Virus record (IMG/VR): IMGVR_UViG_3300010430_006917
Coordinates: 1 to 47,510 of that record
Direction: 5' to 3' (one strand)
DNA length: 47,510 nucleotides
Source: a virus
Below, piece by piece: positions 1 to 47,510 of the stretch. The translations under genes and the position numbers were made by a program. Numbering within the stretch: position 1 is the stretch's first letter; each line of letters opens with the position of its first letter. The notes beneath the pieces were generated by a model, which did no database searches, was not told the origin of the DNA, and saw only the letters and a program-made list of their open reading frames with translations.

Positions 1-97
1 GCTGGCCGTCGCCGCGCCCTGGTAGCCGCTGGCCGTCGCCGCGCCCTGGTCGCCGCTGGCCGTCGCCGCGCCCTGGTAGCCGCTGGCCGTCGCCGCC
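1..97 (-). repeat. 27-bp in-frame tandem repeat (3.6 visible copies)
   Basis: Copies lie at 1-27, 28-54 and 55-81, with a partial copy at 82-97. They are almost identical, differing by one base (tag/tcg) that switches Tyr to Asp. Each unit encodes nine residues, G-[YD]-Q-G-A-A-T-A-S, in the reverse-strand gene. The array continues past the left edge. The high identity suggests recent slippage expansion. Confidence 0.9.
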
Positions 98-510
98 TCG
101 TTGTCTCCGTCGACCGCTGGACCGTCCTTCCAGTTCGCGCGGTCGAACACCCACTTCACGGCGCGTTCGACCAATTCGGGAAGCTGCAGTTCCGCCCGGA
201 TCGTGATCTCCGCCGATGCGATCTTGCTGTCTCCGTCATGGCGCGCGAACGGGCCGCGCTGCTCGACGACGGCATAGCGGGAGTTCGTCGGCGGGTAGTA
301 GTTGAAGACCTCCAGCGGATGACCTTCGATCGCGTGGAAGCCGCTCTCACATGCGACCACGGGGCCGTCGTGCCTGTAGGTTTCACCGACCTCGAACTTG
401 TGGCCACGGCACGAGAGGTTCGCATCGAACCCTTTGATGGCCAGGATTGGCGCATCAGGTTCGGGTTGCCGCGCTGCCGGCCGCTCGGTCTTGCTGGGAC
501 GCTTCGCCAT
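1..510 (-). CDS. DUF7666-type protein with C-terminal 9-residue repeats (3' end outside window)
   Basis: The product reads MAKRPSKTERPAARQPEPDA and then an 'ILAIKGFDANLSCRG...YEVGETY-like...CESGFHAI...VFNYYPP' core. From memory this is the signature of the DUF7666 family, small phage and bacterial proteins of unknown role. The start at 510 is set by an AAGGAGG box just upstream. From about residue 140 the protein becomes tandem GYQGAATAS or GDQGAATAS repeats and runs open through position 1, so the C-terminus is missing. It is the last visible gene of a leftward operon served by the operator-bearing promoter at 1323-1351. Function is unknown; the repeats resemble the collagen-like or head-type repeats that often follow this domain. 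Confidence 0.75.
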   Translation of the reverse strand, partial: MAKRPSKTERPAARQPEPDAPILAIKGFDANLSCRGHKFEVGETYRHDGPVVACESGFHAIEGHPLEVFNYYPPTNSRYAVVEQRGPFARHDGDSKIASAEITIRAELQLPELVERAVKWVFDRANWKDGPAVDGDNEAATASGYQGAATASGDQGAATASGYQGAATAS

Positions 511-527
511 AAAATCCTCCTTCGGCC

Positions 528-743
528 TCACGCGGCCGACATGATCGGGTCGCGCCAGGCGACGGTGAGTTCGGCGACGAAAACCGTGCGGCCGTGGCCG
601 TCGTCCGCCTCGTAGCCCCGATAGACGGCGAAGCGGGCAATCCCGTTGGTCGCCGCGGTGGCTTCGGCCGCCTCGCGGCTGGGGAAGGTATCCACCGCTT
701 CGTCGGCGGCGATGTCGTAGAGCTGGAACAGCGGCGCGCTCAT
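528..743 (-). CDS. hypothetical protein, 71 aa
   Basis: A small soluble protein (MSAPLFQLYDIAADEAVDTF...). Its start overlaps the stop of the upstream gene at 740-743 (ATGA), so translation is probably coupled. The body contains 'FPSREAAEATAATNGIARFAVYRGYEADDGHG', like small phage accessory proteins that describe a modified-amino-acid or sensory fold, but I do not recognise a family. It belongs to the leftward operon. Confidence 0.6.
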   Translation of the reverse strand: MSAPLFQLYDIAADEAVDTFPSREAAEATAATNGIARFAVYRGYEADDGHGRTVFVAELTVAWRDPIMSAA

Positions 744-1174
744 GACGCCGTCTCCAGCGAGCGCCGGAGGCCCCAGCGCGCGGTGTAGCGGCGCCGGCAG
801 TATTCGGCGCGGCGCAGGCGGAAGAAGAACAGCCAGGGCAGCCCGCGCCGGGCGTTGTCGACGGCGCTGGCGACCGACTCCCGCGCGCAGGCCTCGGCGT
901 ACCAGCGAGGCAGGCCGAGCGACACGAGCCGGGCGATCTGCAGCCGGGCACCGGCGCGAACGCGGGCGCGAGGTGGCCGCGGCTCGCCGCCGTCGATCGT
1001 CAGCATGACCAGGGGAGCGGCGCCGCCGCCGACCATGGCCTGGCCGGTCCCCGCGAGCTGGCGCTGCGCCTCGGCGATCTCGTCAGGATCGTTGTCGAAG
1101 ATCTCGTGGAGATCGCCGGTGCAGCGGAAAATCGCTTCGTCCCGGCGGTTGATGTCGTGAATACGTACACGCAT
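740..1174 (-). CDS. hypothetical protein, 144 aa
   Basis: First gene of the leftward operon. The protein starts MRVRIHDINRRDEAIFRCTG, has an acidic stretch (IFDNDPDEIAEAQRQL, about residues 26-41) and a strongly basic, Arg-rich C-terminus (about 110-144), which could bind nucleic acid. A GGAG lies directly before the ATG, an unusually short spacing. The codon composition of the reverse strand is consistent with coding. No family recognised. It sits about 140 nt downstream of the operator-controlled leftward promoter, so it is probably repressed in the lysogen. Confidence 0.55.
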   Translation of the reverse strand: MRVRIHDINRRDEAIFRCTGDLHEIFDNDPDEIAEAQRQLAGTGQAMVGGGAAPLVMLTIDGGEPRPPRARVRAGARLQIARLVSLGLPRWYAEACARESVASAVDNARRGLPWLFFFRLRRAEYCRRRYTARWGLRRSLETAS

Positions 1175-1203
1175 CTCCGCAATGGCCCGGCAGGCCGGAG
1201 AAT

Positions 1204-1230
1204 GGCGGGGCGCTGATCCGTCGCCCCGCC
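1204..1230. other. strong 9-bp hairpin in the leader of the leftward operon
   Basis: GGCGGGGCG (1204-1212) pairs with CGCCCCGCC (1222-1230) across a 9-nt loop. It lies between the leftward promoter (1323-1351) and the first leftward gene (start at 1174). No U-tract follows on either strand, so it is not a classical intrinsic terminator; it could pause or attenuate transcription. A similar hairpin sits at 6052-6082. Confidence 0.5.
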
Positions 1231-1322
1231 CCCTTCACCGCCTCGGAACCGCCTTGCTTAGAGAAACCCCGGTGGCGTGGTGACCTGCCGGGCGGCACCG
1301 CCACGACGGCGGTGATGGGGGG

Positions 1323-1351
1323 AATGTATTGTGGGATTTCTCCCACGTCAA
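1323..1351 (-). promoter_or_regulatory. leftward early promoter with operator in the spacer
   Basis: On the reverse strand: TTGACG (-35, 1346-1351), 17-nt spacer, TACATT (-10, 1323-1328). The spacer is almost entirely the operator at 1331-1346. The predicted start near 1316 faces the leftward operon. The architecture mirrors the rightward promoter at 3774-3802. Confidence 0.6.
1331..1346. promoter_or_regulatory. repressor operator OL1, GTGGGATTTCTCCCAC
   Basis: Inverted repeat GTGGGA-N4-TCCCAC. The same sequence family occurs at 1360-1375, 3726-3741 and 3782-3797, flanking the region that encodes the XRE repressor. It lies inside the leftward promoter spacer, so occupancy should block RNA polymerase. 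Confidence 0.75.
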
Positions 1352-1359
1352 CAAAATTA

Positions 1360-1375
1360 GTGGGATTTATCCCAC
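1360..1375. promoter_or_regulatory. repressor operator OL2, GTGGGATTTATCCCAC
   Basis: Second copy of the inverted repeat, 29 bp centre-to-centre from OL1, a spacing of almost three helical turns that would suit cooperative binding on one DNA face. It lies just upstream of the leftward -35 element. Confidence 0.75.
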
Positions 1376-1549
1376 TTCGTTTCTGTGGCGTTCAACCCAG
1401 GCCAGGACTTGCTGAACGTGCTCGTCGACGCGCCGATCAAGGATCTCCGCCTCTTCAGGCAGCAGGTCGCCGCGACGGACGGCGGCAGCTCGGGTTTGCG
1501 CTTGGGCATTCTGCCCTGGGTTCCAATTTTCCACCCGGGCCTCCCGCAT
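1367..1549 (-). CDS. possible small protein, 60 aa
   Basis: Reverse-strand frame MREARVENWNPGQNAQAQ... followed by the charged, helix-prone stretch LLPEEAEILDRRVDEHVQQV. Composition is protein-like, but there is no convincing ribosome-binding site and the TAA stop lies inside operator OL2. If real, it is an immunity-region peptide transcribed towards the leftward operon. The rest of 1376-1657 holds nothing else I can support. Confidence 0.3.
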   Translation of the reverse strand: MREARVENWNPGQNAQAQTRAAAVRRGDLLPEEAEILDRRVDEHVQQVLAWVERHRNEVG

Positions 1550-1657
1550 AGGTTTCTTATCATTCGCGTCGAATACGACGCAGGTGTCAAGAAATGGTTG
1601 TGGTTAATTGGTAATCTCGGTAATCATGAGTGCGTCAGTTTCGATGCGGAGGCGAAC

Positions 1658-2476
1658 ATGGAGCTGATCGGGCCCCACCTCATCGCCCAGGTCGATGCCA
1701 TCCGACGGCGCGTCGTCCATCTTGGCCGGACACACAAGATCAGTGGTCGCCAAATGGCGGCGCTGGCTCGGGTGAAAGAGAAGCGCGTTCGCAGTTACCT
1801 TGAGGATCCCGGTTGGCGCGAGGACTCTGTCGACCTGCTCGTCGCGATGGAGACAGCAATCGCCCATCTCGGCCTATTGCCACCCTGCGCAGTATCGCCC
1901 GACACCCTGGTTGACAAGCGTCCCGCCCTCCAGATCGCACCGCACCGCAAGGTCCACCTAAACCGCCACGCGGTGCTGCTCAACGAGCAGATTCAGGTCG
2001 TGAACCTCTATCTGCAGGCGGCGGCCAAGGGCGGCATCATCTACGAGCGGGATGTCAAGGTTGATTGGTTACGCAGCCGCGCGCCGGACTGCGCCCTGCA
2101 CGTCTACTCGGTCGACGATCTGGAGAGCCGAATCCTCGTGTCCCACTGGCGGCCGGTGGCCGACTACTTCGGCGGTGCCGACATCACCGGGGCGAACATC
2201 CTGGCCGACTTCCCAGGATCCATGGCCGATTGCATTCGAGAGGACGTGTCGGCGGCGATGCGCACGCCGACACTGCCCCACTTCAGCCTAATTCAGCGCC
2301 GGTTCGGCGACGGCGATCCTGCTCTCCCGAGCCGGAGCTTCCTGCGGCTGATGCAGTACATCGTCGGCAACGGCGATGTCCCGAAGCTGGTGGTCGCGCG
2401 CAGTCTCCAACCGAACGAGACGGCGTCGCAGTATTTCGACGATCTCGGCATAGCTGGACCACGAAAAATACAGTGA
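1658..2476 (+). CDS. putative HTH/PAS-like regulator, 272 aa
   Basis: The frame is open from 1385, but the ATG at 1658 has a clean GGAGG five bases upstream and begins MELIGPHLIAQVDAIRRRVV, so I chose it. Residues about 25-60 (ISGRQMAALARVKEKRVRSY) look like a helix-turn-helix. The C-terminal half (VYSVDDLESRILVSHWRPVA...GGADITGANI...) recalls PAS_5-type sensory domains of alphaproteobacteria; this is a weak, from-memory resemblance. It lies in the immunity region and points away from the OL operators. Its last 189 bp are antisense to the end of the convergent gene at 2288-3127. Confidence 0.55.
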   Translation: MELIGPHLIAQVDAIRRRVVHLGRTHKISGRQMAALARVKEKRVRSYLEDPGWREDSVDLLVAMETAIAHLGLLPPCAVSPDTLVDKRPALQIAPHRKVHLNRHAVLLNEQIQVVNLYLQAAAKGGIIYERDVKVDWLRSRAPDCALHVYSVDDLESRILVSHWRPVADYFGGADITGANILADFPGSMADCIREDVSAAMRTPTLPHFSLIQRRFGDGDPALPSRSFLRLMQYIVGNGDVPKLVVARSLQPNETASQYFDDLGIAGPRKIQ

Positions 2477-3127
2477 CGACGCATCGGGGGCGACCAGGCT
2501 GCCGTCCAGGTTCTTGAACGGCAGCGTCAAGGGCCGGGTCAGCATCTGATGCTGATACCCGTACCACTTCCGCGGCGCGTCCCGGTCGCCGATGTGCTTC
2601 CACGGAATGCCCACCTGATAGTTCACGCGGCGCTCGAGGCACTCAATCATCGGGAAGAGCGACAGCCACCATATCATTCGCCATCCAGGACGATCCGGCG
2701 TGGTCTCGCGGAATGACCGTATGGCGCCGCGCGTGCAGCAGAGCCCTCTCAGGAACGCTAGGCGGTCCCGAATTCCGGTGATGAGCGTTGGCCATCCAAC
2801 GGCCGTGGGGTCGTCGTGATAGAGCCTGCCGGTCTCGAACTCGGCGATGTAGTCGTCGACGATATGAAAGCGCCAGCAGATCGCCCCGATGAACTGATCC
2901 GCCCGCGTCGGATCCGAGGGGCACTCGAAGATCATCGCGCAGCGCGTGTCCCGGCCGTCGATGTTGCGGGCCCTGAACTGCGGGTTGGCCAGGCCGCCCG
3001 TTGCGTTGATCCGCGCGGCCCATTCATGAGAGAGGGCGCCGACTCGCACGTAACAGCCTACGTCCTCCAGTCGGTGCCGCACGGCAATGTTGAGCCGCTC
3101 GACCAATCTTTCGATGTCGTGGACCAT
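2288..3127 (-). CDS. unknown protein co-oriented with the repressor, 279 aa
   Basis: The start at 3127 is supported by an AGGGAGG box six bases upstream; an earlier ATG at 3157 lacks one. No family recognised. The protein is rich in aromatic and Cys residues (for example CRW-like IGAICWRFHIVDDYIAEF, WRMIWWLSLFPMIECLERR) and looks soluble. It begins 52 bp behind the stop of the repressor gene on the same strand with no terminator visible between, so it is probably co-transcribed and expressed in the lysogen. That is the usual position of superinfection-exclusion or defence genes, but the function is inference only. Its C-terminal ~63 codons are antisense to the neighbouring gene, so the true C-terminus could differ. 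Confidence 0.65.
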   Translation of the reverse strand: MVHDIERLVERLNIAVRHRLEDVGCYVRVGALSHEWAARINATGGLANPQFRARNIDGRDTRCAMIFECPSDPTRADQFIGAICWRFHIVDDYIAEFETGRLYHDDPTAVGWPTLITGIRDRLAFLRGLCCTRGAIRSFRETTPDRPGWRMIWWLSLFPMIECLERRVNYQVGIPWKHIGDRDAPRKWYGYQHQMLTRPLTLPFKNLDGSLVAPDASSLYFSWSSYAEIVEILRRRLVRLETARDHQLRDIAVADDVLHQPQEAPARESRIAVAEPALN

Positions 3128-3179
3128 GCGTAGCCTCCCTGCGTTGAGAAGAGGCATTCATGGTACTGCATCTGGTAGA

Positions 3180-3725
3180 TCAGGAAGTGTTAACCATAGC
3201 GGCGTCCGCCGCAGTATGCGTCTCATAGAAAGTCGCGGCCAGAGTGGCAATCATCTTTGGCGACACCTTTAGTTGTGCGCTCTCCGCGTACTCCAGCGCA
3301 TGCGCGATCGCCTTAGTGAGCGCGGGGATATCAACGGGGGCAACTTGACGGCGGAATCTAAGCAGAATCGCACTGGCTTCAAGAGCATTTTGGACAAGTG
3401 GGTTTCCGGATAAGTTTTCGTCTTCTTTGATCGCCTGAAATGATGCCATAGCCGCGTCGATTGCATCAGACTGACTAATAAACGCGGCCGTGGGGTCTTC
3501 GCGCAGTCCATACAATCGATCATCTTCAGCAGCCAAATAGGACACTGAGACGTTGAGGGCCTTCGCGATCGCCTCAAGAGTTTCGAGCTTCGGGCTCCTC
3601 GATCGCCCCACCACGATGTCACGCACCGCGGTTTCGCCAAGCCCCGCCTTCTCGGCGATCTTGCGATAGCTCAACCCCCTCTCGCGCTTTAGGCGGAGAA
3701 GTCGTTCGGATAACCCCTGCTCCAT
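3180..3725 (-). CDS. phage repressor, XRE-family HTH, 181 aa
   Basis: The N-terminus (MEQGLSERLLRLKRERGLSY, HTH about residues 1-60, with 'SYRKIAEKAGLGETAVRDIV' and 'ETLEAIAKALNVSVSYLA') is a typical XRE DNA-binding domain. The C-terminal ~110 residues carry none of the S24/LexA self-cleavage features (no Ala-Gly cleavage context, no Ser/Lys dyad), so induction may not use RecA-stimulated autoproteolysis. I chose the ATG at 3725 because the HTH starts there and the upstream in-frame extension would run through the operators. An operator abuts this start codon (3726-3741), which suggests autoregulation. Divergent from the Cro-like gene. Confidence 0.85.
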   Translation of the reverse strand: MEQGLSERLLRLKRERGLSYRKIAEKAGLGETAVRDIVVGRSRSPKLETLEAIAKALNVSVSYLAAEDDRLYGLREDPTAAFISQSDAIDAAMASFQAIKEDENLSGNPLVQNALEASAILLRFRRQVAPVDIPALTKAIAHALEYAESAQLKVSPKMIATLAATFYETHTAADAAMVNTS

Positions 3726-3741
3726 GTGGGCAGTGTCCCAC
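3726..3741. promoter_or_regulatory. repressor operator abutting the repressor start, GTGGGCAGTGTCCCAC
   Basis: Inverted repeat GTGGG-N6-CCCAC directly upstream of the repressor ATG. It matches the outer arms of the other three sites but has diverged in the inner bases, so it is probably a weaker site used for autoregulation. Confidence 0.6.
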
Positions 3742-3773
3742 AGTTGAGCATCGCCGAGCACGTGGGAACTATG

Positions 3774-3802
3774 TTGACATTGTGGGATGAATCCCACATA
3801 CT
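3774..3802 (+). promoter_or_regulatory. rightward early promoter with operator in the spacer
   Basis: TTGACA (-35, 3774-3779), 17-nt spacer, CATACT (-10, 3797-3802). The operator at 3782-3797 fills the spacer. The predicted start falls at about 3809-3810, which is the A of the Cro-like gene's ATG, so the first message would be leaderless. Confidence 0.7.
3782..3797. promoter_or_regulatory. repressor operator OR1, GTGGGATGAATCCCAC
   Basis: The most symmetric copy: with one flanking base each side, TGTGGGAT and ATCCCACA are perfect inverted arms around GA. It lies between -35 and -10 of the rightward promoter, so binding should silence the whole early region. Confidence 0.8.
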
Positions 3803-3809
3803 CGAAATC

Positions 3810-4031
3810 ATGACGACCACCCAAGATCAATTCCTCTCCGAGGTCGATCGGTATCTGACGGCCAAAGGCATGGCTGAAACCACGTTCGGTCGCCGCGCGG
3901 TCAATGACGGGAAGTTCCTAGGCCGCCTGCGCGCCGGCGGTACGGTGACCACAAGGACGATCGATAGGGCGCGGGCTTGGATGACAGCTAACCCGCCGAC
4001 CGCGACCGCCAACAGGAGTGCCGCCGCATGA
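3810..4031 (+). CDS. Cro-like HTH protein, 73 aa
   Basis: A small basic protein (MTTTQDQFLSEVDRYLTAKG...TTFGRRAVNDGKFLGRLRAG...) of the kind found opposite repressors in alphaproteobacterial prophages. The middle fits a helix-turn-helix. First gene of the rightward operon. No Shine-Dalgarno precedes the ATG, and the promoter places the transcript start at or one base before the ATG, so it is likely translated as a leaderless mRNA at the operon 5' end. Its stop overlaps the next start (ATGA). Confidence 0.7.
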   Translation: MTTTQDQFLSEVDRYLTAKGMAETTFGRRAVNDGKFLGRLRAGGTVTTRTIDRARAWMTANPPTATANRSAAA

Positions 4032-4333
4032 CCGACACACACGAAACCTCCCCGGCGACCGCGCAAGCCGCCACCGCCACCGACCGCGCCGCTACGCTGC
4101 CGGATCTCTGCCATCTCGCCGCCGCGATGACGGTGATCGGTCAACGCGGTTGTGGGCGTGCCGCCGCCGGCCGTCTGGACGATGAGGAGGCCCGCGCCGC
4201 CGACCGTCTGGCCGACGGGCTGCTGTCCTACATCGCCGACCGCGAGGATCGCGATCTGCACCGCGAGGCGGAGGCGTTCGGCTATTTCTCGCTCGGCGAC
4301 CCGAAGCTCCACCTGCTTCCGGCGGAGGACTGA
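4028..4333 (+). CDS. hypothetical early protein, 101 aa
   Basis: Starts in ATGA overlap with the Cro-like gene. The N-terminus MTDTHETSPATAQ resembles that of the gene at 4664 (SDHETSPAAGQ), and the two genes share the DNA string cacgaaacctccccggcg there, which suggests duplication or recombination of gene starts. The remainder is acidic and helical (EEARAADRLADGLLSYIADR). No family recognised. Confidence 0.65.
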   Translation: MTDTHETSPATAQAATATDRAATLPDLCHLAAAMTVIGQRGCGRAAAGRLDDEEARAADRLADGLLSYIADREDRDLHREAEAFGYFSLGDPKLHLLPAED

Positions 4334-4343
4334 GTCCGTGCGG

Positions 4344-4580
4344 TCAACCCCGCAACAGTGCCGCCCGTTCGTCCGCCTCGTTGGCAGCGGTGCGGAACTC
4401 CACGGCGATCTGGCGCCAGGCTTCCGCCTCGGTCTCCCGAACCGTATCCTTGATCGCGTGGAAGACGTCGATCTTGACGGCGTCCTCTTCGAATTCCCCG
4501 AACATGAAGGTCGACTGTGCGCGGGTCCGGCCGGGCACGAGAATGGTCCCCTGCAGGGTGATCGTGGACTTCTCTCGCAT
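4344..4580 (-). CDS. hypothetical small protein on the reverse strand, 78 aa
   Basis: MREKSTITLQGTILVPGRTR... with a GGGGAG box about six bases before the start. It is the only reverse-strand gene in the otherwise rightward early region. It is convergent with 4028-4333 and divergent from 4664-5005. The protein is acidic with a central FGEFEEDAVKIDVFHAIKD. It may be expressed separately from the early operon. Function unknown. Confidence 0.55.
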   Translation of the reverse strand: MREKSTITLQGTILVPGRTRAQSTFMFGEFEEDAVKIDVFHAIKDTVRETEAEAWRQIAVEFRTAANEADERAALLRG

Positions 4581-4663
4581 GACGCTCCCCTTATCTCCGG
4601 TTGTGGATCGGGAATGCTATGCCCGGAGGCGGGCGGCGTCACGCAGCGCTTGGGGGTGATGCC

Positions 4664-5005
4664 GTGAGCGATCACGAAACCTCCCCGGCGGCTGGGCAAG
4701 GTACCGACTTCACCGTCCCGCTCGACGGCGCTTGGCGGATCGAGCAGCGCGCGCTCCGGCGCGACGCGATCGGCGCCGGAATGCTGGCCGTCGAGATCTG
4801 GTGCGGTAACCAGATGGTTGCTTCCGGCTGCCTGCCGGTGGCATTCACCGAGGCCTGGGGAAACCGGCTGATCGAGATGGCGGCCGATATGTCGTTCGCA
4901 CCCGGCTTCCCGAACTGGACGCGGCCGGATCCGGCCGATCTGGCTCTCCTCTCCTGCGATGATCCGGCTGCGGCCATGGCGGATCATGTGAGCGCGGGAG
5001 GCTGA
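4664..5005 (+). CDS. hypothetical early protein, 113 aa
   Basis: I chose the GTG at 4664. A GGGGG-type box precedes it and the product then begins SDHETSPAAGQ, parallel to the gene at 4028; an ATG at 4619 would add 15 residues without a better ribosome site. The body (VPLDGAWRIEQRALRRDAIG...MLAVEIWCGNQMVASGCLPV) looks like a compact alpha/beta protein. No family recognised. One copy of the dispersed 20-bp motif lies in its 5' end. Confidence 0.6.
   Translation: MSDHETSPAAGQGTDFTVPLDGAWRIEQRALRRDAIGAGMLAVEIWCGNQMVASGCLPVAFTEAWGNRLIEMAADMSFAPGFPNWTRPDPADLALLSCDDPAAAMADHVSAGG
4685..4704 (+). repeat. dispersed motif copy 1, CCGGCGGCTGGGCAAGGTAC
   Basis: First of four near-identical copies on the same strand (others at 8863, 11241 and 15595). 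Read here in the frame Pro-Ala-Ala-Gly-Gln-Gly-Thr. Confidence 0.6.
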
Positions 5006-5012
5006 GCGCGCC

Positions 5013-5555
5013 ATGCGGAAAGCGACCCCCGATTTCCTCCCCCGCCAGTTGCCCGCCTCGGTATACCTGCAGATCAAGGCCGCCAGCCGGCGGCTTGTGG
5101 GGCTCGCCGGCGGCGTCGAATCCGGGGCCATGGCAACGCGGGTGGGCAAGACGGCGCTCGCCGAGTACGGCAGCCCGGATCATCCGTCGTACATGCCGCT
5201 GGACGTGGCGGCCGACCTAGAGGCGGACACCGGCCGGCCCGTGGTGAGCGATCTGCTGCGCCGGCTCGCCGCCGAGAATGCGCCGCCTGTTCCGGTCCGA
5301 CCGATGACCGCGGCGGAGGCGCTGCGGGCGGCATCCGATAGCCTGACCGCGGCGGCCGGGTTCGCCAGCTCCCTCGGCGAGGCGGCCGATGACGGCGTGA
5401 TCACCGACGGCGAGCTGGCGGGGCTGATCCGCGAAGCCGACCGCCTGCGCCGCAAGATCGACGACATCCACGCGGGCCTGGTGAACGCTCACGCCGCCAG
5501 CCGCGAAGAACGGCACCGGGCCGAGGCCGGGGAGCCGAAGGAGGCCAGCCCGTGA
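5013..5555 (+). CDS. CII-like phage regulatory protein, 180 aa
   Basis: Residues about 15-80 (VYLQIKAASRRLVGLAGGVE, then TRVGKTALAEYG...MPLDVAADLEADTGRPVV) match the Phage_CII_2-type pattern of alphaproteobacterial prophages: an HTH followed by 'MPLDVxxxLExxxGxPxV'. The C-terminus holds a predicted coiled coil (about 128-165, GELAGLIREADRLRRKIDD). By family this is a transcription regulator of the lysis/lysogeny switch. It is the last gene before a 140-bp gap. Confidence 0.7.
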   Translation: MRKATPDFLPRQLPASVYLQIKAASRRLVGLAGGVESGAMATRVGKTALAEYGSPDHPSYMPLDVAADLEADTGRPVVSDLLRRLAAENAPPVPVRPMTAAEALRAASDSLTAAAGFASSLGEAADDGVITDGELAGLIREADRLRRKIDDIHAGLVNAHAASREERHRAEAGEPKEASP

Positions 5556-5651
5556 AACCGCTCGCCGCCTAGACCGCCCGACATCGCCGCGCGTGAGCGC
5601 GGACCCCGCTCCTAACAGGTGACGCTGCAGGGGCCCGAGGTCGTGTCAGAC

Positions 5652-5671
5652 GCCGGGCTCGACGGCCCGGC
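5652..5671. other. 7-bp hairpin in the 5556-5696 gap
   Basis: GCCGGGC (5652-5658) and GCCCGGC (5665-5671) pair around TCGACG, 25 bp before the next gene. There is no U-tract. It could be a pause or processing site; nothing else is seen in this gap. Confidence 0.35.
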
Positions 5672-5696
5672 ACAACCAACCCCAGGAGACAGGCAC

Positions 5697-6032
5697 ATGC
5701 GTCTGATGAAGATCGCTTCCTGCTTCGTCGCGGCGGCTTTCCTGGCGCTCGGCACCTTCACGGTGTCCGGCACCCGGGCGGGCCCGACGGACGTCTATCC
5801 GGCGGTCGAGCGTGTCGCGCTCGCCGTCCACATCGCCGACCTCGCGGCCGACTTCGAACGCGTCGCCATGGTCCGCGATTTTCTGAACGACCGCCACGGC
5901 GACGTTCGCCCGGCGCTCGACCGCCACGGCGACGTCCGGATGGCGACCTCGACCACCTCCCTGCCGTTCAGCCCCGCCGCGCGCCGGGAGGTCGCGCTGG
6001 TCCGGGCCTCGGCCCGCATGCAGGTCGGCTGA
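5697..6032 (+). CDS. small exported protein, 111 aa
   Basis: Start at 5697, with AGGAG eight bases upstream. A clear Sec signal peptide (MRLMKIASCFVAAAFLALGT, cleavage likely after SGTRA near residue 28) with no lipobox predicts a periplasmic product. Residues about 64-82 contain two copies of DRHGDVR separated by PAL, encoded by a direct repeat at about 5888 and 5918. No family recognised. A periplasmic early phage protein could act on the envelope, for example in superinfection exclusion, but this is speculation. Confidence 0.65.
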   Translation: MRLMKIASCFVAAAFLALGTFTVSGTRAGPTDVYPAVERVALAVHIADLAADFERVAMVRDFLNDRHGDVRPALDRHGDVRMATSTTSLPFSPAARREVALVRASARMQVG

Positions 6033-6051
6033 CCGGCCGCAGACGACGCAT

Positions 6052-6082
6052 GCCGGGGCGGCGACCGTGCCGTCGCCCCGGC
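6052..6082 (+). terminator. possible intrinsic terminator or pause hairpin
   Basis: GCCGGGGCG (6052-6060) pairs with CGCCCCGGC (6074-6082), followed by TCTTCCCC, which is only a weak U-tract. It follows the exported-protein gene and precedes the GapR-like gene. It may be where early transcription is reduced or antiterminated. Confidence 0.45.
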
Positions 6083-6182
6083 TCTTCCCCGGAATGAGCA
6101 TACGGCCCCTTACCGGCAGGTGGGGCCTTCGGCGGTGCGGGCATTCCCCGCGCTCCTGATGTGGAGCCTCCCTTGTTCAACT

Positions 6183-6206
6183 GCGGGCCGGTCTCGGCCG
6201 GCCCGC
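6183..6206 (+). other. 9-bp hairpin upstream of the GapR-like gene
   Basis: GCGGGCCGG (6183-6191) pairs with CCGGCCCGC (6198-6206), followed by CCTTTCCCC. It lies 24 bp before the GapR-like start. It could terminate leakily or define the 5' end of the replication operon's message. Confidence 0.4.
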
Positions 6207-6229
6207 CCTTTCCCCGAAAGGAGGGGCCA

Positions 6230-6475
6230 ATGGTCGACGTCGGTGGAATCGCAGGCGACCAGCTCCGCAGCTACATCGAGCGGATCGAGCGCCTGGAGGA
6301 AGAGAAGGCGGCGCTGGCTGCCGACATCCGGGACGTGTTCGCCGAGGCCAAGGGCAACGGCTTCGACGTCAAGGTGATGCGCCAGGTCATCAAGCTCCGG
6401 AAGCTCGACAAGGACGACCGGGACGAGGCCGAGACCGTCCTGGACCTCTACAAGCGCGCTCTCGGGATGGAGTGA
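6230..6475 (+). CDS. gapR-like: GapR-like nucleoid protein (DUF2312), 81 aa
   Basis: After the start at 6230 (strong AAAGGAGGGG box) the product reads MVDVGGIAGDQLRSYIERIE, then EEEKAALAADIRDVFAEAKG and GFDVKVMRQVIKLRKLDKDD. This is the almost complete DUF2312/GapR signature at the usual length of about 80-90 residues. In Caulobacter, GapR forms a clamp on overtwisted DNA ahead of replication forks and RNA polymerase and stimulates topoisomerases. Here it heads the replication operon, so a role in relieving supercoils on phage DNA, or in competing with the host protein, is a reasonable inference. Confidence 0.88.
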   Translation: MVDVGGIAGDQLRSYIERIERLEEEKAALAADIRDVFAEAKGNGFDVKVMRQVIKLRKLDKDDRDEAETVLDLYKRALGME

Positions 6476-6478
6476 GCC

Positions 6479-6673
6479 ATGACCCGCGCGCTCGACAATG
6501 ACCTGTTCGACATCGCGCTGGCGATGGTCCGGGTGGATCCGACGCGCCGGTTCGATGAGGCGGAGTGGATCCGCGAGATGGTCGGCCTGGATCAGGCCCG
6601 CCGCGACATCGTCCGGGCGACGACCGCCCCGGATACCCGCCAGCACACCCTCAACCTCGAGGTAACCCCATGA
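6479..6673 (+). CDS. hypothetical protein, 64 aa
   Basis: A small acidic protein (MTRALDNDLFDIALAMVRVD...) three bases after the GapR-like stop, overlapping the following clamp start (ATGA at 6670). No family recognised. Its position suggests an accessory replication role. Confidence 0.6.
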   Translation: MTRALDNDLFDIALAMVRVDPTRRFDEAEWIREMVGLDQARRDIVRATTAPDTRQHTLNLEVTP

Positions 6674-7878
6674 CCATGATCCTGGACGCCGGCGAGCTGG
6701 CCGGCGCGCTGCACGCGGGCGCCCGTCTCGACCTGGTGGTGGAGCGCCGGCCGGTGCGGCTGGTCGCCGAGGAGAACGCGGTGCGGGTCGGCATGGCCGA
6801 CCTGACGCAAGGGTTCTCCGTCCTGCTGCGGTCGCCGAAGGCCGAAGGCGAGATCGTCATCGACCACCGCTACCTGGTCGCGGCCCTGAAGGGCATGAAG
6901 GCCGGCGCGCAGGTGACGATCGAGCCGGCGAAGGCGCAGGCGAAGATCTCGGTGGAGACCGCGGCGGGCCCGAAGACCTCGCGCGTCCCGATGCTCGACC
7001 CTTCGACGGTTCACACCCCGCCGACCGCGGACGCCGCGCCGATCATCGTCGGCATGAAGGAGCTTAAGCGGCTGCTGGCCGCGGTCAGGTGCGCGCCGCC
7101 GCCGTCCGACACCCGGTACGACATGTGCGGCGTCCACCTGGTTGCGCGTCAGGTCGACAAGGGCGGCCCGCATCGGCTGGTTGCCGAAGCGACGGACAGC
7201 CAGGTCGGGTCGATCACGGCGTCGGAGGTGATCGCTCCCGACGACATGCAGGACGCCATCGTCGCGCACCACACCATCGCCATGGTCGGCGCGCTGCCGA
7301 TCGGCGACGACGAGAGCGTCGGCCTCGCCATCACGGAAACGCACTGGATCCTGACGACGGAGACGATCCGTGCGCAGGGCCAGCACATCGACGGTCGGTT
7401 CCCGGATCTCCGGCGCGTGATTCCGACCGAGTTCGAAGCGACGGCACTGCTGGATACCGCCGTGCTGGACGACGCGCTGGCCGCGGCGATGCCGCTGACG
7501 TCGGACGACAAGAAGAACCGCGGCGTCTTCCTCGGGATCCGGAACGGCGTGCTGACGGTGGTCGGCGGCGCCGGCGGCGGTGGAGCCCTGAACGCCGACG
7601 CGCATGCCCGCGTGGACGTCGACTGCGCCACCGGAGGGCAGGATGCCTGGGTCTGGCTGAACGGCGAGAATCTCGGCCGCGTGCTCTCGGTGCACCGCTC
7701 CGAGACGGTGCGCCTCCGCAAGGCGCCCGCCGGGAACATCGTCCTGATCGACGGTGTCAACTCGCTCGAGGACGATCCGGAGGCGCCGCCGCCGGCCCAG
7801 CTCGGGATCCTGGTGGGCCTGCATGCGAACGTCTGGGCGGCCTGGGCCGCCGAGGCGCCGGCGGAGGCCGCGGCATGA
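6670..7878 (+). CDS. dnaN-like: DNA polymerase III beta-like sliding clamp 1, 402 aa
   Basis: Length and internal pattern fit a three-domain beta clamp. Diagnostic stretches are DTRYDMCGVHLVA (domain 2, the 'R...NGV' position), HRLVAEATDSQVG, and DGRFPDLRRVIPTEFEA, the clamp signature DGxFPDxxRVIP. The clamp encircles DNA and tethers polymerase and other proteins. The C-terminal ~20 residues are Ala/Glu-rich (EAPAEAAA), and it is about 30 residues longer than typical bacterial DnaN. A second, clearly different clamp is encoded at 14735. It overlaps both neighbours by ATGA. Confidence 0.8.
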   Translation: MTMILDAGELAGALHAGARLDLVVERRPVRLVAEENAVRVGMADLTQGFSVLLRSPKAEGEIVIDHRYLVAALKGMKAGAQVTIEPAKAQAKISVETAAGPKTSRVPMLDPSTVHTPPTADAAPIIVGMKELKRLLAAVRCAPPPSDTRYDMCGVHLVARQVDKGGPHRLVAEATDSQVGSITASEVIAPDDMQDAIVAHHTIAMVGALPIGDDESVGLAITETHWILTTETIRAQGQHIDGRFPDLRRVIPTEFEATALLDTAVLDDALAAAMPLTSDDKKNRGVFLGIRNGVLTVVGGAGGGGALNADAHARVDVDCATGGQDAWVWLNGENLGRVLSVHRSETVRLRKAPAGNIVLIDGVNSLEDDPEAPPPAQLGILVGLHANVWAAWAAEAPAEAAA

Positions 7879-8345
7879 GCTGGCCGGCCACCCCCGCCCG
7901 ACGCGCTGGCGGTGCCCGCAAGCCGCGGCGCCATCCGGAGCAGGACCTGCAGCAGCAGGTGGTGAGGCACCTGACGTTGGTGGTTCCCCCTCCTCCCGCC
8001 GGACCGGTGTGGTTCGCGCCGGACCCGGGGCTGCCGCCCTACGTGCCGGCCGGCTGCAGCGACCAGCTGCGCGCGCGGATCCTGGAGCACGCCGCGAAGA
8101 TTGCCGGCATCCGCAAGAGCATGGGCGTGAAGGCCGGAATTCCGGACCTGGTGTTCCTGTGGTCGCCGCCATTCGCGATCGAGCTGAAGTCGCTGACCGG
8201 CGGCGTGGTGTCGGAAGAGCAGACGGCGATGCACGCCGCGCTCGAGTCCGTCGGGGTCGCAGTCCACGTCGCCAGGACGATCGAAGAGGTCGAGCAGGCG
8301 TTGCGGGACCAGGGCGTCCCGCTGCGCGGGAGGATATCGGCATGA
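7875..8345 (+). CDS. VRR-NUC domain nuclease, 156 aa
   Basis: The PD-(D/E)XK core of VRR-NUC is visible: Glu24 (HPEQDLQQQVVRHL), GVKAGIPDLVFLW with Asp91, AIELK with Glu103 and Lys105, then Gln116 in EEQTAMHAAL. VRR-NUC proteins are structure-specific nucleases (as in FAN1) and occur alone in many phages. It sits between the clamp and the GcrA-like gene with ATGA overlaps on both sides, so it is likely a replication or recombination nuclease. Confidence 0.85.
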   Translation: MSWPATPARRAGGARKPRRHPEQDLQQQVVRHLTLVVPPPPAGPVWFAPDPGLPPYVPAGCSDQLRARILEHAAKIAGIRKSMGVKAGIPDLVFLWSPPFAIELKSLTGGVVSEEQTAMHAALESVGVAVHVARTIEEVEQALRDQGVPLRGRISA

Positions 8346-8779
8346 CCGGCGCAAGGCCCGACATCTGGACCGAGGAACGATTGGCCGACCTGGTCCGACT
8401 GCGGAAGGTGGGAGTGTCGATCACCAGGATCGGCGAGGCCTTGGGCGTGTCCAGGAACTCCGTGGCCAGCAAGGTGGCGCGGATGGGCCTGCCGAAAAAG
8501 GATCAGGCTGAGTCGCTGAGGAAAGCCACGGCAGTGCGCCGTGGCGAGATTCCGGCGAAGCCAGCGAAGCCTACGAAGCGGAAACGGCCCATGGCCGGTC
8601 GTGCCGGTCGGCTGCTGGCCGAACTGCCGGTCAACGCCTGCCGCTGGCCGATCGGCGACACGAAGGAGCCCGATTTCGAATTCTGCGGCGAGCACGCCGG
8701 GCCGGGCCGGTCGTACTGCGAGCGGCATCACGGCAAGGCCTACACCAGGATAGCCGTCGCCAGCGGAGGGGAAGCGTGA
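8342..8779 (+). CDS. gcrA-like: GcrA-family cell cycle regulator, 145 aa
   Basis: N-terminal WTEERLADLVRL...VSITRIGEALGVSRNSVASK (residues 9-44) is the GcrA HTH. The C-terminal CRWPIGD (100-106), FEFCGE (112-117) and YCERHH..AY (125-134) form the conserved Cys/His block. GcrA is a sigma70-associated activator found almost only in alphaproteobacteria, where it senses CcrM methylation of GANTC at promoters. A phage copy may redirect host polymerase or time phage genes; that role is inferred. Overlaps both neighbours. Confidence 0.9.
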   Translation: MTGARPDIWTEERLADLVRLRKVGVSITRIGEALGVSRNSVASKVARMGLPKKDQAESLRKATAVRRGEIPAKPAKPTKRKRPMAGRAGRLLAELPVNACRWPIGDTKEPDFEFCGEHAGPGRSYCERHHGKAYTRIAVASGGEA

Positions 8780-10284
8780 GCCGCCGCCGGAAGGATACCG
8801 GCCAGCTCCCCCTGGCGCTGGATGCCGCCACGGCGGATGGGCCGGGTGGTGCCGAGACCCCGCCGGCGGCTGGGGAAGGTACGGACGCCTACGAGGCGTT
8901 CCTGGCGACGAAGGCGACGGTGGCGCCGCCGGCCGGGTTCGAGCCCCGCCGGCCGATGCCGCAGGCGATCAAGCCGTTCCAGCAGGACATCGTGACCTGG
9001 GCATGCCGCCGCGGCCGTGCCGCCGTGTTCGCCGGCACCGGCCTCGGCAAGACCCTGATGGAGTTGTCCTGGGCGGACCAGGTGGTGCACGAGACGCAGG
9101 GCGGCGTTCTGCTGTTCACGCCGCTGGCCGTCGCCGAGCAGACCGTGCAGGAGGCTGCGAAGTTCGGCGTCCCCGGCGTCGCCTACGCGGCCGACCAGTC
9201 GGCGATCTCGTCGCCGATCGCGGTGACGAACTTCGAGCGGCGCGACAAGTTCGACATCGGTTCGTTTCCCGGCGTCGTCCTCGACGAGTCCGGCATCATC
9301 AAGGATCACGACAGCCGCACGCGGGTCGACCTGACGGAGGCCTGCCGGCGCGTTCCGTACCTGTTCTGCGGCTCGGCATTGCCGGCGCCCAACGACTGGA
9401 CCGAGCTTGGCCAGCATTCGGAGTTCCTGGGCGTGATGAGCGCCAAGGAGATGCTGGCCATGTTCTTCGTCCATGACGGGTCGGTCAGGGCGAAGGCCGA
9501 AGAGGAATGGCGGCTGAAACGGCACGCCGCGCCGGACTTCTGGCGGTGGGTGGCGTCCTGGGCGGTGATGATCCGTCACCCGCGAGACATGGGCTATGAC
9601 GAGCCCGGATATGACCTGCCGCCGCTGGATATCCGCCAGGTGACGGTCGACACCGGTCATGTCGTCGAGCCCGGCGGCACCCTCTTCCCGACGCAGGCGG
9701 CGACGATGTCGGAGCGGATCGGCGCCCGCCGGGACAGCATCGACGCACGGGTGGCTGCCGCTGCCGAGGTCGTGGCGTCGAAGCCGGACGAGCCCTGGCT
9801 GATCTGGTGCAACCTGAACGCCGAGGCCGAGGCGCTGTACCGGGCGATCCCCGGAGCGGTGAACGTCCAGGGCTCGGATCCGACCGACACGAAGATCCGC
9901 AACCTCCTCGGCTTCGCGCAAGGCGACCCGCTCAACCTTATCAGCAAGCCGTCGATCGCCGGTCGCGGCATGAACTGGCAGCACTGCGCAAACATGGTGT
10001 TCGTCGGCCTGAACGACAGCTTCGAGCAGCTGTATCAGGCAATCCGCCGGTGCTGGCGGTTCGGCCAGATGCGGCCGGTCACGGCATGGCTGATCGCTTC
10101 CGATCGTGAGGGCGCGGTGGTCGCGAACCTCGCGGCCAAGGAAGCGAAGTACGAGGCGATGGCCTCGGCGATGGCCGAGCACATGCGGGACCTGACGGTC
10201 GCGAACATCCGCGGCGGCAGGGTCGCCACCACCTTTCACACCCCCGACAAACCGATGGAGCTTCCGGCATGGCTGGCAGCGTGA
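8776..10284 (+). CDS. SNF2/DEAD-like helicase, 502 aa
   Basis: A GTG start in overlap with the GcrA-like stop. Walker A is GTGLGKT (residues 87-93). Motif II reads VVLDES (167-172), where DES replaces DEAH/DEAD, as is usual in this phage helicase group. The arginine-finger region is QAIRRCWRFGQ (about 421-431). The first ~65 residues are a low-complexity linker. The gene overlaps the following DNA methyltransferase by 16 bp, and this helicase-methyltransferase pair recurs in phages. Likely role: ATP-dependent remodelling or unwinding of DNA in replication or modification. Confidence 0.85.
   Translation: MSRRRKDTGQLPLALDAATADGPGGAETPPAAGEGTDAYEAFLATKATVAPPAGFEPRRPMPQAIKPFQQDIVTWACRRGRAAVFAGTGLGKTLMELSWADQVVHETQGGVLLFTPLAVAEQTVQEAAKFGVPGVAYAADQSAISSPIAVTNFERRDKFDIGSFPGVVLDESGIIKDHDSRTRVDLTEACRRVPYLFCGSALPAPNDWTELGQHSEFLGVMSAKEMLAMFFVHDGSVRAKAEEEWRLKRHAAPDFWRWVASWAVMIRHPRDMGYDEPGYDLPPLDIRQVTVDTGHVVEPGGTLFPTQAATMSERIGARRDSIDARVAAAAEVVASKPDEPWLIWCNLNAEAEALYRAIPGAVNVQGSDPTDTKIRNLLGFAQGDPLNLISKPSIAGRGMNWQHCANMVFVGLNDSFEQLYQAIRRCWRFGQMRPVTAWLIASDREGAVVANLAAKEAKYEAMASAMAEHMRDLTVANIRGGRVATTFHTPDKPMELPAWLAA
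8863..8882 (+). repeat. dispersed motif copy 2, CCGGCGGCTGGGGAAGGTAC
   Basis: Differs from copy 1 by one base. Encodes Pro-Ala-Ala-Gly-Glu-Gly-Thr in the helicase N-terminal linker. Confidence 0.6.
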
Positions 10285-11276
10285 ACGTCATGGACCAGAC
10301 ATCCGGCCAGGGATGGACGCTCTGGCACGGCGACTGTGTCGAGGTCACTCGAGGGCTGCCGGGCAACAGCCTGCACTACACGATCTTCAGTCCGCCTTTC
10401 GAGAGCCTGTACACGTTCTCGGACGATCCGCGCGACATGTCCAACTGCTGGGACAGCGGGACGTTCTGGACGCACTTCCGGTTCCTGATCGCCGAGCTGT
10501 ACCGGGCGACCATGCCGGGACGGCTCTGCTCGATCCACTGCATGCAGCTGCCGACCTCGAAGCTGCGCGACGGCTTCATCGGCCTGCGGGACTTCCGCGG
10601 CGAGGTGATCCGCGCGTTCCAGGACGCGGGCTGGATCTATCACTCCGAGGTCTGCATCCGGAAGGATCCGGTCTCGGCGATGCAGCGGTCGAAATCGATC
10701 GGCCTGCTGCATAAGCAGGTGGTCAAGGACTCCGCGCTCAGCCGGATGGCCGTCGCCGACTACGTCGTGACGATGCGCAAGCCCGGGGAGAACCCCGAGC
10801 CGATCGCCGGCGCGTTCGACGCGTACTACGGCAGCGAGACGGCACCTGACGGTCCGCTGGTGACCGAAACCGGCAGCATGCGCACGGAGAACGTGCCCGG
10901 TGACGACTGGTACTCGGTCGCCGTGTGGCAGCGATACGCCGAGCCGGTGTGGATGGACATCGCCCAGAGCGACGTGCTGACGCATCGGTCGGCCCGCGAC
11001 GTCGAGGATGAGCGGCACATCTCGCCGCTGCAGCTGACAGTGATCCGCCGGTGCGTCGATCTGTGGAGCAACCCGGGCGACGTCGTCTACAGCCCGTTCG
11101 CCGGCATCGGCTCCGAACTCTACGTGGCCATCGACATGGGCCGGAAGGCGGTCGGCGCCGAACTGAAGCAGTCGTACTACCGCCAGGCCATCCAGCACCT
11201 GGCCGACCTGGAGCGCGGTGGCGGAACCATTCTGGCAGCCCCGGCGGCCGGGCAAGGTGCGGAGGCCGGGCAATGA
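10269..11276 (+). CDS. DNA methyltransferase (N4-cytosine or N6-adenine type), 335 aa
   Basis: Catalytic motif IV is SPPF (residues 41-44) and the SAM-binding motif I is FAGIGS (277-282, in DVVYSPFAGIGSELYVAIDM). The IV-then-I order is the beta-class arrangement also used by CcrM. SPP[YF] is typical of N4-cytosine enzymes and [DN]PP[YFW] of N6-adenine enzymes, so N4-cytosine is favoured. No partner restriction enzyme is seen. It probably protects phage DNA or affects host methylation signals. The end of the gene contains dispersed motif copy 3. Confidence 0.85.
   Translation: MAGSVNVMDQTSGQGWTLWHGDCVEVTRGLPGNSLHYTIFSPPFESLYTFSDDPRDMSNCWDSGTFWTHFRFLIAELYRATMPGRLCSIHCMQLPTSKLRDGFIGLRDFRGEVIRAFQDAGWIYHSEVCIRKDPVSAMQRSKSIGLLHKQVVKDSALSRMAVADYVVTMRKPGENPEPIAGAFDAYYGSETAPDGPLVTETGSMRTENVPGDDWYSVAVWQRYAEPVWMDIAQSDVLTHRSARDVEDERHISPLQLTVIRRCVDLWSNPGDVVYSPFAGIGSELYVAIDMGRKAVGAELKQSYYRQAIQHLADLERGGGTILAAPAAGQGAEAGQ
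11241..11260 (+). repeat. dispersed motif copy 3, CCGGCGGCCGGGCAAGGTGC
   Basis: Two differences from copy 1. Read in the same frame as copies 1 and 2 (Pro-Ala-Ala-Gly-Gln-Gly) at the C-terminus of the methyltransferase. Confidence 0.5.
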
Positions 11277-11827
11277 GCCGCAGCGAGGACATGCTTGCCC
11301 GCGCAAGGGCAGACGACGCGGTCGCGGCCTACGAGCGCCTGACCGCCGCCGACATGACCGAGGTCGTCGGCCAGGAGACCGCCAAGCGGGCCCTGCAGAT
11401 CGCCGCGGTCGGCAACCACACGGTCAGGCTGGTCGGCGACGCGCTGGCGATCCGGCACCTGAAATCGGTCTACGACACGATCGGCGGCGACATCTTCAGC
11501 TTCGTCGACCGCGGCGCCGACATCGTCGTCATCGTCCCGCCGACGGCGGTGACCGATCTTCTGTTCGCGCCACCGACGGACCCGTCCGCGACGATGCGGG
11601 AGCGGGTCGAGCGCGGGCGCAAGGTCCGGCCGACGCTGCTCAACAACTCCGGCGGTCCCGCCCTGGCCGCGAACGCCGAGGAACTGCTGCGGCTCGCCTG
11701 CGAGCGCGGGATGCAGCGGGAACAGGCGGTGAAGGTCGGACTGTCGATCGCCGCGCTCGAGGGCCGGCCGTATGTCGAGCGGCTCCACGTCGCCGAGGCG
11801 CTCGGCTACCAGAAGGGCGACGACTGA
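11273..11827 (+). CDS. ComM/Mg-chelatase-like protein lacking the P-loop, 184 aa
   Basis: Residues 28-60 (MTEVVGQETAKRALQIAAVG, then NHTVRLVGDALAIRHL) align by eye with the start of the ComM AAA+ domain ('DVxGQxxAKRALEIAAAGGHNxLLxGPPGSGKT'). The Walker A segment is replaced by GDALAIRH, and no Walker B or sensor region follows. Residues about 115-180 (AANAEELLRLACERGMQREQ...EALGYQ) fit the Mg_chelatase_C helical domain. ComM is a hexameric branch-migration helicase in natural transformation. This miniature form cannot bind ATP conventionally and might form mixed rings or act as an adaptor. Overlaps on both sides. Confidence 0.6.
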   Translation: MSRSEDMLARARADDAVAAYERLTAADMTEVVGQETAKRALQIAAVGNHTVRLVGDALAIRHLKSVYDTIGGDIFSFVDRGADIVVIVPPTAVTDLLFAPPTDPSATMRERVERGRKVRPTLLNNSGGPALAANAEELLRLACERGMQREQAVKVGLSIAALEGRPYVERLHVAEALGYQKGDD

Positions 11828-13788
11828 TGGCCGGCCGCAAGCTCCTGGTGGCGGATCTGCTCTGCGGTGCCGGCGGCACGTCGTCCGGAGCGCTGGATGC
11901 GTTAAAGGAACTGGGCCTGGACGCCCAGCTCATCGGCCTCAATCACTGGCGCGTGGCGGTCGAGACGTTCCGGCTGAACTTCCCCTCGGCCCGCGTCCAC
12001 TGCCAGGACATCGCCGCCGCGCGGCCGATCGAGGAGGTTCCCGAGGGATACCTCGACCTGCTGATGGCGTCGCCGACGTGCACGCACCATAGCCGCGCTC
12101 GCGGCGGCCGGCCGACGTCCGACCAGCAACGTTCCGACCCCTGGCACATCATCACCTGGCTGACCGAGCTGCGGGTGAAGCGGCTGTTGATCGAGAACGT
12201 CCCGGAGTTCCGGGACTGGGGGCCGGTCGACAGGCGGACCGGCAAGCCGATGAAGAGCCGGAAGGGCGAATACTTCCGGGCGTGGCTGGACACCATCAAA
12301 GGCCTCGGATTCCGGTGCGAGTACCGGATCCTGAACTCGGCCGATTTCGGCGGGGCGACCACGCGCCAGCGATTCTTCCTGCTGGCCCGCAGCGACCGGG
12401 AACGGCTCTGGTTTCCCCCGCCTAGCCACTCCAAGACCGCGACGTTCGACTTGGTGTCCGGCAAGCGCGAGCGCTGGCGGGCGGCGAAGGAGATCATCGA
12501 CTGGAACCTGCCGGGCCGCTCGATCTTCACGCGCCCGCGCGACCTCGCTCCGAAGACCATGGCCAGGATATGGGCCGGCGCCGTCAAGTTCGGCTGGCCC
12601 GAGCCGTACCTGGTGATCCTGCGCCAGCACTGCGACGCGCGGTCAATCGAACTGCCGGTGCCGACCGTTACGGCGAGCGGCAACCACATCGGGCTTGCGC
12701 AGCCGTCCTTGACGCCGTTCGTCCTCGCGCAGGGCCAGGGCGGCACCGCCCGGGGAGTCGACGGTCCCATGCCGACCATCGTCGCCGGCGGCGCGGTGTC
12801 GGTGACGGAGCCCGTCGCGCAGCCGTTCGTCATCGGTAATCGGGCGCACAACGTCGCCAAGTCGACGGACGAGCCGGTGCCGGGCATCACGACGGCCACC
12901 GGAGGCGGTGTCGCGATCGCCGAGCCCGTCATCGTGAAGATGAAGGGGCGCTCGGACGTCGCGTCGGCCGACGATCCTGCGCCGACGATCGCCACCAGGT
13001 CGCAGCTCGGAATCGCTCAGCCGATGATCTCCCCGTACTACGGGAGCGGATCCGGCGAGACCTGCAAGAGCGTCGAGCAGCCGCTGGACACGGTGACGGC
13101 CAAGCCGCGGTTCGGGATGGTCGAGCCGGTGGCGAAACCGTTCATGCTGCCGCAGCAGGGCGACGACACGGGCCGGGCGCCTCGAGTCCTCGACGTGGAC
13201 GCGCCGACGCCGACGGTGACGACGGTGGCTCGCATCGGCGTCGTCGAGGCCGCGGCCAAGCCGTTCCTCGCCGCGCACTTCGGCGAGCGGCCGGGCCAGG
13301 AACCCCGCACGCACGACGTCGACAATCCGTTCCCGACGGTGACGCACCGCGGCGCCGGCGACCTGGTGGAAGGCACGGCGACCCCGATCGTCGTGCAGAC
13401 CGACCAGACGGGCGGGCGAGGTACGTACGCACGGTCGGCCGAGGAGCCGATCTATCCGCCAGTGACGAAGCAGAACCAGGCGCTCGTCGAGGCGGTCCTC
13501 GAGGCGGCCGGGGAGGACGAGGACCTGCGGATAGCGATCGACCAGCGGCGCGTGTTCCTCGTCGACGGCGTGCCGCACGTCTTCGACATCCGGTTCCGGA
13601 TGCTCGAGGACTACGAGCTGGCCCGGGCGATGGGCTTCGACCCCGGATACAAGTTCGCCGGGAACAAGACGGAGCGGACCCGACAGGTCGGCAACGCCGT
13701 CGAGCACTATCAGGCCAAGGCGCTGGTCAAGGCGCTGTTCTCGGATCCGCCGGGTGCTCGTCACATCACGGCGGAGGCGGCGGAATGA
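11827..13788 (+). CDS. C5-cytosine DNA methyltransferase with repeat-expanded recognition region, 653 aa
   Basis: Motif I DLLCGAGGTSSG (residues 10-21), catalytic Cys85 in ASPTCTHHS (the usual PPC loop reads SPTC), motif VI ENV (123-125), motif VIII TRQRFF (179-184) and motif X RQVGNAV (619-625) are all present. Ordinary enzymes are near 400 residues. The excess lies at about residues 275-560, where eight degenerate units of 35-42 residues repeat the pattern [S/V]-x-[D/E]-x-P-x-P-T-[I/V]-[T/A]...G-[I/V]-x-[E/Q]-P...PF. This occupies the target-recognition position, so it may recognise several sites. Modification probably protects phage DNA. Confidence 0.88.
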   Translation: MAGRKLLVADLLCGAGGTSSGALDALKELGLDAQLIGLNHWRVAVETFRLNFPSARVHCQDIAAARPIEEVPEGYLDLLMASPTCTHHSRARGGRPTSDQQRSDPWHIITWLTELRVKRLLIENVPEFRDWGPVDRRTGKPMKSRKGEYFRAWLDTIKGLGFRCEYRILNSADFGGATTRQRFFLLARSDRERLWFPPPSHSKTATFDLVSGKRERWRAAKEIIDWNLPGRSIFTRPRDLAPKTMARIWAGAVKFGWPEPYLVILRQHCDARSIELPVPTVTASGNHIGLAQPSLTPFVLAQGQGGTARGVDGPMPTIVAGGAVSVTEPVAQPFVIGNRAHNVAKSTDEPVPGITTATGGGVAIAEPVIVKMKGRSDVASADDPAPTIATRSQLGIAQPMISPYYGSGSGETCKSVEQPLDTVTAKPRFGMVEPVAKPFMLPQQGDDTGRAPRVLDVDAPTPTVTTVARIGVVEAAAKPFLAAHFGERPGQEPRTHDVDNPFPTVTHRGAGDLVEGTATPIVVQTDQTGGRGTYARSAEEPIYPPVTKQNQALVEAVLEAAGEDEDLRIAIDQRRVFLVDGVPHVFDIRFRMLEDYELARAMGFDPGYKFAGNKTERTRQVGNAVEHYQAKALVKALFSDPPGARHITAEAAE

Positions 13789-14741
13789 GCGGCGCCCTGA
13801 AGGCCTACGTGGTCCAAGACGAAAGCGACGCGCATGCCGAGGTCGTGTTCGCCCGGCTGAATGCCGCAGCCCGTCGGATCGGCGCCAACAAGCTCGACAG
13901 CGACTTCCATTCCGTCACATGCCGCCGTGCTCCGGAGTTCGATCACTGCAGCCCCGGCCCGGTGCCATTCACGACGCTGTTCGAGTACGGCTGGTGGCGG
14001 GAATGCGACGGCTGCGGCGTCCGCATCGAAGACGGCGCCTATGACGACGACGGCAACGTCATCGACTTCGACATCGTCGAGGAGGCTGCCGCCGTCTACT
14101 GCACGCCGGCCTGCCGGGTCCGGCACGTCGCGGAGCACGCCAGGGTCAAGCGGGCGGAGGTCCGGGCGATCAAGGTCATGCAGGCCCGTCTGCTACGCGA
14201 GCATCCAGGCGTGACCGTGATCGGAGGGGACGAAGCAGGTCGGTACACCCGCCCCAATGCCTATGTCTCGCGTGACAAGGCGGGACGGCTTCGTATCCGC
14301 CAGGTGGTTGTGCATTTCGACTTCCCTGGTCGACGTCATGGCTTCGGCTCGTTCCGCGCCGAGCGCGATCAATCGCACCTGGACCGCAAGCCAGCGCTCT
14401 TCGTCCCGTTCGGCGACAAGCGGGCGTTCGAGGCGTGGCGGAAGGCCGGATCGCTACGCCTGACCGCCCTGCAGCGTCTCCTCCTGGCCGCGTGGGTAGG
14501 TATGGGCGAGGAGTTCGGTTGCCTGACGTTCAACGCAATCGCGCGTCGCAGCGGCGTCGATCGCAGGCTGGTGCGCCGCGGGATCCGCGCGCTCGCCCGG
14601 AAAGGCGTCACGGAATACCACCGTGGCCTGTGGACCGACGAAGGAGAGCCGGCCGGTAGCGGCTATGGCCTGACCCCGCTCGGGTGGGCTGCGCTCGACC
14701 TCCAGCAAATAACTGCCGAGCAAGGAGACAGCTCATGCTGA
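13785..14741 (+). CDS. zinc-ribbon plus winged-helix protein, 318 aa
   Basis: Residues about 72-114 carry CDGCGVRIE...YCTPACRVRH, a CxxC...CxxxC zinc site. Residues about 225-310 (LTALQRLLLAAWVGMGEEFG, then CLTFNAIARRSGVDRRLVRR, LTPLGWAALD) look like a winged-helix DNA-binding domain. Between them is a basic region. It sits between the C5 methyltransferase and clamp 2 with overlaps on both sides. Probably a DNA-binding regulator or replication accessory; no family name recognised. Confidence 0.6.
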   Translation: MSGALKAYVVQDESDAHAEVVFARLNAAARRIGANKLDSDFHSVTCRRAPEFDHCSPGPVPFTTLFEYGWWRECDGCGVRIEDGAYDDDGNVIDFDIVEEAAAVYCTPACRVRHVAEHARVKRAEVRAIKVMQARLLREHPGVTVIGGDEAGRYTRPNAYVSRDKAGRLRIRQVVVHFDFPGRRHGFGSFRAERDQSHLDRKPALFVPFGDKRAFEAWRKAGSLRLTALQRLLLAAWVGMGEEFGCLTFNAIARRSGVDRRLVRRGIRALARKGVTEYHRGLWTDEGEPAGSGYGLTPLGWAALDLQQITAEQGDSSC

Positions 14742-15937
14742 ACTTCGAAGCATCTCCCGCCGCGCTGGCCAGGGGCCTCGCTGCGCTCTCCGGCGTGACC
14801 GGCGCCCGGAACACGATCCCGATCCTCTACAACGTCCGCCTGGACGGCCAGACCGCGACGCAGCGGCTGGTGGCCACGGTCACCGACATGGACCTGGAGA
14901 GCACGGTGGAGATCGAGGCCAATGTCAGGGACAGCGGCTCGACGACGGCGTCCTATCGACAGCTCTGCCGGATCGCCGGGAACTTCCGCGAGTCGTCGGC
15001 GATCGAGCTGCGCGATGACGAAGATGCGGGCCGCATGCACGTCTCCGCGGCATTGTCCGGCCTGGACCTCGGCTTGGACGACGGGGCGTTCAAGGCCACC
15101 GTGCGGACGCTGCCGACGGTGGACTTCCCGGCCATGCGAGCGCTCCATGCGACGGTCACCGTCACCGCGACCGCCGGGGAGTGGCTGAAGGTCCTGGAAT
15201 GCCTGCGGCCGTTCATCTCGACGGAGCCGACGCGCTTCTACCTGAACGGCGTCCACCTGGCGATGATGCCCGGCGCGGATGGCCGGTATCGCTGGGAGGC
15301 GGCGGCGACCGATGGCCACATCCTCGGCCGGGTAAGGTTCGGAATCCCCGGTCATGTCCCTTTCGGTGGGGAGGGCTTCATCATTCCGCGCGCTGCCGTC
15401 CTGCACATGATCCAGCGCCTCCGGCTTGTCCCGGCCGGCGACGACGTGACGATGGATATCGGCGATGGCGGGATCTCGGTCAGGTTCCCCGGCCGGGCCT
15501 CCGGCACGATGGTGTCGAAGCTGATCGACGGCACGTTCCCGGACTACAACAGGGTGATCCCCGACCAGACGAACGCCGTGGCCGATATCGACTCCCGGCG
15601 GCTGGGCAAGGTCATCCGCACCGCCGTCGGTGCCTCCGGCGCGAAGACGCCCTCCGCGACGATCAAGCTCGGCCTCTCGACCGTCATGGACTTCATGCTG
15701 AACGGCGACGGCGACGAAACCGAGAAGACGGCGAGCGTTCCGCTGCCGATCTGCTGGGGCGCCGGGAGCCTGGAGATCGGCATGAACCTGAAGCTGCTGA
15801 CCCACGGCCTAGCGATGATGGACGGCGGCGAGGCCAAGATGCAGGTGACCGACGGGGCGAGCCCCGTGCGCTTCGACGCGGTGGCTCCGCCGGACGGGAT
15901 GGAGCGGACGGCCGTCGCCATGCCGATGCGGGTGTGA
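14735..15937 (+). CDS. dnaN-like: DNA polymerase III beta-like sliding clamp 2, 400 aa
   Basis: Clear DnaN pattern: MLNFEASPAALARGLAALSG, NTIPILYNVRLD (host-type 'RNTIPILSNV'), FYLNGVHLAM, ATDGHILGRV, DGTFPDYNRVIP. Start at 14735 with AAGGAG seven bases upstream. It is closer to canonical DnaN than clamp 1. It could serve the phage replisome while clamp 1 serves repair, or the two could compete with the host clamp. Copy 4 of the dispersed motif lies inside. Confidence 0.9.
   Translation: MLNFEASPAALARGLAALSGVTGARNTIPILYNVRLDGQTATQRLVATVTDMDLESTVEIEANVRDSGSTTASYRQLCRIAGNFRESSAIELRDDEDAGRMHVSAALSGLDLGLDDGAFKATVRTLPTVDFPAMRALHATVTVTATAGEWLKVLECLRPFISTEPTRFYLNGVHLAMMPGADGRYRWEAAATDGHILGRVRFGIPGHVPFGGEGFIIPRAAVLHMIQRLRLVPAGDDVTMDIGDGGISVRFPGRASGTMVSKLIDGTFPDYNRVIPDQTNAVADIDSRRLGKVIRTAVGASGAKTPSATIKLGLSTVMDFMLNGDGDETEKTASVPLPICWGAGSLEIGMNLKLLTHGLAMMDGGEAKMQVTDGASPVRFDAVAPPDGMERTAVAMPMRV
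15595..15614 (+). repeat. dispersed motif copy 4, CCGGCGGCTGGGCAAGGTCA
   Basis: The first 18 bases are identical to copy 1. Here the motif is read in a different frame (Ser-Arg-Arg-Leu-Gly-Lys-Val), so the similarity to copies 1-3 cannot be explained by shared protein sequence. Confidence 0.6.
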
Positions 15938-15947
15938 GGGCCGGACG

Positions 15948-16376
15948 ATGCCGAAAGCGGACTTCTGGGAATGGCGCGACCCGATCCTGACGCGGATGTG
16001 GCTTGCCGGCGATCGCACCAGGGACATCTGCGCCGTGCTGGGCGTGCAGGCGGATTCGATCAGCCAGCGGCGCCGTAAGCTCGGGCTGCCACCACGGAAA
16101 CCTGGCAACAAATGGGGGCGGGTTCCCGAGGCCGACTTGCCGCCGTTGCCCGACGGCCTCGTGATCCCGAAGCCCGACGACGGGTTCGGCCTCGGCCTCG
16201 AGCGCCAGCTGGTCGACGAGACGGATAAGGCCGATGACCTGTTCGCCGCCGCCCTGAAGCGGTCGAAGGCTCGTGAAGGCTTCGCGGACGGCGAGGTGCG
16301 GACCGCCGCCCTCGGCCGGATCGGCCGGGCGACGACGCATGTCGGCGGCGCATCGTCGATCGTGGAGGCGGCATGA
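15948..16376 (+). CDS. HTH protein, 142 aa
   Basis: The N-terminus (WRDPILTRMWLAGDRTRDIC, then VLGVQADSISQRRRKLGLPP) forms a GcrA-like or sigma-factor-like HTH ending in a basic turn. The rest is acidic and probably disordered until a helical C-terminus. It lies just before the DnaA-domain gene, with ATGA overlap. Likely a DNA-binding regulator of replication or late genes; no family name assigned. Confidence 0.6.
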   Translation: MPKADFWEWRDPILTRMWLAGDRTRDICAVLGVQADSISQRRRKLGLPPRKPGNKWGRVPEADLPPLPDGLVIPKPDDGFGLGLERQLVDETDKADDLFAAALKRSKAREGFADGEVRTAALGRIGRATTHVGGASSIVEAA

Positions 16377-16735
16377 GCGCGCCGACCATGGCCGAGATCA
16401 CGAAGGCGGTAGCGGCCGAGTTCGGGGTGGCTCCGGCCACCCTGCGCAGCCGGCGCGCCACCATGCGCCACGCACTGCCGCGGATGGTGGCGATGTGCCT
16501 GTCGTGCGAGGTCGCGCATCTCGCCACGACCGAGGTCGGCCGGTTCTTCGAGCGCGACCACACGACCGTCCTGCACGCCACCCGTCGGGTGGCGTTCCTG
16601 ATGGCCCGCGATGCAGAGCTATGCGACCGCATAGGGGCGATCTGCAGTCAGCTCATGAAGCGCCCGGCGACGATGATCGTGGCCAGCTACGTGGCGCCGG
16701 TGACGATCGAAGCAACCTTCGCAAGGTGGGGATAA
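16373..16735 (+). CDS. stand-alone DnaA domain IV-like protein, 120 aa
   Basis: Residues 7-75 match the DnaA C-terminal DNA-binding domain: EITKAVAAEFGV, LRSRRATMRHALPRMVAMCL and the signature RDHTTVLHATRRV (61-73; DnaA has 'RDHTTVLHAxRKI'). The AAA+ domain is absent. Such a protein could bind DnaA boxes and either recruit the host replisome to the phage origin or block host initiation. It directly precedes the gene that contains the iterons. Confidence 0.85.
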   Translation: MSAPTMAEITKAVAAEFGVAPATLRSRRATMRHALPRMVAMCLSCEVAHLATTEVGRFFERDHTTVLHATRRVAFLMARDAELCDRIGAICSQLMKRPATMIVASYVAPVTIEATFARWG

Positions 16736-16739
16736 GCGC

Positions 16740-16784
16740 ATGCCGCTGACGGCGGACATGATCGACGCGAGGGCTTGGCGATGA
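16740..16784 (+). CDS. possible 14-residue upstream peptide
   Basis: ATG at 16740 follows a GGTGGGGAT stretch and encodes MPLTADMIDARAWR, with its stop overlapping the next ATG (16781-16784). It may only couple translation of the replication gene. Confidence 0.25.
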   Translation: MPLTADMIDARAWR

Positions 16785-17575
16785 GCATTGCCGCGCTGGT
16801 TCGCAGACTCTCGGACGCCGGCGCCACGCCGGAGGTGATCGCCATCGCCGTGGAGGCGCTCGAAGAGGCGCAGGCGAAGGACGCCGAGCGCCGCGCCAAG
16901 GAGGCCGCCCGGAAGAGGCGCTCACGGTCATCGTCCGCGGAATGTCCGCGGACAGTCACGGGACAATCCGAGGACAGTCACGGGACAATCCACGGACAGT
17001 CACGGGACGCGTCCGCGGACCCCTCCCACCCCCCTGGTTCCCCCCGCCCTTCCCCTGCACCCCATCCCACCCCCCTTAATCCCCCCGCCCACCCTGACGA
17101 CGACGACTGCGCGCGCGAGCTGGCAGGGAAGGTTTGCGAGATCGTCGGCCTCGGGACGGAGCGGCCGGGCTTGTGGTCCGGCGTCGAGGAGATGGCCAGG
17201 CGGTGGTTGGCGGCCGGCTGCACCGAGGCCGACGTCATCGCCGGCGTCACCACGGCGACGGCGAAGCGGAAGGGCAGCGGGACCTGGCCGCCGGCCAGCC
17301 CGAGCTACTTCGACCAGCCGATCGCCGACGCCGAGGTCGCGCGGCTGCGGCCGATGCCGGCGGGCAGGTCGAGCAACGGACGCCATCACGGGACCGTCTG
17401 CCTCGTTGCGCCGAGTTCGGCCGAGTACGAGGGCGGGGACGAGCGTCTGGCCAGGATGTGGAAGGCGGGCATGCGGGACATGCCGGCGTTCCGAAACAAG
17501 GTGATCGTCGCGCGCCTGGTGCGCAAGAAGCTGATTGCAGTCGATCAGCCGGAACTCAAGGTGGTGTCGTCATGA
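16781..17575 (+). CDS. putative replication (origin-binding) protein, 264 aa
   Basis: The N-terminal helical segment (SIAALVRRLSDAGATPEVIA, to about residue 50) ends in RRSRS. A linker of about 60 residues, Ser/Pro-rich, contains the 22-bp repeats and a proline run. The C-terminal domain (about 110-264: LWSGVEEMARRWLAAGCTEA, YFDQPIADAE, RLVRKKLIAVD) resembles conserved phage replication and replisome-organiser proteins of alphaproteobacteria. The order DnaA-IV then this gene, with iterons in the coding sequence, parallels lambda O. Function is inferred from context. Confidence 0.6.
   Translation: MSIAALVRRLSDAGATPEVIAIAVEALEEAQAKDAERRAKEAARKRRSRSSSAECPRTVTGQSEDSHGTIHGQSRDASADPSHPPGSPRPSPAPHPTPLNPPAHPDDDDCARELAGKVCEIVGLGTERPGLWSGVEEMARRWLAAGCTEADVIAGVTTATAKRKGSGTWPPASPSYFDQPIADAEVARLRPMPAGRSSNGRHHGTVCLVAPSSAEYEGGDERLARMWKAGMRDMPAFRNKVIVARLVRKKLIAVDQPELKVVSS
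16950..17015 (+). repeat. three 22-bp iterons within the replication gene (putative origin)
   Basis: Units start at 16950, 16972 and 16994, with core GGACAGTCACGGGACAATCC; the third has gcgtcc at its end. A 22-bp period is not a multiple of three, so the unit is read in successive frames and the conservation acts on DNA, not protein. Palindromic TCCGCGGA flanks the array at 16934, 16945 and 17012. Candidate phage replication origin. Confidence 0.7.
17018..17100 (-). other. G-rich (reverse-strand) tract, quadruplex-prone
   Basis: The plus strand is a run of C-tracts (ccctcccacccccc, ccccccgccc, ccccatcccacccccc, ccccccgccc) broken once by ttaat. The reverse strand therefore has at least eight G-runs of three to six within about 80 bp. 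It adjoins the iterons, as unwinding or structural elements do at some origins. Confidence 0.6.
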
Positions 17576-18414
17576 CCGAAGACCTCGGCCTGCGCGGCGT
17601 ACGGCCGGACCCGGAGCTTTCGGCCGGCCGGGAACCGGACGCGTCATGTCCTGATTGTCCCAGCTGCGGGCACTTCTCGACCCGACTGCCGCGGGGCAGG
17701 TTCTGGTGCGCGAACTTTCGATGCGATGCGGTGTTCACCGCAGGCGGCCCGACCGGCCTGACGATCGTTGGCCGGGTCGCCCGGTCCGGAGGCCTGCCGG
17801 TGACGATCCTGCCGACCGCACGCGCGAGGGATCTCGGACCGCGGCTGGGCGACGGGCTCGGCGAAGAGGTGCCGATCTCGACAACCGAGATGACGTGGTA
17901 CGCGCTGCGGTGCGAGATCGGCCGGGAGGCGGAGGTCAAGGACGACCTGGGGCTGATGCGGCTGGCTGCCTACGTGCCGCTGATGTCGTTCTGGATCCGG
18001 GCGAAGCGCACCCGGAAGCACCAGCCCGAGCAGCCTTACCGCGAGATCGAGCGCCCGATCTTCCCCGGCTACGTCCTCATGGGCGCCTGGCGCGGGTATG
18101 CCGTCGACTGGATCGCGGTGCGGGGCATCGACCACGCGCACGGCCCCGTGCTGACGACCGACGACGCGCCGTCCGTGCTGCCAGGAGCGGAGATCCGGTC
18201 GCTGATCCTGCGGGAGGCGCAGGGCGAGTTCCGTGGCCCGCTGCCCAAGGCCATGCGGAAGCGGAGCGCTGCGGCCGATGTGAAGCCGGGGGACGAGGTC
18301 GAGATCGAGGGCACCGACTATGTCGACCGGATTGCCGGGATCGACGGGATCCGGGCGGTGCTGGCGAACAGCGGGGTCAGGGTGCACCTGTCGAGCTTGC
18401 GGAAGGTGGGGTAG
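17572..18414 (+). CDS. NusG-like transcription factor with N-terminal zinc ribbon, 280 aa
   Basis: From residue 107 (MTWYALRCEIGREAEVKDDL, IERPIFPGYVLMGAW, VRGIDHAHGPVL) the protein has a NusG N-terminal (NGN) domain. Residues about 235-275 (VKPGDEVEIEGT, IRAVLANSGVRVHLSSLRKV) are KOW-like. The first ~60 residues add CPDCPSCG...FWCANFRC (Cys26, 29, 32, 46, 51), a zinc ribbon not found in ordinary NusG. By analogy to NusG and RfaH, it should bind RNA polymerase and promote elongation or antitermination. It is the last gene of the replication operon, a good place for a late-gene antiterminator. Confidence 0.8.
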   Translation: MTEDLGLRGVRPDPELSAGREPDASCPDCPSCGHFSTRLPRGRFWCANFRCDAVFTAGGPTGLTIVGRVARSGGLPVTILPTARARDLGPRLGDGLGEEVPISTTEMTWYALRCEIGREAEVKDDLGLMRLAAYVPLMSFWIRAKRTRKHQPEQPYREIERPIFPGYVLMGAWRGYAVDWIAVRGIDHAHGPVLTTDDAPSVLPGAEIRSLILREAQGEFRGPLPKAMRKRSAAADVKPGDEVEIEGTDYVDRIAGIDGIRAVLANSGVRVHLSSLRKVG

Positions 18415-18415
18415 G

Positions 18416-19105
18416 ATGGCGGCCATGAAAACTGACCGAAAGCTTCACGAGAGCGATACTGTTCGCCTCGACGAAATCGTGATGATTGCCGACGCCGTGT
18501 TCGGCCTCGATCACGAGTCAGGATCCTTCGCGGCCATTGAATTCCGTGACGGTATGCGGGTCGAGGTTACCGAGGATTTGACGGTGCGGCGGAGCCGTCC
18601 GACGACATCAGATCCGTCGGACGGGAAGCGGGTGGTGATCGAGGGCAAGGCGGATCCCGCCCTCGACGGGCAATTCGCCGGCCTCATAGAGGAAGCCCGC
18701 GTTCTCGGGCTCGGTGTGCCGGAACTCGAGGCGGCGCTTCTGGCGCGGGCAGAGAGGGTGGAGGCGCAATTAGCTGCGTTGCGCATAGCAGCGGTTGCCG
18801 CACAGGACTTGCGGTTATACGGGACCGCAGATCAGGTGCCGAGGCACTACGTGACAATGGCGCTCGACGCCTTGGCGAATGCGACACCGCCGGAGGGCGA
18901 GAGCATGTTGCGGTATAGCGACGACCTGTCCGGCGCGTCGTGGCCGAAGGGCGAGACGACGATCGGCGAGGATTCCGCCGGTGTCGCAGTCGTCGGTCGG
19001 ACAGCTCGGCGGATGACCATCCAGACCGGCCCCGCTGCTCCTGACGTCGCGCCGGACGAGATCGTGCTGAACGGCCGACGGTACATGTCGGCCAAGGAGA
19101 AGTGA
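18416..19105 (+). CDS. hypothetical protein, 229 aa
   Basis: The start could be 18416 or 18425 (both ATG); an AAGG box at about 18403 fits the first. The N-terminal part (MKTDRKLHESDTVRLDEIVM...FRDGMRVEVTEDLTV) looks like a small beta domain; the middle (LIEEARVLGLGVPELEAALL) is a helical segment likely to form a coiled coil. No family recognised. It opens the accessory cassette after the NusG-like gene. Confidence 0.6.
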   Translation: MAAMKTDRKLHESDTVRLDEIVMIADAVFGLDHESGSFAAIEFRDGMRVEVTEDLTVRRSRPTTSDPSDGKRVVIEGKADPALDGQFAGLIEEARVLGLGVPELEAALLARAERVEAQLAALRIAAVAAQDLRLYGTADQVPRHYVTMALDALANATPPEGESMLRYSDDLSGASWPKGETTIGEDSAGVAVVGRTARRMTIQTGPAAPDVAPDEIVLNGRRYMSAKEK

Positions 19106-19233
19106 TGGCTGAGGTTCTGACCGCGATTCAGTGGGTGGCCGCGGTCGTCACGTTCGTGGCTGGCATCGGTGTTGCCTGGAACTGCGTCAACATCTGGCGT
19201 CAGTGCAGCCGGATCGACAGAGCGCGCGGATGA
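19105..19233 (+). CDS. single-pass membrane peptide, 42 aa
   Basis: ATG in TGATG overlap with the previous stop and ATGA overlap with the next gene. The product MAEVLTAIQWVAAVVTFVAG continues IGVAWNCVNIW before a basic tail (RQCSRIDRARG). There is one transmembrane helix at about residues 8-31, positive-inside. Too short for most gene finders. Possibly part of an envelope module with the two Tat-signal proteins that follow. Confidence 0.65.
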   Translation: MAEVLTAIQWVAAVVTFVAGIGVAWNCVNIWRQCSRIDRARG

Positions 19234-19553
19234 ACCGCCGCCAGTTTCTCATCAGCGCCGGAGCGACCACCGCAAGCGGGGCGTTCCTGGTCGGACCGGC
19301 CGAACTGATCATGGGTGAGGCCTGGTTGGCATCGCCGGCGGAGATGCTGGACTTGGCGCGGCGGGAGTTCGAGGATGCCATGTCGCGGGCGCTGACCGGA
19401 GACACCGACGGCATCGAGAGGGTCGGCCCCTTGAGCATCCGGTACACGAACCTCGCGTACCCGTTCTACGGGTCGTCGGAAGACTACGCGCGGATCTTGA
19501 CGCAGGTGCAGAACACCATCAGTGCCATGGCCGACATGCTGCCGGAGGCATGA
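19230..19553 (+). CDS. small protein with Tat-like signal, 107 aa
   Basis: The N-terminus MNRRQFLISAGATTASGAFL contains a twin-arginine motif (NRRQFLI) followed by a hydrophobic stretch, so Tat export is likely. The mature part (LARREFEDAMSRALTGDTDG, SSEDYARILTQVQNTISAMA) is helical. No family recognised. Its stop overlaps the next gene, which has the same type of signal. Confidence 0.65.
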   Translation: MNRRQFLISAGATTASGAFLVGPAELIMGEAWLASPAEMLDLARREFEDAMSRALTGDTDGIERVGPLSIRYTNLAYPFYGSSEDYARILTQVQNTISAMADMLPEA

Positions 19554-20038
19554 ACATGCATCGTCGCCAGTTCCTCCTCGGGTCGACAGCGCTGGTAGCG
19601 GCGCCGGTGATGCCGCACGTTCCGCAACCATGGGCGACAGGTGGCGTGTTGTCGTCCGGTGGCATCAGGACCATCGGCGAGCACGCTCCGGTTCACAGCG
19701 TCCCGTTCCCCGGTGCCTCCGAGCCCTGGCTGGTCGCCTCCAACCGGTTGTTCCTCGACCTGAAGAACAGTTTGGCCGAGGCGTGCGAAGCCTTCGACAT
19801 CCAGACGGAGGCGGCGGCGGCGTTGCGAGTCACCCGAGCCTACATGGTCGAGTCCATGCGGGGCGGCCGGGAAGTCGCCGAGTTGGCGATGCGCGATCTG
19901 CTTGCCGACGCGGAGGAGAACGGCCGCCGCCGGAGCCCGGACTTCGCCGCTCTCCGATCCGACGCGGAGGCACTCGGACTATCGGCAGAACAGATCGACA
20001 TCGGGCAGCCGCCCACCACGCGTTGGTTGACCCGGTAG
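19550..20038 (+). CDS. second protein with Tat-like signal, 162 aa
   Basis: The N-terminus MNMHRRQFLLGSTALVAAPV again has the RRQFLLG twin-arginine motif. The mature region contains LFLDLKNSLAEACEAFDIQT and a helical ELAMRDLLADAEENGRRRS. The shared signal type and the adjacency suggest a duplicated pair, although the mature parts do not align by eye. Exported phage proteins expressed before the virion genes may modify the envelope. Function unknown. Confidence 0.65.
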   Translation: MNMHRRQFLLGSTALVAAPVMPHVPQPWATGGVLSSGGIRTIGEHAPVHSVPFPGASEPWLVASNRLFLDLKNSLAEACEAFDIQTEAAAALRVTRAYMVESMRGGREVAELAMRDLLADAEENGRRRSPDFAALRSDAEALGLSAEQIDIGQPPTTRWLTR

Positions 20039-20083
20039 CCGAAACGCTGCATATTCCAGGCTGACTACGCTCCGTCCGTGATG

Positions 20084-20106
20084 GGGATGCTCGCATCCTG
20101 CCCGGG
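20084..20106. other. short hairpin in the 20039-20199 gap
   Basis: GGATG-CTCG-CATCC forms a perfect 5-bp stem with a tetraloop. There is no U-tract. The rest of this gap, up to the tRNA-like element, contains nothing I can identify. Confidence 0.3.
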
Positions 20107-20199
20107 AGCACCCAGGCACCGCCTCCAGGCCCTCGACGGCCATCGGTGGCGCCGGGTGCGGAAGCGTGGTGATCAGGACATCGAGATCGATACCAAATC

Positions 20200-20273
20200 G
20201 CGGTCTTGGCCGAGAGGCTAGGCGCCGGGCTTCCATCCCGGTCACGTCGATTCGATTCCGTCAGGCCACTCCA
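20200..20273 (+). tRNA. tRNA-Gly(UCC), degenerate or unusual
   Basis: The cloverleaf can be built by hand. Acceptor GCGGTCT (20200-20206) against AGGCCAC (20263-20269), with one C-A mismatch and one wobble. T8-G9, then the D-arm GCCG...GGC with GG in the loop. A perfect anticodon stem CCGGG/CCCGG (20225-20229, 20237-20241) with loop CTTCCAT (U33, anticodon UCC). Variable region of 4 nt. T-loop TTCGATT (20251-20257), with stem GTCGA/CCGTC mismatched at two pairs. Discriminator T plus encoded CCA (20270-20273). The conserved loops and encoded CCA argue for a real tRNA; three stem mismatches suggest decay or an unusual function. Confidence 0.6.
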
Positions 20274-20287
20274 ATCCCGAGGAAATC

Positions 20288-20596
20288 ATGAAAACCCTGG
20301 AGACCTACCTGGTCGACGCCGAGCACAAGGGCGTCATCGACCACCGACTGCGTATCCAGCGTGGGCGCGTCGGCGAGGTCCGGTTTTATATCCATCCGGA
20401 TGGCGTCGATGGTGACACCCTGGACTTCGAGGTGCAGGGCAACGGGCTGTTCCCGGTGCTGATGCCGATCGATGGTGTTGCCGTCGACCTGATCGAGGGA
20501 CCGGCGCTGGCCACCAAGGCGGACGTGGAGGGAGTCAAGATCCAGGTTGCCGAACTCGGCAACTATCTTACGCGTACCCTGCCAGATGGCCGATAG
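20288..20596 (+). CDS. hypothetical protein, 102 aa
   Basis: MKTLETYLVDAEHKGVIDHR... with GAGG six bases before the ATG. The middle (VRFYIHPDGVDGDTLDFEVQ, GNGLFPVLMPIDGVAVDLIE) is mostly beta. No family recognised. It lies between the tRNA and the methyltransferase and overlaps the latter by 11 bp. Confidence 0.6.
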   Translation: MKTLETYLVDAEHKGVIDHRLRIQRGRVGEVRFYIHPDGVDGDTLDFEVQGNGLFPVLMPIDGVAVDLIEGPALATKADVEGVKIQVAELGNYLTRTLPDGR

Positions 20597-21389
20597 GGCT
20601 GATGTGCCGACGTGGCGTCCCGGCGACGGCCCCGAGGCGCACCGTTCCAGCCTCGACTATTCGCCCGAGGCAATCGCGCAATTTCGTTCGCACCGAATAT
20701 CGGCGGGCCACCAGAAGTGGCCTGACCAGACGGCGGCATTCGATGGCGACTGGTACGCCCGGCCGACTGCCGCAATCGCCATACCTGCGCTGCGCACCAT
20801 GCGCGACCGGTTCCGGGCGATGGTGTCGGATGTCGGCCTGTTCGACAGGCTGATTGAAGACGACGGCCGCTGCGGCGGCGCCGACTGGCGCCTCGACGGG
20901 GTGCGCGTCACCTCGACCTCGATCTGGTCAGCGTACTACGCATGCCGGATCCTCGAGCTGGCCCCGCATGCTCGCTCGGTCGTCGACATCGGAGGCGGCT
21001 ACGGCCACCTCGCCCATGTGCTCGCCGAGTTCTACGCGAGCGTGACTCTGGTCGATCTTCCCGAAGTGCTCCGCCTCGCCGAGGCGTTCACGGACCGGGT
21101 GACACTGGCGCACCCATCCGGCCAGTGGGGCGGCGACCTCATCGTCAACACCATGTCGATGCAGCACATGACGCCGGCCAATCTCGCCTACTACGGCGCC
21201 CGAATCGCAGCATGCCGGCCCGCCGGGTTGTACCTGGTGAACCGCACGGTCAAGCGAGACCCCACCGATACGCCGCTCGATGCCTATCCGTTCCTCACCG
21301 ACTTCGCAGAGCAGTCCCGGCGCGCGATCGGACCGAGCCACGCGGAAGTGTTCGCCACCTGGAGGCGCAGCGATGCCCATGCAGCCTGA
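20586..21389 (+). CDS. putative sugar O-methyltransferase, class I SAM fold, 267 aa
   Basis: The SAM-binding motif I is VVDIGGGYGHL (residues 132-142), followed by VTLVDLPEVLRLAE (motif II) and DLIVNTMSMQHM (motif IV region). The layout resembles the 'putative sugar O-methyltransferase' family found in glycan clusters. It is neither a DNA nor an rRNA enzyme by its motifs. It lies just before the packaging genes. With other sugar-related genes in the capsid module, it may decorate virion or host glycans; this is inference. Confidence 0.7.
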   Translation: MADRADVPTWRPGDGPEAHRSSLDYSPEAIAQFRSHRISAGHQKWPDQTAAFDGDWYARPTAAIAIPALRTMRDRFRAMVSDVGLFDRLIEDDGRCGGADWRLDGVRVTSTSIWSAYYACRILELAPHARSVVDIGGGYGHLAHVLAEFYASVTLVDLPEVLRLAEAFTDRVTLAHPSGQWGGDLIVNTMSMQHMTPANLAYYGARIAACRPAGLYLVNRTVKRDPTDTPLDAYPFLTDFAEQSRRAIGPSHAEVFATWRRSDAHAA

Positions 21390-21594
21390 CCAGCCGGCCG
21401 CTCCGCTCGACCGCCGCGAGATCACCCGCCGCCTCGCGCTCTGGGGCGGCGACGCGGCCCCGCTCGACGCGATGCTCGACGGCCACACCCGCCGGTCGGC
21501 CGGCGCCGGCACCGCCTCCCCCGCCTCGACGGGGCCCCTGGGAGGGGGCGCCCACCACGGGTCGGGCAACCAGCCGTGCAAATCCACCGGCTGA
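21373..21594 (+). CDS. hypothetical protein, 73 aa
   Basis: Starts 17 bp inside the end of the methyltransferase gene. MPMQPDQPAAPLDRREITRR, LALWGGDAAPLDAMLDGHTR is protein-like; the C-terminal 30 residues are low-complexity Gly/Ser/Pro. No family recognised. 46 bp separate it from the small terminase gene. Confidence 0.45.
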   Translation: MPMQPDQPAAPLDRREITRRLALWGGDAAPLDAMLDGHTRRSAGAGTASPASTGPLGGGAHHGSGNQPCKSTG

Positions 21595-21640
21595 GAGCTT
21601 CTGACCGGCCGTTCAACATCAACATCGCGGGGCGGATCGG

Positions 21641-22171
21641 ATGGCATCGAAGTCCGCTCGGACCTTCAACCTCAATGAGGCCGCGGCGATCATCGGCGTG
21701 ACGCGCCAGACGCTCGGCCGATGGATCGATCTTGGCGCGCCGGTGATCACCCGGGCCGATCGCTCAGCCGGCATCGAGTGGGAGTTGTCCGTCGCCGAGA
21801 TCATGGAGTGGCGGATCAAGCGGGCGGTCGATGACGCGGTCGCCCGGTACGAGGGCGGCGCCGACAAGATCACCAAGGACGAGGCCGATCGCCGCCGAGC
21901 CGTCGCCCAGGCGATCACGGCCGAGGTCGAGGCCGACGAGACGCTTCGGAGCGTGGTCGCGGTCGCCGACGTTGTCGACGTCGTCACCCAGGAATACGCC
22001 GCGGTGCGCACGCACCTGCAGTCGGTCGGATCCAAGGTCGCAGGCCGCGCCGCTTCGATGACGAGCGCGCCTGCGATCCAGGAGCTGGTCGACGAGGCGA
22101 TCACCGACGCCCTGGAGGCGCTGACCTACGATGGACGCCTCGCTCAGGATCGGCCAGCACAAGCGGGGTGA
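21641..22171 (+). CDS. terminase small subunit, Nu1 type, 176 aa
   Basis: N-terminal winged-helix/MerR-like HTH FNLNEAAAIIGVTRQTLGRW (residues 9-28) with DUF1441-type helical C-terminus (AITAEVEADETLRSVVAVAD). In lambda, gpNu1 binds cosB and loads the large subunit. It overlaps the large-subunit gene by 41 bp, a lambda-like order. A cos site is expected nearby, but I cannot identify one. Confidence 0.85.
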   Translation: MASKSARTFNLNEAAAIIGVTRQTLGRWIDLGAPVITRADRSAGIEWELSVAEIMEWRIKRAVDDAVARYEGGADKITKDEADRRRAVAQAITAEVEADETLRSVVAVADVVDVVTQEYAAVRTHLQSVGSKVAGRAASMTSAPAIQELVDEAITDALEALTYDGRLAQDRPAQAG

Positions 22172-24188
22172 GTATGCCTTCGGCCAGGCGGCACTGACGG
22201 AGTCGCTTCGCCAGGTCCGCGGCCACGCCCTGATGATCCGCCGCCGGATCACCGGGTCCGAATGGGCGGATCGCCACGGGTACCTGCCCGCCGGCACTGG
22301 CGCCGAGACGGGCCGGATCAAGCTCTACGGCTACCAGCGCGGCATCCTCGACGCATTCTGCGACCCGACGATTCCGCTGATCACCGTCCCGAAGGCGGCG
22401 CGCGTCGGGTACACGCGACTGCTGCTTCTGGCGACGGCCTACCACCTCGAGCAGGACCCGACGACGTGTGCCATCGCGCAGCCGACCATCCCCGACGCCG
22501 AGGACTTCGGACGCTCGGAGGTCGGGCCGATGTTGCGGGACACACCGGCGCTCGCGCGGCTGATGCGGCCGATCCGCAAGGGCGAGGCCAGGGACACGCT
22601 GACCGACATCTTCCTGTCGAACGGCGGAGTGTTGAGGCTCCGGGGTGCGGCGTCTGACGATGCGTTCCGCCGCTACCCGGCGCGGTTCCAGGCCGCAGAC
22701 GAGGTCGACGCCGAGGGCTGGTCGTCGGCCGGCGCCAAGAGCCAGGGCGACAAGTTCAAGCTGTTCTGGACCCGTGGCGAGACCTACTGGAACCGCAAGC
22801 AGATCCGCGGCGGCACGCCGGTCATCGAAGAGACGTCGCGGGTCTGGCGAGAGTGGCTGAGGTCGGACCAGCGGCGGTACTTCGTCCCCTGCCCGCACTG
22901 CGGGGAGATGCAGTTCCTGGAGTGGGGCGGCCCCGAGGTCGCCCACGGCCTGAAGTGGGAGCTCGACGACGGCGGCACGATCAAGGGGGTCTGGTACGTC
23001 TGCCGCAACGGCTGCGTGATCGAGGAGGGCCACAAGGTCGAGATGGATGCCGCCGGCGAATGGCGGCCGACGGCCAAGCCCCGCACGCCCGGGCATGCCG
23101 GCTTCCACCTCTGGACCGGCATGTCTCTCAACCCGAACGCGGCCTGGCCTGTGATCGTCCAGGAATGGCTCGACGCACAGAGCGACCCGGCGACGCTGGT
23201 TCAGCCGTTCGTCAACCTCCGCCTCGGCCGGCCGTACAAACTGACCTATGGCCAGGAACTGAAGGTCGAGAGGTTCACCGGCCGGCGCGAGGCGTACCCA
23301 TCCGAGCTGCCGCCCGGGGTGCTGTTCCTGACGGTGGGTGCCGACGTGCAGTCGGCCGAGGGCGTCGATCCGCGCATCGAGGCGAGCATCTACGGCTGGG
23401 GCAAGGGCTCCGAGTGCTGGCTGATCGGGCACTGGATCATCCGCGGCGACCCGTCGGGCCCGAAGGTCTGGCAGGAGCTGTACGACCTGCTCAAGCGCGG
23501 GTTCGTCGCGGTCGACGGCCGGCGGTATCCGATCTCCGCTGCGGCGATCGACTCCGGCGGCCACCACACGGCCGAGACCTACGAGTTTGCATCGGCCCAT
23601 TCGTCGGAGAGCAACCCCAGGATCTGGGCGATCAAGGGTGCATCCGAACAGAAGGGCCGCCGCCGCCCGGTGTGGCCCCGCAAGCCGTCGAAGGGCAAGG
23701 GTGGGACGGTCTACCTGATCGGCGGCAACGCGGCGCGCGACTTCGTCTACCGGTCCCTGGCGGTCGAGCGGCCGGGTGCACGCTACGTCCACTTCCCGGC
23801 GCAGGCCCCGAGCGGGTCCGAGGATCTGGACGACGAATGGTTTCGCCAGCTGACGCGCGAGCGCCTGACGATCCGCAAGGGTGGGTTCACCGAGTGGGTC
23901 AAGCCGAAGGAAAGCCACGAGGCCGGCGTCTGCCTGGTCTACGCCTATGCCGCGGTGTGCGGGCTGCAACAGGTCGACCGGCGGTTCCTGCGTGCAGTCG
24001 AGGCCGGGCGCCTGCCGGTCACGCCGCAAGTCGCCGAGCCGGAGGCCGATGAGCCCCAGGCGGATCCCGAGGTCGAGGCGGCCGAAACCGAAGCCGCACC
24101 GGCGCCCGCGCCCGTGGTCAAGGCCGTGGATGCGCCGGCGAAGCCGAAGAGACGGCGCTCGGTGCGCAGCTCGTTCATGAGCCGGTAG
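22131..24188 (+). CDS. terminase large subunit, GpA type, 685 aa
   Basis: Typical GpA length and order: ATPase entry YGYQRGILDAFCDPTIPLIT, then PKAARVGYTRLLL (degenerate Walker A, residues about 87-99), ADEVDAEGW (Walker B region), a CPHCGEMQFLEW/CRNGCVIEEGHK zinc-like insert, and the nuclease domain from TVGADVQS (about 400) to IDSGGHHTAETYEF. It cuts concatemers at cos and pumps DNA into the prohead. The C-terminal 60 residues are a Glu/Pro/Ala tail ending in a basic patch (KPKRRRSVRSSF), the region that binds the portal in lambda. Confidence 0.95.
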   Translation: MDASLRIGQHKRGEYAFGQAALTESLRQVRGHALMIRRRITGSEWADRHGYLPAGTGAETGRIKLYGYQRGILDAFCDPTIPLITVPKAARVGYTRLLLLATAYHLEQDPTTCAIAQPTIPDAEDFGRSEVGPMLRDTPALARLMRPIRKGEARDTLTDIFLSNGGVLRLRGAASDDAFRRYPARFQAADEVDAEGWSSAGAKSQGDKFKLFWTRGETYWNRKQIRGGTPVIEETSRVWREWLRSDQRRYFVPCPHCGEMQFLEWGGPEVAHGLKWELDDGGTIKGVWYVCRNGCVIEEGHKVEMDAAGEWRPTAKPRTPGHAGFHLWTGMSLNPNAAWPVIVQEWLDAQSDPATLVQPFVNLRLGRPYKLTYGQELKVERFTGRREAYPSELPPGVLFLTVGADVQSAEGVDPRIEASIYGWGKGSECWLIGHWIIRGDPSGPKVWQELYDLLKRGFVAVDGRRYPISAAAIDSGGHHTAETYEFASAHSSESNPRIWAIKGASEQKGRRRPVWPRKPSKGKGGTVYLIGGNAARDFVYRSLAVERPGARYVHFPAQAPSGSEDLDDEWFRQLTRERLTIRKGGFTEWVKPKESHEAGVCLVYAYAAVCGLQQVDRRFLRAVEAGRLPVTPQVAEPEADEPQADPEVEAAETEAAPAPAPVVKAVDAPAKPKRRRSVRSSFMSR

Positions 24189-24196
24189 GAGGGCGC

Positions 24197-24403
24197 ATGG
24201 CCTGGACTCAGGACGACGCCGACGCTCTGAAGGCTGCCATCGCTGCCGGCGCCAAGGATGTGACCTACAGCGACGGCTCGCGCGTCGTCTATCGGTCGCT
24301 GGCCGAGATGCGCGAGACGCTGCGGCTGATCGAGAACGAGGTCGCCGGGTCGACCGTCAAGCGGACCCGCACGCTGCGGTTCACCACGAGCAAGGGGTTC
24401 TAG
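24197..24403 (+). CDS. head-tail joining protein, gpW type, 68 aa
   Basis: Length and sequence (MAWTQDDADALKAAIAAGAK...VTYSDGSRVVYRSLAEMRET) match the gpW family exactly in pattern. gpW joins the head after DNA filling so that the tail can attach. It sits between terminase and portal, as in lambda. Confidence 0.9.
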   Translation: MAWTQDDADALKAAIAAGAKDVTYSDGSRVVYRSLAEMRETLRLIENEVAGSTVKRTRTLRFTTSKGF

Positions 24404-24406
24404 CCG

Positions 24407-25921
24407 ATGGCCGCTCGCTCGCCCGTGCGCTTCAGGATCAAGGGGACGTCGGTCTATGTGGAGCCGCGCGCCTCGACTGCCTATGAGACGACCGGCACCG
24501 GCCGACGCTCGCTGGCGATGCGCGTCGGCAGCTTCGGACCGAACGCCGCACTCGACTATTCGTCGGACGCGCTGCGGGCGCAGGCTCGCGACGCCGACCG
24601 CAAGAACGGTCTCGCGAAGGTCATCGCCGACCGGCTGGCGGCGAACATCGTCGGCACCGGGATCATGCCGCAGCCGACCTCGACGCGGGCCCGCGATCTG
24701 TGGGCGCGCTGGACGGACGAGGCATCGGCCGACGGAACGCTCGACTTCTACGGCATGCAGGCGCAGATCGCCCGCGCCCTCCCCGTATCCGGCGAGTGCT
24801 TCATCCGGTTCCGCCCGAGGCGCCCGGAAGACGGCCTGACGGTCCCGCTCCAGCTCCAGGTGCTGGAATCCGACTACGTGCCCATGGACAAGAACGAGAC
24901 GCTGCCGAACGGGCGCGGCTGGATCCGGCAGGGGGTCGAGTTCAACCCCGTCGGTCAGCGGGTCGCATACTGGATGTACCGCCAGCATCCGTCCGACCGG
25001 CAAGTCCTCCAGACCTTCGACATGATGCCGGTGCGCGTGCCGGCTTCCGAGGTGCTGCACGTCTATGACGCGTTCAGCGCCCGGCCCGGCCAGGTCCGCG
25101 GCGTTCCCTGGATCACCCAAGCGTTGCCGAAGCTGAAGGACCTGGACGGCTACGACGACGCCGAACTGATGCGCAAGAAGGTCGCGGCGATGTACGTCGG
25201 GTCGGTCAAGCGCAACCTGCCGCAGGGCATCACCGCCGAGGAACTGAAGGACATCTGGGGCGAGGATGCCGAGCTAGAGGACGGCATCGGGTCGGTGTCG
25301 TCGGAACCGGGGACGATCAACCTCCTGGAGCCCGGCGAAGAACTGGAGTGGAGCAGCCCCCAGGACGTCGGCGGCATGTACGAGGTGTACAAGCGCGACC
25401 AGCATCGGCTGATCGCCGCTTTCGCAGGCCTGCTGTACGAGCAGCTGACGGGCGACTTCAGCAGCCTCAACGACCGGACCTGGCGCGCGGCGTTCAACGA
25501 GTTCAAGCGCCGGTGCGAGATGTGGCAGCACCACATTCTGGTCTATCAGTTCTGCCGGCCGGTGTGGTCGCGATGGATGGCGACGGCGCGTCTGACGGGC
25601 GCGCTGCGGCCGGCGGAAGCGCAGGACGTGGTGAAGTGGGTGCCGCAGGCGTGGCCCTACATCAATCCGACCCAGGACATCGAGGCGACCGAAGCCGAGA
25701 TCCGCGCCGGCATCGCCTCGCGGTCGCAGAAAGCATCCGAGCGCGGCCTCGACTCCGCAGAGATCGACGCCGAGCAGGCTGCGGACAACGCGCGGGCCGA
25801 CAAGCTGGGGCTGAAGTACGATTCCGACGGCAGGCAGAAGAAGGGCAGCGGGTCGACCCAGCAGCCCGGCCAGTCGGCGCAGGACGGACAGCAGGACAGC
25901 CAGGGGAAGCAGGCGGCATGA
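24407..25921 (+). CDS. portal protein, lambda gpB type, 504 aa
   Basis: Typical portal features: N-terminal DADRKNGLAKVIADRLAANI, VPASEVLHVYDAFSARPGQV, RGVPWITQALPKLKDLDGYD, and YEQLTGDFSSLNDRTWRAAF. The C-terminal 60 residues are a Gln/Gly/Ser-rich tail. It forms the dodecameric DNA entry ring. ATGA overlap with the following glycosyltransferase-like gene, which interrupts the usual portal-protease adjacency. Confidence 0.95.
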   Translation: MAARSPVRFRIKGTSVYVEPRASTAYETTGTGRRSLAMRVGSFGPNAALDYSSDALRAQARDADRKNGLAKVIADRLAANIVGTGIMPQPTSTRARDLWARWTDEASADGTLDFYGMQAQIARALPVSGECFIRFRPRRPEDGLTVPLQLQVLESDYVPMDKNETLPNGRGWIRQGVEFNPVGQRVAYWMYRQHPSDRQVLQTFDMMPVRVPASEVLHVYDAFSARPGQVRGVPWITQALPKLKDLDGYDDAELMRKKVAAMYVGSVKRNLPQGITAEELKDIWGEDAELEDGIGSVSSEPGTINLLEPGEELEWSSPQDVGGMYEVYKRDQHRLIAAFAGLLYEQLTGDFSSLNDRTWRAAFNEFKRRCEMWQHHILVYQFCRPVWSRWMATARLTGALRPAEAQDVVKWVPQAWPYINPTQDIEATEAEIRAGIASRSQKASERGLDSAEIDAEQAADNARADKLGLKYDSDGRQKKGSGSTQQPGQSAQDGQQDSQGKQAA

Positions 25922-26772
25922 GGGTCGCGGTCTACGACATGGCCGAGCGGCCGGCGACGTTCGACATCGTCCCCTGGATCGCCACGGTCGACGCGATGGC
26001 CGGCTATGAGGTTGTGCGCTTCGTCGTCCTGGCCGACCGGTTCCGCGACAGGTCGCCGAAGGACAAGGCGCTCTCGGCGGCCGACAAGATGGCCAGGGTC
26101 GAGCGCGTCATCGTCCCCGCCTGCCGGCTGCTGCCGGGCGCGGGAGTCGAGATGATCACGGACCCGGCGCGTGCGGAGGAATGGCGCCGCCGGTCCGACG
26201 CACTCAAGCCCTCGACCTTCGTCGCCGAGACGATCCGCCAGCACGCCGCCGGCCGGGACGTGCGCCGCCTGCGGGCCTCCGTGCCGTCGCCGCACCCGGG
26301 CGCCGCCGTGATCACGATCCGGCAGAACCCGGCGGTTCCGGAGAAGAACTGCGACATCGGCGAATGGCTGGGTGCCGCCTCGACGTTGATGGCCGAGGGC
26401 CACGACGTGGTGATGGTGCCGGACACCGCGACCGCCGCCGGCCGGCTGCCGCAGGGGTTCCGGTGGTGTCGCGAGGCGGCGATCGACCTTTCCGTCCGGG
26501 CCGCGCTTTACCAGGAGGCGGCCTGCTCCCTCTCGATGGGGGTCGGGCCGATGCACATCGCCATGCACATGCGGGCGACCCGCTACGTCTGCTTCGTGAA
26601 GCACCGGAGCCCTCTGGTGGAGCGCCCGGAGGACTACGAGCGGAAGTGGGGCCTGAAGTGGGGCCAGCAGCTGCCGTTCGCCGGCCCCGGCCAGATCATC
26701 GAGTACCGCCAGGACGACGAAGACGTGATCGTCGAGGCGTTCCGCCGCACGCAGGTCCGCGCCGCAGCCTGA
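25918..26772 (+). CDS. glycosyltransferase-like protein inserted between portal and protease, 284 aa
   Basis: The N-terminus (MRVAVYDMAERPATFDIVPW) and the C-terminal block with VITIRQNP, GHDVVMVPD and CSLSMGVGPMHIAMHMRATR suggest a GT-B (family 9-like) Rossmann arrangement in which the 'GxGPxHxA' turn contacts the nucleotide sugar. The resemblance is by eye and moderate. It is translationally coupled to the portal gene, so it is made with the virion proteins. It could glycosylate a head protein or be a structural protein with a borrowed fold. Confidence 0.55.
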   Translation: MRVAVYDMAERPATFDIVPWIATVDAMAGYEVVRFVVLADRFRDRSPKDKALSAADKMARVERVIVPACRLLPGAGVEMITDPARAEEWRRRSDALKPSTFVAETIRQHAAGRDVRRLRASVPSPHPGAAVITIRQNPAVPEKNCDIGEWLGAASTLMAEGHDVVMVPDTATAAGRLPQGFRWCREAAIDLSVRAALYQEAACSLSMGVGPMHIAMHMRATRYVCFVKHRSPLVERPEDYERKWGLKWGQQLPFAGPGQIIEYRQDDEDVIVEAFRRTQVRAAA

Positions 26773-26787
26773 CACCGGGAGGTGCGC

Positions 26788-27708
26788 ATGACGCAACCCC
26801 ACGACTATCCGCACGTCCTGTCGCGGCTGATCAACGAGCCGCTGCTGGCGCACCCGACGAAGGCCGAGGTGGTCGTCGCGGCCGTGCTGCGCCGCCAGGG
26901 GGTCGAGGTGAACGTGGCGGCGTCAGCTGAGTTCGTGCAGGCGCCGAAGGCCGGGCCGCTGCAGGAAAAGCGAATGGTCGACCGCAGCGGAGGCATGCCG
27001 TTCCTGTTCGACCCGTCGAGCGGCATCGCGGTCATCAACATCTCTGGCAGCCTGGCGCACAAGCAGGGCTTCATCGGCAAATCGTCCGGCGTGATGGGCT
27101 ACGACGGGATCGGGGCGCAGTTCCAGACCGCCATGGACTCCACGATGGTCCGCGGCATCATACTCGACCATCACACGGCCGGCGGAGAAGTCCACGGCGC
27201 GTTCCAGCTGGCCGACCGGATCTTCGCAGCCCGCGGGCGCAAGCCGATCATCGCGGTTTCCGACGAGATGGCCTACTCGGCCGGCTACCTGCTCGCCTGC
27301 GCCGCCGATGAGGTCTGGCTGGCGTCCAGCACCGCCGGCGTCGGCTCCATCGGCGCCGTCGTGGTGCATATGTCCTACCAGACGATGCTGGAAGCCGAGG
27401 GCATCAAGGCGACGGTGTTCCGGTTCGGCGAGAGGAAGGCCGACGGCAACCCGTTCGAGGATCTGAGCGCCGACGCCGCAGACCGGATCCAGGCCCGCAT
27501 CGACTACCTCGGCCGGGAGTTCGTCGGCCGGGTCGCGAAGTGGCGCGGCATCTCCGAGAAGGCCGTGATCGACACCCAGGCCGCCACCTTCGTCGGCCAG
27601 GAGGCCGTGCGCCTCCGCCTCGCGGACGGCATCGCCGATCCGATCGACGTGTTCCAGGCGTTCGCCCGGGACATCGCCCGCCGGCCGTTCGGCCGACCGC
27701 TTCAGTAA
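26788..27708 (+). CDS. capsid maturation protease, S49/SppA-like (lambda gpC type), 306 aa
   Basis: I chose the ATG at 26788 over a GTG at 26782 because GGGAGG then lies six bases upstream. The S49 core is complete: GIILDHHTAGGEVHGAFQLA (oxyanion region), nucleophile Ser164 in EMAYSAGYLLACAADEVW, GVGSIGAVVVHMS, and general base Lys217 in FGERKADGNPFEDLS. It processes the scaffold and portal during prohead assembly. Confidence 0.92.
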   Translation: MTQPHDYPHVLSRLINEPLLAHPTKAEVVVAAVLRRQGVEVNVAASAEFVQAPKAGPLQEKRMVDRSGGMPFLFDPSSGIAVINISGSLAHKQGFIGKSSGVMGYDGIGAQFQTAMDSTMVRGIILDHHTAGGEVHGAFQLADRIFAARGRKPIIAVSDEMAYSAGYLLACAADEVWLASSTAGVGSIGAVVVHMSYQTMLEAEGIKATVFRFGERKADGNPFEDLSADAADRIQARIDYLGREFVGRVAKWRGISEKAVIDTQAATFVGQEAVRLRLADGIADPIDVFQAFARDIARRPFGRPLQ

Positions 27709-27720
27709 CAGGAGGCCGTG

Positions 27721-28308
27721 ATGGCAATCAGCGACCACCTGCGGAGCCTCATGGGTTCCGCGGCACCCACCGACGTGCGCGCGAGCGCGACCGCCTCGGA
27801 GCCCGAGGCGCCGGAAGCCCCGGAGGATGACACCCCGGAGCCCGAGGTCGAGCCCGAGGAAGAGGCGGGCAAGGGCGATGGCGAGAAGGCCGAGGCCGAT
27901 CCGCCCGCGCCCGAGACCCCGAAGGCCGCAGACCCGGCGGAGATCGCGGAATACTGCGCGGCCAACGGCTGCCCGGCGCTGGCCGGCCCGCTGATCCGCG
28001 AGAAGGCGACCATGGACCAGGTCAAGGCCAAGGTCGGCTCTGTCGAGACCACCCGGGCCCTGGTCAAGGACGCCGGCCTGCTGGCGCCCGCCATCAAGGC
28101 GGATGCGGCCGACGCCTACATCGCCGCCGGCACGTCCGTCGAGGATGTCCGCGCCTCGCTCTGGGATCGCATCGTGAAGGCGCAGAGCCCGGAGATCCGC
28201 AGTTCGATCGCCGCCGATACCGGCGTTCCGAACGCCGCCGAGGGCTGGAACAAGGCCGTCGGCAAGGTCAACGCACGCATCGAAGCCACGCAGCCGAAGG
28301 AGGGCTGA
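27721..28308 (+). CDS. scaffold-like acidic protein, 195 aa
   Basis: AGGAGG precedes the ATG at 27721 by five bases. Residues 20-70 are extremely acidic and Pro/Glu-rich (EAPEAPEDDTPEPEVEPEEE). The rest is helical (EYCAANGCPALAGPLIREKA, SVEDVRASLWDRIVKAQSPE). The position between protease and decoration protein corresponds to lambda Nu3, the scaffold, but here it has its own start rather than being nested in the protease gene. A carboxy-terminal helical domain of this type often follows S49 in related phages. Confidence 0.65.
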   Translation: MAISDHLRSLMGSAAPTDVRASATASEPEAPEAPEDDTPEPEVEPEEEAGKGDGEKAEADPPAPETPKAADPAEIAEYCAANGCPALAGPLIREKATMDQVKAKVGSVETTRALVKDAGLLAPAIKADAADAYIAAGTSVEDVRASLWDRIVKAQSPEIRSSIAADTGVPNAAEGWNKAVGKVNARIEATQPKEG

Positions 28309-28311
28309 ACC

Positions 28312-28692
28312 ATGACCACCCTGACGGAAGCCTACCCGGCGGCCAACTTCATCCTGTCGGAAGCCGCCGGCACCCGCTCGCGCGAGAGCGCGGCCATCGC
28401 GGTCGGCCAGACCCTCGTCGTGGGCGAGATCGTCCAGGTCGACGGCTCCGGCGGCCTGACCACCATGACCGGCACCCTGGATTCGGCCGGCGACCTGGTC
28501 GCCCAGGCCAAGGGCATCATGGTCTACCCCGGCGCGTCCGACTCCACCGAGACGCAGACCCGCACCTACATCGCCCGCGATGCCGAGGTGAACGGCAACC
28601 TGCTGACGTTCCCGACGGAGACCTCCACCGGGAACGAGCGCGTCCTGACCATCGCGAGCCTCGCGCTGCTCGGCATCATCGTCCGCGACTGA
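28312..28692 (+). CDS. head decoration protein, gpD type, 126 aa
   Basis: MTTLTEAYPAANFILSEAAG...SRESAAIAVGQTLVVGEIVQ matches gpD-family proteins in length and order. gpD trimers stabilise the expanded capsid. Located immediately before the major capsid gene. Confidence 0.9.
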   Translation: MTTLTEAYPAANFILSEAAGTRSRESAAIAVGQTLVVGEIVQVDGSGGLTTMTGTLDSAGDLVAQAKGIMVYPGASDSTETQTRTYIARDAEVNGNLLTFPTETSTGNERVLTIASLALLGIIVRD

Positions 28693-28748
28693 GCGGTTCC
28701 CTGACACCACGACGGCGCTGAACCGCCGATCACGAAGGAGCAAAGACC

Positions 28749-29771
28749 ATGGTTATGCTCGACGTCTTCAACTCCGACGCGTTCAGCGTCACCAACCTCA
28801 CGGACGCGGTCAACAAGATCAGGTTCGTGCCCGGCCGCATCGGACAGATGGGGCTGTTCAACGAGTCCGGAGTCACCACCACCTCGGTTGCCATCGAGGA
28901 GAAGGATGGGACCCTCGCGCTCGTCTCGCCCGCCGCCCGCGGCGCGCCCGGCGGAACCCTGACCAAGGTCAAGCGCACCCTGCGCAATTTGACCGTCCCG
29001 CACTTCCCGATCGAGGACTCGGTCATGGCCGAGGAGGTCCAGGGCGTCCGGGCATTCGGGTCCGAGACCGAGATCGAGACGGTGATGGGGAAGGTCGCCG
29101 AGCGCGGTGCCATCCACACCCAGTCTTACGCGGCAACGCAGGAGTACAGCCGGATCGGCGCGGTCAAGGGCACGGTCACCTACGCCGATGGCACCACTCT
29201 GAACCTGTTCACGGAGTTCGGCGTGTCGCAGCTGACCGAGGTCGACTTCGACCTGGACAACACCACGCCGGCGTCCGGCGCTCTTCGCAAGGCCTGTGCG
29301 GGCGTGGTCCGGTCGATGGCGGGTGTCCTCGAGGGGCTCCCGTTCTCCGGTCTGCATGCGTTCTGCGGCGACGCGTTCTTCGACGACCTGATCGCGCATC
29401 CGGAGGTCCGCGAGACCTACAAGAACTGGACGGCGGCCCAGGAACTCCGCCAGGGCTACGTCCAGGGCGGTCTGTCCTACGGCGCGTTTCCGTTCGGCGG
29501 AATCATGTGGGAGAACTACCGCGGCTCCGTCGGCTCGACGACCTTCGTCAACACCGACAAGTGCCACATCTTCCCGACGGGCGTTCCCGGGCTCTTCCGG
29601 ACCTACTACGCGCCGGCCGACTACATCGAGACCGTGAACACCATGGGTCGGCGCCTGTACATGAAGCAGTACATGATGCTGAACGGCAAGGGCATCCATC
29701 TGGATACCCAGATGAACGCCCTCGAGATCTGCACCCGCCCGCGGGCGCTGATCCAGGGCAAGCGCACCTGA
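28749..29771 (+). CDS. major capsid protein, gpE type, 340 aa
   Basis: The sequence begins MVMLDVFNSDAFSVTNLTDA and contains KVKRTLRNLTVPHFPIEDSV, ENYRGSVGSTTFVNTDKCHI and a C-terminal RRLYMKQYMMLNGKGIHLDT, all characteristic of the lambda E group of HK97-fold capsids. An AAGGAG lies eight bases upstream. Highly expressed late gene. Confidence 0.95.
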   Translation: MVMLDVFNSDAFSVTNLTDAVNKIRFVPGRIGQMGLFNESGVTTTSVAIEEKDGTLALVSPAARGAPGGTLTKVKRTLRNLTVPHFPIEDSVMAEEVQGVRAFGSETEIETVMGKVAERGAIHTQSYAATQEYSRIGAVKGTVTYADGTTLNLFTEFGVSQLTEVDFDLDNTTPASGALRKACAGVVRSMAGVLEGLPFSGLHAFCGDAFFDDLIAHPEVRETYKNWTAAQELRQGYVQGGLSYGAFPFGGIMWENYRGSVGSTTFVNTDKCHIFPTGVPGLFRTYYAPADYIETVNTMGRRLYMKQYMMLNGKGIHLDTQMNALEICTRPRALIQGKRT

Positions 29772-29775
29772 TCGC

Positions 29776-31281
29776 GTGAAGCCGACGCCTTGGCGCATCC
29801 CCCGGGAGTGGGCGGGCGAGACCTGCTTCATTCTCGGGGGTGGCGCTTCCCTCAAGGGCTTCGACGCCTCGATCCTGCGCGGGCGCGGTCGCGTCATCGG
29901 GGTCAAGGAGTCGGGCCTGACCCTCGCGCCATGGGCCGACGTGCTCTACTGGTGCGACCCGCGCTGGATAGACGCGAACTGGCAACGGCTGCACCTGCAC
30001 ACCGGCCAGTACAAGATCAGCCGCGCCGAGCTCGACAAGCGCGGCACCCCGAACATCCCGGACGGCAAGGCGAAGCGGATCACCGAGGCGCTGCTGGCGT
30101 CAGGCGTTCGCTACGTCCCGCGCGATCCGGTGACGCCCCTCTCGGTCGACCCGACGAAGACCGGCGCCGCAATCGATGCCGGCGGATCCGCGATCAACGT
30201 GGCCTCCCTGTTCGGGTCGCCGCTGATCGCCCTCCTGGGGTTCGAGTTCAGGCCGGTCGGCCACTGGCACGACCGCACGATCAAGGAGCCGGAAGCCGCC
30301 CATTACGAGCGCTTCATGGCGCCGATGGAGCGCATGACCGCCGCACTGCGCCAGGCCGGCGTCCGCGTCGTCAACTGCACGCCCGGTTCTGCGCTGACCT
30401 GCTTTCCCTTCCAGCCGCTCGAGGAGTTCCTCGCGATGGACTTCACTCCCCACGTCCGCACGCTGTTCCAGACGCGCGGTCGGCTGTCGACCTTCACGCC
30501 CGACGGCGGCTCGGCGGTCAACTGCCGGGTCATCCGCCAGGGCGGCGGAGAGCCGGTGCAGATGGGGCCGATCAAGGTCGTCGTCGACCGCACCCGGTTC
30601 CACGTCCGGCGCGCCGAGGTGGCATCGCCGGCCGCCGGCGACGTGCTGACCTTCGGCGGCAGCCCCTTCACCATCGATGCGGTGCAGCCGGTCGAGCGCG
30701 ACACCGACCAGCAGATGTGGCAGCTCGAAGCGTCCTGGGGCGCGACCGTCACCTATCGCAGCACGACCGGGTCCGGCATCACGCAGAGCCCGCCGCAGGG
30801 CTCCAGCTTCAAGGTCTACGCCGCGGCGCTGGCCGGGGTGTCGGCGATCTCGATAGACGCCACGTTCACCGTCGGCAAGCTGCTGGGCGGCGACACCTTC
30901 ACGATCGCGGGGGACGCGACGGTCTACACGATCGCCAGCCCGGTCGCCGCGTCGTCGAACCGCTTCACGAACGTGCCGTTCACGCCCGTGCTCGCCGCCG
31001 ATGCGGCCGAGGATGCGGCCGTCACCTTCGATTTCAGCCGCGACTACAGCGTCCGCGCCGCGATCGCCGGCTACTCGGCCGAGGAGATCGCGGGCGGCGT
31101 CCAGGTCGGCGACCGGCGCGTGGTCATCCTGGAGGACGCGCTGGACGATGCCGGCATGTCGGACAGCCCGAAGGCGACCGACCGGCTGACGTTCGAGGGC
31201 AAGCAGTTCACCGTCGTGAATGCCACGGCGATCTACGGCGACGGCGTTCCGGTCGCCTGGGATCTGCAGGTCCGGGGCTGA
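29776..31281 (+). CDS. fusion: DUF115-like domain + FII-like head-tail connector, 501 aa
   Basis: A GTG start five bases after the capsid stop. Residues 1-220 (WAGETCFILGGGASLKGFDA, APWADVLYWCDPRW, GGSAINVASLFGSPLIALLG, VVNCTPGSALTCFP) resemble DUF115-type domains, related to proteins that handle sugars in flagellin glycosylation clusters. From Met221 (MDFTPHVRTLFQTRGRLSTF) the protein is a lambda FII-like connector, followed by a second beta-rich connector-like segment (about 350-501). An in-frame ATG at 30436 has GAGGAG nine bases upstream, so a separate connector could also be made. Neither domain order nor fusion is usual in lambda. Confidence 0.7.
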   Translation: MKPTPWRIPREWAGETCFILGGGASLKGFDASILRGRGRVIGVKESGLTLAPWADVLYWCDPRWIDANWQRLHLHTGQYKISRAELDKRGTPNIPDGKAKRITEALLASGVRYVPRDPVTPLSVDPTKTGAAIDAGGSAINVASLFGSPLIALLGFEFRPVGHWHDRTIKEPEAAHYERFMAPMERMTAALRQAGVRVVNCTPGSALTCFPFQPLEEFLAMDFTPHVRTLFQTRGRLSTFTPDGGSAVNCRVIRQGGGEPVQMGPIKVVVDRTRFHVRRAEVASPAAGDVLTFGGSPFTIDAVQPVERDTDQQMWQLEASWGATVTYRSTTGSGITQSPPQGSSFKVYAAALAGVSAISIDATFTVGKLLGGDTFTIAGDATVYTIASPVAASSNRFTNVPFTPVLAADAAEDAAVTFDFSRDYSVRAAIAGYSAEEIAGGVQVGDRRVVILEDALDDAGMSDSPKATDRLTFEGKQFTVVNATAIYGDGVPVAWDLQVRG

Positions 31282-31898
31282 TGGCCCGCCTCAAGCCGCG
31301 CGAGGCCGTCGTCCACCTGCGGGAGCGGCTGACCGGCGAGCCTCGCCGGCAGATGCTGATCCGGGTGGCGCGCGAGACCATCGCCGAAGTGAGCGCCATC
31401 AACGACCGCGCGACAGGCCAGCGGGTCGGACACGAGGTCATCGTCGACGGGCGCCGTGGCGCGGCGATCGAGAGCGTGAAGCCCGGCGGCGTCGTGGTGG
31501 CCCTGTTCGCGGTCCGCGCGGCTGCGATCGACTTCACCTGGGAGGCCCTGGCGCAGCTTTCGCCGGTCGACCAGAACCCGAAGACCGTCGACAGCATCGT
31601 CTATCGCGACCGCCACCTGCTGCTGGTCAACGGCGAGGAGCGCGAGCCCCCGGTCGACGTGCAGCCCGACGACATCGTCACCTTCGTAAACCTGCTGCCC
31701 TACGCCCGGAAGATCGAAAAGGGCTGGTCGAAGAAGCAGGCGCCGGACGGGGTCTATGAGGCGGCGACCGCCATCGTGAAGGCGCGGTTCGGCAACATCG
31801 TCGACGTGCGGTTCTCCTACGGCACGTTCCTCGGCGCCACGGCTTCGCGCGACACCAGGTACCCGTACATCCAGCTCTCGCCGAAGAGGCGCCGATGA
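31281..31898 (+). CDS. tail completion/minor tail protein, gpZ position, 205 aa
   Basis: TGATG overlap with the preceding gene. The region ESVKPGGVVVALFAVRAAAI, GEEREPPVDVQPDDIVTFVN, and a C-terminal FGNIVDVRFSYGTFLGATAS are the parts I would use for a search. By position between FII and U it corresponds to gpZ, which matures the head-proximal end of the tail. Functional call rests mainly on synteny. Confidence 0.65.
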   Translation: MARLKPREAVVHLRERLTGEPRRQMLIRVARETIAEVSAINDRATGQRVGHEVIVDGRRGAAIESVKPGGVVVALFAVRAAAIDFTWEALAQLSPVDQNPKTVDSIVYRDRHLLLVNGEEREPPVDVQPDDIVTFVNLLPYARKIEKGWSKKQAPDGVYEAATAIVKARFGNIVDVRFSYGTFLGATASRDTRYPYIQLSPKRRR

Positions 31899-32311
31899 CC
31901 AGCGCCATCGTCAAGGCTGCCGTCGAGACCATCCTCGCCGGCTGGGACGAGACCGCCGCGCCGATCAAGCGGCCGAACGAGACCTTCACGCCGCCGGCGG
32001 GCCCGTGGGCGATGATCGCCTATCCGGGGTCCGGCATCCGCCGGGCAGACATCGGGGCGCCCGATGCGCCGATGTGGGACGAGGCCGGCGCCTTCATGGT
32101 GCACGTCATGGTCCCGCTCGGCGCCACCGAGGCCGCTGCCGACGCGGTTGGAGACGGCCTCTGGGAGCTGTTCCGCGGCGAGGAACAGAACGGCGTCCGC
32201 TTCGATGAGCGCCTGCCGGGCACCTCCGGCGAGCGCGAGATCCCCGGCCTCGAGGGCGTGTTCTGGGGCATCTCCTACGGCATCACGTTCCGCCTGCTCG
32301 CGGTCGGCTGA
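31895..32311 (+). CDS. tail terminator-like protein, gpU position (DUF4128-like), 138 aa
   Basis: The sequence MTSAIVKAAVETILAGWDET...IKRPNETFTPPAGPWAMIAY is the standard start of phage tail terminator proteins, and the length fits. It caps the tail tube and sets its length with the tape measure. ATGA overlap upstream. Confidence 0.8.
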   Translation: MTSAIVKAAVETILAGWDETAAPIKRPNETFTPPAGPWAMIAYPGSGIRRADIGAPDAPMWDEAGAFMVHVMVPLGATEAAADAVGDGLWELFRGEEQNGVRFDERLPGTSGEREIPGLEGVFWGISYGITFRLLAVG

Positions 32312-32386
32312 CCGCTCCCGACACCCCCGATCCACCACGGCGCCCGCTTGCGGCGGCGCTCTCTCGTTCCCTGAAAGGAGGCCGAC

Positions 32387-33589
32387 ATGGCGACCGCTTC
32401 GTATCTCGCTGGCACCGATTCCAACGATCTCGAACTCTCCCATGCGACCGAGGCGACCTGGGGCACCTCCCCGGCGACCTCGGGCGCCTATCAGAAGTTC
32501 CGGGTCAACTCCGAGGGCTTCAGCGAGCAGAAGAACCGCACGCGGCCGGGCGAGATCCGCTCCGACTGGCAGGTCTCGGCCGCCGTCACCCAGGACGTCC
32601 AGGCCCGCGGCAACCTGCAGTTCGGTATCTCCTACAACAACACCGACGCCCTGCTGGCCGGCCTGCTGACCGGCGCGTGGACCGCGAATCTGGCGATCTC
32701 TGCCACCGGCATCGCCGCCGCCCAGACCGCGTCGGACGGTTCGGCCGGCACATTCACCGGCGTCGCCAGCGACTTCGACGACGTGACTGTCGGCCAGTGG
32801 ATCAAGGTCGCGGGCTTCTCGACCTCGGGCGCGAACGGGTATTTCCGCGTCACCGCCAAGAACACCGACGGGTCGCAGATCACCGTCGCGCCGGGGCCGG
32901 CGGACGATGCCGGCGGCACCGCCGAGACCATCACGATCACCGGCTCGATGCTGCGCAACGCGACGACCTTCAACAGCTTCTCGATCCAGAAGCGGCTGAG
33001 TTCGGCGATCGGCTTCATCTACCCGGGCACCTTCTTCACCGGCGGCCAGATCAACGCCGCCCGCGGCCAGTTCTTCAGCGGCACGCTCGACGCGCTGTGC
33101 AAGAACGAGACGAAGGCCGCCACCGAGGTCGGCTCGAACCCGGTCGCCGCGCCGACGGCCAAGGTGATGAACACGGTCGGGCACTTCCAGAGCCTTAACA
33201 TCGACGGCACGGCGACGACGTCGAAGATCATGAACCTGAACACCACGATCAGCCGCGACGGTGCGGCCCTGGCGTTCGCGCTCGGCAGCTCGGACGCGCA
33301 GGGCGTCGGGTCCGTCGGCGGCCTGAACGTGAGCATCCAGACCGAGATCTACTTCGCCGACTACGACCTGTACGACGCCTACAAGGCCGAGACGGAGAAG
33401 GAGTTCAGCTACCGCGTCACGGACACGGCGGGGAACACCTACATCATCACGATCCCGATCGTGGTGCTCGGCACCTCCACGATCACCATCGGCGGACCGA
33501 ACCAGCCCGTGATGGCGCGGTTCGAGGGCATGGCCGATCCGTCCAGCACCTACGGCTGCTCGATCCAACTCGACCGCATGGCGGCCTGA
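32387..33589 (+). CDS. major tail tube protein, gpV position, 400 aa
   Basis: AAAGGAGG seven bases before the ATG. N-terminal ELSHATEATWGTSPATSGAY, KFRVNSEGFSEQKNRTRPGE and TQDVQARGNLQFGISYNNTD are typical of phage tail tube proteins (IPR044000-like group, named from memory). At about residues 110-190 there is an inserted beta-rich domain (FDDVTVGQWIKVAGFSTSGA) that may decorate the tube surface, as the lambda V Ig domain does. Followed by a strong double hairpin. Confidence 0.85.
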   Translation: MATASYLAGTDSNDLELSHATEATWGTSPATSGAYQKFRVNSEGFSEQKNRTRPGEIRSDWQVSAAVTQDVQARGNLQFGISYNNTDALLAGLLTGAWTANLAISATGIAAAQTASDGSAGTFTGVASDFDDVTVGQWIKVAGFSTSGANGYFRVTAKNTDGSQITVAPGPADDAGGTAETITITGSMLRNATTFNSFSIQKRLSSAIGFIYPGTFFTGGQINAARGQFFSGTLDALCKNETKAATEVGSNPVAAPTAKVMNTVGHFQSLNIDGTATTSKIMNLNTTISRDGAALAFALGSSDAQGVGSVGGLNVSIQTEIYFADYDLYDAYKAETEKEFSYRVTDTAGNTYIITIPIVVLGTSTITIGGPNQPVMARFEGMADPSSTYGCSIQLDRMAA

Positions 33590-33629
33590 TCCGCGGCATC
33601 CCCAGCACCCGCTCCGGCGGGGATCTGAA

Positions 33630-33677
33630 CGTCACGCGCGTGACGGGCGGCCGGGTGTTGCTGGGCACCCGGCCGCC
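33630..33677 (+). other. two adjacent strong hairpins after the tail tube gene
   Basis: CGTCACGCGCGTGACG (33630-33645) is a perfect 16-bp palindrome. Next to it, GGCGGCCGGGTG (33646-33657) pairs perfectly with CACCCGGCCGCC (33666-33677), a 12-bp stem. No U-tract follows. Such structures between a highly and a weakly expressed gene can stabilise the upstream message or attenuate downstream transcription. Confidence 0.65.
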
Positions 33678-33708
33678 ACCCCCAGCATCCAGCGAAAGGA
33701 CCAGCATC

Positions 33709-34167
33709 ATGGACATCAGCGAATTCGCGGTCGACGTCGACCTCTACGAGCAGGGCAAGCGCATCGAGTTCGGCCAGGGCGCCCACATCTGCATCCGCTC
33801 GGCCGGCTCGGAGCGGGCGCAGAAGGTGCGCGAGCGCCTGTACAAGCCCTATGCAACCTGGAAGGAGATCCCGGCCGACATCCTGGCGCGCATCCACGCC
33901 GACTGGCTGGCGCAGGGCCTGGTGACGGAGTTCGTCGGCTTCACCGACGACGGCAAGGCGATCGATGTCGACCTGTCGAGCGCCGAGGATCAGAAGCGGT
34001 TCGCGGCGCTGCTGGTGAAGCCGAAGTTCAAGGCGTTCCGGGGCAAGATGCTCCAGATCGCGCTCGACGAGGCGAACTTCCAGGCCGCGGCCGACGAGGC
34101 GACGGAAAAAAACTCCGCGAGTACGCCCGCTGGCGGTTCGGCTGGGGGCGGCAAGCCGAAGAGCTGA
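33709..34167 (+). CDS. tail assembly chaperone, gpG analogue, 152 aa
   Basis: The protein begins MDISEFAVDVDLYEQGKRIE and ends in a short Ser/Gly tail after the slippery site. Position between major tail and tape measure is that of lambda G. It coats the tape measure with the frameshifted GT form during tail assembly. Confidence 0.85.
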   Translation: MDISEFAVDVDLYEQGKRIEFGQGAHICIRSAGSERAQKVRERLYKPYATWKEIPADILARIHADWLAQGLVTEFVGFTDDGKAIDVDLSSAEDQKRFAALLVKPKFKAFRGKMLQIALDEANFQAAADEATEKNSASTPAGGSAGGGKPKS

Positions 34168-34454
34168 TCAGGGCGCACATCGAGATCGGTGAGGATGTTC
34201 CCGAGCACCTCGCCGACCCGCCCGACCTGAATCCCTGGATCCTCCGCTACTGGCGGGCATTCGTCGGCACCGATGCGGACCGGCCGGTCGGTATGTCGGC
34301 CGGCTCGATCCCTTCCGGGGCGATCATCCAGTGGATGCGCGACGTCGAGGGCGAGACAGACCGGGTCGAGATCGCGCGGGCTGTTCGGATGGTCCGTGCC
34401 ATCGACGACGAAAGCTGGCCGCTCAGGACCGAGAAGAAGCCGGCGGCAGAGTGA
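33709..34454 (+). CDS. tail assembly chaperone fusion, gpGT analogue, by -1 frameshift, 248 aa
   Basis: After A AAA AAC (34107-34113) the -1 frame is open from codon CTC (34113) to the stop at 34452-34454. It encodes LREYARWRFGWGRQAEELIR...VPEHLADPPDLNPWILRYWR. This T part has no start of its own and looks like real protein, so it must be made by frameshifting, as in lambda and most long-tailed phages. The first 135 residues are shared with G. Confidence 0.85.
34107..34113 (+). promoter_or_regulatory. programmed -1 frameshift slippery site, AAAAAAC
   Basis: A canonical X-XXY-YYZ heptamer read GAA-AAA-AAC in frame 0. A perfect 7-bp stem (TTCGGCT 34137-34143, AGCCGAA 34154-34160, G-rich loop) begins 23 nt downstream and may stimulate slippage, though the spacing is long. 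Confidence 0.88.
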
Positions 34455-34550
34455 GGTCGCCGGCTTCTCTGCGACATCCGCCCCCAGGTGTGGCGGTTCG
34501 ACCTGCAGTGCCGGCCCCGTACCTGCACAACCGTCGCTGGCGGAGGCTTC

Positions 34551-37500
34551 ATGGCCGTCGAGATGAACCAGGTCATCGAGGAAGTCACGATCCTCGACAA
34601 GACGCAGGCCGGTGCCGATGCGGCGGTGCGCTCGATGGAGCGCGTGGCCGACGGCGCCGACAAGATGTCGGCCGGGGTCAAGGTCAGCGCCTCCGGCTTC
34701 GAGGTTCTGAACAAGGCCCAGGCCAGCGCGGCCAGCGCCCTCAATCGACTGAAAGCCCAGACCGACCCGACCGAGGCGGCAATCCAGAGACTGGCCCGGG
34801 CCGAGCAGGTGCTCGACCGGGCGATCAGGCAGGGTGTCAGCACCGAGGAAGAGAAGATCCGGGTACTCGGTCAACTCCGGCGGCAACTGTCCGGGGTGTC
34901 TACAGCGAACGACAACGCCGCTCGGTCGGTTGCTACTGGCGCCGCGCACTATCGCCAGTTCGGCACGGTCGCACAGCAGGCGGGGTATCAGGTCGGCGAC
35001 TTCTTCACGCAGCTCGCCAGCGGGCAAGGCATCATTCGGCCCCTGATTCAGCAGGGCACGCAGTTCATCTCGATGTTCGGGCCATGGGGGGCGATTCTCG
35101 GTGCTGCCGGTGCCGTGGTCGGCGCGCTGGCGGTGATGCTCTTCGATATGGGCGATGGCGCATCTGCGGCTGAGAAGGCCGTCAAGTCGTATGACGCCGC
35201 CGTCGGAGCCGTGGACCGCAACCTTCAGCAGGCCATCGCCTCCGGGCGCACCCTGCGTAGCGGGTTCGACGAAGAGTCGACCAGCGTCCAGGACCTGACC
35301 AGGCACTATGCCAGCCTCTCGGACACGATGCGCGAGGTCGAGCGCCTGCGCCTGACCGCGGCGCGGAACCAGGTCGTCGAGGCGATCGCCGATCAGCGCG
35401 CGGCGCTCGGCGGCCTGCTCGACGAGTTGGACGATGCGGCCGAGCTGTCGCGGCGCATGTCCGAGGTCGGCACGCAGATGCCGATGGGCCAGCAGCCGGA
35501 AAGCGTGCTCGAGATGGTCCGGGCGCTCGACGAGTTCCGTCGCGCGGCGCCTGACGATATCGAGGCGGCCGGCCGGCTTGCCGTCGCGCTCGACAAGGTG
35601 GCACAGCAGGGCGGCCCGTTCTCCGACGCGGCCCGCAAGGCGGCTCTGGCGCTGGCCGACCCGGCTACCAAGTCGGCAGAGCTTGCCGACAAGCTGCGGC
35701 TGCTCGACGCCAATATGGCGGTCCTGGCCGGCACCGCGACCGCGACCCAGAAGGAGCTGATCAACACCGGCGACGGGATCAGCAAGGTCGATAAGGCCGC
35801 CGCCGCCCTCGCCGACCAGCGGGCCGACACGATTGAGGGCCTGCAGGAAGAACTGCGCTACCAGCAGAATCTCCGGCAAGCCTATGGCCAGGGCGAAGAG
35901 GCGATCAACGCGGTCAAGGATGCCCGCGAGGCCGACCAGATCATCCAGAAGCTCAAGCTCGACCAGGACGGGCTCGAAGCTGACCTGATCCGCGAACTGA
36001 TCCAGCGACGGAACGAGGAAAAGCGCGCCATCGAGGGCATCACCGACGCCCAGAAGGAGGCGGAGGCGCAGGCCAAGAAGCTGGCGGCGGAACAGAAGAA
36101 GGCCGCCGAGGAGGCCGCCAAGGCATACGAGAAGGTCATCGACCGGATCGGCGAGTTCTCGGAACAGGCGTTGGGCGACTCGTTCTTCAAGACCCTCAAG
36201 GGCGAGACCGTCGACTTCGCTGAGTTCTTCGAAGACACCATCCTGCGCGCGCTGGCGAACGTGCTGGCCGCTGCGGCGACCCAGCAGATCGTGATCCCGA
36301 TCGCGACGCAGGTGGTCGGCGGCGTGCCGGGCCTGTTCGGGCTGTCCGGACAGGCTGCGGGGGTGGCTCAGTCGGCGGCCGGCAGCGGGCTGTTCGGCAG
36401 CGGCAACCCGCTGTCGAGCATCACGAACCTGATTCCGACGGACGGGCTGTTCAACAACTTCGCGATGTCCGGTCTCGGGCAGTCGTTGGGGCTGTCCTAC
36501 GGGGCCGGCACGCTGGCGACGGCGCCGGGGATGTTCTTTGCGGGCGGCGCGGTCCCGGCCGGGGTGGCCTCCACGGTATCGGGCGGGCTGGCAGCCACGG
36601 GCCCGCTGGGCGGTTTCGGAACGGTGGCTGGTGGCGCGACGGCATCCTCCGGCGGCGCTATCGGCGCTGCGACGGCCGGCGGTTCCTTGGCTGCGTCCGG
36701 CGGTCTGACCGGTCTCGGCGCCAGCCTGGGTGCCGCGCTGCCCTATATCGGTATCGGTCTCGCCCTGCTGTCGATCCTCGGTCCCTCGCTGTTCGGCGGG
36801 AATCCAAGCGTTGGGCCGGTCGGTATCGCCGACTTCAGCCCCGGTCTCGGCCACCGCAAGGCGTTCGACGTCGCCGGGATCGATCCGTTCACTGCCGACA
36901 ACGGCGGCAACGGCGAGTCCCTGCGCCCGATTGCCGAGGCTATCGCCGACCTGATCGCCGACTCAGCCGACCGGTTCAGCGCGACGATAGAGGAATCGCT
37001 GCGGTTCCGGGTCGCGAACTACCAGGGCCCGGAGAGCGGCAGCGGCCGGTCGCAGGGTTTCGAGGTCAACGCCTTCATCCGCGGCGAGGCGGAGAAGCGC
37101 GTCGCCGAGGGGCAGAGCCAGGAACGGGCGATCTTCGAGGCGTTGAAGTTCGCGGTCCAGGAGGCGTTCAAGTTCGACAGCGCCACGCTGGCCGAGGCTG
37201 CGGCAAACACCGCGGCAACCACGACCGAAGGGCTGCTGGCCGACCTCGAGTTCGCCGACCACTTCGAGCGGCTTGGCAAGGCACTGGATGATCTCGGACA
37301 GGGTGTCGACGCCAACACCCTGGCGCTGGCGCAGTCGACGGTGGCGACTCAGGATGCGGCGCGGACTTGGGTCGAGCAGAACGGGCAGCCTGTCGTCGAC
37401 AGCCTGTCGAAGGCTCTGGAGCTGTTCCCGGCCGAAGTGACCAAGCAGGTCGGCGAACGGAAGGCCGTCAAGAGTGTCCTGGTCGGCACCCGCGGCGAGG

Positions 37501-39182
37501 ATGAGCGCTATCTGAACCCCGGCGACGCCGGCTACGACGCGGCCATGGCGGCGCCTGGCGCGCGGGTGTTCGACCGGATCATCGGCACCAGCGAAGAGGT
37601 CACGGCGAAGTCGGACAACTACGCCGCCAACTTGGAGCGGGTCGGGCTCGCCACCGAGATCGCCACCGGCAGCATCGACCAGCTCGTCCAGCAGATCACC
37701 GGCGAGTGGGACCCGGCGCTCAAGGGCCCGTTCGCCCAGGCGCTGGAGACCGGCAACGCCCGCCTGGATGCGCTGAAGGGCACGATTGAGGACGTCAACG
37801 ACCAGATCGAGGCCGCGAACACCGCATTCCCCGAGCTGAACGCCTCGCTGATCGACACCACCCAGGTGATCGCCGACGCGACCGACGCCCTGCAGGCCAG
37901 CCTGCAGAAGGACTTCAACGACAGCATCCAGGCGCAGACCAACGCCGCCAACGGGCTGGGGGTGATCAACACGATCCAGGGATTCGTCGACGCCCGCGAC
38001 GTGAACCTCAGCGATGCGGCGGCCCTGGGCATCCAGTATCCGCAGGACCGCTCGAACCCCGTCCAGGGGCTGTTCGAGGCGCAGATCCGGCAGTCGTTGG
38101 GTGGCGCGTCGCTGGCGGACCTGAACAACATCCTCAATTCCGGCCAGATCGTGGACGACGGCGCACGCGCCATCATCACCACGATCCTGAACGAGCAGGC
38201 CCTGGCGGCGGTGCGCCAGGACGAGCTGGCGGGCCTACAGGACCTGCGCGGCGAGACCGACGCGTTCGCCAAGGCCGCGAACGACAATGCCCGGCGGCTG
38301 CGCCAGGCGGCGGCCGGGCTGCTGGTCGACCCGAACCTGTCGCCGCTGTCACCGCTGGACCGGTTGAACGAGGCCCGCCGGCAGTTCCAGGCGGCGTTCG
38401 ACCTAGCCAACGACGGCACGCCGAACGACGCCGAGAGCCAGGACGCGATCCAGCGGCTGCCGGACCTGTCGCAGACCCTGCTGGAGGCGGCGCGCGATTA
38501 CTACGCCAGCTCGGCCGGGTACCAGGATGAGTTCAACCGGGTCCAGGCGGCGCTGGCGTCGACCGCGTCGCGGCAGGAGTCGATCGAGGAGCAGCAGCTG
38601 GGCGTGCTAAAGTCGATCGACGAGCAGATCGGCGCGCTGGGCGGGCTGAGCGGCACGCCGTCCGACACGGCGGCCGCCGGCGGCTTCGACTTCGGGCGCA
38701 ATCCGGACCGAAACCGGAACATCTACAACGCCCTGGCGGCAGTCGGGCTGCCGACCCCGACGGGCTTCGGGCAGGGCCAGCTGAACGCGCTGCGCGATCA
38801 GAACCCGGCGGTCGATGCGATCGTGCGGGCGCTCGGCTTCGCGTCCGGCGGCGTGTTCGTCAACGGCGTGCCGGTGAACCTGTACGGCAACGGCGACATC
38901 TTCGACCGCCCCACCCTGTTCGGCATGGGCGGCGGCCTGGGCGTGCTGGGCGAGGCCGGACCGGAGGCGATCATGCCGCTGGAGCGGATCGGCGGCCGGC
39001 TGGGCGTGCGCGCGGCACCGGCAGCGAACGACCGGGGCGTGGTGGCCGAGCTGCGCGGACTGCGGTCGGACATGGCCGGCCTGCGCGCCGACATGGCGCG
39101 GTCCGAGGCCCGGGTCGAGGGGCTGGCGCGGCAGATCCAGTCTTCGGGCATCATGCGCGGTCGCCTGCGGGTCGGGGGCTGA
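34551..39182 (+). CDS. tail tape measure protein, 1543 aa
   Basis: Start at 34551 (GGAGG five bases upstream); the earlier GTG at 34488 is less likely. N-terminus MAVEMNQVIEEVTILDKTQA, long helical stretches with a hydrophobic segment (FISMFGPWGAILGAAGAVVG, about residues 168-187), Gly/Ala-rich membrane-prone region (about 600-760), and C-terminal GEAGPEAIMPLERIGG, the classic tape-measure ending. Lambda-like tapes of this length imply a tail of roughly 200 nm, by the usual 1.5 angstrom per residue. Confidence 0.95.
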   Translation: MAVEMNQVIEEVTILDKTQAGADAAVRSMERVADGADKMSAGVKVSASGFEVLNKAQASAASALNRLKAQTDPTEAAIQRLARAEQVLDRAIRQGVSTEEEKIRVLGQLRRQLSGVSTANDNAARSVATGAAHYRQFGTVAQQAGYQVGDFFTQLASGQGIIRPLIQQGTQFISMFGPWGAILGAAGAVVGALAVMLFDMGDGASAAEKAVKSYDAAVGAVDRNLQQAIASGRTLRSGFDEESTSVQDLTRHYASLSDTMREVERLRLTAARNQVVEAIADQRAALGGLLDELDDAAELSRRMSEVGTQMPMGQQPESVLEMVRALDEFRRAAPDDIEAAGRLAVALDKVAQQGGPFSDAARKAALALADPATKSAELADKLRLLDANMAVLAGTATATQKELINTGDGISKVDKAAAALADQRADTIEGLQEELRYQQNLRQAYGQGEEAINAVKDAREADQIIQKLKLDQDGLEADLIRELIQRRNEEKRAIEGITDAQKEAEAQAKKLAAEQKKAAEEAAKAYEKVIDRIGEFSEQALGDSFFKTLKGETVDFAEFFEDTILRALANVLAAAATQQIVIPIATQVVGGVPGLFGLSGQAAGVAQSAAGSGLFGSGNPLSSITNLIPTDGLFNNFAMSGLGQSLGLSYGAGTLATAPGMFFAGGAVPAGVASTVSGGLAATGPLGGFGTVAGGATASSGGAIGAATAGGSLAASGGLTGLGASLGAALPYIGIGLALLSILGPSLFGGNPSVGPVGIADFSPGLGHRKAFDVAGIDPFTADNGGNGESLRPIAEAIADLIADSADRFSATIEESLRFRVANYQGPESGSGRSQGFEVNAFIRGEAEKRVAEGQSQERAIFEALKFAVQEAFKFDSATLAEAAANTAATTTEGLLADLEFADHFERLGKALDDLGQGVDANTLALAQSTVATQDAARTWVEQNGQPVVDSLSKALELFPAEVTKQVGERKAVKSVLVGTRGEDERYLNPGDAGYDAAMAAPGARVFDRIIGTSEEVTAKSDNYAANLERVGLATEIATGSIDQLVQQITGEWDPALKGPFAQALETGNARLDALKGTIEDVNDQIEAANTAFPELNASLIDTTQVIADATDALQASLQKDFNDSIQAQTNAANGLGVINTIQGFVDARDVNLSDAAALGIQYPQDRSNPVQGLFEAQIRQSLGGASLADLNNILNSGQIVDDGARAIITTILNEQALAAVRQDELAGLQDLRGETDAFAKAANDNARRLRQAAAGLLVDPNLSPLSPLDRLNEARRQFQAAFDLANDGTPNDAESQDAIQRLPDLSQTLLEAARDYYASSAGYQDEFNRVQAALASTASRQESIEEQQLGVLKSIDEQIGALGGLSGTPSDTAAAGGFDFGRNPDRNRNIYNALAAVGLPTPTGFGQGQLNALRDQNPAVDAIVRALGFASGGVFVNGVPVNLYGNGDIFDRPTLFGMGGGLGVLGEAGPEAIMPLERIGGRLGVRAAPAANDRGVVAELRGLRSDMAGLRADMARSEARVEGLARQIQSSGIMRGRLRVGG

Positions 39183-39186
39183 GGCC

Positions 39187-40767
39187 GTGGATCCGCGCAA
39201 GACCGGCCACGTGCTGGCCCGGCTGACGGCCTGGGACCCGGTGGCCGAGGCCACGGTGACCGCCCGGATCGGAACCATCCCCTGGATCGACGACGCCGAC
39301 GACGACGAGGTCTACGAGCCGCACCTGTCGACCGTGTCGGCGATCGAGCGGTCGGTCGTCATCGAGAACCTGGACGGCGCCTGGGGCGGCGGCGATCGTG
39401 CCGGCGTGACTTTGGCCGTTGCCGACCATCTGGCTGCGGTCGGCCAGGCCGGCGCGCTGGCGGCGTGGCGGGGATACTGGTGGGAAGGCCACACGGTCGA
39501 GCTGTGGTGGGGCCTGGACAGCCTGACGACCCTGGCCGGTCACACTCCGATCTTCACCGGCGTGATCACCGGCATCGGCTGGGAGAACGGGAAGTTCGAG
39601 CTGGCCTGCGAGGACGTGCTGGGCGCACTCGACGTGGAGATCCAGCCGAACGAGTACGACGGCAGTGGCAGCTATGGGGGCACCGACGACCTGGCCGGCA
39701 CCCTGAAGCAGATCGTCCTGGGCCGGCCGCTGAATGTCGCGTGCACGCCGGTCGACCGGGCGCTGGGGATCTGGCAGGTCGGCGACGTCGAGTGGTGCGG
39801 CACGACCATCGAGGTCGAGGCGCTGGCGGCCTACGACAAGGCCGCGACCCTGGAGATCGAGGGCGACACCACCGCCCTCGGGGCCGCCACCATCACCAGC
39901 GGCAAGGTCAAGACCGACAAGTCGACCGGCCTGCTGCGCTATCGCGGGAACCCGCAGGGGCAGCTGACCGCCGACGTGCGGGCCGAGGCCGCCACCGGGG
40001 CCAGCAGCACCGCCGCCGGCCTGGCGCAGCTGGTGGCGGCGGCGACGGCGGTGCAGGCCGGCATTACGGTCGATAGCGACGCCTTCGACGCGCTGGACAC
40101 GGCCTGCACCCAGACCGTCGGCTGGGTGGTGCCGTCGGGAGGTCGGGCCGACGATGTGCTGCGGGCCGTGCTGGGCAGCGTCGGTGCGTTCCGCACGTCG
40201 ACCGGGGCCGGGCTGCTGAGCGTGGCGCTGCTGTCGGCGCCGACCGCGACCGACGAGGACGACTGCGACCACGTGTTCCGGGAGCCCGAGATCGAGGGCC
40301 TGCGCCGGCTGACCGCCGACCCGCCGCCCCACACCGTTAGGCTCGGCTACGACCGGAACTGGAGCCCGGCTGCCGAGACCGATATCGCCGGCGTGGCGAT
40401 CGACCAGGGCAGGGCGGACTTCCTGACCACCGAATACCGCTGGTCGTCGGCGAGCGACGAGGCGACCAGGACGGGCCGTCCGGCGTCGACCGCGTCGGAT
40501 CACCCGACCGGCCTCCGCGGTGCCGCTGCGGCGGCCGCCGAAGCGGTCAGGCGGATCGGGCTGCTGGCCGGCGGGCGCGAGCCGTTCGCCTTCACCGTCG
40601 AGGCGGCGCCCGGCAGCGTAACGTTGGGCCAGCAGGCATGGATCGAGCACCCGGATGCCCCGCCGATCGGCGGGGCATCGAGCGCGTCGGTAGGCCGGGC
40701 CCTCCGGATCGTGGCCATCAGGCACGATCCGCTGACGCGGCTGGCCGAGATCACGGCCTACGGCTAG
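39187..40767 (+). CDS. tail tip/hub protein, 526 aa
   Basis: GTG start four bases after the tape measure. N-terminal part (LARLTAWDPVAEATVTARIG, TPIFTGVITGIGWENGKFEL) resembles phage tail hub or baseplate proteins that start with a beta domain read from the tail tube. The middle has a long Ala-rich helix (TGASSTAAGLAQLVAAATAV). I cannot name the family; it is a structural tail protein by position and composition. Confidence 0.65.
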   Translation: MDPRKTGHVLARLTAWDPVAEATVTARIGTIPWIDDADDDEVYEPHLSTVSAIERSVVIENLDGAWGGGDRAGVTLAVADHLAAVGQAGALAAWRGYWWEGHTVELWWGLDSLTTLAGHTPIFTGVITGIGWENGKFELACEDVLGALDVEIQPNEYDGSGSYGGTDDLAGTLKQIVLGRPLNVACTPVDRALGIWQVGDVEWCGTTIEVEALAAYDKAATLEIEGDTTALGAATITSGKVKTDKSTGLLRYRGNPQGQLTADVRAEAATGASSTAAGLAQLVAAATAVQAGITVDSDAFDALDTACTQTVGWVVPSGGRADDVLRAVLGSVGAFRTSTGAGLLSVALLSAPTATDEDDCDHVFREPEIEGLRRLTADPPPHTVRLGYDRNWSPAAETDIAGVAIDQGRADFLTTEYRWSSASDEATRTGRPASTASDHPTGLRGAAAAAAEAVRRIGLLAGGREPFAFTVEAAPGSVTLGQQAWIEHPDAPPIGGASSASVGRALRIVAIRHDPLTRLAEITAYG

Positions 40768-40778
40768 GAGACACGGGA

Positions 40779-42029
40779 ATGGCCAATCTCTCGATCGTCG
40801 GGCTGGACGGCGCGACGATCTTCGCGCGCGCGTCGGCCGCAGCCTACTTCGATGCAGACGGCGTGCTGCAGTCGGCCGCTTCCGGCGGACTGCGGATCGA
40901 CCATGACCCCGGCGCCGGCAACGCGGTCCTCGGGGCGCTGCTGGAGCGTGCCGCGACGAACGAGTGGACCCGATCCGAGGCGCTCGACTACGCAAACGAT
41001 CTCTCGACCGGCGCGGCGCTCTCCGACGTTTCGATCACTGCGGACCAGGCGGCCGCACCGGACGGCGCGACCACCATGGACGAGGCGACCGCCACCGGCG
41101 GCAGCGCTATCCACACGTTCAGGTCCAGGCGCGGGGCGATTTCGAGCCCATACGACAGCGTGACGTCGCTCTTCCTGAAGGCCGGCGATACCACTTCCAA
41201 GGTCGAGCTGCGGGTGATCTCGGACACCCACAATATCGGCTATTACGCGACGATCGACCTTTCGGCCGAGACCATCACCGCCGGCTCGGCGCTCAACAGC
41301 GGCGTTCTCAACGGCCTCGGGCTGCAGGACGTCGGCGGCGGCATCTATCGTGCCTGGATGAGCGTCAACCATACCGCCACGTCGAACGGTGTCGGTGTGA
41401 CGGCAATTGTCTATGTCCTCGACGCTTCCGGGAATCAGACGTACACGCCCGCCGGCACGCCGGAGAGCGTGCTGGCCTGGGGGTCGCAGATCCTGCTCAA
41501 CAGGAAGGCGCCGGACAGCTATGCGGCCGCTACCGGCGGGTCGGCCGTCACCAGGGCTGCCGATGCGCTGACCCTGACCTCGACCAAGTTCTCGGCTGCT
41601 CTCGGTGGCAGCGCGACGACGGTGATCGCCACGTTCCAGCGCCGGTTCGTGGCGGCCGAGACCTTCTACCTGATGTCGCTGCACGGCGATTCCGGCAGCG
41701 AGCGGGTGGACATCGTCCGGGACGGCGGTGCGCCCGGCACGCTGAGCCTGGCGCTGATCAAGTCCTCGGGCTCGGTGGCGCAGATCGACGGGTCGTATAC
41801 CGACGGCGATGCAACCTCGGTGGCTGCGGCCTGGGCCGAGGACGACGTCGAACTGGCGATCGACGGCGCGAGCGCCGGTACCGACACCAGCGCAGGGCTG
41901 CCGGCCGTAGACAGCGCCTACCTTGCGGCCTCGAACCTCGGCACGTTGCAGCTCGGCGGACATCTGCGACGGTACATCGCGCTGTCGTTCCGCCTGCCGA
42001 GCGCCCTGATGGAGGTGGCCACCGCATGA
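40779..42029 (+). CDS. tail fibre-like protein with phage head-spike/CBM-like domain, 416 aa
   Basis: Residues about 45-200 (LLERAATNEWTRSEALDYAN, then APDGATTMDEATATGG, SLFLKAGDTTSKVELRVI) show the 'N...S...W...APDGxxxA...vylKAG' pattern of carbohydrate-binding head-spike fibre domains. Residues about 280-416 look like a lectin/LamG beta-sandwich (FYLMSLHGDSGSERVDIVRD). Likely a virion surface protein that binds a host polysaccharide; binding partner unknown. Confidence 0.65.
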   Translation: MANLSIVGLDGATIFARASAAAYFDADGVLQSAASGGLRIDHDPGAGNAVLGALLERAATNEWTRSEALDYANDLSTGAALSDVSITADQAAAPDGATTMDEATATGGSAIHTFRSRRGAISSPYDSVTSLFLKAGDTTSKVELRVISDTHNIGYYATIDLSAETITAGSALNSGVLNGLGLQDVGGGIYRAWMSVNHTATSNGVGVTAIVYVLDASGNQTYTPAGTPESVLAWGSQILLNRKAPDSYAAATGGSAVTRAADALTLTSTKFSAALGGSATTVIATFQRRFVAAETFYLMSLHGDSGSERVDIVRDGGAPGTLSLALIKSSGSVAQIDGSYTDGDATSVAAAWAEDDVELAIDGASAGTDTSAGLPAVDSAYLAASNLGTLQLGGHLRRYIALSFRLPSALMEVATA

Positions 42030-42415
42030 ACACCGTGTTCGTCGACGTCTATCTGCGCAGCGGCTCGGCCTCGGCGCTGGCGCAGGGTCTGGCCGGTTTC
42101 AGCTGGGTTACCTGGGCGGGTGGCCCGGAGTCGATGCAGGGGGCGGGGTGGGCGTTCGACCCGATAGGGCGCATCGCGGTCTCGCCGCCGGCGCGGGAGC
42201 GGGACGGCCGAGTGGCCGTGGTCACCGGATGGCACGCGAACCTGCGGCTCTACGGCGCCGACGCGACCGGGCGGGCGACCGCGCTGTGGGAGGCGCACCA
42301 GGCGGGGATGCCCGGGGGAGGCGAGGTGCTGGGGATCGAGGCGGTAGACGAGCTCGGCGTTCGGTCGACGCTGTACGGCACGCCCCCGGCGACGCCGGCC
42401 CGGCAGTTTGCATGA
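42026..42415 (+). CDS. hypothetical tail-associated protein, 129 aa
   Basis: ATGA overlap with the fibre gene. Beta-rich small protein (FSWVTWAGGPESMQGAGWAF, VVTGWHANLRLYGADATGRA). No family recognised. Probably an adaptor or chaperone between two tail-fibre genes. Confidence 0.55.
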   Translation: MNTVFVDVYLRSGSASALAQGLAGFSWVTWAGGPESMQGAGWAFDPIGRIAVSPPARERDGRVAVVTGWHANLRLYGADATGRATALWEAHQAGMPGGGEVLGIEAVDELGVRSTLYGTPPATPARQFA

Positions 42416-42425
42416 GGGCGACCCG

Positions 42426-44204
42426 ATGACGCAGCAGACGGCTATCCTGAGCGAGAACTACTGCCTGGATGCGACCGTGACGGCCACCCATGCGGTGACG
42501 CTGAGCCTGGACTTCCAGCGGCAGATCTATGCCGCCGGCGGCCTGGGCGTCGACGAGCCGTACAAGGACAGGCTGACCGACTATCGCCCCGACCGGCCGT
42601 TCCGAACCCGCAAGATGGCGCCGGTGGCCCGGTTCAGCTTCGATTTCGGGGCGAACAAGACGGTCCGGCTGCTGGCGGTGCTGGGCCACAACCTGACGCC
42701 CGCCGGGCGGATCCTGCTCGAGCTTTCGACGGCCTCGGACTTCTCGACGATCGCCTACAGCACCACGATCACTCCGACCAGCGGGCAGAGCGACGATATA
42801 CTGGTGCTGCCGGGCGACCAGACGGCGCGGTATTTGCGCGTGACGGCGATCGACATGACGCTGGACTGGCTGGAGATCGGCCTGGTGGTCGCGGGGAATC
42901 CGACGGTCCTCGATCGCTCTGTCTCAGTCGGGGCCGAGGACGCGTGGAACGACCCGTCTATGCAGTCCAGGACCGACGGCGGCGGAATGAACGTCACAGC
43001 CAAGCAGTCGTTTCGGGAGGTGTCCATTCCGTTTGATCTTGTGTCCACCACGGAGAAGGACGCCATCTACACGACGATCGGTAACTCAATCGGTCGGCAT
43101 GCGCCGATCATGGTGCTCCGGAATTGGGACACCGGCACCCTCGCCTATGCGGGCTGGTGGATCTATGGCCTGCTGACCCGTAACGTCGCGCACCGATCCG
43201 TGCAGCCGATGTATTGGGCGATCACGCTCGATGTCACCGAATTGAAGGGTCGGCCGTCGGCCGGGGCGATCACCCAGAACCTGCAGATCACCGTCAGCCC
43301 CAGCTCGATCGACTTCGCCGACACCCAGGTGACGGCGACCACCGACGAGACCCTGACCGTGACCAACCAGTCCAGCAGCACCGGCACGCTGAGCGGGCTG
43401 GTGTCGGTCACGGGGACCGGGTTCAGCATCGTCGGCACTCGCTCGTTCAGCCTGGCGGCCGGTGCCTCGGCCAGCTTCACCGTGCGGTTCGCGCCGACGA
43501 CGACCGGCGAGAAGAGCGGCACCCTGTCGGTGCAGCACGCCGCGTTCAACGCCGCCAGCCCGGTGGAAGTGGCGCTGACCGGAACGGCGACCGCGGCGCC
43601 GGTATACGACGTGTGGAACGCGGCGGGGACCGACGCGAACATCACGCTGTCGAATGGCAACCTGACGGCGACCATGAACGCCACGCCAGGCGGCGGCAAG
43701 GCGACCAGAACCCAGACCGGCCGGGACACCGGGTATTTCTATGTCGAGTTCACGGTCGCCAACATCGCCAGCTCCGCCGCGGACCTGGCGGTCGGCCTGA
43801 TCGACACCAACCAGACCCCGAACGGAGAGCTGGGCGATCTCACCTACGGCTACGCCTGGCGGCTGGACGGATACAAGGAAAACGCCGGCACCGCTTCGGC
43901 CTACGGCTCGGCAGCCACCGGCAGCGACGTGATCATGATGGCGTTCAAGCTGTACCAGAGCGGCGGCGCCGACGTGGCCGACATCTATTTCGGGCTGAAC
44001 GGCAGCTGGTTCGGCAGCTCGGATCCGGCGACCGAGACCAGCCCGGCGTTCTCGGCCGTCACGGCAGCGCTGGCGACCGACTTCCTGGTGGCGTGCACGA
44101 TGAAGACCAGCGGCGACTCGATCACCGCCAACTTCGGCGCCAGCACGTTCGCCCACACGGTGCCGGCGGGCTTCGGGGCGGGCTGGGGTCAGAACATCAG
44201 CTGA
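42426..44204 (+). CDS. tail fibre/receptor-binding protein with Ig-like and SPRY-like domains, 592 aa
   Basis: Start at 42426; an in-frame TTG at 42408 is less likely. Residues 1-285 are a tail-attachment region (RTRKMAPVARFSFDFGANKT, WWIYGLLTRNVAHR). Residues about 287-390 (VSPSSIDFADTQVTATTDET, LAAGASASFTVRFAPTTTGE) form an ASH/choice-of-anchor Ig-like domain. Residues about 400-592 (YFYVEFTVANIASSAADLAV, LDGYKENAGTASAYG, DIYFGLNGSWFGSS) match the SPRY layout. SPRY is a recognition fold, so this is the best receptor-binding candidate. Confidence 0.72.
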   Translation: MTQQTAILSENYCLDATVTATHAVTLSLDFQRQIYAAGGLGVDEPYKDRLTDYRPDRPFRTRKMAPVARFSFDFGANKTVRLLAVLGHNLTPAGRILLELSTASDFSTIAYSTTITPTSGQSDDILVLPGDQTARYLRVTAIDMTLDWLEIGLVVAGNPTVLDRSVSVGAEDAWNDPSMQSRTDGGGMNVTAKQSFREVSIPFDLVSTTEKDAIYTTIGNSIGRHAPIMVLRNWDTGTLAYAGWWIYGLLTRNVAHRSVQPMYWAITLDVTELKGRPSAGAITQNLQITVSPSSIDFADTQVTATTDETLTVTNQSSSTGTLSGLVSVTGTGFSIVGTRSFSLAAGASASFTVRFAPTTTGEKSGTLSVQHAAFNAASPVEVALTGTATAAPVYDVWNAAGTDANITLSNGNLTATMNATPGGGKATRTQTGRDTGYFYVEFTVANIASSAADLAVGLIDTNQTPNGELGDLTYGYAWRLDGYKENAGTASAYGSAATGSDVIMMAFKLYQSGGADVADIYFGLNGSWFGSSDPATETSPAFSAVTAALATDFLVACTMKTSGDSITANFGASTFAHTVPAGFGAGWGQNIS

Positions 44205-45039
44205 CCGGTGGGCGCGAGATCAGGAAGATCTCGGTGTAGACTCCCTTGCCCATGCCCGTACCGACGCTGTCATGCAGCCGGCAGCCGCTGCGCAGGACGG
44301 CCGCGCGCAGGTCCTCGCGCGGCAGGACGTGCATCTCCATCGCGGTGCCCGAGGCAGGGTCCGCCAGGTAGCACTCCACGTCGAAGCTGTAGAACGGGTG
44401 ATGGATCGGCACGTGCAGCGCCGCTGCGCCGCCAGGCGCCAGTCGATTGAGCAGAGCCGTTACGGTGTGGGCCATCACCGGCGGCGTCGAGTGCTGCAGC
44501 GTGATGAGCGAGAAGATGTAGTCGACCTGCGGCAGTGCCTGTAGGGCTGCCAAGTCCGGCAAATGGACTCCGGTGATCCGGCCCGCCAAGGCAGGGGCGG
44601 TCGTTCCGATGTTGTCGGCCAGGACGTCCAAGTGGCCCCGGGAGACGTCGACGCCGTAGACCCGGGCGAAGCGCTTGGCGGCATGGACCGTCAAGCGGCC
44701 GACGCCACAGCCGAAGTCCATCGCTTCGGATTCAGCGGGAGGGCGACGGCCGATGGCGGCGATCAGCTCGTGGACCGGCTCATAGGCCTTGAGGCCAGTG
44801 CCCAGAAACTTGCCGATCGCGGTAGAATCGAGCGCCCGGCGATACGCGTCACTCGTCAGAACGGAGTGGAAAACCTGCGACGGATCGGCGCCGGCCTGGC
44901 GCCAGAACCGGGCGGTGATATCGAACAGGCGCTGCAGGGTCGCAAGATCGACATCGCCGACTCCCGGCAGAGCCGCCGTCGACCGGGCCCAGCGCCACGC
45001 CGCAGCGATGACCGCCTGGCTATCGTCTTCCAAAACCAT
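44197..45039 (-). CDS. SAM-dependent methyltransferase on the reverse strand, 280 aa
   Basis: I chose the ATG at 45039 (GAGAGG seven bases upstream) over longer starts. Motif I is MDFGCGVGRL (residues 107-116), followed by VYGVDVSRGHLDVLADNI and YIFSLITLQH. It is a class I methyltransferase of the small-molecule or sugar type. It lies convergent to the tail fibre gene (8-bp overlap) and against the direction of the late operon, so it is probably expressed independently, as lysogenic conversion genes are. Confidence 0.75.
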   Translation of the reverse strand: MVLEDDSQAVIAAAWRWARSTAALPGVGDVDLATLQRLFDITARFWRQAGADPSQVFHSVLTSDAYRRALDSTAIGKFLGTGLKAYEPVHELIAAIGRRPPAESEAMDFGCGVGRLTVHAAKRFARVYGVDVSRGHLDVLADNIGTTAPALAGRITGVHLPDLAALQALPQVDYIFSLITLQHSTPPVMAHTVTALLNRLAPGGAAALHVPIHHPFYSFDVECYLADPASGTAMEMHVLPREDLRAAVLRSGCRLHDSVGTGMGKGVYTEIFLISRPPVS

Positions 45040-45176
45040 CCGCCCGCCCTCTCCGTCGGTCTTCATATCGCACAAGCCCCGACCTGGCGGACGCCATCGT
45101 AGGGCCTGCCAAGCCCTGCGTTGATAAATAGGGCGACGATCCATCTCATGCCGACACCGTAGCACGGGAGGCGCCC

Positions 45177-45248
45177 ATGCGCCTGATCATCCGGGCCGCT
45201 CTACTGGCGGCGGCAGTGCTGACGTGCGGCGCCCCCGCGCCATCCTGA
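45177..45248 (+). CDS. possible 23-residue signal/lipoprotein peptide
   Basis: GGGAGG five bases before the ATG. The product MRLIIRAALLAAAVLTCGAP ends APS. It has a signal-like hydrophobic core and one Cys, but the residue before Cys is Thr, so the lipobox is not canonical. It opens the lysis region; an outer-membrane spanin subunit of this size would be exceptional. The 137 bp upstream, between the divergent methyltransferase and this peptide, show no other gene. Confidence 0.4.
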   Translation: MRLIIRAALLAAAVLTCGAPAPS

Positions 45249-45276
45249 TCAACGACCTCTGGGGAGAGGGCAGCAC

Positions 45277-45471
45277 ATGCAGGAACAGCCGATCCAAGAC
45301 AAGGTCGTCATCGCGACCGGCGCCGCAGCCTCGACGGTGCTGGGCCTTCAGTGGCTTGAATCCGGCCTGGCGCTGATCATTGCCGCTATGACGGCGCTGC
45401 TGTTGGGGCTGCGGATCTATCTCGCCGTCCGTGAGATCAGGCGCGGGAGCAAGCCAGCCGGGAACGACTGA
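45277..45471 (+). CDS. holin-like membrane protein, 64 aa
   Basis: Two transmembrane helices (about residues 9-27, VVIATGAAASTVLGLQWLES, and 31-52, LALIIAAMTALLLGLRIYLA) and a basic C-terminus (REIRRGSKPAG) fit a class II holin, which permeabilises the inner membrane at lysis. GAGAGGGCAG precedes the ATG. Position after the tail genes supports it. Confidence 0.6.
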   Translation: MQEQPIQDKVVIATGAAASTVLGLQWLESGLALIIAAMTALLLGLRIYLAVREIRRGSKPAGND

Positions 45472-45559
45472 TACTCGACCCGACCCACTTCTGCATCTTC
45501 GTCGCGCGACCGACCCTCACGGTGGTCGGCTCCCGATCATCACCACAACGGAGACCACC

Positions 45560-46174
45560 ATGAAGCGCATCACCGCGCCACTGCAGGCGCTTGCCCTGCT
45601 GCTGCCCCTGGTTCTGGGCGCGTGCCAGACGACCGGCGACGGCTCGCTGGTGTCCGTCGGTGAACGCGCGCAGTCGGTCGGCAAGCATCTCGCCTTCTCG
45701 ACCGTCGGCTATGCCGCGATCGTCTCCGAGCTGGCGCGTGACAGGACGGCGACCGACACCAGAGACCTCGACGTCACCATCGCGAGGCTGAAGAGCCTGC
45801 GTGCTTCTCTCGAGGTCGTCGTCAAGCGCGTGGGCGCTCAGGATGACGACTGGCCGACGATCGACAACTACCTGGCTGCCCGTGCGGTCGAGCGCGCGCT
45901 GGTGCCGCTGGTCGGCGCCCGTGTCCCCGCGCTCAGTGGCGCCTTCTCAGGTGGTCTGCCCTCTTTTCGCTTCCTGCTGGGCCTCGGCAACGGGGGCCTG
46001 ATCTTCGGAACGATGGGCCACGACGTCGCCGTGATGGCAGCGAAGATCGACGCCGGCACCAGGACGGAGGCCGACGCGATCAAGTCGGCCTTGCGGCGGT
46101 TCGACGACAATCTGGCAGCCATGGAGCGCCACGCCGCGGTGCTCACGTCTGCGATTCCGGAGGCGCAGAAATGA
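45560..46174 (+). CDS. lipoprotein, 204 aa
   Basis: Signal peptide with a canonical lipobox LGAC (MKRITAPLQALALLLPLVLG, then Cys22), so it is predicted to be lipidated. The mature part is largely helical (SELARDRTATDTRDLDVTIA, DDNLAAMERHAAVLTSAI) with a Gly-rich segment around 140-155. It could be an outer-membrane spanin or a superinfection-exclusion lipoprotein; neither is proven. It lies between two small membrane proteins. Confidence 0.75.
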   Translation: MKRITAPLQALALLLPLVLGACQTTGDGSLVSVGERAQSVGKHLAFSTVGYAAIVSELARDRTATDTRDLDVTIARLKSLRASLEVVVKRVGAQDDDWPTIDNYLAARAVERALVPLVGARVPALSGAFSGGLPSFRFLLGLGNGGLIFGTMGHDVAVMAAKIDAGTRTEADAIKSALRRFDDNLAAMERHAAVLTSAIPEAQK

Positions 46175-46422
46175 ACCCGTTGATCGAAAGCATGGGCAAG
46201 AAGGCGACCTGGGGAACGGCCCTGGCGACCGCCGTCGTTATGACCGTCGATCTCACCGGGCATCTGCCGGCGATGGAGGATGCCAAGTTCGCCCTGTTCG
46301 TCGGATCGTGGGGAGCGGTGGTTACCGGCATCCTGCATGTGCCGGTGATCGCGAGATGGCTTGGCCTCGCGCTCGCGGATCCGCCATCCTTGCCGGTCGC
46401 CGACCCCGACCCCGCACCGTAG
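46171..46422 (+). CDS. small membrane protein, possible second holin/antiholin, 83 aa
   Basis: ATGA overlap with the lipoprotein gene. Hydrophobic segments at about 13-31 (TWGTALATAVVMTVDLTGHL) and 40-62 (FALFVGSWGAVVTGILHVPV) give two helices, ending in a Pro/Asp tail. The last gene before the terminator; could be a holin or antiholin partner to 45277-45471. Confidence 0.6.
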   Translation: MNPLIESMGKKATWGTALATAVVMTVDLTGHLPAMEDAKFALFVGSWGAVVTGILHVPVIARWLGLALADPPSLPVADPDPAP

Positions 46423-46444
46423 GCTCTCCTCAAGCGGCATCCTC

Positions 46445-46472
46445 GACCCCGGTCTCTGGCCGGGGTCTTTTT
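46445..46472 (+). terminator. intrinsic terminator of the late operon
   Basis: GACCCCGG (46445-46452) pairs perfectly with CCGGGGTC (46460-46467) around a 7-nt loop, followed by TTTTT (46468-46472). It is the clearest rho-independent terminator in the window, 22 bp after the last late gene. Confidence 0.88.
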
Positions 46473-46510
46473 CGTTGCGCGGAACGAACGGGGAACATAG
46501 CGTCGCGCGA

Positions 46511-46780
46511 ATGAAGCGCCGACGACGCAGCATCTGGCTCGATGGGCACGACACCCTGGCCAAGATCAAGGCCAGGGGATCGTCGCTCAGGGTCATCTGC
46601 GACCGATGTCGCGGCGCGTGGAATGTCGATGTCGACGACCTGATCCGGCGCTATGGGCCGAACTTCAATTTGGTCGGTCGCCGCGGGCGATGCCGGACGC
46701 CAGGCTGTGCCGGTCGGCCGTCATTCCAGGTCTCGGCAGGCCCCGGAACGCCATTTCGGCCGCTGTTGCGGCCTCCATGA
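46511..46780 (+). CDS. zinc-ribbon protein, 89 aa
   Basis: Starts MKRRRRSIWLDGHDTLAKIK and has a C-x2-C...C-x4-C arrangement (VICDRCRGAWNV...GRCRTPGCAGRP), with Arg/Lys-rich N-terminus. Probably nucleic-acid binding. It lies after the late terminator, so it belongs to a different transcript. The start is weakly defined; the ATG at 46511 lacks a strong Shine-Dalgarno. Confidence 0.55.
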   Translation: MKRRRRSIWLDGHDTLAKIKARGSSLRVICDRCRGAWNVDVDDLIRRYGPNFNLVGRRGRCRTPGCAGRPSFQVSAGPGTPFRPLLRPP

Positions 46781-46796
46781 CACGGGAGGGCAGGAC

Positions 46797-47510
46797 ATGC
46801 CCCTTGCGCACCAAGTCGGCACTCCTGGCGAGTTCGCCGAGTGGCTCGACGATATCGAGGATCAGGCGAAGCGCCGGTTCAACTGGACAATCGGCCTGTC
46901 TGGCGATCGTCACCGTCTGGCTTGGCTGCATCGCGGCCGGCCGCCGTTCCCGGGCTGGTACCCGCACGACGAGGGTGGCGCCCCGGAGGCGTTCTGGATC
47001 GACTTCAAGGATCGGGCGGGTAGGACCCGAGCCACGGCCGGCGCGCTGCGCTACCTGCTCGGTCCGGCGAACCTGGCCAACTGGATCAACGCCGGCGGCA
47101 TGAACGCCGATGGACACCGGATCACGATCGAGGGCGAGGCAGCCGCGGAGGCTTCGGCGATCCGCCTCGAGGTCGGTTTCAGCGGCAATCTGTGGGTGCC
47201 CGACGACGCCGACCGGGCGACGGACCAGAGCCGTTGGCTGACCGAGATCGTCCCGCTCCTCAACAAGGTGATCGCGGCGTCCCTTTGGCCGTCGGTCGAA
47301 TCGTTCATCACCTTCGTGCGGGACATCCAGGTCAACCACCTGGCCCCGCGGTATCGACTGCCGATCCTGGTGCCCGGCGTCAAATGGTGGCAACGGTTCG
47401 ACGGGACCACGTCGCTGCACCTGGGTGTTCAGACGTTGGACGAGCTGCAGCAGTCCATTCGCGATCAGGGTAGCCGATCGAAACGACCTCGAGCCCGATC
47501 GGCAGCATGA
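46797..47510 (+). CDS. hypothetical protein, 237 aa
   Basis: GGGAGG upstream of the ATG at 46797. The protein contains EFAEWLDDIEDQAKRRFNWT, LRYLLGPANLANWINAGGMN and IVPLLNKVIAASLWPSVESF; its stop ends exactly at the window edge. I do not recognise a family. It follows the zinc-ribbon gene at 16 bp, and both sit beyond the terminator, typical of moron-type accessory genes. Confidence 0.6.
   Translation: MPLAHQVGTPGEFAEWLDDIEDQAKRRFNWTIGLSGDRHRLAWLHRGRPPFPGWYPHDEGGAPEAFWIDFKDRAGRTRATAGALRYLLGPANLANWINAGGMNADGHRITIEGEAAAEASAIRLEVGFSGNLWVPDDADRATDQSRWLTEIVPLLNKVIAASLWPSVESFITFVRDIQVNHLAPRYRLPILVPGVKWWQRFDGTTSLHLGVQTLDELQQSIRDQGSRSKRPRARSAA

Follow-up and report, generated by a model that had tools for sequence, protein, structure and literature searches.

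A GNAT-like gene and a convergent HTH-PAS gene within the predicted immunity region of an alphaproteobacterial temperate phage

Convergent pairs of signal-synthase and receptor genes are known from the LuxI/LuxR systems, where the luxR and luxI genes can face one another and overlap by 2–79 bp (PMC3386692). In alphaproteobacterial prophages, operons of the order xre-luxR-luxI steer lysogeny (PMC13345283). PAS domains, too, serve in regulation: MopJ, a protein of the PAS_5 family, acts as an intracellular regulator (PMC4432633). And in lambda, the place behind the repressor gene, between OL and OR, is taken by rexAB. The locus described here touches on all four—in layout, in position, or in domain content.

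The window, by which we mean the whole stretch of DNA analysed, comes from a viral record, is 47,510 bases long and has a lambda-type terminase, a portal and genes for a tail. Among GTDB contigs, the closest terminases are those of Azospirillum and Microvirga, at about 60% identity. The left end (1–120) is cut within a short tandem repeat inside a minus-strand reading frame; the record may for this reason lack an integrase that lay beyond it. A DUF2312 gene, common to many alphaproteobacterial phages, occupies 6161–6475; by eye, it resembles a gene in the phage-type region of locus L081, to which we return below. The features of interest are:

1323..1351, minus strand: PL-like promoter TTGACG-17-TACATT, predicted, sigma-70-like, with operator 1331–1346 in its spacer
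1331..1346, unstranded: operator GTGGGATTTCTCCCAC, OL-like site 1, exact palindrome
1360..1375, unstranded: operator GTGGGATTTATCCCAC, OL-like site 2, exact palindrome
1658..2476, plus strand: HTH-PAS partner, 272 aa, N-terminal XRE-type HTH and C-terminal PAS_5-like domain
2288..3127, minus strand: GNAT-like gene, 279 aa, from its translation and family-model matches
3134..3140, minus strand: Shine-Dalgarno AGGGAGG of the GNAT-like gene, from the sequence
3180..3725, minus strand: XRE (CI-like) repressor, Pfam HTH_3 at 1e-11 and PHROG repressor families
3726..3741, unstranded: operator GTGGGCAGTGTCCCAC, OR-like, one mismatch, abutting the repressor start codon
3774..3802, plus strand: PR-like promoter TTGACA-17-CATACT, predicted, sigma-70-like
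3782..3797, unstranded: operator GTGGGATGAATCCCAC, OR-like, exact palindrome, between -35 and -10 of the rightward promoter
3810..4031, plus strand: first rightward gene, in the cro position, phrog_7669
5013..5555, plus strand: CII-like activator, phrog_101
46653..47510, plus strand: second, unpaired GNAT-like family member, at the right end of the contig

The palindrome GTGGGANNNNTCCCAC is present exactly at 1331, 1360 and 3782, and with one mismatch at 3726. That makes four sites where 0.19 are expected, a number reached in none of 100 shuffles. Two sigma-70-like promoters were found in the first 6.6 kb, and each has an operator in its spacer. The repressor, the GNAT-like gene and the HTH-PAS gene all lie between the two arrays of this one palindrome. 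Because operators stand on both sides, we take this to be the immunity region; it has a lambda-like plan, with the repressor between two predicted operator arrays and predicted promoters pointing outward. The repressor and the GNAT-like gene lie on one strand with a gap of 52 bp, and the GNAT-like gene is, judged by this arrangement, the second gene of a lysogenic operon that the repressor heads.

The original prediction had described a 279-aa ORF 52 bp behind a repressor on the same strand, and the translation, the HTH_3 match, the Shine-Dalgarno sequence and the relatives described below all confirm it. Its placing of an unrecognised protein in the repressor (lysogenic) operon, where lambda has rexAB, is supported as well, with operators on both sides; the antisense plus-strand gene and the palindromes that flank the region had been missed. 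The sequence AGGGAGG lies six bases upstream of ATG 3127. An alternative start at ATG 3157 would lengthen the protein to 289 aa and has no Shine-Dalgarno, and since AGGGAGG precedes only ATG 3127, this is the start we prefer. Codon-position GC is gene-like over most of the length (GC3 0.80, GC2 0.47), and the last 63 codons overlap the plus-strand gene (1658–2476) in antisense.

The protein matches nothing in the Pfam, PHROG, NCBIfam, PADLOC or PDB-sequence families. Searched as a single sequence, it finds no relatives in phage, plasmid, IMG/VR or GTDB contigs, nor in the order of the Azospirillum genome, and further scans of IMG/VR with family alignments found none either. AlphaFold2, run without an alignment, gave a model unusable for fold comparison (pLDDT 40). 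Relatives surfaced only when the search was widened to the class: tblastn over 385 alphaproteobacterial genomes found four, in three genomes. A profile of the gene and these four relatives, run against 36 genomes of one family, matched 50 times in 17 of them, with up to six copies in a genome. The subfamily profile has members in 24 of the 385 genomes of class Alphaproteobacteria, and a single profile ties the gene to about 80 alphaproteobacterial proteins. These reside on chromosomes, in the rep/par regions of plasmids and in the immunity regions of prophages. A 51-member model built without the window sequences scores 2288–3127 at E 2e-30, so this is not a chance ORF, and it also picks out 46653–47510, unexpectedly, at E 7e-12. 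When the entire clade of 2288–3127 is withheld, the scores are E 5e-9 and E 1.7e-13, respectively.

Several family members carry GNAT motif A, tested as the pattern R/Q-x-x-G-x-G/A and exemplified by GGLWVHPDWRGYGLAGTLPRL in locus L015. The wider family, set against 21 true GNAT proteins, aligns exactly at this motif (hhalign E 2e-4, probability 44%; negative controls, E 0.07–0.6), and the L015 protein matches Pfam Acetyltransf_1 at E 0.019, below the cut-off. In the HTH-PAS clade, the window gene included, the acyl-CoA loop of motif A has degenerated and most of it is lost; compared with GNAT proteins by hhalign, this clade alone gives no signal (E 0.23). The GNAT fold of 2288–3127 is thus assigned by homology through the family, and the protein itself may be non-catalytic, given the degenerate motif and the missing clade-only signal. 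By sequence comparison it belongs to a large family of GNAT-like (acyltransferase-fold) proteins, hitherto undescribed, in which it is a divergent member. In the tree it falls, on a long end branch of its own, within a clade of 11 (support 100/99); of the other ten members, six are paired with HTH-PAS genes and four are unpaired.

Some family members deserve mention in their own right. The closest relative of the window gene by identity, at 29%, is that of L025; a strongly conserved, unpaired chromosomal copy with 77–95% identity to L025 is found in five genomes (L018, L023–L026), and at L018 it adjoins an SDR-family gene and ilvD. On a plasmid-like contig (L052; G481:C17, 2059–13790), 12 kb contain three family members. 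Two of these are almost identical along most of the sequence, and only one of the three has an HTH-PAS partner. The second member in the window, 46653–47510, is very divergent and groups in the tree with unpaired chromosomal members. It adjoins the small genes that follow the tail region, and its 3' neighbour lies beyond the contig end. Another viral record, L074 (IMGVR_UViG_3300010392_005354), ends where the window ends (47510), at the same stop codon, with a copy of this protein that is 100% identical; the shared end is perhaps a prophage end or an assembly break.

The partner gene most probably begins at ATG 1658, which is preceded by GGAGG. Its reading frame is open from 1385, but because relatives start near the HTH, 1385–1657 is probably not part of the protein. 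A subfamily model built without the window recognises the partner at E 1e-23, and its HTH resembles those of phage XRE repressors (hhalign E 1e-5, probability 82%). At L016 and L116 the partner scores above the Pfam cut-off for PAS_5 (PF07310); the window partner falls below it, yet is homologous to both (E 8.5e-11). It runs convergently to the GNAT-like gene and overlaps it in antisense at 2288–2476, the 189 bp of shared 3' ends giving the pair the arrangement known from luxI and luxR. A neighbouring PAS-like gene was found at 47 distinct loci: convergent at 43, co-directional at three and divergent at one. The 3' ends overlap in 34 of the 43 convergent pairs, by 20–321 nt (median 120), and the overlap is a multiple of three in 27 of these 34. 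GC-rich DNA may itself keep that register open, and the length of an overlap therefore says little when taken alone; the strong part of the evidence for pairing is the convergent orientation. Around 30 copies have no visible partner, and many partners consist of PAS only, without an HTH. With so many relatives unpaired and so many partners PAS-only, a transcriptional receptor is not general in the family.

The complete module recurs at two loci in other genomes, L081 and L082, where an XRE gene is followed, after 37 or 47 bp, by a GNAT-like gene, with an HTH-PAS gene that converges on it and overlaps it. Repressor families mark the surroundings of both as phage-type; L082 also has an integrase and a replication protein nearby, and L081 has phage-family genes of unknown function. 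Operator-like palindromes flank the module at both loci, and their sequences differ from that of the window: TTCAANNNNNTTGAA at 7021, 7079 (one mismatch), 9191 and 9222 in L081 (0.21 expected), and TTCAGNNNNNCTGAA at 6736, 8854 and 8885 in L082 (0.38 expected). The left pair of operators is spaced 29 bp start-to-start in the window and 31 bp in both L081 and L082, and the right pair 56 bp in the window and 58 bp in L081. In each of the three, the HTH-PAS gene begins about 275–295 bp inward of the left array. Related pairs of the same subfamily occur on plasmid-like contigs, where they adjoin RepA, ParA and ParB, and one such contig also has VirB4- and VirB11-like genes.

The likeness to luxI/luxR does not extend to sequence. 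The GNAT-like gene has no Pfam match to the LuxI family (Autoind_synth, PF00765), and a PF00765 search of G189, G481, G480, G474, G490 and G488, with several family members each, returned nothing. Profile against profile, the comparison with LuxI found nothing (hhalign E 0.09–0.2), with only three LuxI sequences in it. Neither the window partner nor its relatives match the LuxR domains Autoind_bind (PF03472) and GerE (PF00196). We therefore rejected membership of LuxI, there being neither a PF00765 match nor a profile–profile signal, and membership of LuxR for the HTH-PAS partner, which is without Autoind_bind and GerE. Family members on two rhizobial plasmids (L075, L078) lie 1–2 kb upstream of an intact LuxR-type gene that has both Autoind_bind and GerE; we dropped this proximity as evidence, since transposase-like ORFs intervene at one of the loci and nothing ties the genes together.

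What might such a pair do? Tentatively, and with rather less than even confidence, we favour the idea that the two genes form a lysogeny-linked signalling module, like a synthase and its receptor, that biases the choice between lysis and lysogeny. The GNAT-like gene and the convergent, 3'-overlapping gene for an XRE-HTH plus PAS regulator would act as one unit. The GNAT-fold protein would make or modify a small acyl-derived product in the lysogen, the PAS domain of the HTH protein would bind this product or a related cue, and the HTH-PAS protein would then adjust transcription around the operators, such that the abundance of lysogens sways the decision. The antisense overlap might allow each gene to damp the other, and the pair as a whole would work as luxI and luxR do, with proteins from different families. 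The same anatomy could also house an intracellular switch that does not involve a diffusible signal. The repressor, the HTH-PAS protein or a host factor would then be what the GNAT-like protein binds or modifies, and the PAS domain would respond to a cue from the host such as redox state or a metabolite. The degenerate motif A of this clade would suit such a switch, and PAS_5 proteins such as MopJ are intracellular regulators (PMC4432633). We consider it unlikely, all the same: it does not specifically predict that an enzyme-like gene and a regulator should converge in phages, plasmids and chromosomes alike.

GNAT toxins are known, and the pair could instead be an addiction system that keeps the prophage or plasmid in place, in which the GNAT-like protein would be the toxin, countered by the HTH-PAS gene or by that gene's antisense RNA. 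Pairs do adjoin plasmid rep/par genes or sit in a repressor operon, and overlap in antisense would offer a way to silence a toxin. Type II GNAT toxin–antitoxin genes share one operon, however, whereas here the partners converge; the proteins are about 230–300 aa; and unpaired chromosomal copies are common. All this makes addiction distinctly improbable. Lower still do we rate the reading of the gene as one that the lysogen expresses for defence or Rex-like exclusion, the role for which it had originally been put forward as a candidate. Its place in the lysogenic operon, in the rex position between operators, is what speaks for that role, and position is the one pointer to exclusion that we found. 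PADLOC, which covers known anti-phage defence families, has no match for the gene, no defence genes were recognised among the neighbours examined, and chromosomal copies adjoin housekeeping-type genes such as secF and ilvD (by eye, from sequence). The relatives, moreover, form a GNAT-like family whose partners are PAS regulators, and so the proposal of a defence or exclusion gene is not supported.

None of the family libraries searched has a name for the GNAT–PAS pair, and no paper on it turned up in the literature that was searched. The pair explains a gene that one would otherwise have to list among orphan candidates for defence. It is doubtful, but worth stating, that the pair represents an undescribed family of signal synthases and receptors that has no sequence kinship with LuxI/LuxR, is spread widely across Alphaproteobacteria, and has been taken up by temperate phages and plasmids as a sensor for their control regions. 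If true, phages and plasmids would count lysogens or plasmid bearers by a further chemistry, unrelated to LuxI/LuxR and arbitrium, and the pair, once proven to signal, would be a new signal system. If the idea of a signal fails, the conserved convergent pair is still a new regulatory unit that can be tested.

Set beside the known systems, the window pair shares with convergent LuxI/LuxR genes (the R2 topology; PMC3386692) a putative acyltransferase-type fold, a convergent sensor/HTH regulator and a 3' overlap. It differs in having a PAS_5-like domain in place of Autoind_bind and an N-terminal XRE-type HTH in place of a C-terminal GerE; GNAT–PAS overlaps are longer, and homology to LuxI is undetectable. 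The Roseobacter prophages with xre-luxR-luxI (PMC13345283) are, like the window, alphaproteobacterial temperate phages, and in both an XRE gene heads a lysogenic operon that holds a synthase-like gene. In the window, by contrast, the regulator is convergent and lies outside the operon, and the protein families are different. The Roseobacter phages are reported to be without cI/cro (PMC13345283), whereas the window has a repressor, two-sided operators and a CII-like gene. Like rexAB of lambda, the GNAT-like gene sits behind the repressor, between OL and OR; it has no sequence match to RexA or RexB in PHROG or Pfam, and in place of two genes there is a single one with a convergent regulator. MopJ, finally, belongs to the domain family that the partners resemble, PAS_5 (PF07310), and the partners at many loci are single-domain proteins; the partner in the window has an HTH in addition, and is tied to a GNAT-like gene.
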